Part shown: piece after piece, positions 1-64,000 of the stretch | How positions within the stretch are numbered: the first letter of the stretch is position 1 | How the letters are laid out: the number at the start of each line of letters is the position of its first letter | NCBI GenBank assembly: GCA_002897635.1 | Contig: BDTD01000015.1 | Span: 1-64,000, forward strand | Source of the DNA: a bacterium BMS3Abin11 | GTDB lineage: Bacteria; Pseudomonadota; Gammaproteobacteria; BMS3Bbin11 | Reading direction: 5' to 3' | Length of the DNA stretch: 64,000 bases | Program-made: the position numbers and the translations under genes | The notes under the pieces: model-generated | Seen by the model: the letters and a program-made list of their open reading frames with translations, nothing else | Database searches by the model: none | What the model was told of the DNA's origin: nothing

Positions 1-192
1 CTAAAAAATGTAGTATGCATATCACTTATGCCATCCACCTTTGAAATAGAAACTTATATAACTATATAATAAAAAACAGTCTCAGCAAATATAACCTTGT
101 AGTAATAAATGTCAAGACATAGATTTATAAAAGAGCAGTTTCAAGTCTTAACTTTCATGCAAATCGTTTTACCTGAAACTTGAAACAAATAG
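1..192. other. AT-rich non-coding flank
   Basis: No supported gene is seen in this AT-rich stretch downstream of moeA. No clear hairpin-plus-T-tract terminator was recognised. Confidence 0.4.
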
Positions 193-1425
193 TTAATACA
201 AAGAACTAAATGGAATAAACCTCACCCTGTCTCCTTTAACAAGGTGCTGATCAGGATTAATAACGGCCATGCCATCCGCCCAGGTAACCGAGCTTAATAT
301 ACCTGATGAACGACTTGGATAAACATTTACAACCTTCTGCCCTTCATCGTTTGTTTCTAAACGTGCACGCATATATTCAGTTCGCTTATCCGGTCGTTTC
401 CAGTCAAAGCCTGCGACTACCATATATTCCACTGGCATCACATCAATTATACCCATGCTCCGCAAAATAAATGGCCTGGCAAAGATACTAAATGTGACAA
501 ATAAGCTAACCGGATTGCCCGGTACACCTATAAATGGAACACCCCTAACCTTACCGAAAGCCAGTGGCTTACCCGGTCTCACAGCAATCTTCCACAGATC
601 CAGGCTGCCCATTTCTTCAAGTGCTTTCTTAACATAGTCTTCTTCGCCGACTGAAACGCCCCCACTGGATAGAATCAAATCTGCCTTGTCTACCGCAGTA
701 TTAATGGCATCACAGGTTGCCTGATACTCATCGATAACATTACCCAGATCAACCACCTCACAACCGAGTTTTTCCAATAAGCCTCTAAACAAATAACGGT
801 TGGAGTTATATATCTTTCCATCATCAAGTGGCTGCCCCGGCATCGTCAGTTCATCACCGGTAGTAAAGATAGCAACCCTTAGTTTTCGCTTTACTACCAG
901 ACTGTCTGTACCTGTTGAAGCGGCAAGTCCGATATGCTGTGTTTGTAACATACAGCCACATTCTATGATTTCATTCCCCTGACAAATATCTTCACCGGTA
1001 CGTCGTATATTTGCGCCTGCATTCACATCTCCATTAATACGAATCATTTCACCTTCACGCGTAATCATCTCCTGCATGATTACAGTGTCCGCGCCCGCAG
1101 GCACCGGTGCACCGGTAAATATTCTTGCCGCCGTCCCAGGCTGCAGTGGCTGACCGGTAGTACCTGCAGGAATACGTTGCGAAACAGGTATCTGACCAAG
1201 GCTTGCGATATCTTTATAGCACAGCGCATAACCATCCATAGCGCTGTTATCCCATGCAGGGACATTAATATTTGATGTGACTGACTGCGACAGTACCCTG
1301 CCCATAGCCTCATCAAGCATCACGGTTTCTTCATCTGCGACGGGTGTAGCACTATTAATTAGCAGACTTAAGGCCTCATCAAGAGGCATAAGATTCGAAG
1401 AAGACGTTGAACAACAACAGCTCAT
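193..1425 (-). CDS. moeA: Molybdopterin molybdotransferase MoeA
   Basis: MoeA inserts molybdate into adenylylated molybdopterin, the last step of molybdenum cofactor synthesis in the cytosol. The 410-residue protein has the usual length and order: an N-terminal MoeA domain with the PAWDNSAMDGYA motif, the central MoCF-type domain with TTGDEL and SSGGVSVGEEDY, and the C-terminal domain. The GTPGNP-type loop reads GVPGNPVS. The N terminus is unusual in carrying three consecutive cysteines after the start (MSCCCS). The start follows a GGTGA ribosome site. It lies beside moaA, and NarG encoded in this window needs the cofactor. Confidence 0.97.
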   Translation of the reverse strand: MSCCCSTSSSNLMPLDEALSLLINSATPVADEETVMLDEAMGRVLSQSVTSNINVPAWDNSAMDGYALCYKDIASLGQIPVSQRIPAGTTGQPLQPGTAARIFTGAPVPAGADTVIMQEMITREGEMIRINGDVNAGANIRRTGEDICQGNEIIECGCMLQTQHIGLAASTGTDSLVVKRKLRVAIFTTGDELTMPGQPLDDGKIYNSNRYLFRGLLEKLGCEVVDLGNVIDEYQATCDAINTAVDKADLILSSGGVSVGEEDYVKKALEEMGSLDLWKIAVRPGKPLAFGKVRGVPFIGVPGNPVSLFVTFSIFARPFILRSMGIIDVMPVEYMVVAGFDWKRPDKRTEYMRARLETNDEGQKVVNVYPSRSSGILSSVTWADGMAVINPDQHLVKGDRVRFIPFSSLY

Positions 1426-1507
1426 GGTTTCACCTTATACGATACATTTAGAAAGAATTTTATTTATCTTCAGAACAATACTTAGCATAGGAAGCAGATG
1501 ATGAACT

Positions 1508-1579
1508 GGTTTACGGTTTACGGTTTACGGTTTACGGTTTACGGTTTACGGTTTACGGTTTACGGTTTACGGTTTTACG
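1508..1579. repeat. Heptameric tandem repeat GGTTTAC
   Basis: Nine perfect head-to-tail copies of GGTTTAC (1508-1570) are followed by one imperfect copy with an extra T. The array lies in the gap between moaA and moeA. Degenerate relatives (CGTAAA/GTAAAC units) occur just after it up to about 1609, and at 2628-2643, 37297-37317, 42531-42575, 48688-48717 and 53374-53404, always between genes. There are no spacers, so it is not a CRISPR. Confidence 0.95.
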
Positions 1580-1615
1580 TAACACCTAAAACGTAAAAAC
1601 ATAAAACGCCTTCTT

Positions 1616-2596
1616 CTAACCCCCAGTCATAGACATGAAACGGACAGTCTTGCCGGGTTGTTCATTAAAATCATGACGTTCAGGCTTGCTGGCAATCGCT
1701 TTTATTAGCACCTGCTGCAGGTCATCGTCACTGATACCTCCACGTACTAGTGGACGCAATTCGACTTTGTCGTCCTGCCCCAGACAGAGATAAAGCGTAC
1801 CTTCTACAGACAAACGGACACGGTTACAGGTTTCACAAAAGTGCTGTGACATTGGGGTGATAAAACCAACAGTGGTTTTACTGTTGCGCATTTGCAGATA
1901 ACGTGCAGGCCCACCGCCACGGGTTACGGCAGGGATCATGTCATACTTCTTAAGCAGGTTCTTTTCGATTTTCTTCAGGCTGACATAGGACCTGCTGGCA
2001 CTTCGGCCTGTATCACCCTGTGGCATGGTTTCAATCATCCTCAGGATAAAATCATTCTTCCCGCAGAATTCGACCAGTTGATCGACCTCATTGACATTCA
2101 CACCGTCCATCACCACCATATTAAGCTTGATGGGTGAAAGACCAGCCTTTTTAGCTGCCTGCAGACCCGCCAGAACTTTTTCAAGCTTACCTTTAGTGAT
2201 CTGGCGGAAAGTGTCTGCGTTAAGGGTATCCAGACTGACGTTAATGCGTGAAACACCGGCCTGTTTGAGTCCATCGGCCATCTTGCCAAGCCGTGTGGCA
2301 TTAGTGCTTAGTGAGAGATCGTCAATACCGGGGATATCATGCAGGCGTTGGATGAGGTCCATTATATTGCACCGAACTAGCGGCTCACCACCGGTAATGC
2401 GCAGATGGCGCAGCCCCATACCGGCAAACACACGGACAATCTGCTCAGTCTCATCAAAAGTCAACCAGTGGTCAGGTTCGGAGAAATCCCTGTGATCAGC
2501 CGGCATGCAATAACTGCAGCGCAAATCACAACGATCCGTAACCGAGAGTCTCAGATACTCAATACGTCGCCCGAAGCCATCTACAAGTTTTGTCAT
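1616..2596 (-). CDS. moaA: GTP 3',8-cyclase MoaA
   Basis: Radical SAM enzyme that, with MoaC, converts GTP to cyclic pyranopterin monophosphate, the first step of molybdenum cofactor synthesis. The N-terminal cluster motif is C23-x3-C27-x2-C30, and the second [4Fe-4S] site is the CETCNR...CLG segment near residues 255-270. The protein ends in the conserved GG needed for activity. I take the ATG at 2596; an in-frame GTG at 2626 would add ten residues that MoaA proteins usually lack. It is transcribed toward moeA across the heptamer repeat. Confidence 0.96.
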   Translation of the reverse strand: MTKLVDGFGRRIEYLRLSVTDRCDLRCSYCMPADHRDFSEPDHWLTFDETEQIVRVFAGMGLRHLRITGGEPLVRCNIMDLIQRLHDIPGIDDLSLSTNATRLGKMADGLKQAGVSRINVSLDTLNADTFRQITKGKLEKVLAGLQAAKKAGLSPIKLNMVVMDGVNVNEVDQLVEFCGKNDFILRMIETMPQGDTGRSASRSYVSLKKIEKNLLKKYDMIPAVTRGGGPARYLQMRNSKTTVGFITPMSQHFCETCNRVRLSVEGTLYLCLGQDDKVELRPLVRGGISDDDLQQVLIKAIASKPERHDFNEQPGKTVRFMSMTGG

Positions 2597-2779
2597 ATTC
2601 AAAACACAGTCGTTTTTAAGTATCACGGTTTACATGTTACGGAAAACCATCCACCCCATAATTCATCATCCACGCTGTTATATATCTGGATCCATATAAT
2701 GTAAATCGTAATATGTAAATCTGATATCTTTTGACTATGCCCTATACATTTACTCCCGTATATGATCTATGTCAAAGAA

Positions 2780-2985
2780 TCACTGACCATAAAACACCAT
2801 TGCCGCCACAACTGCAACACCCTTGTTGATATTCTTTTTATTGCAGGCATAACCCATCAGGCCGATGCGCCAGACCTTGCCGTCCAAATCACCGAGTCCT
2901 GCACCAATCTCAAGATTATAATCAGCCAGCAGTTGCTTGCGCACATCAGCATCAGCAAGAAATATTTTCAATCAGCCTGGCTTTT
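2780..2985 (-). pseudogene. Remnant of class V aminotransferase (alanine/serine-glyoxylate type)
   Basis: The frame encodes only the C-terminal end of a class V PLP aminotransferase: a VRKQLL segment, then the hallmark [21 protein letters not shown] at about residues 20-41. The rest of the roughly 380-residue enzyme, including the PLP lysine, is absent, and a TGA stop precedes the only possible start (a TTG). It is therefore a gene relic. Its final residues diverge from the family. Confidence 0.8.
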
Positions 2986-3182
2986 CAATATTGAGTCTAC
3001 GGCAAATCAATGCTGTGGTACCTTATCGCAGCATAATGATGCCACTTGCTGCATCTTCAGAACGAATCAAACGTCCCGGTAAGACATTGGTTACAGCTCG
3101 TTGATGTGGTGGACAGACGTGAAACGTAAAAATACGGTATGATAATCGTTTGTGTAGCAATATAAAGTTAAGGAATGCATTA

Positions 3183-4715
3183 ATGTATGAATCAGCAAGC
3201 CAGCAAATCAACCGCGGCATAATCTCTCGCTATCCACTGATCTACATTCTCGGCTGGGAAGAAGAACGCATTGAAAAAACCCTGGCTGCCGTATCCGCGA
3301 AACATTACTTCGATAGCAGAGCGGTTATCACCTGGACTGCCGGCAAGGGCTTCTTTAGCGGTACTGAGCAGATCGCTGATATCAACGACCCTGTTGAAGC
3401 TGTTGAGTACATCAGTAACTCTGACAAATCGTCTTTCTATTTACTGAAAGATCTGCCCGCTTTTCTTAATGACAACCTGCTGCTTGAACGGGCACTGCGT
3501 GATCTCTATCAGGAAAATAAAAATAGAGACATCTTTGTTTTCATTTCCTACCCGACATTGCAATTGCCGGATTCATTAAAGAAAGAACTCCTGCTGGTTG
3601 AGTTTGAACAACCTACAGAAGAAGAAATCATCGCCTATCTGAAAGAAGCGCTGGTAAAGTATAAGCTGAGCGATAAGATAAGTGAGGAATGGGTGAATCA
3701 AACAGCCAATGCAATGAAAGGACTGGGCCTGGAAGAGATCGGTCATTTGTTATTGACCCTGTTACGGGTAAGAAAGCTAAAACCAGAAGAGGTAATCATC
3801 GAAACTCAGCGAGAAAAAGGGCTGATCCTTAAAAAGGAAAGTTGCCTGCGTTTCATCCCTGCCATCACCAGTCTCGACGAAGTGGGCGGACTCGATAACC
3901 TGAAGAACTGGGTCACCACACGCAAAGAACTGTTCAGTCGTGAGGCCATTGCCTCTGGAATCCAGCCGCCATCAGGCATACTGTTTATGGGTGTCAGTGG
4001 CTGCGGTAAAAGCATGGCATCAAAAGTCATCGCCAGCGCATGGAATGTTCCACTGGTGCGCCTGGACATGAACCTTGTCATGTCTGGCGTCTACGGCACA
4101 CCGGAATATGCATTTGAACAGGCCATCAGTCTGGCAGAAAAAATAGCACCCATCGTGCTGTGGATTGATGAAGTGGAAAACAGCTTCGGTTATGATGAAG
4201 GCTCCTCCGGCGGTAACATCAATATATTCTCCAGCTTCCTCACCTGGATGCAGGAAAAACCACACGATGTCTTCGTCGCCGCTACCGCCAACCGAATCAG
4301 GATGCTGCCGGCAGAAATGCTGCGTAAAGGACGTTTCGATCAGGTGTTCTTCCTCAATCTGCCAAACGACATTGAACGCAGGGAAATACTGTCTATACAC
4401 ATCAGGGCCAAGGATGGAAACCCAGAAGATTTTAAAATCGACATACTATCCTCCATCACTGAAAAATGGAGCGGTGCGGAAATCGAATCTCTGATCAGCT
4501 CTGCAAGCATCGAAGCCTATAAGGAAAGACGTGACTTCGACCAGAAAGACATCCTGCACGTAGCAGGCCAGATGGTGCCTTTATCAAAAACTATGGAAGA
4601 ACAAATCAGAGAACTTACCGGTTGGTCATTCAACCGAGCAACACCCGCATCAAAATCTGACAGACCTCCAATACAGATGCCGGTCGAGGAAGATCCGAGC
4701 ATTATGAAGTATTAA
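3183..4715 (+). CDS. AAA+ ATPase resembling Ycf46
   Basis: A 510-residue AAA+ protein. An N-terminal region of about 240 residues without a recognisable motif is followed by one AAA module: Walker A GVSGCGKS, Walker B VLWIDEVE, sensor-1-like ATANR and an arginine-finger region KGRFDQVF. Domain order and the text around the P-loop match the Ycf46 family of cyanobacteria and proteobacteria, whose substrate is poorly known. The ATG at 3183 follows AAGGA; a GTG at 3150 is less likely. It stands alone between a pseudogene and a convergent exported-protein gene. Confidence 0.85.
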   Translation: MYESASQQINRGIISRYPLIYILGWEEERIEKTLAAVSAKHYFDSRAVITWTAGKGFFSGTEQIADINDPVEAVEYISNSDKSSFYLLKDLPAFLNDNLLLERALRDLYQENKNRDIFVFISYPTLQLPDSLKKELLLVEFEQPTEEEIIAYLKEALVKYKLSDKISEEWVNQTANAMKGLGLEEIGHLLLTLLRVRKLKPEEVIIETQREKGLILKKESCLRFIPAITSLDEVGGLDNLKNWVTTRKELFSREAIASGIQPPSGILFMGVSGCGKSMASKVIASAWNVPLVRLDMNLVMSGVYGTPEYAFEQAISLAEKIAPIVLWIDEVENSFGYDEGSSGGNINIFSSFLTWMQEKPHDVFVAATANRIRMLPAEMLRKGRFDQVFFLNLPNDIERREILSIHIRAKDGNPEDFKIDILSSITEKWSGAEIESLISSASIEAYKERRDFDQKDILHVAGQMVPLSKTMEEQIRELTGWSFNRATPASKSDRPPIQMPVEEDPSIMKY

Positions 4716-4931
4716 AGGCAGGGGAAAGGGAAAAGGAAAAGGAAAAAAATCGAGAATGGTTTGACAAATACCCACTCGTATTAAGGTATTCAGTGATTTC
4801 CCAATTTTGCCCACATGTCTCACTCAATAGCAGGTACCTAATCTAACATGAAGTAGATTTTCTCTTCGATCTCTGTGTCTTTGTATGAGTAAATTTATAG
4901 TCAATAGTTTTTTTTGCCCTGGAACCTGGAA
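4716..4931. repeat. Purine-rich GGAAAA repeats in convergent gap
   Basis: Just after the AAA+ gene stop (about 4718-4748), short purine units of the GGAAAA/GGGAAA type are repeated in tandem. The rest of the gap shows no gene and no convincing terminator. Confidence 0.6.
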
Positions 4932-5645
4932 CTATTTAATCAATCCGGTCACTTCAATCTTCAACAGATTTTCTGGGTTGTGCAGATTTCGCAATACTAG
5001 CCGATAGGCGTTTGGTACGGCTTTAAAATAGATAATTTCATAATTCTGTAATACCGCATCATCTGGCGGCAGTAGCTTGTTCAGTTCAGTATAATTTGGA
5101 AATACACCGTGTTGGTTATAATACTTACTCAACCGGCTTCGAACATCTCGTGTCACATCCCGCTCATTGTTGCTTCGTGCTGAAGCCAATACTCTTGACT
5201 GTGAAAGAGCACCTTTTAATGCAGCGATTTCATCACTACGTCGTTGGTCTGAACTGAACTGTACAGCAAGCCCCTGGAGAATCTTCTCCGCCTCTTCCGG
5301 TTTACCCATTACCAGTAACTCCCTGGCCTGCAACATGGGCATCGCATATTCCAGCTCATTTGTTAGCTCTACAAAGTCACTGCCTGATGATTTTGCCAGC
5401 TCTATTCCGTGCTGTAATACGATTTTTGCCAGACCAAACTGTCCATTCAGCTGATATTCTCGGGACTTTTCCAGGGCTGCGTGAGGTGTACTTATTCCGC
5501 CAAGCAGAGCCTGCATCTTGGCTGAAAGTGCAGGCTTTTCTATACGAACTTGATCCTCTGCCTGTATCTCGGGCCTGGAATCATCTGCTAACACATTTGC
5601 AGTAGTAAGCAGAAAGACAGCTATAATAAAAGTCCAGATCGGCAT
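4932..5645 (-). CDS. Exported hypothetical protein, alpha-helical
   Basis: I do not recognise the family. Starting at the ATG at 5645, the 237-residue product has a clean signal peptide (hydrophobic stretch ending ANVLADD), then a helical, TPR-like region (residues about 55-135 with EYQLNGQFGLAK and ELLVMGKPEEAEK). A C-terminal part (from about 160) has the RSRLSKYYNQHGVFPNY pattern, which recalls the region after the helix of type IV pilin-like or type II secretion G-like proteins. Upstream in-frame starts to 5723 would bury the signal peptide. A periplasmic role is inferred only. Confidence 0.6.
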   Translation of the reverse strand: MPIWTFIIAVFLLTTANVLADDSRPEIQAEDQVRIEKPALSAKMQALLGGISTPHAALEKSREYQLNGQFGLAKIVLQHGIELAKSSGSDFVELTNELEYAMPMLQARELLVMGKPEEAEKILQGLAVQFSSDQRRSDEIAALKGALSQSRVLASARSNNERDVTRDVRSRLSKYYNQHGVFPNYTELNKLLPPDDAVLQNYEIIYFKAVPNAYRLVLRNLHNPENLLKIEVTGLIK

Positions 5646-5819
5646 TAGAAAAACAGGCTCTTCATGAATGTTTGTAGGTGTATTCACCTCGTGCATCGGC
5701 AAGCACATCAAAGAAGCTAACACTATTCCCCTCGCGGAGACATAGAGCTCGCAAGCTTCATTTCTTTAAGCTCATGGGTAAAAGAAAGGATTATACTGTT
5801 ACCGACTGCCAGAAAACAA

Positions 5820-5847
5820 AAAAAGGCCGGACAAATCCGGCCTTTTT
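5820..5847 (-). terminator. Rho-independent terminator after hppA
   Basis: A 12-bp perfect stem (AAAAAGGCCGGA / TCCGGCCTTTTT) with a CAAA loop is followed by a T-tract when read on the minus strand, just past the hppA stop. The A/T flanks on both sides mean it could also work on the plus strand. Confidence 0.9.
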
Positions 5848-5865
5848 AGCATGTTACCGTAAAGA

Positions 5866-7893
5866 TCAGAGAATCGGCACAATCAACAATGCAACGATGT
5901 TGATGATTTTGATCATCGGGTTAATGGCTGGCCCCGCAGTATCCTTGTAAGGATCACCAACAGTATCACCGGTTATAGCTGCTTTATGAGCACTTGAACC
6001 CTTGCCGCCATAGTGGCCGTCTTCGATATATTTCTTGGCGTTATCCCAGGCGCCACCACCGGTGGTCATGGAAATTGCCAGGAAAAGCCCCGTGACAATA
6101 CTGCCAATCAACATACCGCCCAAAGCCTGTTTGCCGAGCAACACGCCGACCAGTACAGGAATCAACAAAGGCAGCAAAGAAGGAATAATCATTTCCTTGA
6201 TAGCCGCTTTGGTCAGCATATCCACTGCACGTGAATAATCCGGTTTCTGCGTATAATCCATAATGCCAGGCATAGTTTTGAACTGACGCCTTACTTCATT
6301 AACAATGCCACCCGCCGCACGTCCAACCGCTTCCATTCCCATGGCGGCAAACAGGTACGGCACCATACCACCGATAAACAGGCCGATGATGACCATGTGG
6401 TTAGACAGGTCAAAGGTGATATCTTCACCTGCCGCATAGGTATAATCTGCGAACAACACGAGTGCCGCCAGACCTGCTGAACCAATGGCGTAGCCCTTGG
6501 TAACCGCTTTAGTGGTATTACCCACTGCATCCAGCGGATCGGTGATTTTGCGAATTTCTTCCGGTAATTCTGCCATTTCAGCGATACCACCGGCGTTATC
6601 AGTAATTGGGCCATAGGCATCCAGCGCCACGATGATACCTGTCATTGACAACATAGCAGTTGCACCAATGGCAATGCCGTAAAGACCGGCCAACTCATAG
6701 GTAGCCCAGATAGCGCTGACAACAGACAGCACAGGCAGCGCGGTAGATTTCATTGATACGCCAAGGCCGGCAATCACATTGGTGCCGTCACCGGTTGTTG
6801 AAGCCTTCGCGATAGCACGCACCGGACCGAACTCTGTCGCAGTATAGTACTCGGTAATCACAACCATTGCGGCTGTTAATAGCAAACCGACGCCAGCAGC
6901 ATAAAACAGGTTCATTGTGGACACAGCAACACCGTCAATGGTGATGCTTTCACCCAATATTGACTGCGTAACAAAATAAAACGAAATAAATGCAAGGATT
7001 GCCGAGACGATTAATCCCTTATACAGTCCCATCATGATTCGCCCTTTATTGGTCACTTTGACAAAAAACGTACCAATAATCGAAGCAATGATAGAAACCG
7101 CACCCAGCATTAATGGATATACCACAGCAGCAGTCCCCGCTTCGGGGAGCAATAGACCACCAAGAAACATGGTAGCGATAATTGTTACCGCATAGGTTTC
7201 GAACAAATCTGCCGCCATCCCTGCACAATCACCGACATTATCACCGACGTTGTCAGCGATGACTGCGGGGTTGCGTGGGTCGTCTTCTGGAATGCCGGCT
7301 TCAACCTTGCCGACGATATCGGCACCGACATCAGCACCCTTGGTAAAAATACCACCACCGAGACGAGCAAAAATAGAAATCAGCGAGCCACCGAAGGCAA
7401 CACCCACCAGGCTATGCAGGGTATCGGTTTCTGATAGGCCTATGGCTAGCAGGAAGGTATAATAGCCTGCCACACCGATAAGACCCAGTCCCACTACCAG
7501 CATACCGGTAATAGCGCCACCACGGAATGCCACCTGAAATGCCGCATTAATTCCTTTTCCTGCGGCGGTGACTGTACGGGAATTTGCCATGACAGAGACA
7601 TTCATACCGATGAACCCGGCAGCACCTGACAAAACAGCACCAACCAGGAAACCGAAAGCGGTGCTCCAGGCCAGGAAATAACCTATTACCAGGAAGACAA
7701 TCGTTCCGGCAAAAGCAATCGTTTTGTACTGACGTGTAAGATAGGCGCGAGCTCCCTCGGAAATCGCTGCAGCAATCTCCTGCACACGCTCATTTCCAGA
7801 GGGCAGGCCCTTGATCCAGCGTGTGGTGATAATACCGTATACAACAGCCAACAAGGCTGCCCAGATGATAAATAACAATTGCGTAGTAGACAT
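5866..7893 (-). CDS. hppA: Membrane-bound proton-translocating pyrophosphatase
   Basis: Integral membrane pyrophosphatase of 675 residues with about 16 helices. It couples PPi hydrolysis to ion pumping, or makes PPi in reverse. Signature segments are [20 protein letters not shown] (179-198) and [19 protein letters not shown] (214-232). The sequence [10 protein letters not shown] at 458-467 has lysine at 462, the position that marks K+-independent H+-pumping enzymes in this family. A strong AAGGAG site precedes the ATG. It lies near a PPi-type phosphofructokinase. In sulfur-oxidising symbionts this pairing is proposed to save energy in the Calvin cycle. Confidence 0.97.
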
Positions 7894-7926
7894 TGTTTAC
7901 TCCTTAGTCAGATCGGAACGTCTATT

Positions 7927-7965
7927 TATACCGTACTAACGGGATAATTAATTGATAATAATCAA
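7927..7965 (-). promoter_or_regulatory. FNR-type box and promoter of hppA
   Basis: TTGATAATAATCAA at 7952-7965 is a perfect match to the FNR/Anr consensus TTGAT-N4-ATCAA. On the minus strand a TATAAA-like -10 element lies near 7927-7932. That puts the box centre close to -41.5, the class II activator position, with a leader of about 25 nt before hppA. Oxygen-limited induction is inferred. Confidence 0.75.
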
Positions 7966-8067
7966 TAATAAATAACTCTTCTATTTATTATGGGTTGCAG
8001 ATGTGCCCACAAGATACAGGGTCTTTCAACTGACTTGTATTCAATTGTTTTACCCGTAGCATAAAAA

Positions 8068-8110
8068 AAGCGGATAATGCCTAATTTCTGTCTGGTGAGT
8101 GCTTATCCGG
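8068..8110 (-). terminator. Terminator-like hairpin at end of small gene
   Basis: On the minus strand CGGATAA (8103-8109) and TTATCCG (8071-8077) flank a loop of about 25 nt, followed by seven Ts. The upstream arm overlaps the last codons of the 78-residue protein gene. Confidence 0.6.
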
Positions 8111-8314
8111 TACAGCAAGACCACCGGTAAAACGAGTGCCTGGAACAAAACCGAAAATTTTGTCCAGCTGCAGATCTTGAATCAGACAGTCAACTGCCTG
8201 TTGCCCGTGTTCACGATTCACCTCAGATAAAATTATTTTGGCAGCATTGCCATTATAGAAACCACCAAAATCAACCTGCACCTGCAGTAGCTCTTTTGCT
8301 TTGTCTAGTGTCAT
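8081..8314 (-). CDS. Small conserved-looking hypothetical protein
   Basis: A 77-residue soluble protein beginning MTLDKAKELLQVQ with the segments FGGFYNGNAAKIIL and FGFVPGTRF. I do not recognise the family. The ATG at 8314 is preferred; the longer form starting at 8374 would read through the PFK terminator hairpin. It lies directly downstream of that hairpin on the same strand and may be expressed by read-through. Two glycine/asparagine-rich turns and a hydrophobic-acidic pattern suggest a real small fold. Confidence 0.55.
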   Translation of the reverse strand: MTLDKAKELLQVQVDFGGFYNGNAAKIILSEVNREHGQQAVDCLIQDLQLDKIFGFVPGTRFTGGLAVPDKHSPDRN

Positions 8315-8334
8315 TTTTCGGCGATTATTTAGAG

Positions 8335-8364
8335 TAAAAAAAGCCCGGGTCGTTTTCCCGGGCA
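8335..8364 (-). terminator. Rho-independent terminator after PPi-PFK
   Basis: Read on the minus strand, GCCCGGG and CCCGGGC form a 7-bp GC-rich stem followed by seven Ts, immediately after the PFK stop codon. Confidence 0.85.
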
Positions 8365-8370
8365 CTAAAT

Positions 8371-9621
8371 TCACACTTCAAATGCAGCTAATTTCTTATC
8401 GACAGTAATATTTTTCAGTGTCACATAGTCCGGCAGGCCATTTTTATATGGCGGGTAATCTTCACCCTGAATCAACGGCAGTAGATATTCCTTGCAGGCA
8501 TTAGTAATACCGAAGCCGTCATCAGAAATAAAGTCTATCGGCATCATTTTCTCTACGTTGGCTACCTCAGATAACGGCGCTTTCCCAATCCTCCATTCAA
8601 ACGGATCATTCGAGAGTCGTTCAATGGTGGGCATAATAGCATTATCACCGCTGATGGCGAACTCAACACCCGCTTTACCGACCGCATAGGCCTGTTCAAC
8701 ATCTGTTTTCGATGCCAGGTGGCGTGCTGCACGCTGTAGATAATCCGCTACCGCCCAGTGGAACTTTAATCCCAGTTCGTCTTTAATCATATTCGCCACG
8801 ACCGGTGCCGCGCCGCCTAACTGGGCATGACCAAATGCATCACGCGTACCCTGCTCGGCAAGGAACTTGCCATCTGGCCAATGCGCACCTTCAGAAACAA
8901 CAATAGAGCAGAAACCATGCTCTTCAACCCTGTCCTTGACCCTGGCCATGAATTTTTCCTTATCGAACTCTATTTCCGGGAACAGGATGACAACAGGAAT
9001 ACCCTGATCCTCAACCAGACCACCAGCTGCAGCAATCCAGCCAGCATGCCGCCCCATGACTTCAATGACAAAAATCTTGGTTGATGTCTTGGCCATAGAA
9101 CGAACATCATAAGAGGCTTCAAGAGTAGAGACAGCGATATATTTGGCTACTGAACCAAAGCCCGGGCAGGTATCTGTAATCGGCAGATCATTATCCACTG
9201 TTTTGGGGACATGGATGGCCTGAATCGGGTAACCCATTTTTTCAGATAGCTGAGAAATTTTGTAACAGGTATCGGCTGAATCACCACCGCCGTTATAAAA
9301 GAAGTATCCGATATCATGGGCCTTGAATACTTCGATCAAACGTTCGTATTCAGCCTTGCTCTCTTCCAGGCCTCTCAGCTTGAAACGGCATGAGCCAAAA
9401 CCACCAGACGGAGTATAGCGTAGTGCAGCGATATCGGCATCGGATTCCAGCGACGTATCAATCAGGTCTTCTGCCAATGCACCGATAATGCCATTGCGGC
9501 CTGCATAGACGGTGCCGATTTTGTCGCTGTGCTTGCGGGCAGTTTCGATAACACCACAGGCCGATGCGTTAATAACGGCAGTCACACCACCTGATTGTGC
9601 ATAAAATGCGTTCTTTGCCAT
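8371..9621 (-). CDS. pfp: 6-phosphofructokinase, PPi-dependent type
   Basis: Reversible phosphorylation of fructose 6-phosphate with PPi as donor is inferred from active-site residues. The loop reads GGGDS at 111-115 (aspartate where ATP enzymes have glycine) and PKTVDND at 139-145 (lysine where ATP enzymes have glycine); both are diagnostic of PPi use. EVMGRHAGW and the C-terminal substrate segments are intact. The ATG at 9621 (416 residues) follows AGGAACG; the longer in-frame extension to 9774 is rejected. It sits close to hppA and a kinase-like pseudoenzyme gene, together a likely pyrophosphate-metabolism cluster. Confidence 0.94.
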   Translation of the reverse strand: MAKNAFYAQSGGVTAVINASACGVIETARKHSDKIGTVYAGRNGIIGALAEDLIDTSLESDADIAALRYTPSGGFGSCRFKLRGLEESKAEYERLIEVFKAHDIGYFFYNGGGDSADTCYKISQLSEKMGYPIQAIHVPKTVDNDLPITDTCPGFGSVAKYIAVSTLEASYDVRSMAKTSTKIFVIEVMGRHAGWIAAAGGLVEDQGIPVVILFPEIEFDKEKFMARVKDRVEEHGFCSIVVSEGAHWPDGKFLAEQGTRDAFGHAQLGGAAPVVANMIKDELGLKFHWAVADYLQRAARHLASKTDVEQAYAVGKAGVEFAISGDNAIMPTIERLSNDPFEWRIGKAPLSEVANVEKMMPIDFISDDGFGITNACKEYLLPLIQGEDYPPYKNGLPDYVTLKNITVDKKLAAFEV

Positions 9622-9718
9622 TCTAATCGTTCCTCGTTGATCACCACTACCCATCTGTATCATCAGCATGGACGGTGGATTTGTTATATGAAATTTTTCA
9701 GTTGTTCTATTGTGTACG

Positions 9719-10066
9719 CTACAAACTCCCAGCACGCTGCGCTTCATGGTCAGCCTGCACCACAAGCAGGGCAAGTACGCAATCGCCTACCTCATCATAT
9801 TCTTCTTCAGCCGGCCGGAATTGCTCCCGGGGGGTAAAAAAATAGCGCGCCGCGTAGCGTTTATCTCCCATCTTGTAGACAACAAAGCTGGCCCCATTCT
9901 GGCGCCAGAAAACAACCGGGCACTCAGCTTTTTTGTCGCTGTCCCTGTCGATCTGCATTTCAGCATCGGCAAGTTGCAAATCAATATCTTCGCTATAGCG
10001 CTCCTTCAGCGCCGTAGCCACCACATGTAGCTCTAATTCGGTAAAATCGGGTATATTATTAGACAT
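9719..10066 (-). CDS. Hypothetical protein upstream of PPi-PFK
   Basis: The 115-residue acidic protein starts MSNNIPDFTELELHVV at the ATG at 10066. It contains many charged residues (ERYSEDIDLQLADAEMQID) and a beta-rich middle (CPVVFWRQNGASFVVYKMGDKRYAARYFF). I do not recognise the family. The reading frame runs open further upstream, but that part crosses the divergent promoter region and the antisense of the next gene, so it is excluded. It is transcribed toward the PFK gene about 100 bp away and could share its message. Confidence 0.65.
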   Translation of the reverse strand: MSNNIPDFTELELHVVATALKERYSEDIDLQLADAEMQIDRDSDKKAECPVVFWRQNGASFVVYKMGDKRYAARYFFTPREQFRPAEEEYDEVGDCVLALLVVQADHEAQRAGSL

Positions 10067-10178
10067 AAATCGGTAATTTTGCCTCGAATACAGCATTCTC
10101 GCAACTATATCCGCAATCGTTACTGTATTTATGTATAGGTGAAATGCATAGAAGTTATTTATACGGGATAAGTATTTT

Positions 10179-10643
10179 GTGAGAATCATCATAGCCGAAT
10201 CTATTTCTACGGATTTTTCAGGGCGTTTGTCACAGGCCCTGGGGCTGCCTCTCATAAAACTGAAAGTATTGCATAATCCATATACCGGGCTACCTTCCGA
10301 CGACCAGACCATCAACGACCTTATCGTGGATATAGGCAAACAACTGGGTAGTTCTGAAGCCATTGAGGGTTTCATCCTCAGTAGCTACCCTCAAAACGTT
10401 ATCCAGGCACAATCGCTGGACATGGCTCTGGCCCGAATTGGCCAGCCTGTAAACAGCGCGTTAATGATGGAATCAACAAAAAAGTCACAAAATAGGGAAA
10501 ACAGGGCGCTTATCAGATATTATCGCACTCAGAATAAACTTATTCTGGTTGATGAAATTGACAGTATCGGTGAACTCTGCAGCAGAATACGCCTGATATA
10601 CGAAAAGAGAAGAAGCAGCACTCGCCGAACCGACGCAGATTGA
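10179..10643 (+). CDS. Adenylate-kinase-like protein lacking the P-loop
   Basis: A 154-residue protein that follows the adenylate kinase pattern. It has an N-terminal MRIII strand, an LPSDDQTINDLI segment like the AMP-binding helix, EGFILSSYPQNVIQAQSLD in the place of GFLLDGFPRT-QA, and a C-terminal RYYRTQNKLILVDEIDSIGEL like YYREQGKLV-ID-G-GSIEEV. The GxPGAGKGT P-loop is replaced by AESISTDFSG (6-15), the FPR arginine by glutamine, and the LID is missing. Catalysis is therefore unlikely, and a regulatory or structural role is inferred. Start codon is GTG at 10179. It is divergent from the hypothetical gene beside the PPi-PFK. Confidence 0.75.
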   Translation: MRIIIAESISTDFSGRLSQALGLPLIKLKVLHNPYTGLPSDDQTINDLIVDIGKQLGSSEAIEGFILSSYPQNVIQAQSLDMALARIGQPVNSALMMESTKKSQNRENRALIRYYRTQNKLILVDEIDSIGELCSRIRLIYEKRRSSTRRTDAD

Positions 10644-10676
10644 TCCAGAAATAAAGGTCATCTCTATAAATTAGTA

Positions 10677-11807
<1,131 letters not shown>

Positions 11808-11819
11808 CCGACAATATAA

Positions 11820-11910
11820 TGTAGGTTCGAATTCATTCGAACAATGATGTTTACACAGACACTGGTTTAGCTTTTTTTGGCTTCTTTGTCCGAATGAATT
11901 CGAACCTACA
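11820..11910. repeat. REP-like inverted repeat, copy 1
   Basis: Long near-perfect inverted repeat: TGTAGGTTCGAATTCATTCG at one end and its complement at the other, around a 40-bp centre, between hemB and the DUF971 gene. A second copy with the variant TGTAGGTGCGAATTCATTCG is at 16726-16796. It could act as a terminator hairpin for hemB. Confidence 0.85.
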
Positions 11911-12002
11911 GGATTGGCACAGCAAGAAGTGAGGGAATTTAACCCCGAGAGGCTGATTTCACTTATAATTCGCACCCCTTATGTAATTCCGGTAGAAAAG
12001 CT

Positions 12003-12377
12003 ATGAGCAACGCACCCAAACCAACAAATATCAAGCTGCATCAGAAATCCCGTGTACTGGAGATTTTATTTGATGACGGTAGCAACTACGAACTCAGCTG
12101 TGAATATCTGCGCGTCTACTCGCCGTCAGCCGATGTAAGAGGACATGGCGCCGGTGAAGAAGTCCTGCAATTTGGCAAGAAAGATGTCAATATTACCAAT
12201 GTAGAACCGATTGGCAGTTATGCTGTTTGTCTACACTTCGATGACAACCACGACACCGGCATCTACTCATGGGAATGGCTACATCATCTTGGCAAGGATC
12301 AGGATGAATTGTGGGCCGATTATCTTGATAAAATGGAAGCTGCCGGTAAAAAACGCGAAACTGATACGATAATTTGA
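12003..12377 (+). CDS. DUF971 (gamma-butyrobetaine hydroxylase-like N-terminal domain) protein
   Basis: A 124-residue single-domain protein with the family's LEILFDDGSNYELSCEYLRVYSPSADVRGHG opening and the closing IYSWEWLHHLG segment. Its exact role is not settled. In several bacteria such small proteins sit by ubiE or by iron-sulfur genes. Here it is 44 bp upstream of ubiE in the same direction and probably cotranscribed. Confidence 0.9.
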   Translation: MSNAPKPTNIKLHQKSRVLEILFDDGSNYELSCEYLRVYSPSADVRGHGAGEEVLQFGKKDVNITNVEPIGSYAVCLHFDDNHDTGIYSWEWLHHLGKDQDELWADYLDKMEAAGKKRETDTII

Positions 12378-12421
12378 TGCATTTGCATCCTGTACTGAAT
12401 CTAAGTAGATAGCCTGACAAC

Positions 12422-13183
12422 ATGAGCAACGACCATAAACAAAAGGATTCCACTCATTTCGGATACCAGAACGTCCCTGTCTCTGAAAAAGCCGGCATGG
12501 TTGCCGATGTCTTTCATTCGGTTGCCAGCAAATATGACATCATGAATGATGCCATGTCGCTGGGCATACATCGGCTGTGGAAACAATTTGCCATTGCGCA
12601 AGCTGGCGTCAGACCAGGACACAGGGTGCTGGATCTAGCATGCGGCACCGGTGACCTCAGCTTGAAAATGTCCCCACAAGCAGGCCCTGATGGAATGGTC
12701 ATTGCTTCGGATATTAATGCCTCCATGCTGCAAAATGGTCGTGATCGTCTGATAGACAAAGGGATCATCAACAATGTTCAGTTTGTCCAGGCAGATGCTG
12801 AGAAACTGCCCTTCGCAGATAATTCTATTGACCGCATTACGATCGCTTTCGGGCTTAGAAATGTCACTGACCAGAAAGCAGCACTGGCCGCTATGTACTG
12901 TTGTTTACGTCCAGGCGGCCGTCTGATAATACTGGAGTTTTCCAAACCCGTGCTACCAGGACTGGATAAAATCTATGATCTCTATTCATTCAAAATACTG
13001 CCTCAATTAGGCAAAATAATCGCTAATGACGAGGCCAGTTACCGCTATCTAGCTGAGTCCATCCGCAAGCACCCTGACCAGGAAACACTTAAAGGTATGA
13101 TGGTAGAGGCCGGCTTTGACCGCCCCCATTATCACAACCTCAGCGGTGGTATCGTAGCCGTGCATAAAGGCTACAAGGTATAG
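12422..13183 (+). CDS. ubiE: Ubiquinone/menaquinone C-methyltransferase UbiE
   Basis: SAM-dependent methyltransferase for the C-methylation step of ubiquinone (and demethylmenaquinone) synthesis. The 253-residue protein has motif [13 protein letters not shown], the FGLRNVTDQ segment and the conserved [14 protein letters not shown] block, all typical of UbiE. It heads the compact run ubiE-ubiJ-ubiB. Confidence 0.98.
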
Positions 13184-13193
13184 ACCACAGGCA

Positions 13194-13808
13194 ATGAGTG
13201 CGCTTTCATTTTTCACCCCTTTTGTAAGCGAAATAGGCTTCCGGCTTTTACAATCTGATCCCACCACGCTGGAACGTCTTGGCGAGCTGGACGGTAAAGT
13301 CATTGCACTCGACTTTGAAGAGACAGATTTCACGCTCTACATGTTTCCCTCACCTGCCGGTATCCGCTTGCGCAACGAATGGGATGGCGAGATCGATGTG
13401 CACATGAAAGGCACACCGTCCGAACTGCTAAAAATGGGCATGGCAAACAAAACCACAGCCACACCCGGCAAAATAAATATCAAGCTTGAGGGAGACCTGC
13501 ATGTCGGCCAGCAGTTCAAAAAGATTCTTGATGATATGCGGATTGACTGGGAGGAACTGCTGTCACAGCATATCGGTGATATTGCCGCGTATCATACCTC
13601 GCGTTTTGTACACGAAATGCATGAAAGAATACATGAAGTCGTCAAAATAACCGCAATGGACAGCAGCGAATATCTGCGCTTTGAAGCAAAAATGCTGCCT
13701 GCCGACTGGCGCGTTGATGAATTCATCAATGATGTAGACAAAATTCGAGAAGATATCGATCGTATGGCCATACGCGTTGAACGTCTACTCAGAAATCAGA
13801 CACAATAA
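13194..13808 (+). CDS. ubiJ: Ubiquinone biosynthesis accessory factor UbiJ
   Basis: A 204-residue protein with an SCP2-type lipid-binding domain (residues about 15-115: IALDFEETDFTLYMF, DVHMKGTPSELL, KINIKLEGDLHVGQQF) and a C-terminal coiled-coil-like region (EFINDVDKIREDIDRMAIRVERLLRNQ). Known UbiJ proteins bind ubiquinone intermediates in the soluble Ubi complex with UbiK. It starts 10 bp after ubiE and precedes ubiB, the conserved order. Confidence 0.95.
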   Translation: MSALSFFTPFVSEIGFRLLQSDPTTLERLGELDGKVIALDFEETDFTLYMFPSPAGIRLRNEWDGEIDVHMKGTPSELLKMGMANKTTATPGKINIKLEGDLHVGQQFKKILDDMRIDWEELLSQHIGDIAAYHTSRFVHEMHERIHEVVKITAMDSSEYLRFEAKMLPADWRVDEFINDVDKIREDIDRMAIRVERLLRNQTQ

Positions 13809-13847
13809 CTTACAATAATTTTCTAAAAAAATAGTACATATACAGAT

Positions 13848-15500
13848 ATGCCCGGACAGTTACGACAAGTCACCCATCTGCTGCGAATCGTCCACGTACT
13901 GGCACACTATAACCTTGATGAATATCTGACAGTTATCACGCCGTTAAAACCCTGGCTGTTTCTTCTTCATATATTTCCCCGCCGCAAAGATGATAGCCCA
14001 CGAGGGCAACGGCTGCGGCAAGCACTGGAAGAGCTGGGTCCTGTCTTTGTCAAACTCGGACAGATGCTATCAACACGCCCCGACCTGATCCCGGATGATA
14101 TTTCCAGTGAATTAAGTATGCTACAGGACCAGGTGCCCCCCTTTCCCGGTGAGCAGGCATTACAGATACTGGAACAGGCCTACGAAGGCCCCATAGACCA
14201 CCATCTGGTCGATTTTAATCCGATACCACTGGCATCTGCCTCTGTTGCCCAGGTACATGATGCGAAGTTACTTGACGGCACAGAAGTCATTGTTAAGATC
14301 CTGCGTCCCGGGCTGGAACCTGTCATTAAAAGAGATCTGGATCTGCTCTATATGCTGGCACGCATGGGCGAAAAATATTCAAGCGAAGTGCGTCGCATGC
14401 GTCCTGTAGAGGTCATCGACGAATATAACAAGACCATCCACGATGAGCTGGATCTACTGCGTGAGGCAGCCAACGCCAGTCAGCTCCGTCACAACTTCGA
14501 TAACTCTCCACTGCTGTATGTGCCGGAAGTCTATTTCGACCACACCCGAACAAATGTCATGGTGATGGAAAAGATACACGGCACAACGGTAACCAAAATC
14601 GATGTTCTGGTCGAAAAAGGAATTGATCTTAAACAGTTGTCGAATAATGGAGTTGAAATCTTCTATACACAGGTTTTCCGCGATGGTTTCTTCCATGCTG
14701 ACATGCACCCGGGTAATATATTTGTCCTGGATGACGGGCGCTATGGTGCAGTCGATTTTGGCATCATGGGTACTATCTCGGATATTGATAAACACTATCT
14801 GGCGGAAAATTTCCTCGCCTTCTTCCAACGCGATTACCGACGTGTCGCCCAGGCACAGATTGATGCAGGCTGGGTGCCCGTAGATACACGTGTAGATGAA
14901 TTTGAAACCGCCATCCGCTCGGTCTGCGAGCCGATATTCGCCAAACCACTATGTGAAATCTCCTTCGGCCGTGTACTGGTCAGACTGTTCAAAGTGGCAC
15001 GTCGCTTCCAGATGGAAATTCAGCCACAACTGGTACTTCTGGAAAAGACCCTGCTCTATGTCGAAGGACTTGGCCGTCAGCTGGATCCACAGCTTAACCT
15101 CTGGGACACCGCTAAACCCTATCTGGAACAATGGGCTCGGCAGGAATACGGCCCGCGAGCCTTTATCAAGGAAATGCGCCGCCAGGTGCCGTTGTGGTGG
15201 AAGATGGGCCCACGCATGCCTATGCTCATTCACAACGTGCTGGAACAGGCCAGCAGCGGTAGCTTACAACTCTCACAGCCTCCTGATGAAAACCTGAAAC
15301 AATTAAGAGAAGCAACACATCGCGGTCAAAAAAGATTATTCTACGCTATCGTCGGCAGTGCTCTGCTGATCAGTGCGGCATTGCTCGCGGCACTTGATGG
15401 CTACACACCGGTCATGGCTGGCCTTGCGCCATTGTCCAGCTGGGTACTGGGTGGACTTGGGGCGATATTGCTGTTTGTTTCGTGGCCTTCGGGGGAATGA
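13848..15500 (+). CDS. ubiB: Ubiquinone biosynthesis regulatory protein kinase-like UbiB
   Basis: A 550-residue atypical kinase-like ATPase of the ABC1/ADCK family needed for ubiquinone synthesis. It has the KxGQ motif (LGPVFVKLGQMLSTRPDLIP), the alanine-rich loop LASASVAQVHDAKL, the invariant lysine in VIVKILRPG, the catalytic FFHADMHPGNIF segment and DFG (AVDFGIMG). Two C-terminal transmembrane helices (about 500-545) anchor it. Third gene of the ubi run. Confidence 0.98.
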   Translation: MPGQLRQVTHLLRIVHVLAHYNLDEYLTVITPLKPWLFLLHIFPRRKDDSPRGQRLRQALEELGPVFVKLGQMLSTRPDLIPDDISSELSMLQDQVPPFPGEQALQILEQAYEGPIDHHLVDFNPIPLASASVAQVHDAKLLDGTEVIVKILRPGLEPVIKRDLDLLYMLARMGEKYSSEVRRMRPVEVIDEYNKTIHDELDLLREAANASQLRHNFDNSPLLYVPEVYFDHTRTNVMVMEKIHGTTVTKIDVLVEKGIDLKQLSNNGVEIFYTQVFRDGFFHADMHPGNIFVLDDGRYGAVDFGIMGTISDIDKHYLAENFLAFFQRDYRRVAQAQIDAGWVPVDTRVDEFETAIRSVCEPIFAKPLCEISFGRVLVRLFKVARRFQMEIQPQLVLLEKTLLYVEGLGRQLDPQLNLWDTAKPYLEQWARQEYGPRAFIKEMRRQVPLWWKMGPRMPMLIHNVLEQASSGSLQLSQPPDENLKQLREATHRGQKRLFYAIVGSALLISAALLAALDGYTPVMAGLAPLSSWVLGGLGAILLFVSWPSGE

Positions 15501-15518
15501 AAGAAGTTTCATGTTTCA

Positions 15519-15724
15519 AGACCTCTATTAATTCATGAATAACCACCTTGAATCCAAAACCTGCCATCTCTGCGTTAAGAACCTTCGCAATAGCTAGTTA
15601 TTTCGAAGTACACGGATGTACAAGTGCCGTGATGACAGGATGTCATGGAGCGGCCATGCGTTCCTTGCCTTAATATGACAGGTTTTGAATCACAATCCGG
15701 CATCCAGAATTAATAGAGGCACCC
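15519..15724. mobile_element. Fold-back MITE, type A, with internal insertion
   Basis: Both arms match the complete copy at 29870-30027 in reverse orientation: ACCTCTATTAATTCATGAAT at the left, AATTAATAGAGG then CACCC at the right, and the central CTTCGCAATAGCTAG motif. The right flank is TTAA and the left TCAA, a degraded 4-bp duplication. Near the centre, at about 15604-15655, there is an extra stretch of some 50 bp with small palindromes (GTACACGGATGTAC, ATGACAGGATGTCAT). No transposase is encoded. Confidence 0.8.
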
Positions 15725-15784
15725 TTAAGTTTTATGATTTACGTAAATTGTACCCCGTAAAACTAAAGTACTTTAGCTATTCAT

Positions 15785-16300
15785 ATGTCATCAAACCTCG
15801 CAACCAGACACCCTCAGAAGAACATTTTCATCATGTCCCTGTTGCTACTGTCTACAATACTTTTGCTAGTTGGTATATTTGCCCCAATGATGACGCTGTC
15901 CAGGTTTGTCTGGATTGAAAACAGCTTTTCTCTATTTGCGGGCACAATACAGTTATACAAAGATGGCCAGTACCTGCTTTTTATCATCCTGTTTACTTTC
16001 AGCATACTATTACCTATTGCCAAGCTTATTTTATTATTCAGATTTTGGCATGCTGAATCCAGCAGCTGCCAGCAACTACAATATTTTATGAACTGGATTT
16101 CACATTATGGGAAATGGTCCATGCTTGATGTATTTATCGTTGCCCTGCTACTGGTAATCGTCAAACTGGGTGTGCTGGCGACTGTAGAAGTTCATTATGG
16201 AATCTACTTGTATGCGGGCGCTGGCCTGCTAATTATGGTATGCACAGCAATGATTAACAGTATTGCCAGGAAGGATATTGAAAGGAGCCTTAGGTCTTAG
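15785..16300 (+). CDS. PqiA-domain inner membrane protein
   Basis: A 171-residue membrane protein with four predicted helices. The segment ISHYGKWSMLDVFIVALLLVIVKLG is the hallmark of the paraquat-inducible protein A domain. Full PqiA carries two such domains and works with MCE-type PqiB in lipid transport; here there is one domain and no PqiB neighbour. The start at 15785 fits the hydrophobic pattern. Confidence 0.85.
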   Translation: MSSNLATRHPQKNIFIMSLLLLSTILLLVGIFAPMMTLSRFVWIENSFSLFAGTIQLYKDGQYLLFIILFTFSILLPIAKLILLFRFWHAESSSCQQLQYFMNWISHYGKWSMLDVFIVALLLVIVKLGVLATVEVHYGIYLYAGAGLLIMVCTAMINSIARKDIERSLRS

Positions 16301-16543
16301 GTCTTTGGTCAAAATCCTTACGACGTATGACTTACAAGCTTCATTAGCGAAAGCATCATAGCAGTTCTATTTCTGGCGTCCCTTGTCAGGAAAACAGCAC
16401 AGGTCAAAAGAATAATTCTTGAGCGTATTAATAAACTTTTTGACATATAGGATGTCGAAGCGTACAGATGCTAATGCGACTGAGTCTCATTGACCAGGTA
16501 GTCGGCATTTAATTTTAATGTGTATTCTTAAGGAATCATGACC
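16301..16543. other. Non-coding gap
   Basis: The start of the gap carries short TTAGGTC-like tandem units (about 16289-16310). No gene was found; the next gene's AAGGA ribosome site is at 16530-16534. Confidence 0.4.
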
Positions 16544-17300
16544 ATGAAAAGACATTACTTCATTAGTGATAGCCTGGATGTCCTGGATAACATCGAACAG
16601 CGACTGGAAAAGAGAGGCATCGTCCGATCGCAAATCCATGTTCTGAGTGGAGATGATGCCGGGGCGGAAAACCACGACCATCTTCACAAATAAACTACCC
16701 CGCAGCAAGCTGACGGGGTATTAAATGTAGGTGCGAATTCATTCGCACAGCGATGCCAATGTTTATGCACATTGTGCGAATGAATTCGCACCTACAGTTT
16801 TCGTGGCAAGCCACGGGGAATTATGCCCATAGGGATTAAAGTTTGATGTGGTACATGGAACGATGCTGGGTACAATTGCCGGTTTTGCTCTCGCCATTGT
16901 TATACTGGCGATCGGTGAATTGACTAATCTCACCGCCACCTATACATGGACACCGTTTATATTTCTGGCCTTTGTGCTGTTTGGCTTCAGTACATGGTTC
17001 GGTGGCTACCATGGCATTCAAATACCGTATAAAGACTTCAGAAGATTTGAGGATGCCTTATGTGAAAGCAAGCAGGTGTTTTTCGTTGAAATCGACCGGG
17101 ATCAGGAGCGGGTTCTGAAAGAGGTCACCAGTAAACATCCCGGGTTAAAAAAAGCCGGCACCGGTACAACTACACCACGCCGGGTCGTCTATGGTCAGGA
17201 TAAGACTGTGAATATTGCTACTCACACATTCCCCTGGTATCAATCGTCATTCTGGACGAAGCATAGCGCAGATCCGGAATCCAGATTTTATTATCAGTGA
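16544..17300 (+). pseudogene. Small membrane protein gene split by REP-like insertion
   Basis: Two halves of one gene are visible. The first (16544-16693) encodes MKRHYFISDSLDVLDNIEQ...HVLSGDDAGAENHDHLHK and stops. The second, in another frame from about 16835, encodes LKFDVVHGTMLGTIAGFALA, a second hydrophobic helix and FRRFEDALCESKQVFFVEID...TPRRVVYGQ. In intact relatives known to me from pseudomonads and other gammaproteobacteria, annotated loosely as NAD/FAD-utilizing proteins, these parts are continuous. The break is filled by palindromic repeats at 16697-16838. The last 18 codons lie inside another repeat. The second part alone could still be translated from a GTG at 16848. Confidence 0.8.
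16697..16838. repeat. Composite REP-like palindromes, copy 2
   Basis: Three palindromic units in a row: ACCCCGCAGCAAGCTGACGG with GGTATTAAA after it, a TGTAGGTGCGAATTCATTCG inverted repeat (16726-16796), and GTGGCAAGCCACGGGGAATT. Together they interrupt the gene spanning 16544-17300. Confidence 0.85.
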
Positions 17301-17330
17301 CTTACTGGATTCCGGCATTCGAGGCTGCGT
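17245..17330. repeat. Palindromic repeat with TGGATTCCGGCATTCG arm
   Basis: Inverted arms CGTCATTCTGGACGAAGC... with CCGGAATCCAG and CTGGATTCCGGCATTCGAGG. It resembles a widespread bacterial intergenic repeat and encodes the last residues of the broken upstream frame. Confidence 0.65.
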
Positions 17331-17344
17331 GAACATTTAAAAAT

Positions 17345-18949
17345 CTAAGGGTTCTTGACGTAAGCATTGGGTCGCAAATAAAACCACCAGTTCAACACGA
17401 GACAGATTGCATAGAAAATCGCAAACCCGTAAAGGGCATATTCCGGTGTCGTGGCTTTGATTTGCTCACCAAATACCTTGGGTATAATAAAGGCACCATA
17501 AGCAGCAACGGCCGATGTCCAGCCCAGCACGGGCCCTGCCTGCTCTGCATTAAACACCATGGCGGTGGTTCTGAACGTTGAACCATTGCCTACACCCGTA
17601 GCAGCGAACAAGATAATAAATAAAGCAAAGAACGGCCAGAAATACTGTTCAGGAGTGGGTGACCTGTAGGCCGCCGCCATAAAATAGGCCACACCCAGGG
17701 CACAAATAATCATCACGATGGAGACGATCTGCGTGACCTTTGCACCCCCTACCTTATCTGCAATCTTGCCCCCCACTGGCCGGATCAAGGCCCCGATAAA
17801 TGGACCCATCCAGGCATACATCAGGGCACTGGGCCCATTTGGATTTAATGCATCATGTACGAGTACGCCATCAGGGCCTGCTATGTGGGTGTACCCGAAG
17901 ATTACCTTGATGGCCAGCGGAAAGGCCGCCGAATAACCGATGAACGAGCCGAAGGTCATGGTGTAGATCACTGTCATGGCCCATGTATGTTTATCCCCAA
18001 ATATCTTATATTGTCGCTTCAGGTTTTGCTGTAATCCGCCCCGGGTGAGATAGAGCATCAGCAATACTGTCGCGGCAATAACCACGGGTAAGACTATCCA
18101 CTTACTTAGCAATCCTATCCCTGTCGGAGGAGGCAAAAGCAGATACAGACCCGCAATGGCGGTTGCAAATGCGATTGCCAGCAACCCGGTGATTTTCGAA
18201 AACGCCTGGAGAGGCGTACCCGGGTGAGGGGTGACAGTTTCAGTCACGATGTTATTCATGCCAAACCAGCCCGCAAAGGCAAGCGGGATAAGCAATAACA
18301 GCCATACGAACCCCGCATTCTGAATATAGGTTTCAGTACCAGCAGGAATTTTTCCGATCAATGTGCCACTGCTATTTTCCAGGATCATCGATGTACCGCC
18401 AAATATTCCGACGGTCATCACCAACGGCACCAGGATCTGCATGGTAGTAACGCCAAAGTTCCCCAGCCCCGCATTGAGCCCCAAAGAGGTTCCCTGTACA
18501 CGTTTCGGGAAGAAAAAACTAATATTTGACATGGAGGATGCGAAATTACCGCCACCAAAACCGGAAAGCAGGGCCAGTACCTGAAATATCCAAAGTGGGG
18601 TGTTTTTATCCTGTAACGCAATGCCCGCCCCAACGGCAGGAATCATCAACAAGGCCGTTGTAAAGAAAACCGTATTCCTCCCGCCGGCAATGCGGATAAA
18701 AAAGGTACTCGGAATTCTCAAGGTTGCGCCGGATAATCCGGCAATGGACATGAGGGTAAAAAGTTCAGCTTTTGAAAACTCAAAACCCAGATTGAGCATC
18801 TGCACGGTAATGATGCCCCACATAAGCCAAACTGCGAACCCGCATAGCAGGCTGGGGATAGAGATCCAGAGATTTCGCGTCGCTATCTTCTTTCCTGTTG
18901 ATTCCCAGAAATCATTATCTTCGACTTCCCACTTTTTAATATCAGTCAT
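17345..18949 (-). CDS. narK: Nitrate/nitrite transporter, NarK family (second copy)
   Basis: A 534-residue MFS protein with 12 predicted helices and the nitrate-porter signatures: GFGGGNFASSMSNISFFFP, GLNAGLGNFGVTTMQ and a second AVAAYGAFIIP segment. It moves nitrate in or exchanges it with nitrite at the inner membrane. It is the last gene of the nar operon. It differs from the upstream copy in having a longer soluble N terminus and an extended periplasmic loop near residues 185-215. The two may correspond to NarK1-like and NarK2-like types, but which is which cannot be told from sequence alone. Confidence 0.93.
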   Translation of the reverse strand: MTDIKKWEVEDNDFWESTGKKIATRNLWISIPSLLCGFAVWLMWGIITVQMLNLGFEFSKAELFTLMSIAGLSGATLRIPSTFFIRIAGGRNTVFFTTALLMIPAVGAGIALQDKNTPLWIFQVLALLSGFGGGNFASSMSNISFFFPKRVQGTSLGLNAGLGNFGVTTMQILVPLVMTVGIFGGTSMILENSSGTLIGKIPAGTETYIQNAGFVWLLLLIPLAFAGWFGMNNIVTETVTPHPGTPLQAFSKITGLLAIAFATAIAGLYLLLPPPTGIGLLSKWIVLPVVIAATVLLMLYLTRGGLQQNLKRQYKIFGDKHTWAMTVIYTMTFGSFIGYSAAFPLAIKVIFGYTHIAGPDGVLVHDALNPNGPSALMYAWMGPFIGALIRPVGGKIADKVGGAKVTQIVSIVMIICALGVAYFMAAAYRSPTPEQYFWPFFALFIILFAATGVGNGSTFRTTAMVFNAEQAGPVLGWTSAVAAYGAFIIPKVFGEQIKATTPEYALYGFAIFYAICLVLNWWFYLRPNAYVKNP

Positions 18950-18999
18950 AGTCTAATCAGCTCATAGTTATTTTATTTACTGCAGGCATATTTTACCCA

Positions 19000-20481
19000 T
19001 CAAATCTTGCTATCGTCCCCTGGATGTTCCTTATGCTCCGTACGCACAATTACATTGTGCATCCAGAACAGGCAGGTAACCGAGAGGACCCATATAAACA
19101 TCCAGGCGCTGGTCCACAGGCCCGTGTATTCTAATAAATATCCGAATATGATAGGGCTGAAAAACCCCCCCAGGCCCCCAAGTACACCTACCATGCCACC
19201 AACCACGCCGACCTCTTCGGGATAATAATCGGGGATAAGCCGATACACAGCGGCCTTACCCACCCCCCAGACACTCCCTAAGATGAGTACAAGGCCCGCA
19301 AAGATCCACACATTGGCCTGGAAATAAATCCGGGTAATACCTTTGGCAAGGAGTTCTTTGCGCTCGACCTTTTGGCCTACCTCTACAATAGGTTCCTGCC
19401 AGGTGGATTTGGTAGGAAAGACCACGATGTTATCATCCAGCCCTTCAAATGACTGGTCATTTTCCTTGAGGTGATATTCTTTATCATTAACAACAATATG
19501 ATTTTTAGATACGGCAGTCACCGTTCCTGAAATCTTGTTCATAATTCCCCTGCCGGGGGAATAGATGTCCATTTTTGGTATAACCAACATAAAACTTATA
19601 GCAACGGACAGACCCAGCACCCAATACATCACTGCCCGGCCGCCCCACCTGTCGGACATCCAGCCACCTGCTGCACGAATAATTCCAGAGGGAAAACTAA
19701 ACAGGGCCGCCAGAATGCCGGCCGTCACCAGTGGCAGATAGTAGACATTGACAAAATAAGGCACCAACCACTGGGAAAAGGCGACAAAGTTACCGAAGAC
19801 CAGAAAATAATACAGACCATAACGCCACACCCTCATATGCTTTAATGGCTGTAGCATTTCTACCATATTTTTTCCATGAGAGGCGGGTTTTTTGTTATCG
19901 GCAAAGACAAGAAACAGAACACCCATAATGACCAGTATGATGGCATAATAAACGGGTAACTGACGCCAGCCCTCAATATTTGCGCCATTATCAGTAAAAG
20001 TGTTCAACAGCGTTGGCGCAAAAACCAGGGTCAGTGCTGCACCCGCATTGCCGGCACCAAAGATACCCAGGGCCGTGCCCTGATTTTTTCTCGGATACCA
20101 AACGGAAGTATAGGCAATGCCAATGGCAAAACTTACACCTGCCAGGCCAAAACCAAAACCAAGAATAGCAAATTCAACAAAACCATCCGCATAGGACAGC
20201 AAATACATAGGCACAGCGACTATGAAGAGCAATGCCGAATAAACAGGTTTACCACCAAATTTATCCGTCAACATACCTGCGGGAAGGCGGAAAATCGAAC
20301 CCGTCAGAACCGGGATACCCAGCAACCAGCCGATTTCCACTGGACCCCAGTCATACACCTGGTTCGAAACAAGAAAAGTGACCAGGACGCCGTTCAGCAT
20401 CCAGACCGCAAAACATATGGTAAATGCAGTGGTGCTTAGTAAAAGGGCCTTATGTGATTTGGCAGTAGCAACTTGTTCCAC
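19000..20481 (-). CDS. narK: Nitrate/nitrite transporter, NarK family (first copy, with soluble insert)
   Basis: A 493-residue MFS nitrate porter with GFGFGLAGVSFAIG, GIFGAGNAGAALT and GGMVGVLGGLGGFF signatures. Between two central helices (about residues 300-385) lies a hydrophilic insert of some 80 residues with a beta-rich pattern (KISGTVTAVSKNHIVVNDKEYHL and VEVGQKVERKELLAKG). The insert is not needed for the MFS fold and looks like a small SH3- or lipoyl-like domain. The gene is 24 bp downstream of narI, in the nar operon. Confidence 0.93.
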   Translation of the reverse strand: MEQVATAKSHKALLLSTTAFTICFAVWMLNGVLVTFLVSNQVYDWGPVEIGWLLGIPVLTGSIFRLPAGMLTDKFGGKPVYSALLFIVAVPMYLLSYADGFVEFAILGFGFGLAGVSFAIGIAYTSVWYPRKNQGTALGIFGAGNAGAALTLVFAPTLLNTFTDNGANIEGWRQLPVYYAIILVIMGVLFLVFADNKKPASHGKNMVEMLQPLKHMRVWRYGLYYFLVFGNFVAFSQWLVPYFVNVYYLPLVTAGILAALFSFPSGIIRAAGGWMSDRWGGRAVMYWVLGLSVAISFMLVIPKMDIYSPGRGIMNKISGTVTAVSKNHIVVNDKEYHLKENDQSFEGLDDNIVVFPTKSTWQEPIVEVGQKVERKELLAKGITRIYFQANVWIFAGLVLILGSVWGVGKAAVYRLIPDYYPEEVGVVGGMVGVLGGLGGFFSPIIFGYLLEYTGLWTSAWMFIWVLSVTCLFWMHNVIVRTEHKEHPGDDSKI

Positions 20482-20505
20482 GGCGATACCTTTTTTACTA
20501 TCACC

Positions 20506-21234
20506 CTAGTTATTCTTTGGTCGGGTAACCTGCCATGCCGTCTTGGGATTGCGAACCTGATCCTTGTCCCAATTCCACATAACAACCTGGTACCGACGCC
20601 CGATATAGTGAAAAGGTGCCACCAGAAAATGCATCAGGCGTGTGAAGGGGATTAATAGAAAAATCAGGAAGGCACCGACAATATGGAGCTTGATCACAAC
20701 AGGCAGGGCACTGACTGCCTTGATCTGTGGATCAAACTTGAAAATAGACCATAAATAAGGCGAGAGATCAGCCGCAAACCACGACGATCCCCAGCGATAA
20801 CCCAGTGCGATCCAGAGACCCAGGACAATTTGAGCCAGTAATAACACTTCGATGACGACATCCATACGATTAGTGACCATTTGCAATCTTGGATTAAGCC
20901 ATCGTCTAACAACCAGAATCGACAACCCTAGCAATACGGATATACCAAAGGTAAAGCCTATCCCTTCATGCAGGATGAGGCGCTCAGGATTGCTGTTCCA
21001 TCGCAACACATCTTCCGGAAGTAAAAAGACAAGCAAATGTCCGAGGAATATTATTATTATTCCAAAATGGAAAGGGACGATCCCCCAGAAAACCGTTTTC
21101 CCCTCAAGAAACTGCGAAGACATGCTCGAAACTGTAAACGCAGTCGATTTGTAGCGGTAGATTGTCCCGATGAAAAAAACGACTATAGCGATATATGGGA
21201 ATGCAATAAACAGGAAATTATTTAATGAAGTCAT
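20506..21234 (-). CDS. narI: Respiratory nitrate reductase gamma subunit NarI
   Basis: Membrane cytochrome b subunit that oxidises quinol and passes electrons to NarH. The 242-residue protein has five hydrophobic helices and haem-ligand histidines in PFHFGII and GHLLVF in the N-terminal half and in IKLHIVGAF and RLMHFLVAP near the end. The ATG at 21234 is preferred and overlaps the narJ end by a few bases after GAGAG; an in-frame codon at 21249 would add five residues. Confidence 0.96.
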   Translation of the reverse strand: MTSLNNFLFIAFPYIAIVVFFIGTIYRYKSTAFTVSSMSSQFLEGKTVFWGIVPFHFGIIIIFLGHLLVFLLPEDVLRWNSNPERLILHEGIGFTFGISVLLGLSILVVRRWLNPRLQMVTNRMDVVIEVLLLAQIVLGLWIALGYRWGSSWFAADLSPYLWSIFKFDPQIKAVSALPVVIKLHIVGAFLIFLLIPFTRLMHFLVAPFHYIGRRYQVVMWNWDKDQVRNPKTAWQVTRPKNN

Positions 21235-21238
21235 CGTA

Positions 21239-21961
21239 TTATCTCTCACTTATATTACAGGTGTCTGAAAAACAGGCACCTGATTGTTCAGCTTTTACTT
21301 CTATCTCATTTTCTTTTATTACGGATTGCAAAAAATCACTCGTCGGTTTCGACATAATCTTTTCGTTAAATGAAAAATCCTGCTTGAGTACTTCATACAA
21401 TGCCTTTAGTGCATATTGATAAAGCGTAGTAACCTCCAGTTGTTTCGAAGGCGCTTCAATCAGGGTCTTAAAGTGTTTCTTGTAAGCCTCATTTTTCTTT
21501 TCAACACGTTCCGGAGCGAATTCATAGATCATCATTGAAAGCGCAGGCGCAATGATTTCCTGCACCAGTTCGTCAGTCAGCTCTTCATCTTTCAATTTTC
21601 CCATCAGCCGTAAAAGATTCGGGAGGTGGTCAGCCAGTTCGTGTCGGCAATCATTGTTTACCGCGAGGTGTTCCCGGTTCAGATTGGCCAGCAGCTCACC
21701 CCTTTTGTAGTCATCTCCAAAAAGGACGTAACCTACATCCAGGGTGGTGGCCGACTGGACATCAAATGTGCGGGTAAACAACTCCTGCATGGTTCTCAAT
21801 TCCTTTTCGGGAAGGAGATCCAGGAACCTTTCAAGTTCGACAATCGCTTTCGGGTAACCCCCGTTTAGAAAATCGATTGTGTTCCTGACCTTTTGCGGAT
21901 ACTCAAGGTCAGGATATACAAACAAATCTGCCATTGAGTGATAGTGTGCTAATAACTTCAC
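21239..21961 (-). CDS. narJ: Nitrate reductase assembly chaperone NarJ
   Basis: Chaperone for cofactor insertion into NarG before membrane docking. The helical, acidic protein has the NarJ-type opening LLAHYHSMADLFVYPDLEYP, the ELQ/ELFTRTFDVQSATTLDVGYVLFGDDYKRGELL core, and ends with QSGACFSDTC. The start is taken as GTG at 21961, just after the narH stop; the TTG at 22000 inside narH lacks a ribosome site. Translational coupling with narH is likely. Confidence 0.95.
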   Translation of the reverse strand: MKLLAHYHSMADLFVYPDLEYPQKVRNTIDFLNGGYPKAIVELERFLDLLPEKELRTMQELFTRTFDVQSATTLDVGYVLFGDDYKRGELLANLNREHLAVNNDCRHELADHLPNLLRLMGKLKDEELTDELVQEIIAPALSMMIYEFAPERVEKKNEAYKKHFKTLIEAPSKQLEVTTLYQYALKALYEVLKQDFSFNEKIMSKPTSDFLQSVIKENEIEVKAEQSGACFSDTCNISER

Positions 21962-21962
21962 C

Positions 21963-23516
21963 TTACAACCCTCTCTTTGCAGTACCTTGCTTGAAACCAA
22001 ATCCAGTACTTCCCTTTACGTCACCTGTATTTTCCACCATTTCGATGGCCTGTTCCCGATGCGCTGCTGGCACTACAAATCGATCATCAAACTTGGCAAG
22101 TGAGGTCAAATAATAAATCTCATCTGCAAGCTCTGGTGTAAGCCCTACATCATTCAATGCCTGTCTTGCTCTTTCTTCAGGTATATCTCCAACAGTTTTC
22201 CATCTCCGGTGTATTCTTACAGCCATTAACTTCTTGATGCGCAATTTGATCATTTCCGTGTCGCCCGCACTAAACAGGTTTGCCATGTACTGTATGGGGA
22301 AACGGGCCTGTTCGACAGTCCCCCAGAGTTCTTCGGTACTGGTATCGTAAAGCCAGTTATCCGGCCAGTATTTGGAAATATCACCCAGCTTTTCTGCCTG
22401 TTCAGAATTATCAACATTCGTTAGCGATGCCATGACAGGTAGCAATGGAGGCACGTAGAAAAGCATCGGCAGGGTTCGGAACTCGGCATGCAGCGGTAAT
22501 GCCATTCCCCACTTTTTCACGAATTTATAAATAGGTGATTTTTGGGCTGCCTTGATCGTTGAGTCTGCGACGCCGTTCTTTTTCGCTGATGCAATGACTT
22601 CCTCGTCAAAGGGATCCATCAGCATGTCCAACTGCTTATCGATCAGTTTGTCTTTGTCCGCTGACGCAATCTCATGAATCTGGTCAGCGTCATACAACAT
22701 GACACCCAGGTAACGGATACGCCCGACACAGGAGTGCATACAAGCAGGTGCGTAGCCTGCCTCAATGCGCGGGTAGCAAAGTATGCATTTTTCGGACTTC
22801 CCAGTATGCCAGTTGTAATACGCTTTTTTATAGGGGCAGGCAGTGACACACATGCGCCAGGCACGGCAGACTTTCTGGTTAATCAGGACAATACCGTCTT
22901 CTCCTCGCTTATATATCGCACCTGAAGGACAGGCCGCAACACAACCTGGATTCAAACAATGATTACAAATTCTGGGCAGATAGAAAAAGGCCATCTTCTC
23001 CAGTTGAAACATCGCCTGTTGCTCCGCAGGCGTAAGGTTCTTCATGTTGACATCATTCCTGGCGTAATCCGGCGTACCACTTAAATCATCATCCCAGTTT
23101 GGCCCCATCTTGATGTCCATGGGTTTACCGGTAATCAGGGAAACCGGACGGGCCGTTGGTTGATCTTCACTAGCAGGTGATTCAATCAGATCAAGATATT
23201 TGTAGGTGAAGGGTTCATAATAATCATCGATTACCGGCAGGTGGGGATTGTGAAAAATATTGCTCAGGCCCTTTTTCTTGCCCGCACCTTTTAATTTAAT
23301 ATCATTACCCTTCTTTTCCCAGCCGCCTTTATAGATATCCTGATCTTCCCATTTACCTGGATAACCGGTTCCCGGTTTGGTCTCTACATTGTTCCACCAC
23401 ATGTACTCGGCACCTTTACGGTCTGTCCAGATATTCTTGCAGGCAATCGAACAGGTATGACAGCCGATACATTTATCCAAATGAAACACCATCGAAATTT
23501 GTGATCGTATATCCAT
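21963..23516 (-). CDS. narH: Respiratory nitrate reductase beta subunit NarH
   Basis: Iron-sulfur electron wire between NarI and NarG on the cytoplasmic face. The 517-residue protein carries four cluster motifs: CIGCHTCSIACK, CNHCLNPGCVAACP, CRAWRMCVTACP (tryptophan replaces one cysteine, as in the [3Fe-4S] site of NarH) and CILCYPRIEAG with ACMHSC. Length and order are standard. It is 35 bp downstream of narG. Confidence 0.98.
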   Translation of the reverse strand: MDIRSQISMVFHLDKCIGCHTCSIACKNIWTDRKGAEYMWWNNVETKPGTGYPGKWEDQDIYKGGWEKKGNDIKLKGAGKKKGLSNIFHNPHLPVIDDYYEPFTYKYLDLIESPASEDQPTARPVSLITGKPMDIKMGPNWDDDLSGTPDYARNDVNMKNLTPAEQQAMFQLEKMAFFYLPRICNHCLNPGCVAACPSGAIYKRGEDGIVLINQKVCRAWRMCVTACPYKKAYYNWHTGKSEKCILCYPRIEAGYAPACMHSCVGRIRYLGVMLYDADQIHEIASADKDKLIDKQLDMLMDPFDEEVIASAKKNGVADSTIKAAQKSPIYKFVKKWGMALPLHAEFRTLPMLFYVPPLLPVMASLTNVDNSEQAEKLGDISKYWPDNWLYDTSTEELWGTVEQARFPIQYMANLFSAGDTEMIKLRIKKLMAVRIHRRWKTVGDIPEERARQALNDVGLTPELADEIYYLTSLAKFDDRFVVPAAHREQAIEMVENTGDVKGSTGFGFKQGTAKRGL

Positions 23517-23551
23517 CTTTTTTTTCCTACATAAAATTTAATTTTAAGAAT

Positions 23552-26500
23552 TTAAAAAACAACCTTATCCATCCTTTTCACTATCACATGTGTATCCCGT
23601 TGTGGTGCAATGGGACCCCAGTAATTAAAGTGATAGCTGAATTGACCGTAACCACCGGATAGATAATTGGGCTTCAGGTGAATTCGCGTTACGCTATTAT
23701 GGCCACCTCCACGCCTGCCGCCACGAAGCTGGGACTTTGGTATACCTACCGTCCTTTCAGGTACGTGGTAGACAATGCATACGCCGCGAGGAATGCGCGC
23801 ACTTACCACTGCCCGGGTACAATAAACACCGTGGTCGTTATGCACCTCGACCCAGTCATTATCCTGTATACCCATCTTTTCGGCATCAACCTCGCTCATC
23901 CAGCAAGGCTCACAACCGCGGGACAACGTCAGCATCCGCAGGTTTTCCATATAGGTTGAATGGATATGCCATTTGCCATGGGGAGTGAGATAGTTAAGCA
24001 CCAGGGCATCGCCATTTTTCAGAGTTTCCTTCAGGTCTCCGTAAACCTCCGGCTTTGGCGCCGGTTTATAGGTTGGGAGATTCTCGCCATAGCCGATATA
24101 CATCTCATGATCGAGATAAAAATGCTGACGCCCGGTCAATGTCCTCCACGGCACCAGCATGTCGTAGTTATAGGTATAGGCACAGTATGCCCTGCCATCG
24201 TTCATCAGGCCGGACCACAGGGGAGAGGTGTTATATCGCCTCGGCTGTGCCTGCAGATCCGCATAAGTGATCTTTACGTCCTCACTGCCTTTGCCCAGAT
24301 GAACCAGATCCAGGCCGGTCTTCTTCTCCATATTTTCGTAGGCCCTGACCGTCAACTTTCCGTTTGTCAGAGTAGAAAGGTGGAGTACCGCATTGGCCGC
24401 CATCACATCTTCTTCAATGGATGGATAGATCTTGCCGTCCAGCTCCCGGGTTGGAAAATGGTTGGATTCAATCATCTCATCGTACTCGGCCTCACACATA
24501 TAGTGATTGCCGTGCGCGCCCAGACCCTTGGCCCTGATATTGTCGCCGAGGGTGATGTACTTCTCGTAAAGCATCGTGTAGTCACGATCGACGATCGCAA
24601 GCTTGTGCATGGTCTTGCCGGGGATCGCCTCGCATTCACCCTTGTACCAGTCCTTGATCTCCGGCTGGGTTATCTCATCGGCGGTATCGTGGGCCAACGG
24701 GGCGGCAATGATGTCCTTCTGCGGTTCGGCCAGATGAGTCTTCGCCAGTTCGCTGGTCGCCTTTGCCAACTCTTTAAAAATATCCCAATCCGTCTTGGAT
24801 TCCCACACAGGGGCGATCGCAGCCGACAAGGGATGGATGAAGGAATGCAAATCCGTACTGTTCAGATCCGCTTTTTCGTACCAGGAAGCCGCCGGCAGTA
24901 CGATATCGGAATATAGCGCCGAAGAATCCATGCGGAAATTCAGATCCACTACCAGATCCATTTTTCCTACCGGAGCCACATCATGCCACTTCACTTCTTC
25001 GGTGTGATCGTCCGAATCCTTACCGATAACATTCGAATGCGTACCCAGGTAATGCTTCAGGCAATATTCATGGCCCTTCATGCTGCCGGTGATCGCATTG
25101 CCCCGCCAGATATACCAGACCCTGGGGTGGTTTTCCGGAGCCTCCGGGTCGGCAATTGAATATTCCAGCTCCCTCGATTTTAGTTTCTCCAGCACGGCCT
25201 TTTTTATGTCGTCGTCATTCTTCGCACCGGCTTTTATCGCATCCTTGCAAAGGTCTAGCGGATTGGCATTAAATTGTGGGTAGTAAGGCATCCAGCCGTT
25301 GCGTACCGATTTGAAAATCGTGTCTGCGGTATGCATACGGGTCATCTCGTTATCGGGCACTGTATTGTATCGGGAATACTGGCCATCATAACGGTACTGG
25401 CAGGTATTAATGTAATGCCATAGCGGCGCCTGCTGCAGCCGAACCGCATCGTGCCAGTCCTTGGCGAATGCAATCGAACCCCAGGAATCCGAGGGTGCGA
25501 GTTTTTCCTGCCCCACATAGTGGTTAAGTCCACCACCGTTACGACCGACACAACCACTTAGCATCAAGGCCATCGCCCCGGCACGATACATCAGATTGGC
25601 GTGGTACCAGTGATTGATACCGGCACCGATGATAATCATGCATTTGCCCTTGGTTATATTGGCGGTATTGGCCCATTCACGCGCAAACTGCAGGATCGTT
25701 TTGGAATCCACACCGGTAAATATTTCCTGCCAGGCTGGTGTATAGGATGCATCTTTGTCGGTATAGTCAGCGGGATAATCGCCTTTGAGACCGCGGCCAA
25801 CCCCGTACTGGGCCATAATCAAGTCATAAACGGTGGTTACAACGGCGGTTCCTGACGTTGTTTTAACCTTCTTGACTGGCACACCCCTTAGTGATTTCTT
25901 ATCGAGGCCCCATTCAATAAACTCGGTTTGCAGAACGTCATCATTATCGTTCAGGAATGTCAACGCAGGGTCATAAGGCTTATTATCTACTGTATTTTCG
26001 AGTTTCATGTTCCATTTGCCGGGCTCTTTATCCCAGCGATGGCCCATCGAGCCCTTGGGTACCACCAGGCGCCCGTCATTTTCGTCGCAACTGACGAATT
26101 TCCAGTCGCCATTACTGATATCTTTGAATTCCTGTAACTCTTTGGCACGCAGCAACCGACCCGGCTTATAGTGGTCGCCGTCTTTCTCCAGCTTCACCAG
26201 GAACGCACTATCGGTATATTTTTTGGAGTATTCAAGGAAATAGGGTGTCTGTTTGTCATGGTGGAATTCTTTCAGGATGACATGCGAGACCGCCATCCAG
26301 AGTGCACCATCACTACCGGCGTGCAGAGGAACCCACTGATCCGCATATTTACAGACCTGGGAGAAGTCGGGCGAGAACACCACCGCCTTGGTACCGTTGT
26401 GTCTGGATTCCGCAAAAAAGTGGCAATCCGGTGTGCGTGTCATGTTCAGACAGGCCCCCATGTCGGCGATCATCTTTGAGTTGTACCAGTCCGCGCTTTC

Positions 26501-27169
26501 ACACACGTCCGTCTGCTCTCCCCAGATTTCGGGGAAGGCGGTCGGCAGATCGCAATACCAGTCGTAGAAACTGAGGTTGACGCCGCCGAACAGCTGCAGG
26601 AAGCGTCCGCCAGCTGCGTAACTCAACATGGACATAGCCGGGATCGGTGAAAAACCAAAGAGCCTGTCCGGTCCGTATTTTTTCGCCGTGTAGATGTTAG
26701 CGGCCGCCATCAGTTCAAGCACTTCATCCCAGCTGGCGCGCATGAAACCGCCCATGCCGCGTGCTTTTTGATATTTCCTGCGTTTTTCGGTATTGGCCTG
26801 CAAAGACTCCCACGCCAGCAATGGATCGCCACCCACCTTTTCTTTTTCTTCACGAAAGGCTTCAATCAGCGAGCTCCTGATCAATGGGTACTTAATGCGT
26901 AGCGGGCTATACAGATACCAGGAATAGGATATCCCTCTTTGACATCCCCGGGGTTCATATGGCGGCAGTGAATCTTCAAGCAACGGGTAATCCAGCTGTT
27001 GCGTTTCCCAAACAACGATTCCGTCCTTAACGTGAATCTGCCAGGAGCAGCCTCCGGTACAGTTCACACCATGCGTACTTCTGACAATACGATCGTGTTG
27101 GAAACGGTTCCTATAGAACTCTTCCCACTGTCGAGTTTCTGGTGAAATAATATTTTTTATCCAGCCCAT
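23552..27169 (-). CDS. narG: Respiratory nitrate reductase alpha subunit NarG
   Basis: Catalytic molybdo-bis(MGD) subunit reducing nitrate to nitrite in the cytoplasm. The 1205-residue protein opens with [21 protein letters not shown] and the [12 protein letters not shown] motif, in which the histidine and cysteines bind the FS0 [4Fe-4S] cluster. No active twin-arginine signal is present, as expected. The [20 protein letters not shown] region holds the Mo-site segment. Length matches the family. Large open frames on the opposite strand (for example 23960-24916) are shadows. Confidence 0.99.
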
Positions 27170-27233
27170 GATATATACCCGTTCTTTTGGTTAAACTTGC
27201 TTAATCGCCATCCAAAGTTGTGAAACGATTTTT

Positions 27234-28139
27234 CTATTCAGATTTGACCTGCCGGTCGTAGATCTTCTGGTTTACCGAATCTTTTCTCCGTCGCAACCAG
27301 AGCAGGGAGTAAAATCCAAATAAAATGAATGCGCCTATTACACCACTGAGGAGAAGTCCCGTGCCGTAATCTCTTGGCTTTTGATAGGCCTGTTGTTCAG
27401 AGGCGCTCTCTAAAAAGGCAACCAGAGAAAATACTTCATTTTTTGTCAATGCCCTGTTCTTGTAAGCGGCCTCCATCACAGGAAAGGGCGCCTTACTCAG
27501 GATGGCCCGTACCCCGGTGCCACCCAATTCAGAAAATACAGTGGTTAATTCCTTTGCCAGAATGCCACCACCCATCACTGCATCATTTTTTACATCATGA
27601 CAGGAGATACAGGTTGGTCCTGCGTTCTCAAAACGGATTTTACCCTGAAACAGATTGAGCCCATGGGTAATGTCCTCTTTGGTTGCGACCTTTTGGGGCT
27701 CCTTTGTAACCACTTGAGCTTCGCCTGCACCACTTGAGCCGGCTGCACTCGCCACTTTAATATATGCCAGTACTTCCTTGATTTGCTCATCGGGTATAAG
27801 GCCGGCTGGCATGGTGATTTTGTTGAATTTCTCATATATGGCGATGGCATCGGGATCACCGCTTGCAATCATTGATTGCGATGATTTTACAAATTTTTCA
27901 AGCCACGCCTGCGACCGCCTGTCAGTGACACCGGCCAAATCGGGGCCAACGATTCTGCCACCCCCGATAGAATGACATGCCGCACAAACACTTTGGAAAG
28001 CTTGTTCGCCCGTCTGCGCCTCTGCTACCGGCCCCATGAAAAGAACAATTGTAAAAACCGCTAAAGCACGAACCGGCCATACTTTGACCTGTGCTTTTGC
28101 GACTTCCCCTTCTGTTGGTTGCTCTATTGATGATTGCAT
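27234..28139 (-). CDS. Membrane-anchored diheme cytochrome c of the nar operon
   Basis: A 301-residue protein with an N-terminal hydrophobic signal/anchor (LAVFTIVLFMGPVAEA), two CXXCH haem sites (CAACH near residue 54 and CISCH near 180), methionine-containing stretches likely to give axial ligands, and a C-terminal helix (GTGLLLSGVIGAFILFGFYSLLWLRRR). It precedes narG in the same direction with a GGAG ribosome site. NarC-type cytochromes are known in some nar operons; an electron-transfer or assembly role with NarI is inferred. Confidence 0.9.
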   Translation of the reverse strand: MQSSIEQPTEGEVAKAQVKVWPVRALAVFTIVLFMGPVAEAQTGEQAFQSVCAACHSIGGGRIVGPDLAGVTDRRSQAWLEKFVKSSQSMIASGDPDAIAIYEKFNKITMPAGLIPDEQIKEVLAYIKVASAAGSSGAGEAQVVTKEPQKVATKEDITHGLNLFQGKIRFENAGPTCISCHDVKNDAVMGGGILAKELTTVFSELGGTGVRAILSKAPFPVMEAAYKNRALTKNEVFSLVAFLESASEQQAYQKPRDYGTGLLLSGVIGAFILFGFYSLLWLRRRKDSVNQKIYDRQVKSE

Positions 28140-28151
28140 TTGTCTCTCCGG

Positions 28152-28403
28152 CTAATCCTTCTGCTTCATTTTAGTGCCTGGCTCTAATTTCGTGGCATTC
28201 TTTAGTGGTTGTGTAGTCAACGGAGGCCCTGTCACTCCACTCACTCGACTTAAAAATTCGCGCATTTTCATCAAATCCTGAAAATACTCATCCTTTTCGC
28301 TCTGGACGTGTCGAATATGCCCGCGCCACGTCGTGCCCCCATTTTCTTCAGGCTCCAACCAGATGCGCGCGACGAAAGACTCCTTGATATGCTTCCCGAT
28401 CAT
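28152..28403 (-). CDS. Small protein heading the nar operon, unknown function
   Basis: An 83-residue product from the ATG at 28403: MIGKHIKESFVARIWLEPE, then GGTTWRGHIRHVQSEKDEYFQDLMKMREFLSRVSG. The WRGHIRHVQS...YFQDL segment looks conserved-type but I cannot name the family. It is the first gene after the promoter with GTGTCACC direct repeats, 12 bp upstream of the cytochrome gene. The longer frame to 28484 would begin in the promoter and is rejected. Confidence 0.7.
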   Translation of the reverse strand: MIGKHIKESFVARIWLEPEENGGTTWRGHIRHVQSEKDEYFQDLMKMREFLSRVSGVTGPPLTTQPLKNATKLEPGTKMKQKD

Positions 28404-28447
28404 AGCGCCTGACCCAGGCCCACCCTCCGAACTAACAGTGTAAGTAT

Positions 28448-28495
28448 ATAATAGGTATGTATGTGTAACATTCGCTGGTGACACCTCGGTGACAC
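28448..28495 (-). promoter_or_regulatory. nar operon promoter with 11-bp-spaced direct repeats
   Basis: On the minus strand two exact GTGTCACC octamers (28495-28488 and 28484-28477) start 11 bp apart, one helical turn. A TATTAT -10-like element lies at 28453-28448, leaving a leader of about 40 nt to the ATG at 28403. Regulators with an OmpR-type DNA-binding domain plus BTAD (the SARP group) bind such 11-bp-spaced direct repeats, and one is encoded just upstream. No FNR consensus was seen here. Confidence 0.55.
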
Positions 28496-28607
28496 AAGAT
28501 AGATAGCGAGCGGCCTGGCAGGGTTCCGGTGGATCTGTCGCAGTTTGGCTGATGGGAGAAAGGGGGCCGGGATCTGTAAGAAACAGGGGAAAGATACGTT
28601 GCCGGTC

Positions 28608-29810
28608 TTAGCCGCTAGCCTGGGTGTTATCTCCCCCTATGAGAATTTTCTGATACAGGCGCTGTGTTTCGGGCAGGGGCTGGACGCCAAACTCCCGGGC
28701 TAGAACCTGGTGACAGTGGCGGTACTGAACCTGCGCCAAATCGGGACGGCCATCCTTCACCAGGTACTCCATCAGTATAAAATGGAAGTTCTCTCGGCAA
28801 GGATCGAAAACCAGGGCTTTGCGACAAATGTGTATTGCATCTGCATACTGGCCAAGTTCTACGTAGCATTCCGCTGTTCTGGCCAGCATCTCCAGATAAA
28901 GTTCATGCAGCCGCTCTCGCTCTTCGGCACACCAGTCCGAATACGTCTCTTCTTCCAGATAATCGCCCTGATATAGATGTCTTGCCTCATTGTAGCGGTC
29001 CAGGGCATCACTCCATTGCTCTAGTTGTTGTAGCGCCTGTCCCTCGACGACAAACCGTTCAAAGACGTCCGTGTCCACCCAGATCACATCGCGTCTGAGC
29101 AGGTAGGCATTATCGATCGTTTTCACGGCCTCATCGCTTACGCCATTTGCGCGCAACTCTTGCCGTAGACAATACATAGTTACTTTGAGGCGGCCCCAAC
29201 CCTGCTTTTCATCGACGTCGGGCCACAGACAGTCGATCAGACGTTCGCGATGTACGGGGTGATCGAGTTGGGTGACCAGGTATTTCAGCAGCGTCACGGC
29301 GTGTTTGCGTTTCCACTTACCGATATCAATGCTATGTCCGCCCGCCACAATGCCGAAACCACCGAGGGTAAATACCTGCAGTGTATGATGTTGTGGCACT
29401 GGGGCTACGATCGCCTCATCCCGTAGGAAAATGATGGCCAGGATTTTGTCACCATACAGACGGCGGGCCCGTTCCGACATGGCAACAGAGGAGATGCTGG
29501 CCATAACCCATTTACCGCTCTGGTGTCGCAAACGGCAACTGGGTACATTGTAAGGTATGCAGTTCCGGAAAGACCGCAGGACGTCACAATCGGGATGGCA
29601 GAGAGGCTCGCCGCCGGGCAGAGTGGCCTGCAGCACATTGCAACACCGCTGGCCAATCGCCTCGGATGGATTGTAGCCGAGCATCTGTTGTGCCCCGACG
29701 TTCCAGGCCACAACCCTGTCATCGACGTCGATGGCTAAGGCGGCGTCGGAGGCAAATTCAACTAAATCAGTGGCATGAGTAATCACTTCATCTGATCCTG
29801 AAAATTCCAT
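28608..29810 (-). CDS. PAS-BTAD transcriptional regulator next to nar operon
   Basis: A 400-residue one-component regulator. Residues about 10-125 form a PAS domain with six cysteines packed into 56-92 (C56, C57, C71, C75, C84, C92). About 145-240 form a winged-helix DNA-binding domain (LGGFGIVAGG, KWKRKHAVTLLKYL, LIDCLWPDVDEKQGWGRLKVTMYCLRQEL). From 245 there is a bacterial transcriptional activator domain of TPR-like helices. It is encoded in line with the nar operon, whose promoter carries matching direct repeats. No NarX/NarL pair is in the window. Redox or oxygen sensing by the cysteines is inferred. Confidence 0.85.
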   Translation of the reverse strand: MEFSGSDEVITHATDLVEFASDAALAIDVDDRVVAWNVGAQQMLGYNPSEAIGQRCCNVLQATLPGGEPLCHPDCDVLRSFRNCIPYNVPSCRLRHQSGKWVMASISSVAMSERARRLYGDKILAIIFLRDEAIVAPVPQHHTLQVFTLGGFGIVAGGHSIDIGKWKRKHAVTLLKYLVTQLDHPVHRERLIDCLWPDVDEKQGWGRLKVTMYCLRQELRANGVSDEAVKTIDNAYLLRRDVIWVDTDVFERFVVEGQALQQLEQWSDALDRYNEARHLYQGDYLEEETYSDWCAEERERLHELYLEMLARTAECYVELGQYADAIHICRKALVFDPCRENFHFILMEYLVKDGRPDLAQVQYRHCHQVLAREFGVQPLPETQRLYQKILIGGDNTQASG

Positions 29811-29869
29811 TTGGTCTTCTACATACTAGATGATAGCCCACTTAACTAAAATACATCAATAATATTTAA

Positions 29870-30027
29870 GGGCACCTCTATTAATTCTGGATAATTCAGA
29901 TTGGATTCAAAAGCTGTCAGATCAAGGCAAGAAACGCACGTAATAGCTAGCTATTGCGAAGGTTCTTAACGCAGAGATGACAGGTTTTGGAGTCAAGATG
30001 ATTATTCATGAATTAATAGAGGTGCCC
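29870..30027. mobile_element. Fold-back MITE, type A, complete copy
   Basis: A 158-bp imperfect full-length palindrome. Ends GGGCACCTCTATTAATTC and GAATTAATAGAGGTGCCC, arms of about 80 bp alignable throughout, and centre AATAGCTAGCTATT. Flanks are TTAA (29866-29869) and CTAA (30028-30031), a 4-bp YTAR-type duplication with one change. The right flank includes the TAG stop of the DsrC-like gene. No coding capacity. Confidence 0.88.
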
Positions 30028-30366
30028 CTAACCTGTACTCCAGGCCCTCGGATGTCTCATCCCCGCAATTTTACAGGCCTGCTTCACATACCCATAGGGA
30101 AATATCTTGAAGAGATAATTCCTTGCTTTTTTGCCATAACCCAGTTCTTCTGCGATAAATTTTGCAACATAACGTGTACCGGGCGCTATTTTCTGATCAT
30201 CAAAATAATTACGCATACAGGTTATTATTTCCCAATACTCATCATTGAGTTCAATACCTTCGCCCTGTGCCAGATGTTCACATATCTCTCTGCTCCAGTC
30301 GTCGGGATCAATCAGGTAGCCCTCTTCATCCGTGGGGATGGTTATTTCGCCTACTTTTAATGGCAT
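30028..30366 (-). CDS. DsrC/TusE-family sulfur-related protein lacking the C-terminal cysteine
   Basis: The 112-residue protein has the DsrC fold text: DEEGYLIDPDDWSREICEHLAQGEGIELNDEYWEII, the KIAPGTRYVAKFIAEELG helix region and FKIFPYGYVKQACKIAGMRHPRAW. True DsrC has two C-terminal cysteines and TusE at least the penultimate one. Here the inner cysteine (C98) is present but the outer position holds W109. It therefore resembles the regulatory DsrC-like group rather than a sulfur carrier. AAGGAG precedes the ATG, and an FNR-type box lies upstream. A MITE abuts its stop codon. Confidence 0.9.
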   Translation of the reverse strand: MPLKVGEITIPTDEEGYLIDPDDWSREICEHLAQGEGIELNDEYWEIITCMRNYFDDQKIAPGTRYVAKFIAEELGYGKKARNYLFKIFPYGYVKQACKIAGMRHPRAWSTG

Positions 30367-30404
30367 ACAGAAATACTCCTTTCTTAATACATTGCATACA
30401 GCTT

Positions 30405-30452
30405 ATAGATATCCTAAAGAAGATTCACAATATATTAATTGATCCATATCAA
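30405..30452 (-). promoter_or_regulatory. FNR-type box and promoter of dsrC-like gene
   Basis: TTGATCCATATCAA at 30439-30452 is a perfect TTGAT-N4-ATCAA site. On the minus strand a TATAAG-like -10 lies about 30 bp downstream, so the box would be near -41.5. Anaerobic activation of the DsrC-like gene is inferred. It is the second perfect FNR-type box found here, the other being at hppA. Confidence 0.75.
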
Positions 30453-30479
30453 TTAATAACAAAAAAAATAGAGCAACCG

Positions 30480-30525
30480 TACCCTCTCTGAACAGGACAA
30501 ACTGATTACCTGTCTGGAGGGTTGC
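30480..30525. other. Imperfect hairpin in intergenic region
   Basis: ACCCTC...CAGG and CCTG...GAGGGT form a broken stem. There is no T-tract, so the role is unclear. The region 30453-30592 has no gene. Confidence 0.35.
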
Positions 30526-30592
30526 CGGAATGACTAGTGGGTAATTATTCAGATGCTTCTTTCATTTCACTTCCAGCTGGTAATCGCTTTCA

Positions 30593-30873
30593 GGGCACCT
30601 CTATTAATTCTGGATAATTCAGATTGGATTCAAAAGTTGTCAGATCAAGGCAAGAAACGCAGGTAATAGCTAGGGAACCTCTGATTAATTCTGGACGAAG
30701 TAGATTGCGATCTAAAATATTCAGGTTTGAGGCGTAAATCGCACGTAATAGCTAGCTATTGCGAAGGTTTGCAACGAAAAAACTGGATATTTTAGGCGTA
30801 AGATACGAGTTCATGAATTGATCAGAGGTTCCCTAGCTATTGCGAAGGTTCTTAACGCAGAGATGGCAGGTTG
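30593..30873. mobile_element. Fold-back MITE, type A, interrupted and missing its right end
   Basis: The left arm (from 30593) is nearly identical to the copy at 29870 up to the central CTAG. There a type B element is inserted (30674-30832), and the match resumes with CTATTGCGAAGGTTCTTAACG to about 30873, where the right end is lost at the border of a broken nitrate reductase gene. Confidence 0.85.
30674..30832. mobile_element. Fold-back MITE, type B, nested in type A
   Basis: A 159-bp palindromic element with ends GGAACCTCTGATTAATTC and GAATTGATCAGAGGTTCC, exactly flanked by CTAG on both sides (30670-30673 and 30833-30836). The undisturbed type A centre has one CTAG, so this is a clean 4-bp target duplication. 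Its own centre again reads AATAGCTAGCTATT. Confidence 0.9.
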
Positions 30874-30901
30874 GAACCCCAGGCAAACAGACAATCTGTA
30901 G

Positions 30902-31224
30902 TTCAAAATCTTCGTAACATCCCGGAGGGCCATCCGAACCAAATGAACGCTTGTAGCCGGATACCGCAGAAGCCATACACAGCGGGGTATTTCCGTCGTA
31001 ATTGTTGGTACCGATGAAGCCCCGAGTAAGTTTACCCAGGGTATAAAACTCTTCCGTCAGCATTAGCGACCCCTCGAGAAGCCACCGGCTTACCGTCCGT
31101 CCTCATTTAAGCCAACTTCAATTGAACAACCAGTGGAACAGTAACCACATACAGCATATTTCCACTCAACCACGCCCTTGTCAGCGATCTTGATCGGGTT
31201 CTTTTGTGTGCGTCCAAATAGCAT
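30902..31224 (-). pseudogene. nasA: Remnant of assimilatory nitrate reductase catalytic subunit
   Basis: Ten bases after the nirD stop, an ATG at 31224 opens a frame reading IKIADKGVVEWKYAVCGYCSTGCSIEVGLNEDGR, then stops at 31090. This is the N-terminal [4Fe-4S] binding end (C-x2-C-x3-C) of an assimilatory nitrate reductase. A second frame (31063-30902) continues with LTEEFYTLGKLTRGFIGTNNYDGNT, LCMASAVSGY and FGSDGPPGCYEDFE, the next block of the same family. Then homology ends near a MITE. Some 50 codons between the blocks and the remaining ~700 residues are gone. The order nirB-nirD-nitrate reductase is that of classic assimilation operons. Confidence 0.88.
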
Positions 31225-31233
31225 TTTATACTG

Positions 31234-31602
31234 TCATTCCGTCTCAGCTTCACAATCATTTTGCTGCTGCAATGACAGAAACACTTTTTCACCTTCTATC
31301 TTTATCGGATACGTCGGTGTGCAACCTTCATCGGGTGCAACCGCTTCACCATTATTCAGACCCAAACACCAGTTGTGCATCGGACAGGTTACGGTCTTTC
31401 CGTAGACTATCCCTTCTGACAACGGACCACCTTTGTGGGGGCAACGATTTAACAGGGCAAAGACTTCATTGTCCGAATTACGAAAAATGGCAATGTCCCC
31501 TTCTGCTCGCTTGACCACACGTGATCCCAATTTTGGAATATCTTCAATCTTGCCAATTTCAAGCCAGTCATTACTTTCTGAGACAACTGCATTCATATTC
31601 AT
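31234..31602 (-). CDS. nirD: Assimilatory nitrite reductase small subunit NirD
   Basis: A 122-residue Rieske-type protein that partners NirB in NADH-dependent reduction of nitrite to ammonium. Unlike enterobacterial NirD, which has lost cluster ligands, both Rieske motifs are intact: CPHKGG (C54, H56) and CPMHNW (C73, H76). Its start overlaps the nirB end by 4 bp. Confidence 0.95.
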   Translation of the reverse strand: MNMNAVVSESNDWLEIGKIEDIPKLGSRVVKRAEGDIAIFRNSDNEVFALLNRCPHKGGPLSEGIVYGKTVTCPMHNWCLGLNNGEAVAPDEGCTPTYPIKIEGEKVFLSLQQQNDCEAETE

Positions 31603-34034
31603 ACTCCTAACGATTTCAACGGTGTGAATTCATGTGCATATTCACCCTTCGCACGTGCTTTCCACGGATCGTTCTGGGCAATCTTCTGTGACACAAGGAA
31701 TCGTTTATGTAAGGCTTTACGACCGACTTCATCATCAAGAATACGTTCTTTTACATAACTCAGCCCAACGCGTCCCAACCAGGGGGCGGTACGTTCCAGA
31801 TAGTGCGCTTCCTCGCGGTATACCTGGATGAATGCAGCGGCATATTCCTCCACTTCCTCTGCTGTCCTCACACGACAGAGCATGTCGGTCGCGCGTACTT
31901 TAACACCACCGTTCCCTCCGATGTGTAGCTCCCAACCAGACTCAATTGCTACCACACCAAAGTCTTTAATCGTTGCTTCTGCACAGTTGCGCGGACAACC
32001 GGAGACGCCCATTTTAAATTTGTGTGGCATCCAGGATCCCCAGCTCAACTTTTCCAGATCAATACCCATCTGAGTTGAGTCCTGAGTACCAAAGCGGCAC
32101 CAGGTTGAGCCCACACAGGTTTTAACGGTACGTAGTGCCTTACCGTAAGCATGACCGGATACCAGTCCACGTTCACTTAAGAAATCCCAAATCTCAGGCA
32201 GTTCTTCTTTTTTGATACCGAGCAGGTTGATACGCTGACCACCAGTAATATGCACTTCACCGGCATCAAATTTATCAGCGGCGTCGGCAATTGCACGTAA
32301 CTCATCAGGGGTAGTCTTGCCGCCCCAGATACGGGGGATCACCGAGAAAGTACCGTCTTTCTGAATATTTCCGTGCGCACGCTCGTTGATGAAACGTGAT
32401 TGTGGGTCATCTACCGCTTCTTCAGGCCAGCTTGAAATCAGGTAATAATTCAGTGCCGGACGGCAGACATGGCAACCATCTGAATTTCGCCATTCCATGT
32501 AGTCAAATACCATTTTCATGGAGGTCAGCTTCTGATCGCGTATGGCTGCACGAACCTGATCATGCGTGAAATCAGTACACTTGCACACCGGTTTACATTC
32601 AGGTGTGGTGTAGTTGCCACCCAGCGTGCTTTCAAGCAATTGTTCAACCAGTCCAGCACAGGACCCGCATGACGCCGCTGCCTTGGTATGTGCTTTGACA
32701 TCGTCCAGTGTAAACAGGCCCTTGGAGGTGATGGCAGCAACAATCTCACCTTTGGTGATGCCGTTACAGTCACAGACCTGCGCATTATCACTCATGGCCA
32801 TTGCAACATTCTGCCCACCATGCCCGGAATTGCCGAGATGCGCCTGGCCAAATAGTAGTTGCTGACGGATATCGGTAATATCGGTAGCTTCACGCATCAA
32901 CTGAAAGAACCAGGCACCATCGACGGTATCACCATATAGCACTGCTCCTTCCAGCTTGTTATCTCGTAAAACCAGACGCTTGTAAATTCCTGCTTTGGGA
33001 TCCTGGAAGATGATATCTTCTGTATCTTCATCACCGTTAAAGTTTCCGGCAGAAAATAGATCTATACCAGTCACTTTCAACTTTGTAGAGGTAACTGAAC
33101 CTTCGTAACGACCATAACCCAGCGTTGCCAAATGGTTAGCACAGACTTTGGCCTGCTCAAACAATGGTGCAACCAGACCATAGGTATTCCCACGATGCTG
33201 TACACATTCTCCAACCGCATAAATACGCGGGTCAAACGTCTGCATAGTGTCGGATACAACCAGTCCACGCTCACAATACAGCCCTGCTTTTTTTGCCAGC
33301 TCAATATTGGGCCGTATGCCCACAGCCATTACGACCAGATCAGCATCAAGCTCACTGCCATCAGCAAACTTAACTTTTTCCACTCGTTGATCGCCGACGA
33401 TCTCGGCAGTCTGCACTTCCATAAGAAAGTTCAAACCCTTCTCTATCAGGGAAGTTTTCAGCAAATCTGAAGCTGGTGCATCCAGCTGGCGCTCCATCAG
33501 GTTTTCAAGCAGATGGACTACGGTGACGTCCATACCCTGGATCATCAGGCCGTTGGCAGCTTCCAGCCCCAATAAGCCACCACCAATAACAATCGCCTTT
33601 TTATGGTCCTTTGAGGATTGAATCATAGTATCCACATCAGCGATATCACGGAAACCAATGACGCCGTCCAGATCATGGCCCGGGACAGGAATAATGAATG
33701 GGTTGGAACCGGTAGCAATCAACAGACGATCGTATTTGAATTCATCACCTGCCTCAGTTTTGACACTATGTTTTACGCGATCAATTTCGCAGACTACTGA
33801 ACCGGTATGCAGTTCGATATTGTTTTCAGCATACCATTCGCGACTATTCAGGATGATATCATCAATGGTCTTCTCGCCCGCCAGTACCGGCGACAACAGG
33901 ATTCGGTTGTAATTGGGGTAAGGCTCAGCCCCAAACACGGTAATATCGTACATCTCCGGTTCCAGCTTCAGTAGCTCTTCCAGGGTTCGCATACCGGCCA
34001 TGCCGTTGCCGATCAATATGAGCTTTTCTTTCAT
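31599..34034 (-). CDS. nirB: Assimilatory nitrite reductase large subunit NirB
   Basis: An 811-residue cytoplasmic NAD(P)H nitrite reductase. Domains in order: FAD/NAD-binding pyridine nucleotide-disulfide oxidoreductase fold (LIGNGMAGMRTLEEL near residue 6; second GGGLLGLEAA near 152), two BFD-like [2Fe-2S] segments (CDCNGITKGEI with CGSCAG; CKCTDFTHDQV with CHVCRP) and the sulfite/nitrite reductase domain with sirohaem-4Fe4S ligands CVGSTWCRFG and GVSGCPRNCAEA. A sigma-54-type promoter lies just upstream, so nitrogen-limited expression is likely. Confidence 0.97.
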   Translation of the reverse strand: MKEKLILIGNGMAGMRTLEELLKLEPEMYDITVFGAEPYPNYNRILLSPVLAGEKTIDDIILNSREWYAENNIELHTGSVVCEIDRVKHSVKTEAGDEFKYDRLLIATGSNPFIIPVPGHDLDGVIGFRDIADVDTMIQSSKDHKKAIVIGGGLLGLEAANGLMIQGMDVTVVHLLENLMERQLDAPASDLLKTSLIEKGLNFLMEVQTAEIVGDQRVEKVKFADGSELDADLVVMAVGIRPNIELAKKAGLYCERGLVVSDTMQTFDPRIYAVGECVQHRGNTYGLVAPLFEQAKVCANHLATLGYGRYEGSVTSTKLKVTGIDLFSAGNFNGDEDTEDIIFQDPKAGIYKRLVLRDNKLEGAVLYGDTVDGAWFFQLMREATDITDIRQQLLFGQAHLGNSGHGGQNVAMAMSDNAQVCDCNGITKGEIVAAITSKGLFTLDDVKAHTKAAASCGSCAGLVEQLLESTLGGNYTTPECKPVCKCTDFTHDQVRAAIRDQKLTSMKMVFDYMEWRNSDGCHVCRPALNYYLISSWPEEAVDDPQSRFINERAHGNIQKDGTFSVIPRIWGGKTTPDELRAIADAADKFDAGEVHITGGQRINLLGIKKEELPEIWDFLSERGLVSGHAYGKALRTVKTCVGSTWCRFGTQDSTQMGIDLEKLSWGSWMPHKFKMGVSGCPRNCAEATIKDFGVVAIESGWELHIGGNGGVKVRATDMLCRVRTAEEVEEYAAAFIQVYREEAHYLERTAPWLGRVGLSYVKERILDDEVGRKALHKRFLVSQKIAQNDPWKARAKGEYAHEFTPLKSLGV

Positions 34035-34083
34035 TATCCTATCCCGTCATTCGTTCATTTAGAGGATTCAACATAAGAATATA

Positions 34084-34200
34084 AGCAAACACTATGCCAT
34101 AAATAATTACTTACGCTATTTCAGTTACTTGTGAAGGTATACATATCTGCTTATGCACTAGGCTAAGGCATACCTTTTGACAATGCACTGAAACAATGCA
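34084..34200 (-). promoter_or_regulatory. Sigma-54 promoter and NtrC-like sites of nirB
   Basis: On the minus strand TGGCATAGTGTTTGCT (34099-34084) has the -24 GG and -12 GC exactly ten bases apart, the sigma-54 spacing. The start would fall near 34072, about 38 nt before the nirB ATG. Upstream are two TGCAC-N7-xxGCA sites resembling NtrC half-palindromes, at 34154-34170 and 34184-34200, 30 bp apart. Confidence 0.72.
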
Positions 34201-34263
34201 TTCGTTCTGGAACGCGATAAAACACCTATTAATTTTGTGGGAGGCGCACCCCGCGATGAGGGT

Positions 34264-34303
34264 TAGGAAGAAAGGAGGAAAGGGGAAAGGGGAAAGGGAA
34301 AAG
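34264..34303. repeat. Purine heptad repeats GGGGAAA
   Basis: AAAGGAGGAAAGGGGAAAGG-type tandem units lie in the gap between nirB and the second PFK. They resemble the purine run at 4718-4748. Function unknown. Confidence 0.6.
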
Positions 34304-34470
34304 ATTAATCTTTTACCTGATTTAAATTCGATGCGAGAGCGCCTCACACAACACAATATAAAGATATATAATTCATACCTATGTCTGGGTAGTATTTATT
34401 CTTTCCCCTACATTGTCTCATACACTAGTATATGCGGCAGTCACAAATGAGCTTTCAAGGATACAGATAG

Positions 34471-35601
34471 ATGACAAAACATATAGGAATACTTACAGCT
34501 GGCGGCGATTGCCCCGGCCTTAACGCTGCTATTCGCGGCGTCGGAAAAGCAGCACAAAGCAGCTATGACATGCGCATCATTGGCTTTCGTGACGGCTTTC
34601 GCGGCCTGATGGAAAACAGAACGGTCAGTCTGGAAGGCGATGTGCTGTCGGGTATTCTCACCATCGGCGGCACCATCCTTAGCACCTCGCGGGACAAGCC
34701 GCACAAAATGAAGGTCGGTGGCAAGATACTGGATATGACCGATACCATAGTCGAGAACTACGGAGCCAATCACCTTGATGCCCTGATCTGTATCGGTGGT
34801 GGCGGCACACAGAAGAACGCCCTGCTGTTGATGAAAAAAGGCCTGAATATCATCACCATGCCCAAAACCATTGATAATGATGTTGCGTTGACGGATACCA
34901 CTTTTGGCTTTGATACTGCACTGGGTATTGCTACCGAATCTATTGACCGACTGCACAGCACGGCTCACAGCCATCACCGGATTATAGTGGTAGAGATTAT
35001 GGGACACCGTGCCGGCTGGCTTGCATTGGGCTCGGGTATCGCCGGTGGTGCGGATGTTATCTTATTGCCCGAAATACCGTATCAATTGGAAGCGGTTGCT
35101 GAAGCAATCACACAACGCGTAAAAAATGGCAAGAAATTCAGCATAGTCGCTGTAGCAGAAGGCGCCATGTCTACAGAAGAAGCTATTCGTATCAGCGGTT
35201 TCAATCGACGGATTACTGATGCTGAAACGGTGGATGATAAAAAAACCCGCAAACAGGCCAAACAGGAATTACGCGAACACGAGTCAACCCGAAGTGAACA
35301 CACACTTTTGCTGGCACGACAACTGGAGCAACTAACCGGACTTGAATCACGCCCCAGTATTCTTGGTCATCTGCAACGCGGCGGCACGCCTTCTGCAGCC
35401 GATCGACTGCTTGCGACACGACTGGGTACGGCCTGTGCAGGATTTATTAATGACGGGGTCAGCGGCGTCATGGTTGCTGCGCACGGAGACAATGCTGTAC
35501 CCGTTCCCTTGGAAGATGTTGCTGGAAACATAAAACTGGTGCCTGCTGATCATCCCTGGATAGAAAGCGCCCGGCGTGTGGGCGTTTCTCTTGGGGATTG
35601 A
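34471..35601 (+). CDS. pfkA: 6-phosphofructokinase, second type
   Basis: A 376-residue phosphofructokinase. The donor-site loop reads GGGGTQ at 109-114 and the following motif PKTIDND at 131-137. It therefore lacks the aspartate that marks PPi enzymes (present in the 8.4-9.6 kb PFK) yet has the lysine in the second motif. This mixed pattern occurs in some ATP-using PFKs of plants and protists, and the donor cannot be settled from sequence. EIMGHRAGW is intact. An AAGGA site precedes the ATG. It lies between the two arms of the nitrate assimilation region and seems unrelated to them. Confidence 0.9.
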
Positions 35602-35674
35602 TTGTAATGAATAGAAATTTAAGCAAACCTGCTTATTTACTGTCCTGTAGGAGTGTATAGAGGCCCACATAGCC

Positions 35675-35792
35675 CGCACTAATAACGTGCATAACCCCTA
35701 CCCTCCTGCACATGTAAAGTGCATGCAGCACACCAATCTATATAACTTTCTGCTAATACTTAGCCAAAAAGATCATTGGCACACGTCTTGCA
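35675..35792 (+). promoter_or_regulatory. Sigma-54 promoter and NtrC-type sites of nitrate transporter
   Basis: TGGCACACGTCTTGCA at 35777-35792 matches the -24/-12 consensus with GG and GC ten bases apart; the start would be near 35804. Two NtrC-type palindromes lie upstream: CGCAC-N7-GTGCA at 35675-35691 and the perfect TGCACATGTAAAGTGCA at 35707-35723, 32 bp apart. NtrC-dependent nitrogen-starvation control is inferred. Confidence 0.82.
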
Positions 35793-35829
35793 TTAACCCC
35801 ACTATATAATCTATTTTTTGGGTATTTTA

Positions 35830-37296
35830 ATGTTAGAGTCAAAAATCAAGTTATTCTCATTTAGTGGTAAGACTCGAACCCTTCATTTGACCTGGTTCGC
35901 CTTTTTCCTCAGCTTCATGGTCTGGTTTAACCATGCGCCATTGATGGCCTCAATCAAGGAAGCCTTCGACCTGACTGATCAGGAAGTAAAGGCATTGCTT
36001 ATTATTAATGTCGCACTGACCATCCCTGCACGCATCATTATTGGTGCATTGGTCGACAAAGTAGGCCCACGGATTATGTTTTCCAGCCTGCTGTTTATCT
36101 CCAGCTTCCTGGCTTTCTTCTTTGCCCTTGCCGATTCCTACCAGATGTTACTGGCTTCCCGCCTCATGCTTGGCTTCGTTGGAGCAGGCTTTGTTATTGG
36201 CATACGCATGATTGGCGAGTGGTTCCCAGCCCGCCAGGTTGGGCTGGCTGAAGGCATCTATGGCGGATGGGGTAACTTTGGTTCTGCTGCTGCAGCCATA
36301 ACATTACCTACGGTCGCTCTTATATATGGCGGTGAAAATGGCTGGCGTTATGCTATTGCAACAACCGGTGTCATCACACTGATCTATTCTTTTGTCTACT
36401 ACAAACTGGCACGTAATACCCCCAAAGGTTCAACCTATTTCAAGCCCAAAAAGAGTGCTGCGATGGAAGTCACCAGCAGAGGAGATTTTTTCTTCTACCT
36501 GGTGATGAACATCCCTATGTATGCAGCATTGTCGGCACTGACATGGAAACTGGGTCCAGACAATCTGAACATTTTTCCCGGAGCTATAGCAATCGGCATC
36601 TACTATAGTCTGCTTGCGTTATACCTCTATCAGGCCTGGCATATCTGGCAGGTCAATGGCCATGTATTCACAGAAGACGTACCTGAAATCCATCGCTACA
36701 AGTTCAAGCAAGTAGCTATTCTGGACATGGCTTATATGGTGACATTTGGCTCAGAACTGGCTGTTGTCTCTATGCTACCCCTGTTTTTCATGGATACCTT
36801 TGAGATATCTCAGGTAACAGCTGGCCTGCTAGCCTCTGGATTCGCCTTCATGAACCTGGTTGCCCGCCCTGGTGGTGGCTTTTTCAGTGATAAATTTGGG
36901 CGCAGAAAAAGTCTTACCATATTGATTACCGGGCTTGCCGTGGGTTATTTTATGCTTGCTAACATTGGCTCAGACTGGCCACTGGTACTGGCTGTAGCCG
37001 CCACAATGGCCTGCTCCTTTTTCGTACAGGCAGGTGAAGGTGCGGTTTTTGCAATCGTGCCACTGGTCAAACGCCGCATGACGGGTCAGATTGCAGGTAT
37101 GGCGGGTGCTTATGGAAATGTTGGTGCCGTTGTTTTTCTCACTGTCTTTTCTTTTGTTTCACCACAGGTATTCTTCATGGTTATTGGTGCCTCTGCACTA
37201 GTAGTACTGTTTGCCGTCCAGTTTCTGGATGAACCTGAAGGCCAAACTACTGAGGTGCTTGAAGACGGCACGGTGCAGATGATTGATGTAGGATAG
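35830..37296 (+). CDS. nasA: Nitrate transporter of the assimilation cluster, NNP family
   Basis: A 488-residue MFS protein of the nitrate/nitrite porter family with 12 helices and the signatures [23 protein letters not shown] and [13 protein letters not shown]. Its place beside a PP2C-kinase gene, and near nirBD, copies the nitrate-assimilation arrangement known in Pseudomonas. Hence import for assimilation rather than respiration is inferred. The ATG at 35830 is chosen over a TTG at 35818. In this genome the reductase partner is a pseudogene. Confidence 0.92.
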
Positions 37297-37317
37297 GGTT
37301 TACGGTTTACGGTTTAC
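37297..37317. repeat. Three GGTTTAC heptamers
   Basis: Three perfect tandem copies of the 1.5-kb heptamer begin at the base after the transporter's stop codon. Confidence 0.9.
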
Positions 37318-37413
37318 GACAAAAGACTGAGGATTAAATTGAAACATGTCCGCAGAACCATCAATAAAAATCTCTGCATTCCTTCGTGTTTTGTGTAGTA
37401 ATTCTTTCATCTG

Positions 37414-39123
37414 ATGGCAGGAAAACTCGATATAGACTATGCCATTGTTACTGAAAAAGGTGACAAGAATGAGAATGCAGATGCTGCTGATGCCTGCATA
37501 CCTGAAGGCGAGCTGATCTATAGCAAGGGCATAGCGGCTGCTATTGCCGATGGTATGAGCAGTTCTGAAGGCGGCAAGGAGGCCAGTCAGGTCAGTGTTA
37601 CCGGTTTCCTGACAGACTATTTCAGCACACCGGAATCCTGGACGGTAAAAACATCTGTGCAGCGTGTACTCGGCGCATTGAACCGCTGGCTCTATTCACA
37701 GGGCCAGGTCAAACACGATTCCGCACGCGGCATGGTCACTACTTTTAGTGGCATGGTACTTAAATCTTCTACGGCGCACATATTTCATGTTGGTGATTCA
37801 CGTATCTATCGATTTCGAAATGGTGAACTGGAACTGCTAACGCGGGATCATCGTGTATGGGTTTCAAAAGAGAGAGATTTTCTTTCCCGCGCTATGGGTA
37901 TAGACCCCAGCATTGATATTGATTATCGCTCTTTAGATGCTGAGCAAAATGATATTTTTCTCTTTACTACCGATGGCATCACCGGTCATGTCACCGATCA
38001 CCGCATGCAGGAACTGCTAGCAGATCATGGTAATAATCTACAGGCCTGCGCATCAAAGTTACTCGAAGAGTCCTTGCACAATGGTAGCACCGACAATGTT
38101 ACCTGCCAGCTGATACGCGTACTGTCAGTACCGCGGGAGACCGAAGACGATATATATCAAAAGATCAACGAACTGCCTTTTCCACCCGACCTTAGCCCAG
38201 GCGTGAAAATTGATGGGTATGAAATACTAAGAGAACTGCATGCTTCACGCCGCAGTGAAGTATTTCTTGCTACAGATAGTCAAACCGGAGAAAAAGTTAT
38301 TCTCAAAACACCTTCTATTAACTATCGAGATGACCCGGAATTTCTTGATAGTTTTCTGCATGAAGAATGGGTGGGACGCCGCATAAAGAATATCCATGTA
38401 TTAAAAACACTTGAACCGAAACATCGACATTTTCTCTACAACATTTCGGAATATGTCGAAGGCCAGTCATTGCGCCAATGGATCGATGATCATCCTCAAA
38501 CGCATATCAACACCGCCAGAGAATATTTAATGCAGATTGCCGATGGTCTGCGTGCCTTTCACCGTCTTGAGATGGTTCATCAGGATCTGAAACCAGAGAA
38601 CATCCTGATCGACAACAATGGCACCTTAAAGATCATTGATTTTGGTTCAACCCGTGTTGCCGGTGCTTCAGAAATCTGCAGCAAGCTGGATAAGAATATC
38701 CCGCTTGGAACAATAAACTACACAGCACCGGAATGCATAACTGGTTCCAACTGCAGCAATCGTTCAGATATATTTTCTTTTGGCGTTATCGCCTATGAAT
38801 TATTAACAGGAAAGTTACCCTATGGTGACAATGATAAGCCAATACCGGCGAATAAACTGAAGTACATTTCCTGCCGTAAGTATAACGATCAACTAGCCAC
38901 ATGGGTCGATGGTGCACTACGCAAGGCTGTAAATCCCGACCCCAGAAATCGCTATAAAACAATGACTGAATTCCTGCGCGACCTCACCCAGCCAAATGAG
39001 AGATTTGATGCATCGACTTCACAGCCATTACTGGAGCGCAATCCATTATTGTTCTGGAAAAGTTTATCTGGTCTGCTAGTAGTAGCCTGTCTTTATCTGC
39101 TTTTTCTGCTTGCAAGAAGTTAG
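37414..39123 (+). CDS. PP2C phosphatase-Ser/Thr kinase fusion protein, membrane-anchored
   Basis: A 569-residue fusion. Residues 1 to about 235 are a PP2C phosphatase (IADGMSSSEGG, HVGDSRIYRF, FTTDGITGHV, GSTDNVTC). About 260-525 are a eukaryotic-type kinase: VILK lysine, VHQDLKPENIL catalytic loop with HQD instead of HRD, IDFGST for DFG and GTINYTAPE. The glycine-rich loop is degenerate (LHASRRSEVFLA). A single helix at the C terminus (LLVVACLYLLFLLA) is the anchor. Such fusions sit beside nasA-nirBD in pseudomonads. A role in controlling nitrate uptake is inferred. Confidence 0.93.
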   Translation: MAGKLDIDYAIVTEKGDKNENADAADACIPEGELIYSKGIAAAIADGMSSSEGGKEASQVSVTGFLTDYFSTPESWTVKTSVQRVLGALNRWLYSQGQVKHDSARGMVTTFSGMVLKSSTAHIFHVGDSRIYRFRNGELELLTRDHRVWVSKERDFLSRAMGIDPSIDIDYRSLDAEQNDIFLFTTDGITGHVTDHRMQELLADHGNNLQACASKLLEESLHNGSTDNVTCQLIRVLSVPRETEDDIYQKINELPFPPDLSPGVKIDGYEILRELHASRRSEVFLATDSQTGEKVILKTPSINYRDDPEFLDSFLHEEWVGRRIKNIHVLKTLEPKHRHFLYNISEYVEGQSLRQWIDDHPQTHINTAREYLMQIADGLRAFHRLEMVHQDLKPENILIDNNGTLKIIDFGSTRVAGASEICSKLDKNIPLGTINYTAPECITGSNCSNRSDIFSFGVIAYELLTGKLPYGDNDKPIPANKLKYISCRKYNDQLATWVDGALRKAVNPDPRNRYKTMTEFLRDLTQPNERFDASTSQPLLERNPLLFWKSLSGLLVVACLYLLFLLARS

Positions 39124-39244
39124 GGGAAATATAAAAAATGAACGCCATGTATTATTTTTCTCGGTAAGCAAAATAAACAACTCCACTACAAGCTGCGGAG
39201 CATTTGTCGAAAACCAGTCTGAACCGCAAAGAGATTAATAGGAC

Positions 39245-40576
39245 TTAGGCTGCAGGAAGAACGAGACGCGCACGAACCCCGCCAATAGATGATTCTTCCA
39301 GTTGAAGTGAGCCACGGTACAACTCGGCAATGTCTCGTACGATATCTAGCCCAAGACCACTGCCGGGGACTTCTTCATCAAGACGATGCCCCCTTTCAAT
39401 AACTATATGGCGGAGTGATTCAGGAATCCCATTTCCATCATCTTCTACAATTATAATTAAACGGTCATCAGTACATTGGGCAATGATATCGACCTTGCTG
39501 CGTGCCCATTTACAGGCATTATCTATAAGATTACCCAGCATCTCTTCGAGGTCCTCTGCCTCACCATGGAACCAGCAATTAGCAGGGATGACATGGCTTA
39601 ATTCAATATGCCGTTCACGGTAGAGTTGCTTCATGCTGAAAACAAGATCCTTAATAATCATCCCTACATCTGCACGTGCGCCAAGCACACCAGCGGTGCC
39701 TGCTATTCGTGCCCGGGACAGATATCTGTCTATACTTGACGCCATAGCATCAGTCTGCCGCTTGATGATGAGGCTCTTCTCCTCTTCCATGTTTCTGCTC
39801 TCGTTGCGAATGACGGTCAATGGATTTTTCAGCGCATGGGCAAGATTTGCTGCATGTGTTCTGGCTCGGTTCAGCAAGGATATATTGTGATCCAGCAGGG
39901 CATTCAGTTCGTTGACCACCGGTTGCACTTCCTCGGGAAAGCTTTGCGGTAATCGCTCAGTCTTACCCTGGCGAATATCAGCCAGTGCCTGTTTCAATGT
40001 CTGTAGCGGTCGCAGACCGAAGCGCACCTGAAACCATACCGCCAGCAAAAGACCTAATCCCAGCACAAACAGCGTAATGGCTACCTGAATTGAAAATGCA
40101 CGAACATCCTGTTCGATATCGGAAACAGGGCCGGCCACTATGAACAGCAAAGGACTTTTTGATTTTGGGTATATTATTTTTTGTACCAGTGCCTGCAATG
40201 GTTTGTCTTCAGGGCCTGTAAGCTTTTGTAAGCGAGGAACAGCCCCTTCTGCTGGTTCCATTACAGGCAGACTGTCTCTCCACAGCGAATCCGAACGGGA
40301 AACTGTGGCATCCGATTGACGGATCTCCCAGTACCAGCCTGAGTAGGGGCGATTGAAGCGTGGATCTGCTGGGCGCCAGTTCATCTGAAATGTCCCCTTA
40401 GCAGAAACATCACTCGCAGCGACCAGCTCATCCAGCTGTCCCTCTAACGAGCCTTCAAAACGTTTTTCAATATATCCTCGAAACAGCAATACCAGCAGCA
40501 GTGCGGAAACTGCCAGAGCTGAGGCGACCCAGATAAACGAGGTCGCAATCAGTCGCAGTGTCAGTGAGTTACGCAT
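39245..40576 (-). CDS. Sensor histidine kinase, PmrB/QseC/PhoQ type
   Basis: A 443-residue sensor with an N-terminal helix (residues 12-33), a periplasmic region to about 160, a second helix, HAMP (about 185-235), the phospho-acceptor LAHALKNPLTVIRNE, and a HATPase domain with LGNLIDNACKWA and DDGNGIP. It overlaps its response regulator by 8 bp. The signal is unknown; PhoQ, PmrB and QseC are related alternatives. PepSY and cytochrome genes next door suggest an envelope redox or metal stimulus. Confidence 0.92.
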   Translation of the reverse strand: MRNSLTLRLIATSFIWVASALAVSALLLVLLFRGYIEKRFEGSLEGQLDELVAASDVSAKGTFQMNWRPADPRFNRPYSGWYWEIRQSDATVSRSDSLWRDSLPVMEPAEGAVPRLQKLTGPEDKPLQALVQKIIYPKSKSPLLFIVAGPVSDIEQDVRAFSIQVAITLFVLGLGLLLAVWFQVRFGLRPLQTLKQALADIRQGKTERLPQSFPEEVQPVVNELNALLDHNISLLNRARTHAANLAHALKNPLTVIRNESRNMEEEKSLIIKRQTDAMASSIDRYLSRARIAGTAGVLGARADVGMIIKDLVFSMKQLYRERHIELSHVIPANCWFHGEAEDLEEMLGNLIDNACKWARSKVDIIAQCTDDRLIIIVEDDGNGIPESLRHIVIERGHRLDEEVPGSGLGLDIVRDIAELYRGSLQLEESSIGGVRARLVLPAA

Positions 40577-41240
40577 CTCCCCTCGGCACCACCAACTGAT
40601 AACCCAGCCCCCTATGCGTTTTAATCAACTCAGCTCCGACTTTTTTACGCAGGCGATTTATCAGCACTTCAATGACATTCGAGTCACGATCAAAATCCTG
40701 TTCATAAAGGTGTTCCGTCAGTTCAGTCTTGGAGACAATCCGCTCCGGATTCTGCATCAGGTGTGCAAGAGTCCGAAATTCAAGTGCGGTCAGCTCGACA
40801 GGGCGGCCAGCCACCGTTAATCGTGCGGCACTGATATCAAGAGCGAGTGGCCCAGCCTCAATTACCGGGCTGGCATGTCCTGCTGACCGACGAATTAATG
40901 CCTCCACACGTGCCAGCATTTCTTCCAGCTCAAAGGGCTTGGCCAGGTAGTCATCCGCACCTGCCCGCAGCCCCGCCACTTTTTCACGCCATGTATTACG
41001 CGCTGTCAAAATAAGAACCGGCATATCGCGCCCCGTTCTTCGCCATTGTTGCAATACACTCAGACCATCACGTTTTGGCAAGCCGATATCCAGCAACACG
41101 ACATCATAGGACTCAGTGTCACCGAGGAACTGACCTTCCTCACCATCATGAGCAATATCGACGACATACATAGCGCGACGCAAGGTGTCGGCTACCTGCC
41201 TGGCAACATCAATATCATCTTCAATAACTAGTGCTCTCAT
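40569..41240 (-). CDS. OmpR/PhoB-family response regulator
   Basis: A 223-residue regulator: receiver domain with D-D acidic pocket (IEDDIDVA), phospho-acceptor in VVLLDIGLPKRDG, TAR and K in YLAKPFE, then a winged-helix domain (LTALEFRTLAHLMQNPERIVSKTELTEHLY, RDSNVIEVLINRLRKKVG). Three CTTAA units spaced 11 bp apart at 41614-41641, of PmrA/QseB-box type, are a likely binding site. Confidence 0.95.
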   Translation of the reverse strand: MRALVIEDDIDVARQVADTLRRAMYVVDIAHDGEEGQFLGDTESYDVVLLDIGLPKRDGLSVLQQWRRTGRDMPVLILTARNTWREKVAGLRAGADDYLAKPFELEEMLARVEALIRRSAGHASPVIEAGPLALDISAARLTVAGRPVELTALEFRTLAHLMQNPERIVSKTELTEHLYEQDFDRDSNVIEVLINRLRKKVGAELIKTHRGLGYQLVVPRGDA

Positions 41241-41247
41241 TTCAAAT

Positions 41248-41598
41248 TCAGTTTTCAGTTTTCACTAAATCCAGTGTGATGGCATCGTATACAAGTTCAT
41301 AGACCTTTCCACTGCGGGTCAGTAATTTGACTTCATAGACCCATATTTTTTTTCCATTGATGTCGTCCTGCTCCATTTCCACTTCAAGAATTTTTCCCTG
41401 ATGTGTTTTATTCACCGTTGCAAGTAGATCTTTGAGTGATGCAACCTCATTCGGCATCTGCATGTTACTTATACCATCAGCTAGCGCCAGCGGCGCACCA
41501 GATATCAGCGTTGTCGATAACAGCATCACGAGAAAAACAGCTCTTATTAAGAGTATAAATTTCAAAACAACACCTTTAAGGGGTAATCGAGTATTCAT
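41248..41598 (-). CDS. Exported PepSY-domain protein
   Basis: A 116-residue protein with a signal peptide (LIRAVFLVMLLSTTLISGAPLALA) and one PepSY domain (NEVASLKDLLATVNKTHQGKILEVEMEQD...YEVKLLTRSGKVYELVYDA). It lies 7 bp upstream of the response regulator gene. PepSY proteins commonly accompany such two-component systems and cytochrome b561 genes and are thought to act in periplasmic sensing. Confidence 0.9.
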   Translation of the reverse strand: MNTRLPLKGVVLKFILLIRAVFLVMLLSTTLISGAPLALADGISNMQMPNEVASLKDLLATVNKTHQGKILEVEMEQDDINGKKIWVYEVKLLTRSGKVYELVYDAITLDLVKTEN

Positions 41599-41613
41599 TC
41601 TTTCAAACTGAAC

Positions 41614-41641
41614 CTTAACCTTAGCTTAAATTTCCCTTAAG
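41614..41641 (+). promoter_or_regulatory. Triple CTTAA direct repeat (PmrA/QseB-type box)
   Basis: CTTAA occurs at 41614, 41625 and 41636, exactly 11 bp apart, between the divergent PepSY and cytochrome b561 genes. The PmrA-type consensus is two CTTAAT-like hexamers five bases apart, so this is a three-unit version. It could serve both directions, giving autoregulation. Confidence 0.65.
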
Positions 41642-41705
41642 CATCCCTTCAGGCAGCGTTGTGTAAACTTACTACCAGGCTGATAAGAGATCCGGAGGAA
41701 TAACC

Positions 41706-42293
41706 ATGAAACAGCAAAACACTATCAAAGTTTGGGATCCTTTTGTGCGAATTTTCCACTGGGGACTAGTGCTTGCCTTTACTGTGGCCTACCTTACCGA
41801 AGAGGATGTTCTTTCTGTACATATTTTGGCAGGCTACGTTATTCTGGGGCTGTTGTCATTGCGCCTGGTGTGGGGGTTTATCGGTCCACGCTATGCAAGA
41901 TTCTCAGATTTCACCTACTCACCATCCAGTATTCGCAACTTCCTCAAGGATACCCTGAATTTTCGTGCCAAACGTTATCTTGGTCACAATCCTGCGGGTG
42001 GGGCAATGATACTTTTACTCATCGCCAGTCTGTTACTAACCTCATTCACTGGATTGCTTCTCTATGCGGTGGCCGAACAGGCAGGCCCACTTGCCGGGAT
42101 GATTACAATTACCAGCGAATTCATGCGAGAAGCACTGGAAGAAACTCATGAGCTCTTTGCCAACTTCACTCTCTTTCTGGTCTTCATACATGTCACTGGC
42201 GTCATCATAGAGAGCTTCATGCATCGTGAAAATCTCGCCAGGGCAATGGTTACTGGCAACAAGCGCGCACTCAACGCCAATGAGGTAAATTAA
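41706..42293 (+). CDS. Cytochrome b561-family membrane protein
   Basis: A 195-residue four-helix cytochrome b with haem-ligand histidines in RIFHWGLVLAF (first helix), LGHNPAGGAMIL, EETHELFAN and VFIHVTGVI. It is divergent from the PepSY-regulator operon and followed at once by a broken cytochrome c gene. The pair cytochrome b561 plus DUF1924/SHP cytochrome c is a known arrangement. Confidence 0.93.
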   Translation: MKQQNTIKVWDPFVRIFHWGLVLAFTVAYLTEEDVLSVHILAGYVILGLLSLRLVWGFIGPRYARFSDFTYSPSSIRNFLKDTLNFRAKRYLGHNPAGGAMILLLIASLLLTSFTGLLLYAVAEQAGPLAGMITITSEFMREALEETHELFANFTLFLVFIHVTGVIIESFMHRENLARAMVTGNKRALNANEVN

Positions 42294-42295
42294 TC

Positions 42296-42524
42296 ATGAA
42301 GAAGATATTTCCATGTCTGATTATGGCTACTATTACGGCACTACCGATTCGTGCACTACAAAATACTTCAACTGGCCTACAGGAATTTTCAGCAAAGCGC
42401 GGCAAGAATTTGTGGACAGCCACGTAGCTGTGCATGTTGTCATACAAGCAACCCTCGCCAGGTTGGCAAGTATTTTAATGAGCACGAAATAGTTATTAAG
42501 GGGTTTGGACATTGGGAGAATTAA
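42296..42524 (+). pseudogene. Frameshifted small cytochrome c (DUF1924/SHP-like)
   Basis: The ATG at 42296 opens a signal-peptide-like frame reading MKKIFPCLIMATITALPIRA then LQEFSAKRGKNLWTA, which stops at 42425. The +1 frame from 42423 continues RSCACCHTSNPRQVGKYF up to a stop at 42524 and supplies a CXXCH haem site (CACCH). Joined, they match the start of DUF1924-type cytochromes, but the C-terminal part is missing. It overlaps neither neighbour and begins 3 bp after the cytochrome b561 stop. Confidence 0.78.
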
Positions 42525-42590
42525 GGAATCAGTTTACGGTTTACATAAATCGTAATACATAAAACGTAACACTATTAAAGGCTTTTCTGA

Positions 42591-43139
42591 TTAACGTTGA
42601 AGACCTTGCTCCACCTTTTGCCGGGTTCCTGTTCCAGCAAGCAGCTGAATTAATTCTAAACTAAAATCCATTGCCGTGCCGGGTCCTCTTGAAGTAATGA
42701 CATTACCATCTATGACTGTATTCATACCCGTATGATGCATCCCTTCGGTAGCGACATCTGACAGGGCGCCGGGAAATGAGGTAACTTCTTTATTTTTCAG
42801 CAAGCCCGCAGTAGCCAGCACTTTCGGTGCCGCACAGATCGCCGCGATGTATCGCCCGTCATTTGCCATCTGCTTGAGAAGATCATGAATTCGACTATCA
42901 TTATTGAGGTTATCTGCACCGGGCAGACCACCCGGCAGCACTATCATATCGTAGTCTGAAGCTGAGCTCGTATCGAGGATTTCATCTGGCAGGATACGTG
43001 TACCTCGACTACCCGTAATAGCTCCGTCAGCAAGACCGGCAACGGTTACGCTGATATTAGCCCTGCGCAATAAATCAATAATAGTAACGGCTTCAAGCTC
43101 TTCAAAGCCTGCAGCCAGGGGTACCAGTACCTTTTTCAT
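42591..43139 (-). CDS. yajL: DJ-1/PfpI-family protein (YajL-like)
   Basis: A 182-residue DJ-1 superfamily protein with the nucleophile-elbow cysteine in AAICAAPKVLA and the glutamate in AGFEELEAV. Members protect proteins against oxidative and glyoxal damage; the closest E. coli type is YajL. It is 18 bp downstream of the ctp gene on the same strand. Confidence 0.93.
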   Translation of the reverse strand: MKKVLVPLAAGFEELEAVTIIDLLRRANISVTVAGLADGAITGSRGTRILPDEILDTSSASDYDMIVLPGGLPGADNLNNDSRIHDLLKQMANDGRYIAAICAAPKVLATAGLLKNKEVTSFPGALSDVATEGMHHTGMNTVIDGNVITSRGPGTAMDFSLELIQLLAGTGTRQKVEQGLQR

Positions 43140-43156
43140 GCTGCCTCTGCTACAGT

Positions 43157-44509
43157 TTATTTATACTGCTCTACAATATTGACACCCTTCAGCAGGTTCA
43201 GTGCTTCATTTAACTGATAGTCGTCTTTCTTGCTTTTTTTATTGTCACCTTCTTTATCATTATTCTTGTTTTTTTCTGAGCTGTTAGCTTTATCAGACTT
43301 TTTGTTTTTCTTCTTAGCACTGCCATTTTCAAGGTGGTCGCGCAAATCCGCTTCTCGTAAACGTTGTACCTTGCTTTCTTCCGCCTTACTGACTTTCAGT
43401 TGCTCTACTATAATATCAGGTTCAATACCTTCGGCCTGTATTGAGCGGCCCGATGGTGTGTAATAGCGTGCTGTTGTGATCTTGAGTGCAGCACCATTAC
43501 TCATCGGCATGATGGTTTGTACAGAGCCTTTACCAAATGTTTTGGTGCCCATAATGATGGCACGATGGTGATCCTGCAGGGCGCCTGCAACAATTTCTGA
43601 GGCCGATGCAGAGCCGCCATTCACCAGTACAACTATTGGCGATCCTTTAAGAAGATCATTGGGTGAAGCATTAAATGTTAATAACGAATCTTTTACTCGT
43701 CCTTCGGTATAGACGATTTTACCTTTGCTGACGAAGGCATCTGCAACAGACACCGAGGCATTCAACACGCCGCCCGGATTGTTACGCAGGTCAAGCACCA
43801 GCCCCTTCAAACTTCCACCGTTCTCTTTCTTAAGTTCGGAGAGTTTCTTGCGCATGCTAGTTCCGGTAGCAGACTGAAACTGACTGATGCGGATGTAGCC
43901 ATAACCGGGCTCCAGAGTTCTACCACGAACACTCTTAATGCGAATAATGTCGCGTTTTATTTTGATCTTTAGCGGGCCTTCTTCACCTTCACGAACTATC
44001 GTCAGCATAATGCTTGTACCGGGTTTACCGCGCATAATCTTGACTGCTTCGTTCAGCGTCATACCCTTGACCGGGGTATCATCAAGGCGAACGATGACAT
44101 CACCGGCATTAACACCGGCGCGTTCTGCAGGGGTATCATCTATAGGTGAGATGACCTTGACGAAGCCATTCTCCATAGTGACCTCAATACCCAGTCCGCC
44201 AAATCTTCCATCTGTGCCAATGCGCATTTCCTTGAATTCTTCGCGATTAAGATATGAAGAATGTGGATCCAGACCTGACAACATCCCCTTTATGGCATAT
44301 TCCAGCAAATCCTTGTCATTGACTGGTTCGACATAATCAGATTTCACCCTGCCGAATACCTCGGTAAATGCCCGCAGTTCTTCCAGGGGTAAAGGGGATG
44401 CGGCAGATTTATTATCATTGCCGGCGAACACTGAGCTGTATATCGTTATGCCCACTCCCAGGGCCAGCCCCAGGATAAATATTACAGCTACACGTCTTTT
44501 CTCTGTCAT
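43157..44509 (-). CDS. ctpA: Carboxy-terminal processing protease (S41 family)
   Basis: A 450-residue periplasmic serine protease anchored by an N-terminal signal (VAVIFILGLALGVGITIYSS). A PDZ domain (about 100-180) is followed by the S41 core with the catalytic serine in GSASASEIVAGAL and the lysine in KTFGKGSVQT. Residues about 395-435 form a lysine/asparagine/aspartate-rich low-complexity tail region before the C-terminal LLKGVNIVEQ. The ATG at 44509 follows GGAG. It lies downstream of an EnvC-like activator, a common pairing in gammaproteobacteria. Confidence 0.94.
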   Translation of the reverse strand: MTEKRRVAVIFILGLALGVGITIYSSVFAGNDNKSAASPLPLEELRAFTEVFGRVKSDYVEPVNDKDLLEYAIKGMLSGLDPHSSYLNREEFKEMRIGTDGRFGGLGIEVTMENGFVKVISPIDDTPAERAGVNAGDVIVRLDDTPVKGMTLNEAVKIMRGKPGTSIMLTIVREGEEGPLKIKIKRDIIRIKSVRGRTLEPGYGYIRISQFQSATGTSMRKKLSELKKENGGSLKGLVLDLRNNPGGVLNASVSVADAFVSKGKIVYTEGRVKDSLLTFNASPNDLLKGSPIVVLVNGGSASASEIVAGALQDHHRAIIMGTKTFGKGSVQTIMPMSNGAALKITTARYYTPSGRSIQAEGIEPDIIVEQLKVSKAEESKVQRLREADLRDHLENGSAKKKNKKSDKANSSEKNKNNDKEGDNKKSKKDDYQLNEALNLLKGVNIVEQYK

Positions 44510-44673
44510 TCCTATCTCCAGTATTTCCAAATCATAATACGTCAATCTGTTAGTAAGTCAGCTATATGAAACAACGCACCACAACCAGCTGACATAATTC
44601 ACCCTGTATGATATCAAGCCATTTAAAAAAATGTATGGATTTCTGCAGAAACTCGATATCCTGATGCCGGTCA

Positions 44674-45849
44674 TCACCGTACCCAGCGCAGGGGGTTTTG
44701 TGGTCTTCCTTTGTAGCGTATACCGAAGTATAGGCCGGGCTTGCTGCTTCCACCACTTTTACCCATGCTTGCAACAGTCTGGCCTGTAGCTACCCAATCG
44801 CCTTCCTCGACGAGTATCGACTCATTATACCCGTATAAGCTCAAATATGAGTCGCCGTGATCAATGATTAATAATAGCCCGAAACCCCGCATCCAGTCAG
44901 CATAAACCACTCGGCCCTGGTAAACTGCGTGGATATCACTACCCAGTTCACCTGCCAGGATGATACCTTTCCAACGCATATTTCCGATTTGTCGACGGGT
45001 ACCAAAGCGAACGACTATATCAGCCTCCACCGGCAGTTTCAGTAGCCCACGCAGCTCTTGAAAACTGGTTCCGGTTCTTTCCTCATCCAGTAATTCATCA
45101 ATGATTTCTCTCAATTTTTCGATCAGGTGCAGCAGTTCCTGCTCATCATTTTGCATACGCTCAATTTGCTGCAGATTCCCCGCCAGTTCATTACGTAAGG
45201 CCTGGACAGCTTTTTTCTGATCAAGATAGGCGAGTTTCAGGCTACGCCTGCGTTCACGCTGCAGGTTGATTAGATTTTTTAATTCTATAGAACGTGTCCG
45301 AATACCGGATTCCAGTGTCTTTAACAGATCAAGATGCTGATTTATTCTATTGATAGTCCTGACACGACTTTCAGTAAGATAGCGGTAATAGACCAGCATG
45401 CGAGACACCACAGCAGGGTCCTGCTGGTTCATTATTAATTTGATATATCCTTCATGGCCACTGACATAAGCAGACCTCAGCTGCTGAGCTAGTATCTGCT
45501 GCTCGGCTTGTAGACTGGTGACCGTCTCTGTTTTTTTAGTCTGTAAATCCGACAGTTCAGTATGTAGACTCTGTTTCCGTCCATCCAGATCGCGTAAATT
45601 ACTGTTAATATCGCTGATCCGTATATCAACATCCTTCAGGACGGCATCCTCTTTCTGAAGTTTTGACTGTCTCTCCTGCATCACCTCCTGCAAAGCAGCT
45701 ATTTTTATCTTTAATTCAGCGAGTTCTGCTTTTTTCTCTATCACTTTGCCTTCTTCTGCTGACAGCAACAGCGGAAAAAGCGATAAACTGGCAAAAAAAA
45801 GCAGGAAAATGGGACCTGAGAACGGAATTGAGGCCAAAAATGTTCGCAT
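44674..45849 (-). CDS. envC: Murein hydrolase activator, EnvC-like
   Basis: A 391-residue exported protein with a signal peptide, a long coiled coil (about residues 30-270) and a C-terminal LytM/M23 domain (GSDIHAVYQGRVVYADWMRGFG, IIDHGDSYLSLYGYN, GLYFGIRYKG). Metal-binding residues of active M23 peptidases appear incomplete, as in EnvC, which activates amidases for daughter-cell separation. The gene precedes ctpA on the same strand. Confidence 0.92.
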   Translation of the reverse strand: MRTFLASIPFSGPIFLLFFASLSLFPLLLSAEEGKVIEKKAELAELKIKIAALQEVMQERQSKLQKEDAVLKDVDIRISDINSNLRDLDGRKQSLHTELSDLQTKKTETVTSLQAEQQILAQQLRSAYVSGHEGYIKLIMNQQDPAVVSRMLVYYRYLTESRVRTINRINQHLDLLKTLESGIRTRSIELKNLINLQRERRRSLKLAYLDQKKAVQALRNELAGNLQQIERMQNDEQELLHLIEKLREIIDELLDEERTGTSFQELRGLLKLPVEADIVVRFGTRRQIGNMRWKGIILAGELGSDIHAVYQGRVVYADWMRGFGLLLIIDHGDSYLSLYGYNESILVEEGDWVATGQTVASMGKSGGSSKPGLYFGIRYKGRPQNPLRWVR

Positions 45850-45949
45850 CAGATTAAAATTACTCTATAATTATCTGTTAATATTATAATGCTACACGAA
45901 AGTCACCATCGCAAGCTCCTGGAATTTAATCACATGAGAAAATATTTTT

Positions 45950-46294
45950 ATGTATGATAAAATAGAATATGATGACATGATAATTCAGAATGATGAAGAT
46001 ATTGATATTGCGTCTCGCGCATTAAAAGCAATGGCGCACCCTCTCCGTCTAAAAATACTCTGCATACTCGGCACCACTCTAGATGACAAGCATGAAATTA
46101 GCGTTCAGGATCTGGTGGAACGTGTCGGCACATCTCAAAGCAATATCTCGCAGCATCTGTCAATTCTACGCGACAAACACATCCTGGTCTCGCGCAAGGA
46201 TGCCAATAAAGTGTATTACCGCATCGGAGAAGAGAATATTCTTCACCTGATCGAAGCCATGCAGGATGCCTTCTGCAGCGACCCTGTGCGTTAG
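45950..46294 (+). CDS. ArsR/SmtB-family transcriptional regulator
   Basis: A 114-residue winged-helix repressor: ALKAMAHPLRLKILCIL, recognition helix VGTSQSNISQHLSILRDKHILVSRKDANKVYYRI. The ELCVCDL metal motif of classic ArsR is absent (EISVQDL here), so a metal role is not supported. It precedes a rhodanese gene by about 115 bp; similar regulators control sulfur-trafficking genes, so a sulfur-responsive role is possible. Confidence 0.9.
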   Translation: MYDKIEYDDMIIQNDEDIDIASRALKAMAHPLRLKILCILGTTLDDKHEISVQDLVERVGTSQSNISQHLSILRDKHILVSRKDANKVYYRIGEENILHLIEAMQDAFCSDPVR

Positions 46295-46410
46295 CTCTAC
46301 AAGCACTAAAACGAGCTTCCGCGTCGAAGAGACTCGCACTTACACAGTGTTATGAGTAGACTCATCTTTTTTTAATATCAGGCCACTAAACAACCTGCAG
46401 AATAATACGT

Positions 46411-46821
46411 ATGGAATTTATTATACAAAACTGGGTTCTGATAGCCGGAATCTCCTTCGTCATTTTAATGCTGCTGTTTGAACCATTGCGCATACGCATG
46501 AGTGGTATAGAATCAGCAACTGTGTTCGATGCCGTTTCACTGTCCAATCACGATAATGCTATTTTCGCCGATGTGCGCGAAACAAAGGAAATAACAGGCG
46601 GCGTTATAAATGGCGCCTATCGAGTACCCCTTTCCAGTTTTGAAACTAGCGCAACACAACTGGACAAGTTCAAAGACAAACCGATTATCGTCTACTGTCG
46701 TACAGGCAACCGCTCTCCTAAGGCTGCAGGCATGCTGAAGAAAAAAGGCTTCAATCGTGTCTATACATTGGCGGGGGGAATTGTCGCCTGGCAGAAAGAA
46801 AAACTTCCACTGGATAGCTAA
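46411..46821 (+). CDS. Membrane-anchored rhodanese-like protein
   Basis: A 136-residue protein with an N-terminal helix (WVLIAGISFVILMLLFEPL) and one rhodanese domain with the active-site cysteine in IVYCRTGNRSPKAAGML. It may transfer sulfane sulfur at the inner membrane. It is followed 5 bp later by a glutaredoxin gene, then secB, a conserved gammaproteobacterial order. Confidence 0.94.
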   Translation: MEFIIQNWVLIAGISFVILMLLFEPLRIRMSGIESATVFDAVSLSNHDNAIFADVRETKEITGGVINGAYRVPLSSFETSATQLDKFKDKPIIVYCRTGNRSPKAAGMLKKKGFNRVYTLAGGIVAWQKEKLPLDS

Positions 46822-46826
46822 AAAGC

Positions 46827-47096
46827 ATGGCCAAGGTACGCATGTATTGCACCCGGTTCTGTCCATACTGCATTATGGCTATCCGCCTGTTAACGAAAAA
46901 AGGTCAGGAAATAGAAAAGATTTTTGTTGATGACGACCCCTCACTTCGAGATCATATGATCGAAGAAAGCCAAGGCAGAACTACCGTACCGCAAATCTTC
47001 ATTGATGAAGCACATATAGGCGGCTACACCGATATGGTTCAGCTTGATCACAATGATGCTCTCGATTCATTGTTGACCGCCGAAGCAGCTATCTGA
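46827..47096 (+). CDS. grxC: Glutaredoxin 3 (GrxC)
   Basis: An 89-residue glutaredoxin with the CPYC active site at 12-15, an additional cysteine at 8, the cis-proline segment TVPQIFID and the GGYTD glutathione-binding turn. Usual length for GrxC, and located between rhodanese and secB genes as in many relatives. Confidence 0.96.
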   Translation: MAKVRMYCTRFCPYCIMAIRLLTKKGQEIEKIFVDDDPSLRDHMIEESQGRTTVPQIFIDEAHIGGYTDMVQLDHNDALDSLLTAEAAI

Positions 47097-47166
47097 TATT
47101 TGGACTTTCCACACCAGATAACAGAGAATACAACGCTGTATTTTAACCGACAACATCAGGAATAAA

Positions 47167-47616
47167 ATGAGCGAACAAAACGAAATTAGTTTTAATCTGA
47201 AAAAAGTTTACGTCAAGGATATCTCTTTTGAATCCCCGCTAAGCCCACAGATCTTTCTTAATGAACAGGCTCCCGAGGTAGATGTACAGATGAACATCAC
47301 CCACAGCAAGGTGAAAGACAGCGATCTGTATGAGGTTATTTTGACCATAACGGTTACCGCAAAAAACGGCGAAAGCAACTTCTTCCTGTGTGAAGTACAA
47401 CAGGGCGGTTTATTTGAAGTAACCGGTGCCGAAGAAGAACTTCCCATGGTACTGGAGATTGCCTGCCCGAACATCCTGCTGCCGTTTATCAGAGAAGCCA
47501 TCTCTGATCTGGTGGGCAAGGGGGGCTTCCCGCAATTGCTGATCAACCCGATCAATTTCGAGGCCCTTTTCCAGCAAACAATGATGGCCAAGCAGTCCGG
47601 GCAAAAACCCAACTAA
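47167..47616 (+). CDS. secB: Protein-export chaperone SecB
   Basis: A 149-residue cytosolic tetrameric chaperone delivering preproteins to SecA. Recognised by VKDISFESPLSPQIF near the start and ACPNILLPFIREAISDLVGKGGFPQLLINPINFEALF near the end. It is 8 bp upstream of gpsA. Confidence 0.97.
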   Translation: MSEQNEISFNLKKVYVKDISFESPLSPQIFLNEQAPEVDVQMNITHSKVKDSDLYEVILTITVTAKNGESNFFLCEVQQGGLFEVTGAEEELPMVLEIACPNILLPFIREAISDLVGKGGFPQLLINPINFEALFQQTMMAKQSGQKPN

Positions 47617-47623
47617 CCAGGCT

Positions 47624-48634
47624 ATGACCAGCACAGACGTTGCACCACCTGTTGCTGTTATCGGCGCCGGCTCGTGGGGCACGGCACTGGCCATGCATAT
47701 CGCCAAGAGCGGACGCAAAGTCTATCTCTGGGGCCATGAACCAGAACAGATGGAGGCCCTTGCTACCAGCCGCAGTAACGAACAATTTCTACCGGGGCTG
47801 CCCTTTCCTGATCCACTGGAGATACTGGTAGACCTCTCTGATCTACCTTCTGCCTGTACACAGCTACTCGTCGTAGTGCCAAGTCACGCCTTTCGGCAGG
47901 TTCTGCGAACCTTACTGCAACTCCCTGTGAGGCCTGTGATTATTGCCTGGGGAACAAAAGGTCTGGAGAAAAATGGTAGCCGATTAATGAGCGACATTGC
48001 CGATGAAGAACTTCCTCCTGAGATTCAAACAGCTGCTGTATCCGGCCCCTCTTTTGCCGGTGAAGTCGCACGTGGGTTGCCAACAGCGATTACAGTCGCC
48101 TCCTATAGTAATGACACCGCAGCAAAAGTTTCATGCTGGCTACATCATCATCAGTTTCGTGCCTATACTCAAAAAGATTTGATCGGCGTACAAATTGGTG
48201 GCGCATTGAAAAATGTCATGGCTATTGCAGCAGGAATAAGTGACGGACTAGGCTTCGGTGCCAATGCCCGCGCCGCTTTGATTACCCGCGGACTGGCAGA
48301 AATTACCCGTCTCGGCATCCGTGCCGGTGGAAAAATGGAGACTTTTATGGGACTGGCCTGCATGGGGGATCTGGTACTTACGTGTACTGATGACCAGTCC
48401 CGTAATCGCCGTGTAGGGCTAGGACTGGGACAGGGCGGTACACTTCAGCAGATCATGGATCAGATAGGTCAGGAAGCAGAAGGTGTACAGTCTGCCGCCG
48501 CGGCCTGGGAATTATCCCATAAACTCGATATCGCTATGCCCATCACTGAGCAGGTATATAATGTTCTATATCGAGATTTACCGGCTCTGAAGGCCGTGCA
48601 AAACTTGCTACACCGTGATCCCAAACATGAATAA
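47624..48634 (+). CDS. gpsA: NAD(P)-dependent glycerol-3-phosphate dehydrogenase GpsA
   Basis: Makes sn-glycerol 3-phosphate from dihydroxyacetone phosphate for phospholipids. The 336-residue enzyme has the Rossmann motif GAGSWGTALA, the SGPSFAGEVARGLPTA segment, the catalytic lysine in GGALKNVMAIAAGISDG and the C-terminal EGVQSA block. Confidence 0.98.
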   Translation: MTSTDVAPPVAVIGAGSWGTALAMHIAKSGRKVYLWGHEPEQMEALATSRSNEQFLPGLPFPDPLEILVDLSDLPSACTQLLVVVPSHAFRQVLRTLLQLPVRPVIIAWGTKGLEKNGSRLMSDIADEELPPEIQTAAVSGPSFAGEVARGLPTAITVASYSNDTAAKVSCWLHHHQFRAYTQKDLIGVQIGGALKNVMAIAAGISDGLGFGANARAALITRGLAEITRLGIRAGGKMETFMGLACMGDLVLTCTDDQSRNRRVGLGLGQGGTLQQIMDQIGQEAEGVQSAAAAWELSHKLDIAMPITEQVYNVLYRDLPALKAVQNLLHRDPKHE

Positions 48635-48722
48635 ACACGCTGATTGAACGACTACCTGACTCAATCAACAAGGCATATGAGTTCTTCCATAACACCTAAA
48701 ACGTAAATCGTAAAACAGATCC

Positions 48723-49187
48723 TTGTTCCATATCGCCCTCTATGAACCTCGCATTGCACCAAACACCGGCAATATCATTCGCCTATCCGCCAACAACGGC
48801 TGCTGGCTACATCTTATTGAACCACTGGGGTTTGAATTAGAAGATAAACAACTACGACGTGCCGGTCTGGATTATCATGATTTAACACACCTGTCTGTGC
48901 ATAGCGATTACGAAGAATTTCTACAGACTATTGATGGCCAAAGAATTCTGGCCTGTACAAGTAAAGGCAACTACCGCTACGACCAAATTGAGTATAAAAA
49001 AGATGATGTCCTGCTATTTGGATCGGAAACAGCAGGCTTGCCCGCATCAATACATCAAAGTTTGGACCCTCAACATCGCCTGCGAATTCCTATGCAGTCG
49101 GAAAACCGCAGCCTAAATCTGTCTAATGCAGTAGCAATTGTCAGCTATGAAGCCTGGCGGCAACTTGGATTTTCTGGTGGGCAATAA
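48723..49187 (+). CDS. trmL: tRNA (cytidine(34)-2'-O)-methyltransferase TrmL
   Basis: A 154-residue SPOUT methyltransferase that modifies the wobble base of certain tRNA-Leu species. Knot motifs are [22 protein letters not shown] and [14 protein letters not shown]. The start is a TTG at 48723, because an in-frame TAA lies at 48711; no clear ribosome site is seen and degenerate CGTAAA heptads sit directly upstream. Confidence 0.95.
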
Positions 49188-49190
49188 ATC

Positions 49191-49219
49191 TTTTCACCAC
49201 AGAGTAACTGTGGTGAAAA
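49191..49219. terminator. Bidirectional terminator between trmL and hemJ
   Basis: A 12-bp perfect stem TTTTCACCACAG / CTGTGGTGAAAA with a 5-nt loop separates two convergent genes, with A and T runs at both ends. Confidence 0.88.
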
Positions 49220-49246
49220 ATAATCAGTTCGATTTCTTGATGGCGA

Positions 49247-49660
49247 TCAGACAGGCTGTTTTGTCACTACCAGAAAAATAATACCCAGTAGCAGAAAAAC
49301 AGGTAATTCATTAAACCAGCGATAAAAAATATCACTGCGTGTATTTCTGTCCTCTCTAAAATCCACCAGGAAGAAGCCACAGACTATATGGTAGATGACA
49401 AGTAAAACCACCAGAATAATTTTTATTGACAACCATGTCCCACTGAAACCATACCCCAGCCAAAGCCATAAACCGGTCAAAATGGTCAGTATGGCCCAGG
49501 GAGTAATGAAATAATAAAGCTTTCTCTCCATTATTTTAAAGCGCTCACTGGTCGCCTCATCACTGGTCATTGCATGGTGTACAAAAAGCCGCGGTAGGTA
49601 AAACAGCCCAGCAAACCAGCTGACCATGAAAAATATATGCAGGGCCTTAATCCACAACAC
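49247..49660 (-). CDS. hemJ: Protoporphyrinogen oxidase HemJ
   Basis: A 137-residue four-helix membrane protein of the HemJ (UPF0093) family that oxidises protoporphyrinogen IX. The conserved histidine in LWIKALHIFFMVSWFAGLFYLPRLF and the WLSIKIILV lysine segment are present. It lies 3 bp from a broken thioredoxin-like gene. Confidence 0.94.
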   Translation of the reverse strand: MLWIKALHIFFMVSWFAGLFYLPRLFVHHAMTSDEATSERFKIMERKLYYFITPWAILTILTGLWLWLGYGFSGTWLSIKIILVVLLVIYHIVCGFFLVDFREDRNTRSDIFYRWFNELPVFLLLGIIFLVVTKQPV

Positions 49661-49663
49661 GTC

Positions 49664-50055
49664 TTATTTCTCCTTAGTATCTGGCAGCATTGCTGCAATT
49701 CGTTTTTGCATGTTTTCTATATTGATCACTCCGCTATGACGATAGACTATCTGTCCGCGGGGAGAAATTAATATTGTCTCCGGGATAGCCTGTACATCGA
49801 AGGCCTTAGCAGCAGTAGAATCTAAATCCAGCGCCAGTGTATAGGGTATTTGATATTTCTGCTTAAATGCAATCACCTGGTCAGGCCGGTCGTATGCCAT
49901 AGCAATGCCGACTACACGCATGCCTTTGTCAGAAAAGTTTCTATACAGTTGCGCCAGATACGGTATCTCTTTTCTACAAAATAGAAATAGGCATTGCCTG
50001 CAATCAGTATTGGAAAGCCAGCGAACAACAGAAGATTTTTAACGGTTTTGTTCAT
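49664..50055 (-). pseudogene. Decayed TlpA/ResA-like thioredoxin
   Basis: An intact start (ATG at 50055, MNKTVKNLLLFAGFPILIAG) gives the membrane anchor. Then the frame shifts into CRKEIPYLAQLYRNFSDKGMRVVGIAMAYD and DVQAIPETILISPRGQIVYRHSG, the second half of a TlpA-like fold. The roughly 100 residues between, including the first cysteine of the WCxxC site, are deleted. The remaining 85-codon frame 49664-49921 cannot be a working thioredoxin. Confidence 0.82.
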
Positions 50056-50068
50056 TCGTATTATTACG

Positions 50069-50707
50069 TTAGCTAACTGTAATTTCTGCCGCCTGCTGCA
50101 GGCTGGTAAGTGAAACAGCTCCTGTTAAGTGCTGCTGGCCAATAAAAAATGTCGGTGTCCCCGTAACACCCGCTTTTACCGCCATCTGCATATTCATCTT
50201 CAAAGTATATTCGACTTCAGGGTCGGTCCAGGCACGATTTACCACCTCATCACTGGCACCACTGGCTTCTGCGATATTCTTCAACACCTCAACATCACCA
50301 ATATTCCTTCCTGCTACGAAGTATTCCTCATACAGGGTCTGATTTAACCTATAGAATATTTCCCGCCCTTCTTTTTTAACTGCCTCTGCCAGCAATAAGG
50401 CCTGGTGTGAATTGGCAAGCTGGTGAACCGGGGCCAGCTCGACCCCTTCCTCTTCCGCCTTCTCCATTAATCCATCCATCATATCCTGCCATTTTTCGTC
50501 AGAATAATTCAGTGTATCGACGGTTGTTCCCTGCACCGGAGTCTCAGGATGAATCTCGATAAAACGGAAATTCACCAGCACATCATATTCTTGCCTCAGC
50601 TGCTGTAACCGGAGGTCACCGATATAACAGAACGGACAGATATAGTCTGTGAACAGGGTCAGGCGTAATTGTGGTTTTACTTTACTGGTTTTTCCTTCTG
50701 TGGTCAT
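50069..50707 (-). CDS. DsbA-family oxidoreductase, FrnE-like
   Basis: A 212-residue protein without signal peptide, with the redox motif CPFC in LFTDYICPFCYIGDLRL and the cis-proline segment GVTGTPTFFIG. The helical insert and length fit the cytoplasmic FrnE/2-hydroxychromene isomerase-like branch of DsbA proteins. The substrate is unknown. Confidence 0.92.
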   Translation of the reverse strand: MTTEGKTSKVKPQLRLTLFTDYICPFCYIGDLRLQQLRQEYDVLVNFRFIEIHPETPVQGTTVDTLNYSDEKWQDMMDGLMEKAEEEGVELAPVHQLANSHQALLLAEAVKKEGREIFYRLNQTLYEEYFVAGRNIGDVEVLKNIAEASGASDEVVNRAWTDPEVEYTLKMNMQMAVKAGVTGTPTFFIGQQHLTGAVSLTSLQQAAEITVS

Positions 50708-50785
50708 TGTGTTGGTGAGGGTACCAGTACCTGGAATTGCTCACAATCTTATGAGATTTTTTTTGTGCGCCAGCAAAAAACAAGC

Positions 50786-51937
50786 TCAGGTAAACATCAA
50801 CTGAATATCAGAAAGAAAACCAAAGCCTTTTTCTGTAGGCCGCACATTGTTACCTCGCTGGATCAGCAAACCTTTCTTTACCGCCTGCGAAATACCCTCG
50901 AAAATCACATCACACTCTAGTCCAGTTGTTAACGAAAACTGCTGTAGAGAGAAACCCTGTTGCAGACGCAGGGCGTTAATCATAAATTCGACAACCAGGT
51001 CTTTCTGATTGAGTTTGTACTCATTTACAAAGGCTTCATTTGACCCTGCGGTCACGATATATTGTTTTGGCAGCCTGGGCCGGGAAGATCGAAATACTCC
51101 TGTTTGATCGGTGATTTTTGAATGTGCGCCAGCGCCTATGCCGAGATAATCACCAAACTCCCAGTAATTAACATTATGCCGGCATTGTTGCCCTCTGGCT
51201 GCATAAGCTGACACTTCATAACGCTCGAGTCCGGCTGCGGCCGCCTGATCGGCCAGTATGTCCTGCATATCGGCAAGGACATCATCATCCGGCAGGCCTG
51301 CGGGTGGCGAGTATTTAAATTGTGTGTTTGCTTCTATGGTTAATTGATACAGAGACAGATGTGGCGGCTGGTAACTGAGAGCATGCTGCAAATCATGTTC
51401 AGCCGCCGCGATATCCTGTCCCGGCAGTCCAAACATCAGGTCAATATTGTAGCTATTAAAGCCACTTTCTCTAACTGCATTCATTGCCCTGTGCGCCTGT
51501 TCAGCATCGTGTACCCGGCCAAGTGCCTGAAGACTTTTATCTGAAAAACTCTGTATACCCACTGACAATCTTGTTATTCCTGCATCACGAAACTGCTGGA
51601 ACTTTTCAATTTCTAAACTACCAGGATTAGCTTCCAGTGTGATTTCGGCAGCCGGCAGGCAGGAAATCCTGGCACGGATACCGGATAATAGATCGTGTAC
51701 AACATCTGACGACAACAGACTGGGTGTACCTCCGCCGAAGAAGATGCTGGATATGCGTCTGCCCCACACGCGGGGTAACAGTTGCTCCAGATCTTTAAGC
51801 AGGGCTTCAAAGTAATCGCGCTCCGGGATGCCGTCACTGGCTGCCTGATGAGAATTGAAATCACAGTATGGGCATTTACGCACACACCAGGGGATGTGGA
51901 TATACAGCGCAAGTGGAATCGCCTGGTTCGCGAACAT
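50786..51937 (-). CDS. hemW: Radical SAM haem chaperone HemW
   Basis: A 383-residue protein similar to HemN but with the shorter HemW N terminus: YIHIPWCVRKCPYCDFNSH with the C-x3-C-x2-C cluster, FFGGGTPSLL, and a C-terminal HemN-C domain. Family members insert haem rather than oxidise coproporphyrinogen. It is 10 bp downstream of rdgB, the usual order. Confidence 0.95.
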   Translation of the reverse strand: MFANQAIPLALYIHIPWCVRKCPYCDFNSHQAASDGIPERDYFEALLKDLEQLLPRVWGRRISSIFFGGGTPSLLSSDVVHDLLSGIRARISCLPAAEITLEANPGSLEIEKFQQFRDAGITRLSVGIQSFSDKSLQALGRVHDAEQAHRAMNAVRESGFNSYNIDLMFGLPGQDIAAAEHDLQHALSYQPPHLSLYQLTIEANTQFKYSPPAGLPDDDVLADMQDILADQAAAAGLERYEVSAYAARGQQCRHNVNYWEFGDYLGIGAGAHSKITDQTGVFRSSRPRLPKQYIVTAGSNEAFVNEYKLNQKDLVVEFMINALRLQQGFSLQQFSLTTGLECDVIFEGISQAVKKGLLIQRGNNVRPTEKGFGFLSDIQLMFT

Positions 51938-51947
51938 GCCTGCAGAT

Positions 51948-52544
51948 TCAGTTATTGTAGTTCGTTGTAAAGAGTTCGAGCATCTGGCGTAAAGCCTTGC
52001 CCCGGTGGCTCAACACATTCTTGTCTTCAGCCGTCAATTCAGCAGCGCTACAATCACGCTCCGGTACGTAAAATACAGGGTCATAACCAAAGCCTCCCTG
52101 GCCCTGAGTAGCGCTGAGTATCCTGCCTTCCCATACACCATGTGCGATAACGGGCACTGGATCATTGGCGTGCCTGATATAGACCATCACGCACTGAAAA
52201 CGAGCTATTCGTTTCTCTTTAGCAATACCATCAAGCTCCCTCAACAAACGCTGGATATTGCTTTCATCATCACCAGCATAGCGGGCGGAATGTATCCCGG
52301 GCTCACCATCCAGCGCATCGACTTCGATACCGGAATCATCAGACAATGCGGGTAAGCCCGTATGCGCGGCTGCATTACGCGCCTTTATGATGGCATTTTC
52401 GACAAAACTCAGGCCATCTTCAATGGCTTCCGGGGTATCAAACTCAGACTGGGCAACAATATCAACATCGACAACTGAAAATATTTCACGTATCTCCTTA
52501 AGCTTGCCGGCGTTGCCGGTTGCTAGAACAATACGTTGTGTCAT
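51948..52544 (-). CDS. rdgB: XTP/dITP diphosphatase RdgB
   Basis: A 198-residue house-cleaning nucleotidase that removes ITP and XTP. Motifs are VLATGNAGKLKEI, DDSGIEVDALDGEPGIHSARYAG, GFGYDPVFYVPE and LSHRGKALRQM. The start overlaps the rph stop (TGATG). Confidence 0.97.
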   Translation of the reverse strand: MTQRIVLATGNAGKLKEIREIFSVVDVDIVAQSEFDTPEAIEDGLSFVENAIIKARNAAAHTGLPALSDDSGIEVDALDGEPGIHSARYAGDDESNIQRLLRELDGIAKEKRIARFQCVMVYIRHANDPVPVIAHGVWEGRILSATQGQGGFGYDPVFYVPERDCSAAELTAEDKNVLSHRGKALRQMLELFTTNYNN

Positions 52545-53266
52545 CAGGCATCAGTCCCAAGCACCAATTTCTGTGCCCTGATGATATCAGCGATACCATT
52601 CCTTGCTAGCTCGGTCATAGCCAGCATTTCTTCCATAGAAAAGGTTTTACCCTCAGCTGTCCCCTGCAGCTCAATAAAGTGTCCTTTATCATCCATCACA
52701 ACATTCATGTCCGTTTCGGCATTGCTGTCTTCAGCATAATCAAGATCCAGCACCGGCACCCCCTGATAAATTCCGACTGAAACCGAAGCGACCAAATTTC
52801 GAACTGGATTTTCTTTTAATGTCCCGGCTTGCAAAAGACTGTTGATCGCATCTGACAGGGCAACACAGGCGCCGGTAATAGAAGCCGTGCGTGTACCGCC
52901 ATCGGCCTGTATGACATCGCAATCCAGCGTAATACATCGTTCACCCAGTGCTTCAAGATCAACCGCTGCGCGTAAAGAACGACCAATCAAACGCTGGATT
53001 TCCATCGTCCGCCCACCCTGCTTGCCACGCGCTGCCTCACGTCCCATGCGTATATTGGTAGAACGCGGAAGCATGCCGTATTCAGCAGTCACCCAGCCCT
53101 TGCCCTTGCCTTTCAGAAAGCGAGGCACCTTTTCTTCCACTGTGGCTGTACAAAGTACTCGTGTATCACCAAATTCAATCAGCACCGAGCCTTCCGCATG
53201 TTTGGTAAAATTTCGGGTAAATTTGATTTCCCGCATTTGATCGGGTTTACGGCTACTAGGTCGCAT
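52544..53266 (-). CDS. rph: Ribonuclease PH
   Basis: A 240-residue phosphorolytic 3' exoribonuclease for tRNA trimming. It begins [16 protein letters not shown] and has [30 protein letters not shown]-type text, [29 protein letters not shown] and [15 protein letters not shown]. Complete compared with the common E. coli K-12 truncated form. Confidence 0.97.
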
Positions 53267-53410
53267 AGATTCTCGCTTGATATTGATATTGATACTGTTT
53301 GAATTAAGAGTTTTTTACGGCAGCGAAAAGGGTGAAGAAAAGTTGAGCCGTGTTTCTTCGTCTTTCGTCTTTAACCGTAAAACATAAACCGTAATACGTA
53401 AAACCAATCT

Positions 53411-54367
53411 TTACTTCCCTTTTTCCCACTGCTCCACGAATTGCTCGACTTCATTGATCACAGAGTCCAGGCTTTCAGCAGTGCCAGCATTACTGTACGC
53501 TTTTGATCGGCTGCCTTGTTTCTTCGCATGAATACCTGCTCTAGCGTTACTTCTGATGCCCTTCTCGGCATCGCGTGCTGCGCGCCAGAGTTCATTGTCT
53601 GTCAGGTCACGGATTTGCTCATGCTGCATACTTTTGCCCGGCCTGCTTTTATCATCCCAGGCAAGCGCCACGACGGTCACATTGTCACACATTTCAGGAT
53701 TTCTTTGTTCTATTTTCTCAAGCATATTATCCATCGAATCTTCCAGGTCATTTTCTTCATACAGATACTCGCTGACTTCATCAATCGCCATTCCCTGCCA
53801 CACACCATCAGAGCAAATCAGTATACGATCTCCATGTTGCAACGCAATCTCCGGACCCAGTGAAATTTTAGGCCGCAAGGGTCCTCCGATACAGTTATAC
53901 AGACCTGTTTTGGCTGGTATGCCACGCCCACCAACTTTTGCCTGATCCGACCCTGTATGGTCGAGGGTACGTGTCAATTGTGAGCCATTGCGAAACAGAT
54001 ACAGCCGACTGTCTCCAGCATGTGCCCAGTAGGCATAACCATCCTGAATAAGACTCAGTACGGCTGTAGTTCTGGGGTCTATTTTTTTTGTAGACTTTTT
54101 CGCGTATCGATTTATTGCCCGGTGCGTATGCTGCAATATCAGCGCAAGAAATAGAGATGGCTCCTCAATAACCGGTGTCCTGACCTTGAGAAATGCCTGC
54201 GAAGCGGTATCGACAAGGATATCTGCTGCAATATCACCACCGGCATGGCCACCCAACCCATCACCAAGTATCAGAAGTACCGAGTCGCTGCCTTCCAGAC
54301 AGGCTGCTCTGTCCTGGTTATATTCCCGTGTCCCTTTTTCCGTTGAAATGGCATATCTGTATTTCAT
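53411..54367 (-). CDS. PP2C-family Ser/Thr phosphatase
   Basis: A 318-residue soluble phosphatase with the metal-binding motifs GDGLGGHAGGD, WAHAGDSRLYLF, ICSDGVW and NVTVVAL. A C-terminal tail rich in Arg, Ala and Lys (about 250-318) lies beyond the domain. It overlaps the stop of the kinase gene (TGATG), so the two are translationally coupled and probably oppose each other on shared targets. Confidence 0.94.
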   Translation of the reverse strand: MKYRYAISTEKGTREYNQDRAACLEGSDSVLLILGDGLGGHAGGDIAADILVDTASQAFLKVRTPVIEEPSLFLALILQHTHRAINRYAKKSTKKIDPRTTAVLSLIQDGYAYWAHAGDSRLYLFRNGSQLTRTLDHTGSDQAKVGGRGIPAKTGLYNCIGGPLRPKISLGPEIALQHGDRILICSDGVWQGMAIDEVSEYLYEENDLEDSMDNMLEKIEQRNPEMCDNVTVVALAWDDKSRPGKSMQHEQIRDLTDNELWRAARDAEKGIRSNARAGIHAKKQGSRSKAYSNAGTAESLDSVINEVEQFVEQWEKGK

Positions 54368-55320
54368 CAGCTTTTCCTTCCTGTACCAAGAACGGGCCTA
54401 TTCAAAAATGTCATAATTTTTGATTTTCCAGCAGGTTCTGCGTCCAGCAATTCCATAAATTCCTCTATCGACTGGGGCCGTTCTGTCATATCCATTTTCG
54501 TCGCCATGATGATAGCTTCAAGCAGTGACGCGGAATATTTCTTTTTCTCAAAAGAACGAATCACAACTTCCAGCTTATCCTTTTTTACCCTCTCTGGTGC
54601 AGAAGGAGGTGGCTTGCCAGTGATGCATGAATACATCGTCGCACCAATACCATAGATATCTGACCATGGGCCAATATTCCCATGATTGTGTTGTTCAATT
54701 GGCGCAAATCCTTGCGTTAATGTATGGCCTTTTACCTCAAGGTTTGCAGCGCCTTTCATATGTTTAACCGCCCCAAAATCAATCAATAGCGGGTGACCAC
54801 CGGTGCGCAGCAATATGTTCGCAGGCTTTATATCAAGATGAAGAATATGGTTTTTATGAAGTTCCGACATTCCAGACAGGACTTCTGGAAACACCGTACG
54901 CAAAAATTTTTCTGAAAGGCCACCATTTTTACGCTTGATGTACCATCGCATATCGCGCCCCACCTCAAAAGTCATCACCATGTAAACCGTGTTGTTGGCG
55001 CGAAACAGATGGGTCACATGGACAACATTTGGGTGATTGATTTTCACCAGCGCACTGCCTTCATTAAAAAAACGCTTTATCCCCATACCATATGAGCGGG
55101 ATGCTTCTTCAGTAATAGTCTCAACACGACCCGTCTCGATACGTTTGGCATAGCGCACCGGAAAGAATTCTTTTATGACTACCCTGCTCCGGGTTGGCAG
55201 ATGTGTTGCCAGATAAACAACACTAAAGCCACCTTCAGAGATCGGTTTTTCAATCAGGTATTCAGGCAGGCGGTAACCTTTAGGCAGAGCATTTACCTGT
55301 AATCTTTCATTTTTTGCCAT
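54367..55320 (-). CDS. Ser/Thr protein kinase
   Basis: A 317-residue eukaryotic-type kinase with the glycine loop SEGGFSVVYLA, the lysine in VVIKEFF, HLDIKPANILL (HLD in place of HRD), LIDFGAVK and GFAPIEQ in the activation segment. No transmembrane helix or extracellular sensor is seen, so it is cytosolic. Such kinase/phosphatase pairs occur in type VI secretion loci, but no T6SS gene is nearby. Confidence 0.94.
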   Translation of the reverse strand: MAKNERLQVNALPKGYRLPEYLIEKPISEGGFSVVYLATHLPTRSRVVIKEFFPVRYAKRIETGRVETITEEASRSYGMGIKRFFNEGSALVKINHPNVVHVTHLFRANNTVYMVMTFEVGRDMRWYIKRKNGGLSEKFLRTVFPEVLSGMSELHKNHILHLDIKPANILLRTGGHPLLIDFGAVKHMKGAANLEVKGHTLTQGFAPIEQHNHGNIGPWSDIYGIGATMYSCITGKPPPSAPERVKKDKLEVVIRSFEKKKYSASLLEAIIMATKMDMTERPQSIEEFMELLDAEPAGKSKIMTFLNRPVLGTGRKS

Positions 55321-55356
55321 TAAGTTTTCCGTTTTTTTCAGCTAAACCTGAATTAA

Positions 55357-55514
55357 GGAAGCTCTGATCAATTCATGAACTCGTATCTTACGCCTAAAAA
55401 TATCCAGTTTTTCGTTACATACCTTCGCAATAGCCAGCTATTACGTGCAATTTGCGCCTCAAACCTGAATATTATAAATCGCAAGCTACTTCGCCCAGAC
55501 ACATCAGAGATTCC
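55357..55514. mobile_element. Fold-back MITE, type B, with TTAA duplication
   Basis: A 158-bp palindromic element, reverse-oriented relative to the nested copy at 30674. Ends GGAAGCTCTGATCAATTC and a degenerate partner finishing in AGAGATTCC, with the inner TACGCCTAAAAATATCCAG and CTTCGCAATAGCCAGCTATT text shared. It is flanked on both sides by exact TTAA (55353-55356 and 55515-55518). It lies between the divergent kinase and yicC genes. Confidence 0.88.
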
Positions 55515-55650
55515 TTAACTGTATCCCTGGCCCGTATCATATTCATTTACCACAGCTTTATAGTATTAAATTACCTAAAGAATATACAGTCTGATATGGC
55601 ATAATCAATCACAAGATCCCTAACATCTCAATCTATAGAAGAATCATAAC

Positions 55651-56517
55651 ATGACAGCAAGCATGACTGCCTTTGCGCGCAACCATATGGCCACCAACTG
55701 GGGTCAATTGTCCTGGGAAATCCGATCTACCAACCATCGCTACCTGGACATTAGCCTGCGTCTGCCTGAACCACTGCGCTCTGCTGAAGAAGCCATCCGT
55801 GAGCGCATCAACAGACAACTGGCACGTGGCAAAATTGAATGTTGCCTTCGTTTTCAGGTAGATCACAATCATCCGGGTACAATGGCCATAAACGGCCAAC
55901 TGGTAGACAGGCTCACTGAGATGGCAAATGAAATTGAAAAACGCATCCATGAAAGCTCCAGCATGGGTGTAACAGACATCCTGAACTGGCCCGGTGTTAT
56001 CACTGAGGATGGTATTGATTACCCCTCACTTGCGGTAAATGCTGTCGATCTTATTGATGATGCTCTGCAGGACCTGATCAAAAACCGCCAGCGTGAAGGT
56101 GAACGACTGGCAGAGATGGTCAGGGAACGGCTCACAGAGATCACCGAACAGGTCCAGACTGTTCGTTCAATCCTGCCGGAGATTATTGAGGCTTTCAGAC
56201 AACGGCTTGAGAGCCGCCTCAATGAACTAAAGGAATCATTCGACCCGGGACGCCTTGAACAGGAGCTTGTCATCTTTGCCAGTAAATCCGATGTTGCTGA
56301 AGAGCTCGACCGGCTAACATCACATATTACCGAGACACAGCACGCCCTTGCATCGGAAAAACCGGTTGGCAGGCGACTGGATTTTCTGATGCAGGAGATG
56401 AATCGCGAAGCCAATACTCTGGGCTCAAAATCATCCGACATCCGTGTCACGAAAACTTCGATAGAATTAAAAGTATTAATCGAACAGATCAGGGAACAGG
56501 TACAGAACATTGAATAG
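55651..56517 (+). CDS. yicC: YicC-family endoribonuclease
   Basis: A 288-residue protein with the family's N-terminal MTAFAR segment, SWEIRSTNHRYLDISLRLPEPLR and the C-terminal block RLDFLMQEMNREANTLGSKS. Proteins of this family cleave RNA and affect small-RNA turnover. It overlaps gmk by 8 bp, the standard yicC-gmk-rpoZ-spoT order. Confidence 0.96.
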   Translation: MTASMTAFARNHMATNWGQLSWEIRSTNHRYLDISLRLPEPLRSAEEAIRERINRQLARGKIECCLRFQVDHNHPGTMAINGQLVDRLTEMANEIEKRIHESSSMGVTDILNWPGVITEDGIDYPSLAVNAVDLIDDALQDLIKNRQREGERLAEMVRERLTEITEQVQTVRSILPEIIEAFRQRLESRLNELKESFDPGRLEQELVIFASKSDVAEELDRLTSHITETQHALASEKPVGRRLDFLMQEMNREANTLGSKSSDIRVTKTSIELKVLIEQIREQVQNIE

Positions 56518-57073
56518 CAAAAAGAAACCAGTAATCCTGATTATCTCCGGCCCCTCCGGTGCCGGTAAGACCACCTTGTCACATGCCCTGGTAGCCAGTG
56601 TACCTGACACCATCATTGCTGTATCACATACCACCCGCCTTCCACGCCCCGGGGAAAAAGATGGCGAAGATTATTTTTTTGTCAGCAAAGAGGTGTTCCA
56701 GAACCTGATCGACAGTGGCGCAATGCTGGAATTCGCTAAGGTATATGACCACTTATACGGGACATCTCGATTCAGTATAGAGAAGGCTCTAAGCGAAGGA
56801 AATAACGTTATCCTGGACATTGACTGGCAGGGGGCGCGGCGCGTCAAAGCAGTTTATCCCAATGCAATTAGCGTATTTATCCTGCCACCAGCAGGTAAAG
56901 AAGCAGAAAACCGGTTATTGTCGCGCCAGCAGGATACAAAAGAAACTATCCAGAGAAGGATGTCTACATACACAGAACAAATATCTCATCAGGATGAATT
57001 CGACCATATACTAACCAATACCGACGTCAAGAGTACTAGCAAGCAGTTACTGGATATTCTGGCATCCAGTTAG
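56510..57073 (+). CDS. gmk: Guanylate kinase
   Basis: Phosphorylates GMP to GDP. The 187-residue enzyme has the P-loop SGPSGAGKTT, the GMP-binding SHTTRLPRPGEKDGEDYFFV segment and LDIDWQGARRVK. The start is TTG at 56510, overlapping the yicC stop. Confidence 0.97.
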   Translation: MNSKKKPVILIISGPSGAGKTTLSHALVASVPDTIIAVSHTTRLPRPGEKDGEDYFFVSKEVFQNLIDSGAMLEFAKVYDHLYGTSRFSIEKALSEGNNVILDIDWQGARRVKAVYPNAISVFILPPAGKEAENRLLSRQQDTKETIQRRMSTYTEQISHQDEFDHILTNTDVKSTSKQLLDILASS

Positions 57074-57143
57074 TATAGACTCTTCAAGCACTTATGGGTT
57101 AAAATCATATGTTCCACTGAATATTTTATGGGTAGATTATTAA

Positions 57144-57476
57144 ATGGCACGAATTACTGTTGAAGACTGTCTGGAAAATGTTGATAACCGATTTAATCTT
57201 GTCCTCATTGCATCCAAACGTGCTCGTCAGCTTGCTGAAGGGCATCAGTCCGAGCTGGAAATTGAGAACGATAAAAATACTGTACTTGCCCTTCGCGAAA
57301 TTGCAGCGGGTCTGGTCAACAGTGATATACTCATTGACGAGCCTGAGCCAGAAGAAACAGCTGAAGACCTGTTTCTCTCTGACGACACTGAGGCCGAAGA
57401 GGCTGTTGCAACTGTTGAAGGTATAGCAGCAAATGCTTATTCCATCGCTAAGGAAACGCCACCCACCGACGCATAA
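57144..57476 (+). CDS. rpoZ: RNA polymerase omega subunit
   Basis: A 110-residue omega subunit: [30 protein letters not shown] at the start is decisive. The tail after residue 75 is acidic and longer than in E. coli. Its end overlaps the spoT frame. Omega also forms one binding site for ppGpp, the product of the next gene's pathway. Confidence 0.97.
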
Positions 57477-59622
57477 ACCTGTCCCGTCCTTTGGGCCAGG
57501 GCGGGATCTGAAATTTCAGGATATTGAAACCCTGCTTGAGACTTACCTCAGCAAGCAGGAAATCGCCAATATCTACCACGCCTACATCTTTGGCTATCAG
57601 GCCCACGCGGGTCAACACCGTGCCAGCGGCGAATCTTACATCTCTCACCCCGTTGAAGTAGCCAGAATACTCGCTGGCCTGCACATGGACAGCAAAGCTA
57701 TTTCGGCTGCCATCCTGCATGATGTCATTGAAGACACCCCTACAGCTAAAAAACAACTGAGCAGGGGGTTCGGTAAAGAAGTAGCCGAGCTGGTTGATGG
57801 TGTCAGCAAACTCAGCAAAGTAAGCTTTACTGACCAGGCTGAAGTACAGGCAGAGAACTTTCGTAAAATGTTGATGGCCATGACACGTGATATCCGTGTC
57901 ATCATGATCAAACTGGCCGATAGACTGCACAATATGCGTACGCTGGGTGCGATGCGTGTGGAAAAACGTAAGCGTATTGCACGGGAAACACTGGAAATTT
58001 ACGCACCCATAGCCAGTCGTCTGGGCATACAGGCCTTTAAATACGAACTTGAAGACCTGAGTTTCAAAGCAATACATCCCAACCGTTATGCAGCACTTGA
58101 AAAAGCTGTCAAACACAGGCGTGGTAACCGCAAAGGACTATTAAAAAAGATTGAAAATGCCATCAACAAACGTCTGCGACAGGATGGCCTGACAGGTAAA
58201 ATAAGCAGCAGGGAAAAACATATTTACGGCATTTACACAAAAATGAAGCAGAAGAGACTCTCGTTCGATGAGGTCTTCGATGTCTATGCGATCCGTATTG
58301 TGACCGACTCTATCGACGACTGTTATCGCATCCTTGGTGCCCTGCATAGCCTGTATGCGCCCATACCCGGAAAATTCAAAGACTACATTGCCATCCCGAA
58401 GGCAAATGGTTATCAGTCTCTGCATACGGTAATGGTCTCGCCTTATGGCGTACCCATTGAAGTGCAGATACGCACTGATGAGATGAACCAGGTGGCTGAA
58501 GCAGGTATTGCTGCGCACTGGCTGTATAAATCAGGCAAAGTACAGAAAGAAACCAGCAACTGGATCAGCGGGCTACTGGATCTACAGAAGCAGGCGGGGA
58601 ATTCAAAAGAATTCCTCGAAAACGTGAAAATCGATCTGTTCCCCGAAGAAGTCTATGTTTTCACACCCAAGGGGAAAATTATTGTTTTGCCACGTGGGTC
58701 CTGCCCAGTTGATTTCGCCTATGCCGTACACACAGATATAGGCAACACATGTGTGACAGCGCGTATAAACCACCACTATGTCCCACTACAGACACAATTA
58801 CGCAACGGCAACACGATAGAAATTACCACGGATAAGAAAGCCGTACCCAATCCCGGCTGGCTGAATTTTGTTGCAACTGCCAAAGCGCGCTCAAGTATAC
58901 GACATCACCTCAAACACCTGCGGAAACGTAAGGCCAGAAACCTTGGAAAAGACCTTCTGGACAAGGCCCTGCATGCTTTTTCTTTGTCAAACAACACCGT
59001 TGATGAAGAAAGAATGGCCGCATTGCTAAAGGAAATTAACCTTAAAAGTAAAGCACAGCTATACCAGGATATCGGCCTGGGAAACCGCATGGCACCGCTG
59101 GTAGCACGTCAACTTGCCCCCTTGCTGGATGAGCCTGACAACAGTGAGACACCACTAGGGCCACGCAACAAAGGAGTACGCCCATTGGGGATAGTGAGCG
59201 ATGAAGGTATGGTCATACACCTGGCCAAATGCTGCCGCCCCATACCCGGCGACCGCATCCAGGGTATTGCAACAGCTGGACGCGGAATTGTTATCCATCA
59301 ACCCGAGTGCAGCAATATCAGTGAATTCCGCAACCAGCCGGAACGTCTGATCGATGTCCAATGGGAACCCGGATCGGAAAACCTGTTTCAGGTCATGATT
59401 AACGTCGTCACTGTAAACCGGCGCGGTGTACTGGCCACAATCGCCTCATCCCTGGCAGATGCCGACTGTAATATCGATCATGTCGATATGGATGACCGGG
59501 ACGGTAACACCAGCCTGCTGGAATTTCTTATCAGTATCAAGAATCTTAAACATCTGGAAGAAGTATTGAAAAGGATCCGCACTATGGACTTTGTACTCAA
59601 AGCGGAACGGAAGAATATGTAG
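57433..59622 (+). CDS. spoT: Bifunctional (p)ppGpp synthetase/hydrolase SpoT
   Basis: A 729-residue RelA/SpoT protein. The HD hydrolase domain ([35 protein letters not shown]) is intact, followed by the synthetase domain ([35 protein letters not shown]), TGS ([14 protein letters not shown]), and a C-terminal ACT domain. Both activities are expected. The ATG at 57433 lies inside rpoZ; a slightly later start is possible because the first 25 residues are not conserved-looking. Confidence 0.96.
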
Positions 59623-59632
59623 TACGAAAGCA

Positions 59633-59692
59633 GTTCCAAGATCCAAGTTCCAAGCTTAAAACCTAAAACTTGGAACTTGGAACTTGGAACTT
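59633..59692. repeat. Inverted heptads TTCCAAG / CTTGGAA
   Basis: Three GTTCCAA-like heptads (59633-59653, the middle one GATCCAA) face three perfect CTTGGAA heptads (59669-59689) across a 15-base A-rich loop, just after the spoT stop. The RNA would form a long hairpin of 21-22 bp. A terminator-like role is possible. Confidence 0.88.
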
Positions 59693-59728
59693 CAATTAAA
59701 AAACTTAAACCCGTACAGGAAAGCATCA

Positions 59729-60133
59729 ATGTCAGAAAAAAAATCACGTCAGGTCATATCTACCAACAATGCCCCGCAGGCTATCGGCACCTATTCACAG
59801 GCAATTCGGACGGGCAAAACGGTATACCTTTCCGGACAGATTCCACTGGTTCCTGAGACCATGGTAATTATCAGTGATGATATTTCTGAACAGATTCGCC
59901 AGGTATTCAGAAATCTTTCAGCAGTCGCATCTGCTGCTGATGGAAGTCTTGATGATATTGTTAAGCTTAATGTTTTCCTCACTGACCTCAGTCATTTCCC
60001 AATCGTCAATGAAATAATGGCAGAGTTTTTCAATGAACCCTATCCGGCGCGGGCTGCGATTGGGGTGGCTGCTCTACCCAAAGATGCATCTGTTGAGATA
60101 GATGCGGTTTTGCAGCTTGGTTTTGATCAATAA
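59729..60133 (+). CDS. ridA: RidA-family reactive enamine/imine deaminase
   Basis: A 134-residue RidA (YjgF) protein with [23 protein letters not shown], the arginine in [23 protein letters not shown]. It hydrolyses reactive enamines such as 2-aminoacrylate. The ATG at 59729 follows AGGAAAG; the frame upstream of it lies in repeat DNA. Confidence 0.96.
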
Positions 60134-60345
60134 TGTGGCGGCAGCTCAACTGCCCCATCTTCAGAACCCCGTGATTCACGAATATCTTCGACGAGTTCCT
60201 TTAGCCGTACGATCTCCCTCTTCATCACTTCAATCTCAGATTGCTGCCTGACAACAGTTAGATTGATAGTTTCAAGGCTGTCTTCCTGAAATACCAGTCG
60301 GATCTGAAGATCCGTGATAGTTTCCTGCATTTTTTGTTCTTCCAT
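60127..60345 (-). CDS. slyX: SlyX-family protein
   Basis: A 72-residue coiled-coil protein: [44 protein letters not shown], ending in the family's ELPPHY. Function unknown. The ATG at 60345 is preferred over a longer frame to 60399. It overlaps the end of ridA by 7 bp on the opposite strand. Confidence 0.93.
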
Positions 60346-60374
60346 ATCATTTATGTAGATTGTAAATTTTATTT

Positions 60375-60478
60375 TACCGCAGAGGGCGCAGCGGTACACA
60401 GAAACAAGAGGAAAGATGAAGGATTAAAGAAAAGTCAAAATTGCACCATCTTTAATCTTTCCTCTGCGTCCTCTGCGA
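60375..60478. repeat. CTCTGCG-type palindromic intergenic repeat
   Basis: ACCGCAGAGGGCGCAG with GAGGAAAGATGAAGGATTAAAG at one side and CTTTAATCTTTCCTCTGCG with TCCTCTGCG at the other form a long inverted repeat. The CCTCTGCGTCCTCTGCG core is a repeat seen in many bacteria. Confidence 0.8.
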
Positions 60479-60495
60479 TTCAAAAAAATCAGTGC

Positions 60496-60861
60496 CTATT
60501 TCCCGAAATCAAGAAACGGTATTACCGAGACGTACAGTACAAAACCGAGAATTATAAGATAACCGATAAATCGTACTGGATTATCAAGAATTCTATCCAA
60601 AATACCCGCCTGCTCACCTTTTTGCCGGCTTTCAGCAAATTCGTCCTGGGCCTGCTGGCTACGCTGTTGCTGGTAGTAATTCAGTAGAGTATGTGCCTGT
60701 TCGAGCTGAGATCGATTATTAAGCCAGAGGCCTCCGGCCGAGATAAACCAGTTACCCGGAGGTGTCAAATAATATGAAATCGCATGTCCATCAAACAAGG
60801 CGCAGATTTCTTCCAGTTCATCATCCGGCACGCCACGCAGGGACATTAATCGAATAGCCAT
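60496..60861 (-). CDS. Small protein with C-terminal membrane helix (DUF6164-like)
   Basis: A 121-residue protein opening MAIRLMSLRGVPDDELEEICALFDGH, with the signal-transducing-like FISAGGLWL segment, a glutamine-rich helix and a C-terminal transmembrane helix (FIGYLIILGFVLYVSVIPF). It resembles the DUF6164 family as I recall it; function unknown. It is downstream of the anti-sigma gene on the same strand with a 60-bp gap. Confidence 0.75.
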   Translation of the reverse strand: MAIRLMSLRGVPDDELEEICALFDGHAISYYLTPPGNWFISAGGLWLNNRSQLEQAHTLLNYYQQQRSQQAQDEFAESRQKGEQAGILDRILDNPVRFIGYLIILGFVLYVSVIPFLDFGK

Positions 60862-60922
60862 TGTGCGATCAGTATAACTTTTCTATCCCTTTACTGAACA
60901 CAGAAAACCGAACGCCTGACCT

Positions 60923-61663
60923 CTATACCTTAATATAGATCCACCCCTGTTTCAGGCGAGTTATGATCTGCTCCAGCGCAGAAGGTGCTATTTCTGCTTC
61001 CGGGATCAGTTTCACCTTAATACCCTTGTCTTCCAGACGTTTGATAGCACGACTACAGGCAAGAATTGAGAAATTATCATATTTTTTAGAAAGTTTTGTG
61101 ATCCGATCCGCATATACGGTCTTATCTACCCTGATCAAATTCAGCCCCCCTCCATTGGTGATAATTTCCAGTTCAAATGGGTACCCACCAGTAGCCGCAG
61201 CAAGTAGCAGGTCTTCGGCCGAATCCAGTGCAGCGGTCAATCTGGCTGGTTCTGCAGAATCTACATGCAGAATAACCCTCTTCTCTTCTGCCTCTAGAGG
61301 CAGGCTGGCTATACCCCTGTCAGAGAGAAGCTTATGCTCGCTACCTTGAACAAGGCTTACATCCATCCTGTCATGAGCTAACCAGCCAACAGCGGTGCCT
61401 ACTGTCAGTAACAATGTAGCCGCTACAGCCATAGCCGAGTACTGTTTGCCGAATTTCCAGCGCGATTTTTCCTGCCTGCTGGTTGGTGGGATACTGTAAG
61501 CAAACTGTGTCAGTTCCTTTACATTGCGTAATTCACACAGTCGTTTTGCCAGAGCTGTATCAGTCTCCAGTGCAGCCATAACTTCACCGCGCTCATCACT
61601 GTCCAGTTCATTATCCAGATAGGCATTCAAATGCTCATTCGATATATCGTTTATATTTGTCAT
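60923..61663 (-). CDS. Anti-sigma factor with periplasmic DsrE-like domain
   Basis: A 246-residue protein in three parts. The cytosolic N terminus (EHLNAYLDNELDSDERGEVMAALETDTALAKRL) looks like an anti-sigma domain but lacks the zinc-binding His/Cys motif. One helix (AMAVAATLLLTVGTAVGWLA, about 80-99) crosses the membrane. The periplasmic part (about 125-246: KRVILHVDSAEPARLTAALDSAEDLLLAA, LEIITNGGGLNLI, FSILACSRAIKRLEDKGIKV, LKQGWIYIKV) follows the DsrE/F fold and keeps a single cysteine like its divergent neighbour. It overlaps the sigma gene by 4 bp. Sensing through the cysteine is inferred. Confidence 0.85.
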   Translation of the reverse strand: MTNINDISNEHLNAYLDNELDSDERGEVMAALETDTALAKRLCELRNVKELTQFAYSIPPTSRQEKSRWKFGKQYSAMAVAATLLLTVGTAVGWLAHDRMDVSLVQGSEHKLLSDRGIASLPLEAEEKRVILHVDSAEPARLTAALDSAEDLLLAAATGGYPFELEIITNGGGLNLIRVDKTVYADRITKLSKKYDNFSILACSRAIKRLEDKGIKVKLIPEAEIAPSALEQIITRLKQGWIYIKV

Positions 61664-62220
61664 TTTACCCTCCTGAGCCTGAGCCCAGTATTTCCATGGG
61701 ATTGATTGAGTTCAACAAGACTGGAGCGCAGTGTTTGCCTTGCTCTGCATAAGCGACTCATTACCGTTCCAATTGGAATTTCCAATGCCTCACTGACTTC
61801 GTTATAGGTCAATTCTGCCAGGTCAACCAGTGTGACTACCTGGCGTTGTTTTTCAGGTAGTTCAGCAATGGCACGTCTGATACGGAGGACAATCTGACTC
61901 TCGTGGTGCTGCTCTTCCGGCGAGCTGTTACCGATTAGCCCTGCATCATCGATATCAATAGTTTCCTTCTGAGCGCGCAAGTGATCCTTCCAGCAATTGG
62001 ACAGTATCCTGAACAACCATGCATCGAGCATTTCTCGATCGCGCAAACTGGCAATATTTTGCAGCGCCTTGATCAATGCCTGCTGGGTCAGATCATCAGC
62101 CAGATGGCTATCACGACACCAGGACCATGCGACACGATACAGGCGGTCTCTGCGGCGCTCCAGCTCATCATCAATTTCCTGTTGCTTTAATAATCTCTTT
62201 ATCAATTTTATTTTTGCCAT
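61660..62220 (-). CDS. ECF RNA polymerase sigma factor
   Basis: A 186-residue sigma-70 ECF factor. Region 2 contains LYRVAWSWCRDSHLADDLTQQALIKALQN and DAWLFRILSNCWKDHLR; region 4 contains AELPEKQRQVVTLVDLAELTYNEVSEALEIPIGTVMSRLCRARQTL. The ATG at 62220 has AAGGG at a good distance; one codon set earlier (62229) is too close to it. It is cotranscribed with its anti-sigma partner and divergent from a secreted DsrE-like protein and a porin. Confidence 0.94.
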   Translation of the reverse strand: MAKIKLIKRLLKQQEIDDELERRRDRLYRVAWSWCRDSHLADDLTQQALIKALQNIASLRDREMLDAWLFRILSNCWKDHLRAQKETIDIDDAGLIGNSSPEEQHHESQIVLRIRRAIAELPEKQRQVVTLVDLAELTYNEVSEALEIPIGTVMSRLCRARQTLRSSLVELNQSHGNTGLRLRRVK

Positions 62221-62573
62221 CGGGATCATCCCTTACACATAGCTGTTAGACGTTTACACATCAATTTCTATTCCATTTTCATCTAATTTGTACAAAAGTC
62301 ATATTTTGTTGCAAATAAATGGAATAATTTCGCTTTTCCTTCGTCTATATATAGAAGCAACTAACGGGTAACACTAATCTTATTTTATTTAGTGCCTGTA
62401 TGGCAACGGTGCAATATCACCGTACCTCCCGGCATTTTATAGAAATATCTGTTGCCTAAGTTGCATGCCTTGTGGCTGACTCGCTTCACCACAAAAAATA
62501 AAATTAGATAATTTTACAACATTACCACGTATCAACTGTGTTTGAAGATACAAGGACCAAAAGAGGATACAAC
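62221..62573. promoter_or_regulatory. Divergent regulatory region of sigma and dsrE-like genes
   Basis: A 353-bp gap without genes. ACGGTGCAATATCACCGT at 62406-62423 is a perfect 6-6-6 inverted repeat, a possible operator or small hairpin. A second inverted pair, TTGTGG...CCACAA, lies near 62469-62493. No certain ECF -35/-10 pair could be assigned. Confidence 0.55.
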
Positions 62574-63032
62574 ATGTATAAATCATTAGGTATAAGGGCA
62601 TTGGTGATACTCGCTATATTGTCCTTTGGCCTGGCTTCGGTTGCACATGCTGCCGAGATCAAGACCGACAAGCCATTTGCTACAAAGAAAATCGTATTGC
62701 AGATTTCTGACCCAAACCCATTCAAGCAAACACTGGTACTCAACGTCGCCCACAATCTTCTCAAGGCTTATGGCACTGAAAATATTGATATTGAAATTGT
62801 TGCCTTTGGACCTGGTTTGCGTCTGCTATTTGCTGAAAATGGTAATAAGGGACGTATTGCCTCACTTTCCAGTGAAGGTGTCCGATTTGCTGCGTGTAAG
62901 AATACAATCCGGGCCATGGGTAAAAAACTGGGTCATCCGCCAGCGATAAACCCCGTTGCAGTTAAGGTTAGTGCGGGTGTGAGTCGCATTATGGATCTGG
63001 TTGATAACGGTTACATACTGATAAAACCATAA
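62574..63032 (+). CDS. Secreted DsrE-like protein
   Basis: A 152-residue protein with a signal peptide (ALVILAILSFGLASVAHAAE) and a DsrE/F-type domain: KKIVLQISDPNPFKQTLVLNVAHNLLKAYG, IDIEIVAFGPGLRLLF, VRFAACKNTIRAMGK and GVSRIMDLVDNGYILIKP. The single cysteine in AAC aligns with that of cytosolic DsrE-type sulfur-binding proteins and of the divergent anti-sigma factor. The ATG at 62574 follows GAGG. It is 24 bp upstream of the porin gene; the two are probably cotranscribed. Confidence 0.9.
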   Translation: MYKSLGIRALVILAILSFGLASVAHAAEIKTDKPFATKKIVLQISDPNPFKQTLVLNVAHNLLKAYGTENIDIEIVAFGPGLRLLFAENGNKGRIASLSSEGVRFAACKNTIRAMGKKLGHPPAINPVAVKVSAGVSRIMDLVDNGYILIKP

Positions 63033-63056
63033 AGCCTTCAAGGGAGAAACAAAAAA

Positions 63057-64000
63057 ATGAAATTACTTAAAAAAGCAATCATAACTGCTGCCCTTGCGGG
63101 TAGCATGCTGGCCATCAGCCAGGCGCAGGCGGCCAACTGGCTAATGCTACAGGGCACAGAAAAACCCGGACAGGCTGCACGTGCCAAGGTCTGGGGTTTC
63201 GTACAGGTCCAGTACCAGAATGATACTTCCGATGCCAATAAAGCCGGGGGTTATATCCCCCCCAAGCTGGTTCCCCCAAACCTGTCATCCCAGTCAGCGT
63301 TTAATGTTAACCGTGCCCGTATCGGCGCGCGTGGTACTGGCATGCCACTGGACAGCAATGTTAACTACTTCGTGCTGGTTGAATTTGGCAATAACGGTAT
63401 CACCGAACCAGGCGGGTCCTTCGCAAAGTTGACGGATGCTAGCATCACCCTTAATCACATCCCCGGTGCACGCATTCGTACTGGTCTGTTTAAATATCCG
63501 GGTGCCGAAGAAGGCCTGCAGGCAATTCACGTCTTTGACTGGGTGAACTTTACCGATGTATCTAACCAGATGTTGCTGGAACGCTTTCCGAATCAGTCAT
63601 ACACCCCAAATATTCCACCACAGCCTATTCCACCAAGAACAGACCTGCAGGGATTTGATGATGGTGTTGGTGCCTTTCGTGATGTCGGCATACAGGTCTT
63701 TGATTCCTTCATGGTTGGTGCAGGCAAAGACTGGGATCTGAGCTATGCATTGATGGTTGGTAATGGAAACGGCCTCAACTTCTCGGACAACAATAGCAAA
63801 AAAGATATCTATGCCTATTTTTCTGCAGAAAAAGTGTTTAAAGGCAAAGGCCCTTTCCGTGAAGGCATGAAGTTCCTCGGCTGGTCACAAACTGGCGTGC
63901 GTAGCTATGATGGCAATAACGACGGGGTTAGTGAGAACTATGATCGTGATCGCTGGGGTATTGGTTTTAAATTAAAGAAATCCAACTATCGTGTAACGAC
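63057..64000 (+). CDS. Outer membrane porin, phosphate-selective OprP/OprO-like (partial)
   Basis: The frame from ATG at 63057 (GGGAG site) stays open to the window end, 314 codons. It has a signal peptide (KKAIITAALAGSMLAISQAQAA), a first strand KVWGFVQVQYQND, then NVNRARIGARGTGMPLDSNVNYFVLVEFG, typical of phosphate-selective-type porins that begin with a swirling run of amphipathic strands. RTGLFKYPGAEEGLQ and DVGIQVFD also fit. The substrate is unknown, and the name is by family only. Incomplete at the right edge. Confidence 0.88.
   Translation, partial: MKLLKKAIITAALAGSMLAISQAQAANWLMLQGTEKPGQAARAKVWGFVQVQYQNDTSDANKAGGYIPPKLVPPNLSSQSAFNVNRARIGARGTGMPLDSNVNYFVLVEFGNNGITEPGGSFAKLTDASITLNHIPGARIRTGLFKYPGAEEGLQAIHVFDWVNFTDVSNQMLLERFPNQSYTPNIPPQPIPPRTDLQGFDDGVGAFRDVGIQVFDSFMVGAGKDWDLSYALMVGNGNGLNFSDNNSKKDIYAYFSAEKVFKGKGPFREGMKFLGWSQTGVRSYDGNNDGVSENYDRDRWGIGFKLKKSNYRVT

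Follow-up and report, generated by a model that had tools for sequence, protein, structure and literature searches.

Hairpins of about 158 bp recur in the window, by which we mean the whole 64,000-nt stretch of DNA analysed here, and one of them sits in the middle of another. What kind of DNA are these hairpins, what moved them, and does the hairpin centre attract further insertions? A sequence-only reading had proposed nested fold-back MITEs with IS5-type target duplications and a centre that may act as a homing site. Our analysis indicates that the two types, A and B, are probably non-autonomous fold-back MITEs that were moved in trans by two different IS5-family transposases, a reading to which we assign a probability of about 0.88. 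We base this reading on element ends that match those of full-length IS5 elements, on duplicated flanks, on the dozens of copies in the genome, and on an empty site in a relative.

Results

Type A and type B elements of the window

Both types are present with a length of about 158 bp, at coordinates that the sequence-only reading had given exactly or nearly so. A complete type A MITE of 158 bp occupies positions 29870 to 30027 on the forward strand. It ends in GGGCACCTCTATTAATT and the reverse complement, and its flanks, TTAA and CTAA, agree at three of four bases. A second A copy on the same strand is split. Its left half, which runs through the central CTAG (30593 to 30673), is 97.5% identical to positions 1-81 of the first copy, and its right part (30833 to 30872), which opens with a second CTAG, is 97.5% identical to A positions 78-117. 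Between the two parts lies a complete, nested type B MITE of 159 bp (30674 to 30832, forward strand) with CTAG on both sides, the left copy at 30670 to 30673 and the same four bases at 30833 to 30836. The sequence confirmed that a B element had inserted at the central CTAG of an A copy, splitting it and doubling these four bases. Four further copies elsewhere in the genome match the nested B copy at 100% identity and form with it an identical group of five. The split A copy (30593 to 30872) is cut short at 30872, and its right quarter, A positions 118-158, is therefore missing.

The sequence that follows, at 30873 to 31224, is what remains of a gene for a molybdopterin oxidoreductase that resembles assimilatory nitrate reductase; its model scores fall below the cut-off because the frame is incomplete. 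This gene is longer in three genomes of the same genus (G002, G004, and G006), and one edge of its deletion lies inside the split A copy, at 30872.

Elsewhere in the window, the reverse strand carries a long-form type A MITE of 208 bp (15517 to 15724), which has an off-centre module of about 51 bp and one damaged end. A further type B MITE on the reverse strand (55357 to 55514) is 89% identical to the nested B copy and has TTAA on both sides, as had been reported. An older A-ended element with an unrelated hairpin core (CGTCATTGCG...) lies at 10655 to 10788 on the forward strand. It is 76% identical to an A-ended 129-bp element on contig C27 (locus L275) over positions 1-119 of the latter, which is flanked by TTGA on both sides.

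Hairpin fold and the two length forms

The elements had been described as full palindromes, but the hairpins are imperfect, with an identity to their own reverse complement of 0.73 for A and 0.69 for B. RNA folding predicted energies of -75.8 kcal/mol for A and -77.0 kcal/mol for B (z = -12.7 and -13.1, respectively), and none of 200 shuffles was as stable as the A or the B hairpin. The MITEs measure 158-159 bp in a short form and 204-210 bp in a long form and carry no transposase gene.

The copy at 15517 to 15724 does hold extra DNA near its centre, as had been noted; however, this DNA lies off centre and proved to be a long-form module and not an insertion at the centre. The same stretch of about 51 bp was found beside the centre in two other A copies (C7:67587 and C4:90157) and in three B copies (C8:10892, C11:78788, and C22:73782). 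Because A and B copies share the module at the same place, an insertion was ruled out. The module is part of a long form common to both types, and was presumably lost in the short form, a gain being less likely.

Genome-wide census and target duplications

The search for all copies that had been proposed was run on the genome of the window (2,669,039 bases in 38 contigs) and revealed dozens of dispersed copies of each type. The A query returned 125 candidates and the B query 126; 40 of each were scored, and both queries filled all 40 places. As for the ends, the A pattern (at most one mismatch) had 164 matches in the genome, compared to 8 for a reversed-pattern control, and the B pattern (at most three mismatches) had 191, compared to 4; the first 100 matches of each pattern were listed. 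Within the stretches fetched from the genome, a script paired the ends into 110 elements, among which are a few artefacts, two being the nested composites themselves, and outside which fall copies that have lost one end. The elements fell into size classes of ~158 bp, 204-210 bp, 259-263 bp, and ~129 bp, together with end-only palindromes of 26-38 bp.

Tabulating the flanks, as had also been suggested, showed exact 4-bp repeats at 58 of the 110 paired elements of the fetched stretches and none at the remaining 52. When flank partners were shuffled 2000 times, the mean number of exact repeats was 11.3 and the maximum 21. Duplication of a YTAR target is the rule for IS5. The exact repeats of type B followed it in 34 of 36 cases. 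In contrast, YTAR accounted for 7 of the 22 exact repeats of type A, all seven being TTAA, and 20 of the 22 consisted of A and T only (TATA, TAAA, ATAT, and others). The YTAR share thus differs strongly between B and A (Fisher P = 5.6e-7). The earlier proposal that CTAG and TTAA fit the YTAR duplication of the IS5 group therefore stands in its assignment of both types to IS5, and in the YTAR rule for type B. It fails in that rule for type A, where the A-type IS of the same genome is itself flanked by ATAA.

Transposase-bearing partners

A search for IS5-like elements with matching ends had been recommended, and it identified a partner for each type: that of A in the same genome and that of B in a genome of the same genus. 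In both partners, a DDE transposase gene lies between ends that match those of the MITE, and each MITE has its terminal inverted repeats in common with a transposase-bearing IS. In the genome of the window, the search for PF01609 transposase genes yielded one, which lies between A ends. This partner of A is located on contig C11 (locus L106, 1320-2573), has GGGCACCTCTATTTAG ends with ATAA on both sides, and encodes a transposase that scored 242 bits against NCBIfam NF033581 (IS5 family; cut-off 140).

The partner of B is an IS of 1171 bp on contig C118 of genome G005 (locus L319, 143-1313). Its first 19 bp are identical to those of B, its other terminus is B-like, and its two flanks differ (CTAA and TTAA) and thus form no exact repeat. 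The encoded transposase of 324 aa (PF01609) scored 355 bits against NF033581 and is 28% identical to the transposase of the A partner. With the B transposase as a query, matches at E 1e-20 were found in 14 of the 95 genomes searched. Among 30 loci that were fetched, five besides the one in G005 have paired B-like ends 0.9-1.7 kb apart, the second end being doubtful in one of them (L355); exact 4-bp repeats flank two of these five elements (TAAG and TTAA). The genome of the window (99.92% complete, 38 contigs) gave no match to the B transposase at E 1e-20.

Relatives of both transposases occur on plasmids. The one of A, on a Cereibacter plasmid, is 44% identical and has GGGCACCTC ends with TGCG on both sides. 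The one of B, on a Klebsiella plasmid, is 62% identical, and no B-like ends were found within 600 bases of the match.

Movement and spread

The A copy at 29870 to 30027 is absent from the same locus of G003, a genome of the same genus, where the sequences corresponding to window positions 29602-29868 and 30029-30383 adjoin. This empty site is consistent with mobilisation in trans, presumably by the transposase of the partner. In type B, five of the 31 short copies are identical, and the median pairwise identity is 0.94, compared to 0.84 for A copies. Identical copies and the higher identity among B copies point to recent movement of B. As the search of the genome itself yielded no B transposase, such movement would need a partner that was lost or left unassembled, or cross-mobilisation.

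In the named genome collection, 111 stretches contain the centre sequence, and the 80 listed of these 111 all come from uncultured proteobacterial MAGs, mostly gammaproteobacterial. Type B matched at E 1e-5 in 15 of the 95 genomes searched, including that of the window, and had no match at E 1e-5 in plasmids; the 21-base centre had no exact match in viral contigs.

Relation of type A to type B

Consensus sequences were built from 34 A and 31 B copies. They align over their whole length, with an identity of 0.95 in the centre and 0.55-0.65 in parts of the arms; over the outer 20 bases it is 0.85 at one terminus and 0.71 at the opposite one. The A and B ends differ by the same small changes at both termini. 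Hybrids occur as well: a B end is paired with an A end in two copies (C33:44544 and C33:111398), and in a third (C20:38141) the inner arms are exchanged. Such hybrids show that copies also exchange sequence with one another.

End pairs of both types also enclose unrelated hairpin cores (259-263 bp and ~129 bp), and ends without any core make up palindromes of 26-38 bp. Several of these elements have target duplications, and ends and cores thus seem to assort.

The CGTCATTGCGAGG... hairpin repeat is enclosed by B ends in one case and by A ends in two, its loci being L124 (C6:68991-69119), L275 on C27, and window 10655-10788. Palindromes of 34-38 bp at L108, L114, L115, and L116 contain nothing but two A ends and are flanked by exact 4-bp repeats; they may be tiny units that transposed as such, or larger copies that lost their interior. 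A 259-263-bp family with B ends and an unrelated core has mostly YTAR flanks (L109, L107, L113, L120, and others). Another hairpin repeat of ~153 bp, present at window 16688-16840 and in L276 on C28 with 99% identity, sits in the latter inside the arm of an A element.

Nested insertions

Split centres were scanned in 263 loci, and two clear nested cases emerged in this genome: the one at 30674 in the window and one at C15:68778, where B has entered a complete A copy at its CTAG and is again bordered by CTAG at either end. The host A copies differ in sequence, which makes these separate events. The second B copy has a 1-base deletion near its right end, and its CTAG/CTAG flanks were for this reason not scored as exact by the script; the seven CTAG insertions of B considered below therefore comprise six scored repeats and this one, added by eye. 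A further candidate, C22:86171, has TTAG on its left and CTAG on its right but no A arm beyond, and was left out.

Centres in other genomes were deduplicated by their 80-base context. A few rows at contig edges are artefacts, and the loci of G003 and of the MAG M_MetaBat.99 appear to represent one assembly. The proposed tabulation of insertions at centres yielded a second case of B in A in this genome but none at 120 distinct centres elsewhere, 76 of them in B-ended copies.

Weighing the alternatives

If the hairpins were not mobile DNA but served the host as terminators or mRNA-stability elements, their strong folds and intergenic location would be expected: none of 61 elements read with 1 kb of flank was enclosed by a predicted ORF, with ORF calls being crude. 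We consider this very improbable in view of the exact target duplications, the empty site, the identical dispersed copies, and the matching IS ends. Moreover, only 4 of the 61 elements lie between convergent genes, compared to 5 of 34 gaps in the window, and a search of six loci found no Rfam family at gathering score. A different question is whether A and B are unrelated MITEs whose common centre arose by recombination, that is, by gene conversion between hairpins. The three hybrids and a centre far better conserved than the arms would agree with it; however, the consensus sequences align from end to end, the inner ends ATTAATTCTGGA included, and each type occurs in both a short form and one longer by ~51 bp. 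Descent explains both of these features, and recombination as the origin of the common centre therefore seems unlikely to us. The simplest reading of the data is that both descend from one hairpin and that the transposase changed along the way.

The proposed homing site implies that the B transposase favours the palindromic CTAG at A and B hairpin centres over other CTAG sites, perhaps via cruciform extrusion. Two separate insertions into the centres of differing A copies speak for it, as does the published targeting of REP palindromes by IS, which includes an IS5-family element (PMC1525189). How surprising two cases are depends on the denominator. A 271-kb sample of the genome contained 45 CTAG sites at element centres, 53 at other intergenic positions, about ten of which are duplicates that insertion produced, and 159 inside predicted genes. 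With genic sites counted as available, 0.15 of the seven insertions would be expected at centres (P = 0.010 for at least two). Yet intergenic sites are the fair comparison, because none of the 61 elements lies inside a predicted ORF. Element centres make up about 10-21% of intergenic CTAG sites, and with these treated as equal, 0.67-1.49 nested cases are expected against the two seen (P = 0.14-0.46 for at least two). Together with the lack of nested cases at the 120 centres read in other genomes, this makes homing improbable, more so than the recombination origin. The centre resembles a common landing site more than a homing system; homing is not needed, and the nested insertion by itself is ordinary.

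Discussion

Under the preferred reading of A and B as MITEs moved in trans, each transposase would bind the terminal ~13-17 bp of its MITE, excise or copy the element, and join it to a 4-bp target cut with a stagger, which would be an A/T-rich 4-mer for the A transposase and YTAR for that of B. In the nested case, a B element would have treated the central CTAG of an A copy like any other YTAR target. Either after or before this insertion, a deletion would have removed the right end of the split A copy and, with it, most of the neighbouring nitrate-reductase-like gene. Both types probably descend from one ancestral hairpin, in which matched small changes at the ends would have brought in different transposases; a fold-back element could fix such changes at both ends at once if one arm served as the template for the other. 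A more specific version, in which the core switched its master from an older A state (lineage 1, A/T targets) to a younger B state (lineage 2, YTAR), is one that we hold tentatively, at somewhat less than even odds.

A single hairpin core occurs with ends that belong to two separate IS5 transposase lineages, as though its master had changed. The elements form a clean natural series in which one can ask how a MITE gains and switches the transposase that moves it: this small genome holds hundreds of ends, and two lineages of transposase, 28% identical, go with one common core, alongside hybrids, long and short forms, and end-only miniatures. The literature searches made found no name for the A/B family and no paper on a hairpin core common to two transposases, which may therefore be new.

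Bacterial MITEs are a known kind of element (reviewed in PMC10969869), to which A and B are a large, well-resolved addition. One close likeness is to MITECca01 of Cardinium, an IS-derived MITE with 169 copies and an IS982 partner in the same genome (PMC9769881). Like A and B, it is non-coding, has IS-like ends, numbers dozens to hundreds of mostly intergenic copies, and has an identifiable partner IS family. In contrast to MITECca01, A and B have two IS5 lineages and a common fold-back core, and the B partner was not found in its own genome (B transposase, E 1e-20).

Compared to IS5-family insertion sequences (NF033581), the likeness lies in partner transposases that score above the cut-off and in the YTAR duplication of B. 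The MITEs differ from them in having only the terminal 13-19 bp in common, and the A lineage in duplicating A/T 4-mers beyond YTAR. As for nesting, IS insertion into REP palindromes, as described by Tobes and Pareja 2006 (PMC1525189) with the IS5-family case ISNm1106 included, shares with our case a mobile element at a fixed point of a dispersed palindrome; unlike there, the nested pair here is a MITE in a MITE, with two cases and no preference seen beyond CTAG. Finally, QMITE2 of Coxiella is a target of IS1111, which recognises a REP within the MITE (PMC10969869). Both systems thus offer a MITE as a landing site for another element, the target in the A/B case being a 4-bp CTAG.

Follow-up and report, generated by a model that had tools for sequence, protein, structure and literature searches.

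The window, i.e., the whole stretch of 64,000 nucleotides analysed here, carries at positions 60923-64000 the genes for an ECF sigma factor and an anti-sigma factor on the minus strand and, divergently oriented on the plus strand, those for a secreted DsrE-type protein and a porin (Table 1). The gene coordinates agree with the content and order given in a preliminary description of this DNA, i.e., an ECF sigma/anti-sigma pair, a divergent secreted protein and a porin. The porin gene indeed follows that of the secreted protein; its reading frame, however, passes the edge of the window and ends at 64397. The full-length porin matches Pfam Porin_4 (4.7e-8) and Porin_O_P (1.1e-6), both over the cut-off. 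The same genome encodes SoxB and a dsrABEFHC-type cluster.

Table 1. Genes, domains and predicted promoters of the locus, with positions in the window.
Feature	Coordinates	Strand	Details
Anti-sigma gene P0001, 246 aa	60923..61663	-	4-bp overlap with sigma stop; AlphaFold pLDDT 87.7
Anti-sigma domain, residues 9-55, cytoplasmic	61499..61639	-	Model helices 9-16, 22-34 and 36-55
Transmembrane helix, residues 74-99	61367..61444	-	Model helix 74-99; sequence QYSAMAVAATLLLTVGTAVGWLAHDR
Periplasmic DsrE-type sensor domain, residues 128-245	60929..61282	-	Foldseek 1l1s E 4.3e-9; Pfam DsrE E 0.002
Invariant Cys203 codon	61055..61057	-	Sole periplasmic cysteine; codon checked
ECF sigma gene P0003, 189 aa	61660..62229	-	Pfam Sigma70_r2 2e-14, Sigma70_r4_2 1e-16
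Predicted ECF promoter of sigma/anti-sigma operon, GGAATA-N16-CGTC(TAA)	62249..62274	-	Motif before sigma in 95/136 loci
Predicted ECF promoter of DsrE-porin operon, GGAATA-N15-CGTC(TAT)	62321..62345	+	Motif before divergent DsrE in 36/67 loci
Secreted DsrE-type gene P0002, 152 aa	62574..63032	+	Pfam DsrE E 0.0016; 1l1s by sequence 3e-10, by fold 2.7e-10
Signal peptide of secreted DsrE-type protein, MYKSLGIRALVILAILSFGLASVAHA, end ...ASVAHA	62574..62651	+	Read from sequence
Invariant Cys108 codon of secreted protein, motif AC-x-NT	62895..62897	+	53/53; codon checked
Outer-membrane porin gene, 446 aa	63057..64000, on to 64397	+	Pfam matches of full-length protein

The sigma factor scores above the cut-off for NCBIfam sigma70-ECF and, at 189 aa, contains regions 2 and 4 only (Pfam r2 and r4_2). 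Since the predicted promoter lies so near the listed start, the true start is probably the second ATG at 62220, 9 nt downstream. The anti-sigma gene follows directly, coupled by the 4-bp overlap, and this arrangement, with the sigma gene directly upstream of the anti-sigma gene, is found in 136 of the 137 loci described below. The anti-sigma domain gives weak Pfam matches to zf-HC2 and RseA_N, and the zinc-binding HxxxCxxC motif that serves as the criterion for ZAS domains is absent from its sequence. D17 in this domain is invariant in 75 aligned sensors, and its sole cysteine, C43, is present in 56 of them. The transmembrane helix is predicted to be oriented with its N terminus inside because of the positive-inside rule. 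In the structural model, a helical anti-sigma domain is followed by a membrane helix and an outer sensor, the architecture of class I membrane anti-sigma factors. The class I anti-sigma factors RseA and RsiW (PMC7406223) likewise combine an N-terminal anti-sigma domain, a single membrane helix and a periplasmic sensing part with a co-encoded sigma factor; the text of this 2020 classification names no DsrE domain among the fused sensors.

For the sensor domain and the secreted protein, the Pfam DsrE family (PF02635) gives 18.6 and 19.0 bits, respectively, below the curated cut-off of 22.7, and both are therefore considered DsrE-type by fold and not as members of the Pfam family. As Pfam and NCBIfam alone were insufficient, the assignment was made by profile, structure and tree. 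A profile built from three anti-sigma factors matches MTH1491 (PDB 1l1s; E=9e-5), a protein of unknown function that is the closest solved structure to both parts, and the secreted protein matches it directly by sequence (E=3e-10). AlphaFold models had a mean pLDDT of 87.7 for the anti-sigma factor, with about 97 in the DsrE domain, and of 95.0 for the secreted protein. In Foldseek, they aligned with 1l1s at TM-scores of 0.89 (by target) and 0.82/0.91, respectively, and the sensor-domain model also matched 2pd2 and 2hy5_C (DsrEFH). Cys203 of the anti-sigma factor, Cys108 of the secreted protein, the cysteine of MTH1491 and the single cysteine of the host's cytoplasmic DsrE fall into one alignment column, which places a cysteine at the position of DsrE Cys78 in both the sensor and the secreted protein. 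Cys203 is present in all 75 aligned sensors, none of which has a second periplasmic cysteine. Both the DsrE fold that the preliminary description had proposed for the two proteins and its single conserved sensor cysteine, matched in the secreted protein (53/53), are thereby borne out. Both proteins share their fold, and the place of the cysteine that binds sulfur, with the DsrE/TusD and DsrE2/DsrE3 carriers (PMC3397948, PMC4175335); those carriers, however, are soluble and cytoplasmic, whereas here one protein spans the membrane and the other is secreted. From its sequence, the sensor appears to be a domain borrowed from sulfur-carrier proteins.

In all, 137 distinct anti-sigma factors with a DsrE sensor were found in the Gammaproteobacteria (in the sense of GTDB), so that the grouping is not confined to this genome; such confinement, with no effect of the sigma factor on the divergent genes, is what the preliminary description would have taken as refutation. 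In a phylum-wide search, no full-length matches were found outside the class; the matches there span one half of the protein only. GTDB matches L205-L217, L219 and L220 (Methylobacterium and others) were excluded, as the anti-sigma domain alone was matched. In 85 of the 137 loci, the sensor gene has a gene for a secreted DsrE-type protein next to it, divergent in 67 and downstream in 18, and a porin accompanies the divergent gene in 51 of the 67. Hence, the complete layout of the window recurs in 51/137 distinct loci, which argues for a gene order beyond chance. Neither a DsrE nor a porin gene adjoins the anti-sigma gene in 45/137.

The sigma/anti-sigma pair adjoins sox genes in ten loci, including a soxXYZA-soxB run directly downstream of the anti-sigma gene (L090 and L104). 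In five loci (L106, L161, L165, L169 and L181), the porin and DsrE genes are followed by genes for a thioredoxin and a TsuA/YeeE-like transporter, and in L088 and L101 the divergent promoter site lies before a gene for a SoxB-like enzyme. Other neighbours, such as DAHP synthase and a kinase, look unrelated. Recurring GlnE, PilT and GroEL neighbours (e.g., L064, L075 and L078) were dropped, as they look like shared chromosomal position and not function. Among 369 sampled genomes, SoxB or DsrA was found in all 66 with the anti-sigma factor versus 95 of the 303 others (Fisher p=1.4e-28), although this co-occurrence is partly phylogenetic, as the 66 genomes belong to 40 families and are not independent. 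The anti-sigma factor was found in none of the 208 sampled genomes that lack both SoxB and DsrA. Co-occurrence with the secreted DsrE-type protein was kept out of the evidence, since its profile may also match sensor domains.

The motif GGAATA-N15/16-CGTC precedes the sigma gene in 95/136 loci, versus 1.1 in shuffled sequences, and the divergent DsrE gene in 36/67, versus 0.66 in shuffles. When the DsrE gene lies downstream of the anti-sigma gene, the divergent site is found in 0/16 loci, and the sigma site is kept in 14/16. In the host genome, searched with a spacer of N15-16, the only intergenic exact copies are the two in the window, and the other eight lie inside open reading frames; the strict genome-wide count equals that of the control and thus gives background only, with no regulon signal beyond the local divergon. 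The divergent pair of matching promoters speaks for an action of the sigma factor on the DsrE and porin genes, although the predicted DsrE promoter is located ~230 nt away from its gene.

Considering the fold with its single invariant cysteine, the recurrence in 137 loci, the divergent promoters, the hosts with SoxB or DsrA and the neighbouring genes, which also support the idea of the preliminary description that periplasmic sensing by a DsrE fold is tied to an outer-membrane pore, the locus would encode a periplasmic, reduced-sulfur-responsive ECF sigma/anti-sigma switch controlling a secreted DsrE-type protein and a porin; we estimate the probability of this reading from sequence at roughly two thirds. 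We infer the sulfur ligand and the mechanism of sigma release as follows. In resting cells, the anti-sigma factor would keep the sigma factor bound to the membrane. Once sulfane sulfur, polysulfide, thiosulfate/tetrathionate or another such reduced form arrives in the periplasm, Cys203 would acquire a persulfide or S-thiosulfonate, either directly or via the secreted DsrE-type protein. The loaded sensor might then alter its shape or its partner, and the sigma factor would be freed by conformational change or regulated proteolysis to transcribe the sigma/anti-sigma operon together with that of the DsrE and porin genes; in other species, its targets may also include a SoxW-like thioredoxin, a YeeE-like transporter or a SoxB-like gene. 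The cell would thereby take up more of the sulfur compound and handle more of it in the periplasm. Such cysteine modifications have been described: Cys78 of DsrE carries a persulfide (PMC3397948), and DsrE3A forms a Cys-S-thiosulfonate (PMC4175335). However, the DsrE-type proteins studied do not react alone with thiosulfate or low-molecular-weight persulfides (PMC3397948, PMC4175335), which makes direct sensing of thiosulfate doubtful and tetrathionate or a protein donor likelier.

Among the signals previously put forward, i.e., reactive sulfur, thiols and metals, sulfur is favored by the host distribution and the neighbouring genes, thiols are possible in view of thioredoxin-like neighbours, and metals find stray support in a Metal_resist/LTXXQ neighbour. 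As a general periplasmic redox or thiol sensor, the protein would read the disulfide/thiol state by a mixed disulfide between Cys203 and either a thioredoxin-like protein or the secreted DsrE-type protein, and no sulfur atom would be transferred. An intermolecular bond would be natural, as one cysteine excludes an internal disulfide, and TlpA/thioredoxin-like proteins are encoded nearby in L062, L065, L074, L106, L161, L165, L169, L181 and L186. However, these genes mostly accompany sox and TsuA genes, where SoxW-type proteins are expected, and restriction to sox- or dsr-bearing genomes is not expected of such a sensor, which we consider improbable. Somewhat less probable still is that the DsrE domain is a docking site for the secreted DsrE-type protein, with or without its sulfur load, or for a SoxYZ-like carrier, binding alone switching the release of the sigma factor, as in partner-controlled anti-sigma factors. 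DsrE-type proteins do multimerize together, as in DsrEFH (PDB 2hy5), and a secreted relative adjoins most sensors (85/137), but more than one-third of the loci have no such neighbour, and docking needs no cysteine, whereas that of the sensor is kept in 75/75. Binding of a soft metal or metalloid by Cys203 and His133, with control of the porin, is very unlikely: His133 is kept in 70/75 sensors and replaced by Gln in most secreted relatives, and one locus (L160) has the Metal_resist neighbour, but one cysteine and one histidine make a poor site, metal transport or resistance genes do not recur in the neighbour census, and the distribution of the family tracks sulfur oxidation. Equally remote is an envelope-stress system with a structural DsrE domain that reports on porin assembly. 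The anti-sigma architecture, the weak RseA_N similarity and the porin target recall the RpoE/RseA logic, but the invariant cysteine, the confinement to sulfur oxidizers, the sox/TsuA neighbours and a promoter position that implies activation, not repression, of the porin speak against it.

No description of a sigma/anti-sigma system with a DsrE sensor was found in the open-access literature searched, in line with the earlier statement that no system of this form is described. The ECF26 pairs RpoE1 and RpoE4 of Sinorhizobium meliloti also comprise an ECF sigma factor and a co-encoded anti-sigma factor; they are switched on when thiosulfate or taurine gives sulfite and drive the gene for the adjacent periplasmic sulfur enzyme SorT (PMC3511301). 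However, these alphaproteobacterial anti-sigma factors are given only as COG5662 type, with no DsrE domain reported, and their target is a sulfite dehydrogenase instead of a DsrE-type protein and a porin (PMC3511301). In Hyphomicrobium denitrificans, SoxR and sHdrR, with the membrane unit SoxT1B, tune sulfur-oxidation genes to external sulfur, and YeeE-like membrane proteins are found alongside (PMC10451225, PMC11582611). These regulators are cytoplasmic, sulfane-sulfur-responsive repressors of the ArsR type, which depend on sulfur being imported or relayed through the membrane (PMC10451225, PMC11582611), whereas the system in the window has its sensor domain in the periplasm and acts through a sigma factor.

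Extracytoplasmic sulfur sensing by the regulators of sulfur oxidizers has been called poorly understood (PMC11582611). The known regulators of sulfur oxidation are cytoplasmic repressors, and the DsrE anti-sigma factor offers a concrete candidate in the membrane. More tentatively, at somewhat below even odds, the family may represent a widespread, as yet undescribed class of transmembrane regulators in which a sulfur group is loaded covalently on the single cysteine of the DsrE domain. The secreted DsrE-type protein would be its donor in the periplasm, so that a sulfur relay would act as signalling toward a porin and, elsewhere, toward sox and TsuA uptake genes. Sulfur-oxidizing Gammaproteobacteria from 40 sampled families carry it, and a single residue, promoter motif and target operon offer themselves for study. 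Its cultured hosts include Thiohalobacter thiocyanaticus, Thiohalophilus thiocyanatoxydans and Guyparkeria hydrothermalis, the last of which has the form with DsrE and porin. The linked porin and secreted DsrE-type protein are candidates for uptake of sulfur compounds across the outer membrane and their carriage through the periplasm, steps for which few proteins are known.

Four genes lie at the end of the window: an ECF sigma/anti-sigma pair with a new sensor domain, i.e., a DsrE-type domain on the periplasmic side of the membrane anti-sigma factor, and, divergent from this pair, genes for a secreted DsrE protein and a porin (see the table). In the open-access literature searched, no description of an anti-sigma factor combined with DsrE was found. 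The nearest functional parallels are the sulfite-responsive ECF26 sigmas of S. meliloti (PMC3511301) and the SoxR/sHdrR/SoxT1B system (PMC10451225, PMC11582611). The full-length porin scores over the Pfam cut-offs for Porin_4 and Porin_O_P; the Pfam matches to DsrE, in residues 131-245 of the anti-sigma factor and in the secreted protein, are weak. The DsrE-type fold, claimed in the preliminary description for both proteins, was nevertheless borne out. MTH1491 (PDB 1l1s) was matched in sequence by the secreted protein (3e-10) and by the anti-sigma profile (9e-5). AlphaFold models, built from one alignment with 75 anti-sigmas and another with 53 secreted relatives, were confident for both proteins, and Foldseek matched both to 1l1s and 2pd2, with DsrEFH chains more distant. 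As all 75 sensors fell into one group of a DsrE-domain tree, together with two other sequences (support 0.977), the fusion looks, from these sequences, to be of single origin. Convergent with the porin gene lies a gene for a TRAP-type solute-binding protein (L003:9505-10590, or 64505-65590 on the window scale), which is kept at the same site in three sampled genomes (G001, G003, and G006).

Features of the sigma/anti-sigma locus, the anti-sigma model, and the remnant in a same-genus genome
Feature	Position	Strand	Remarks
Anti-sigma factor gene	60923-61663	-	4-bp overlap with sigma stop
ECF sigma factor gene	61660-62229	-	regions 2 and 4 clear (Pfam)
Predicted promoter site, sigma side	62249-62274	-	motif match
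Predicted promoter site, DsrE side	62321-62345	+	motif match
Secreted signal-peptide protein gene	62574-63032	+	divergent from sigma/anti-sigma
Porin gene	63057-64397	+	runs past window edge; Porin_4 + Porin_O_P
Anti-sigma model (AlphaFold), helices	residues 9-55		
Anti-sigma model, membrane helix	residues 74-99		
Anti-sigma model, linker	around residues 102-109		poorly predicted
Anti-sigma model, DsrE domain	residues 128-245		pLDDT about 97
Anti-sigma remnant (L007 / L063)	G003:C33:53877-54161		95 residues, 68% identical

One conserved cysteine had been proposed for the sensor, with a counterpart at the matching place in the secreted protein, and both proposals hold. Cys203 is present in 75/75 sensors, none of which has a second periplasmic cysteine, and the secreted relatives share one invariant cysteine in the motif AC-x-NT (53/53). 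These residues occupy a single alignment column with a cysteine of MTH1491 and the sole cysteine of the host's cytoplasmic DsrE. His133 is kept in 70 of the 75 sensors; the secreted relatives mostly have Gln there. In Allochromatium vinosum, the residue equivalent to Cys203 is DsrE-Cys78, a sulfur-binding cysteine that sulfur oxidation requires (PMC3397948), and the cysteines of Metallosphaera DsrE3A acquire thiosulfate from tetrathionate (PMC4175335). By analogy, such a sulfur-binding role may extend to the periplasmic proteins.

The family was detected with a three-sequence profile among 369 genomes sampled from the class, and a scan of named genomes yielded Thiohalobacter, Thiohalophilus, Guyparkeria, Halothiobacillus, Thiogranum, Acidiferrobacterales, and many MAGs. 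After removal of duplicates, 137 full-length anti-sigmas were obtained, 136 with the sigma gene directly upstream and one at a contig end; the grouping is thus not confined to this genome. Full-length members outside the window's class were not found in a wider phylum sample. A divergent secreted DsrE gene is present at 67 of the 137 loci, in 51 cases with a porin gene; at 18/137 loci, a DsrE gene lies downstream of the anti-sigma gene in the same direction, and 45 loci with sigma (of 137) have neither DsrE nor porin beside the pair. In L071 (G232:C26) and L077 (G116:C22), two sigma/anti-sigma-DsrE pairs stand in tandem on a single strand, with a further gene for a secreted DsrE behind them, possibly a two-sensor cascade. 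A conserved protein of 385-424 aa is encoded downstream of the anti-sigma gene in L113, L125, L129, L139, and L140; the two members scanned have no Pfam match, and two sensors of this subset branch outside the main clade. On a short contig of a same-genus genome (L258, G006:C73), a secreted DsrE gene lies between two related porin genes, which is a porin duplication.

In G003, of the same genus, just the last 95 anti-sigma residues are left at the syntenic site between the same neighbors, and sigma, secreted DsrE, and porin are all absent, as if by one deletion event. This joint loss fits a four-gene module. A second, diverged sigma/anti-sigma copy in G003 (34% identity) is divergent from two genes, one for a TlpA-like protein and the other for a secreted DsrE.

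A promoter motif, GGAAT-spacer-CGTC, was first drawn from the window and two relatives and was tested on all loci, against shuffles, as GGAAY-N15-18-CGTC. It precedes sigma in 95/136 loci (shuffles 1.1, maximum 4) and the divergent DsrE gene in 36/67 (shuffles 0.66, maximum 3), with almost constant spacing and with GGAATA as its first box in nearly all cases. Loci with DsrE downstream of the anti-sigma gene provide an internal control: the divergent site is present in 0/16, the sigma site in 14/16. Where a porin gene alone is divergent, 5/7 loci have the site. It is also found in L088 and L101, ahead of a divergent gene for a SoxB-like metallophosphoesterase (L088:2786-4960, L101:4494-6626); this protein shows about 26% identity to SoxB, below the SoxB cut-off, and the L079 copy ends at a contig edge. 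The window has two sites, with 0.15 expected by chance in 64 kb. These are the only intergenic ones among ten exact copies in the host genome, the other eight lying within ORFs; as this total equals that of a reversed-pattern control, no wider regulon is claimed. About 230 nt (62346-62573) separate the predicted DsrE promoter from the start codon, which may point to a long leader or a second promoter.

The family is tied to sulfur oxidizers. SoxB or DsrA is present in 66/66 genomes with the anti-sigma (64 SoxB, 53 DsrA) vs. 95/303 others (Fisher p 1.4e-28, counting non-independent genomes, the 66 covering 40 sampled families), and 0/208 genomes with neither SoxB nor DsrA have the anti-sigma. 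In one of the 66, G264, the anti-sigma match is partial, at a contig start. The host itself has SoxB (G000:C30) and a dsrA, dsrB, dsrE, dsrF, dsrH, dsrC-like run (G000:C25), in which DsrA was called by model and the other genes from ORF order. Genes for sox adjoin 10/134 loci, perhaps representing three or four independent arrangements rather than ten. In L090 and L104, soxX, soxY, soxZ, a SoxA-like gene, and soxB follow sigma and anti-sigma on the same strand; in L106, L161, L165, L169, and L181, the divergent operon is DsrE-porin-thioredoxin-TsuA/YeeE-like transporter. A ModA-like periplasmic binding protein (SBP_bac_11), which may bind sulfur oxyanions, is encoded directly downstream of the anti-sigma gene in L161, L169, L181, L186, and L198, and also in L168, L171, L106, L112, and L117.

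With architecture, conservation, promoter sites, and sulfur context established, a mechanism can be proposed. As is general for membrane anti-sigma factors, this one would restrain its sigma factor. A reduced sulfur compound or the secreted DsrE relative would pass a sulfur group to Cys203. Neither thiosulfate nor small persulfides react directly with the DsrE proteins studied (PMC3397948, PMC4175335), which makes tetrathionate or a protein donor the likelier direct source. The sigma factor would then be freed, and expression of the DsrE-porin operon would go up.
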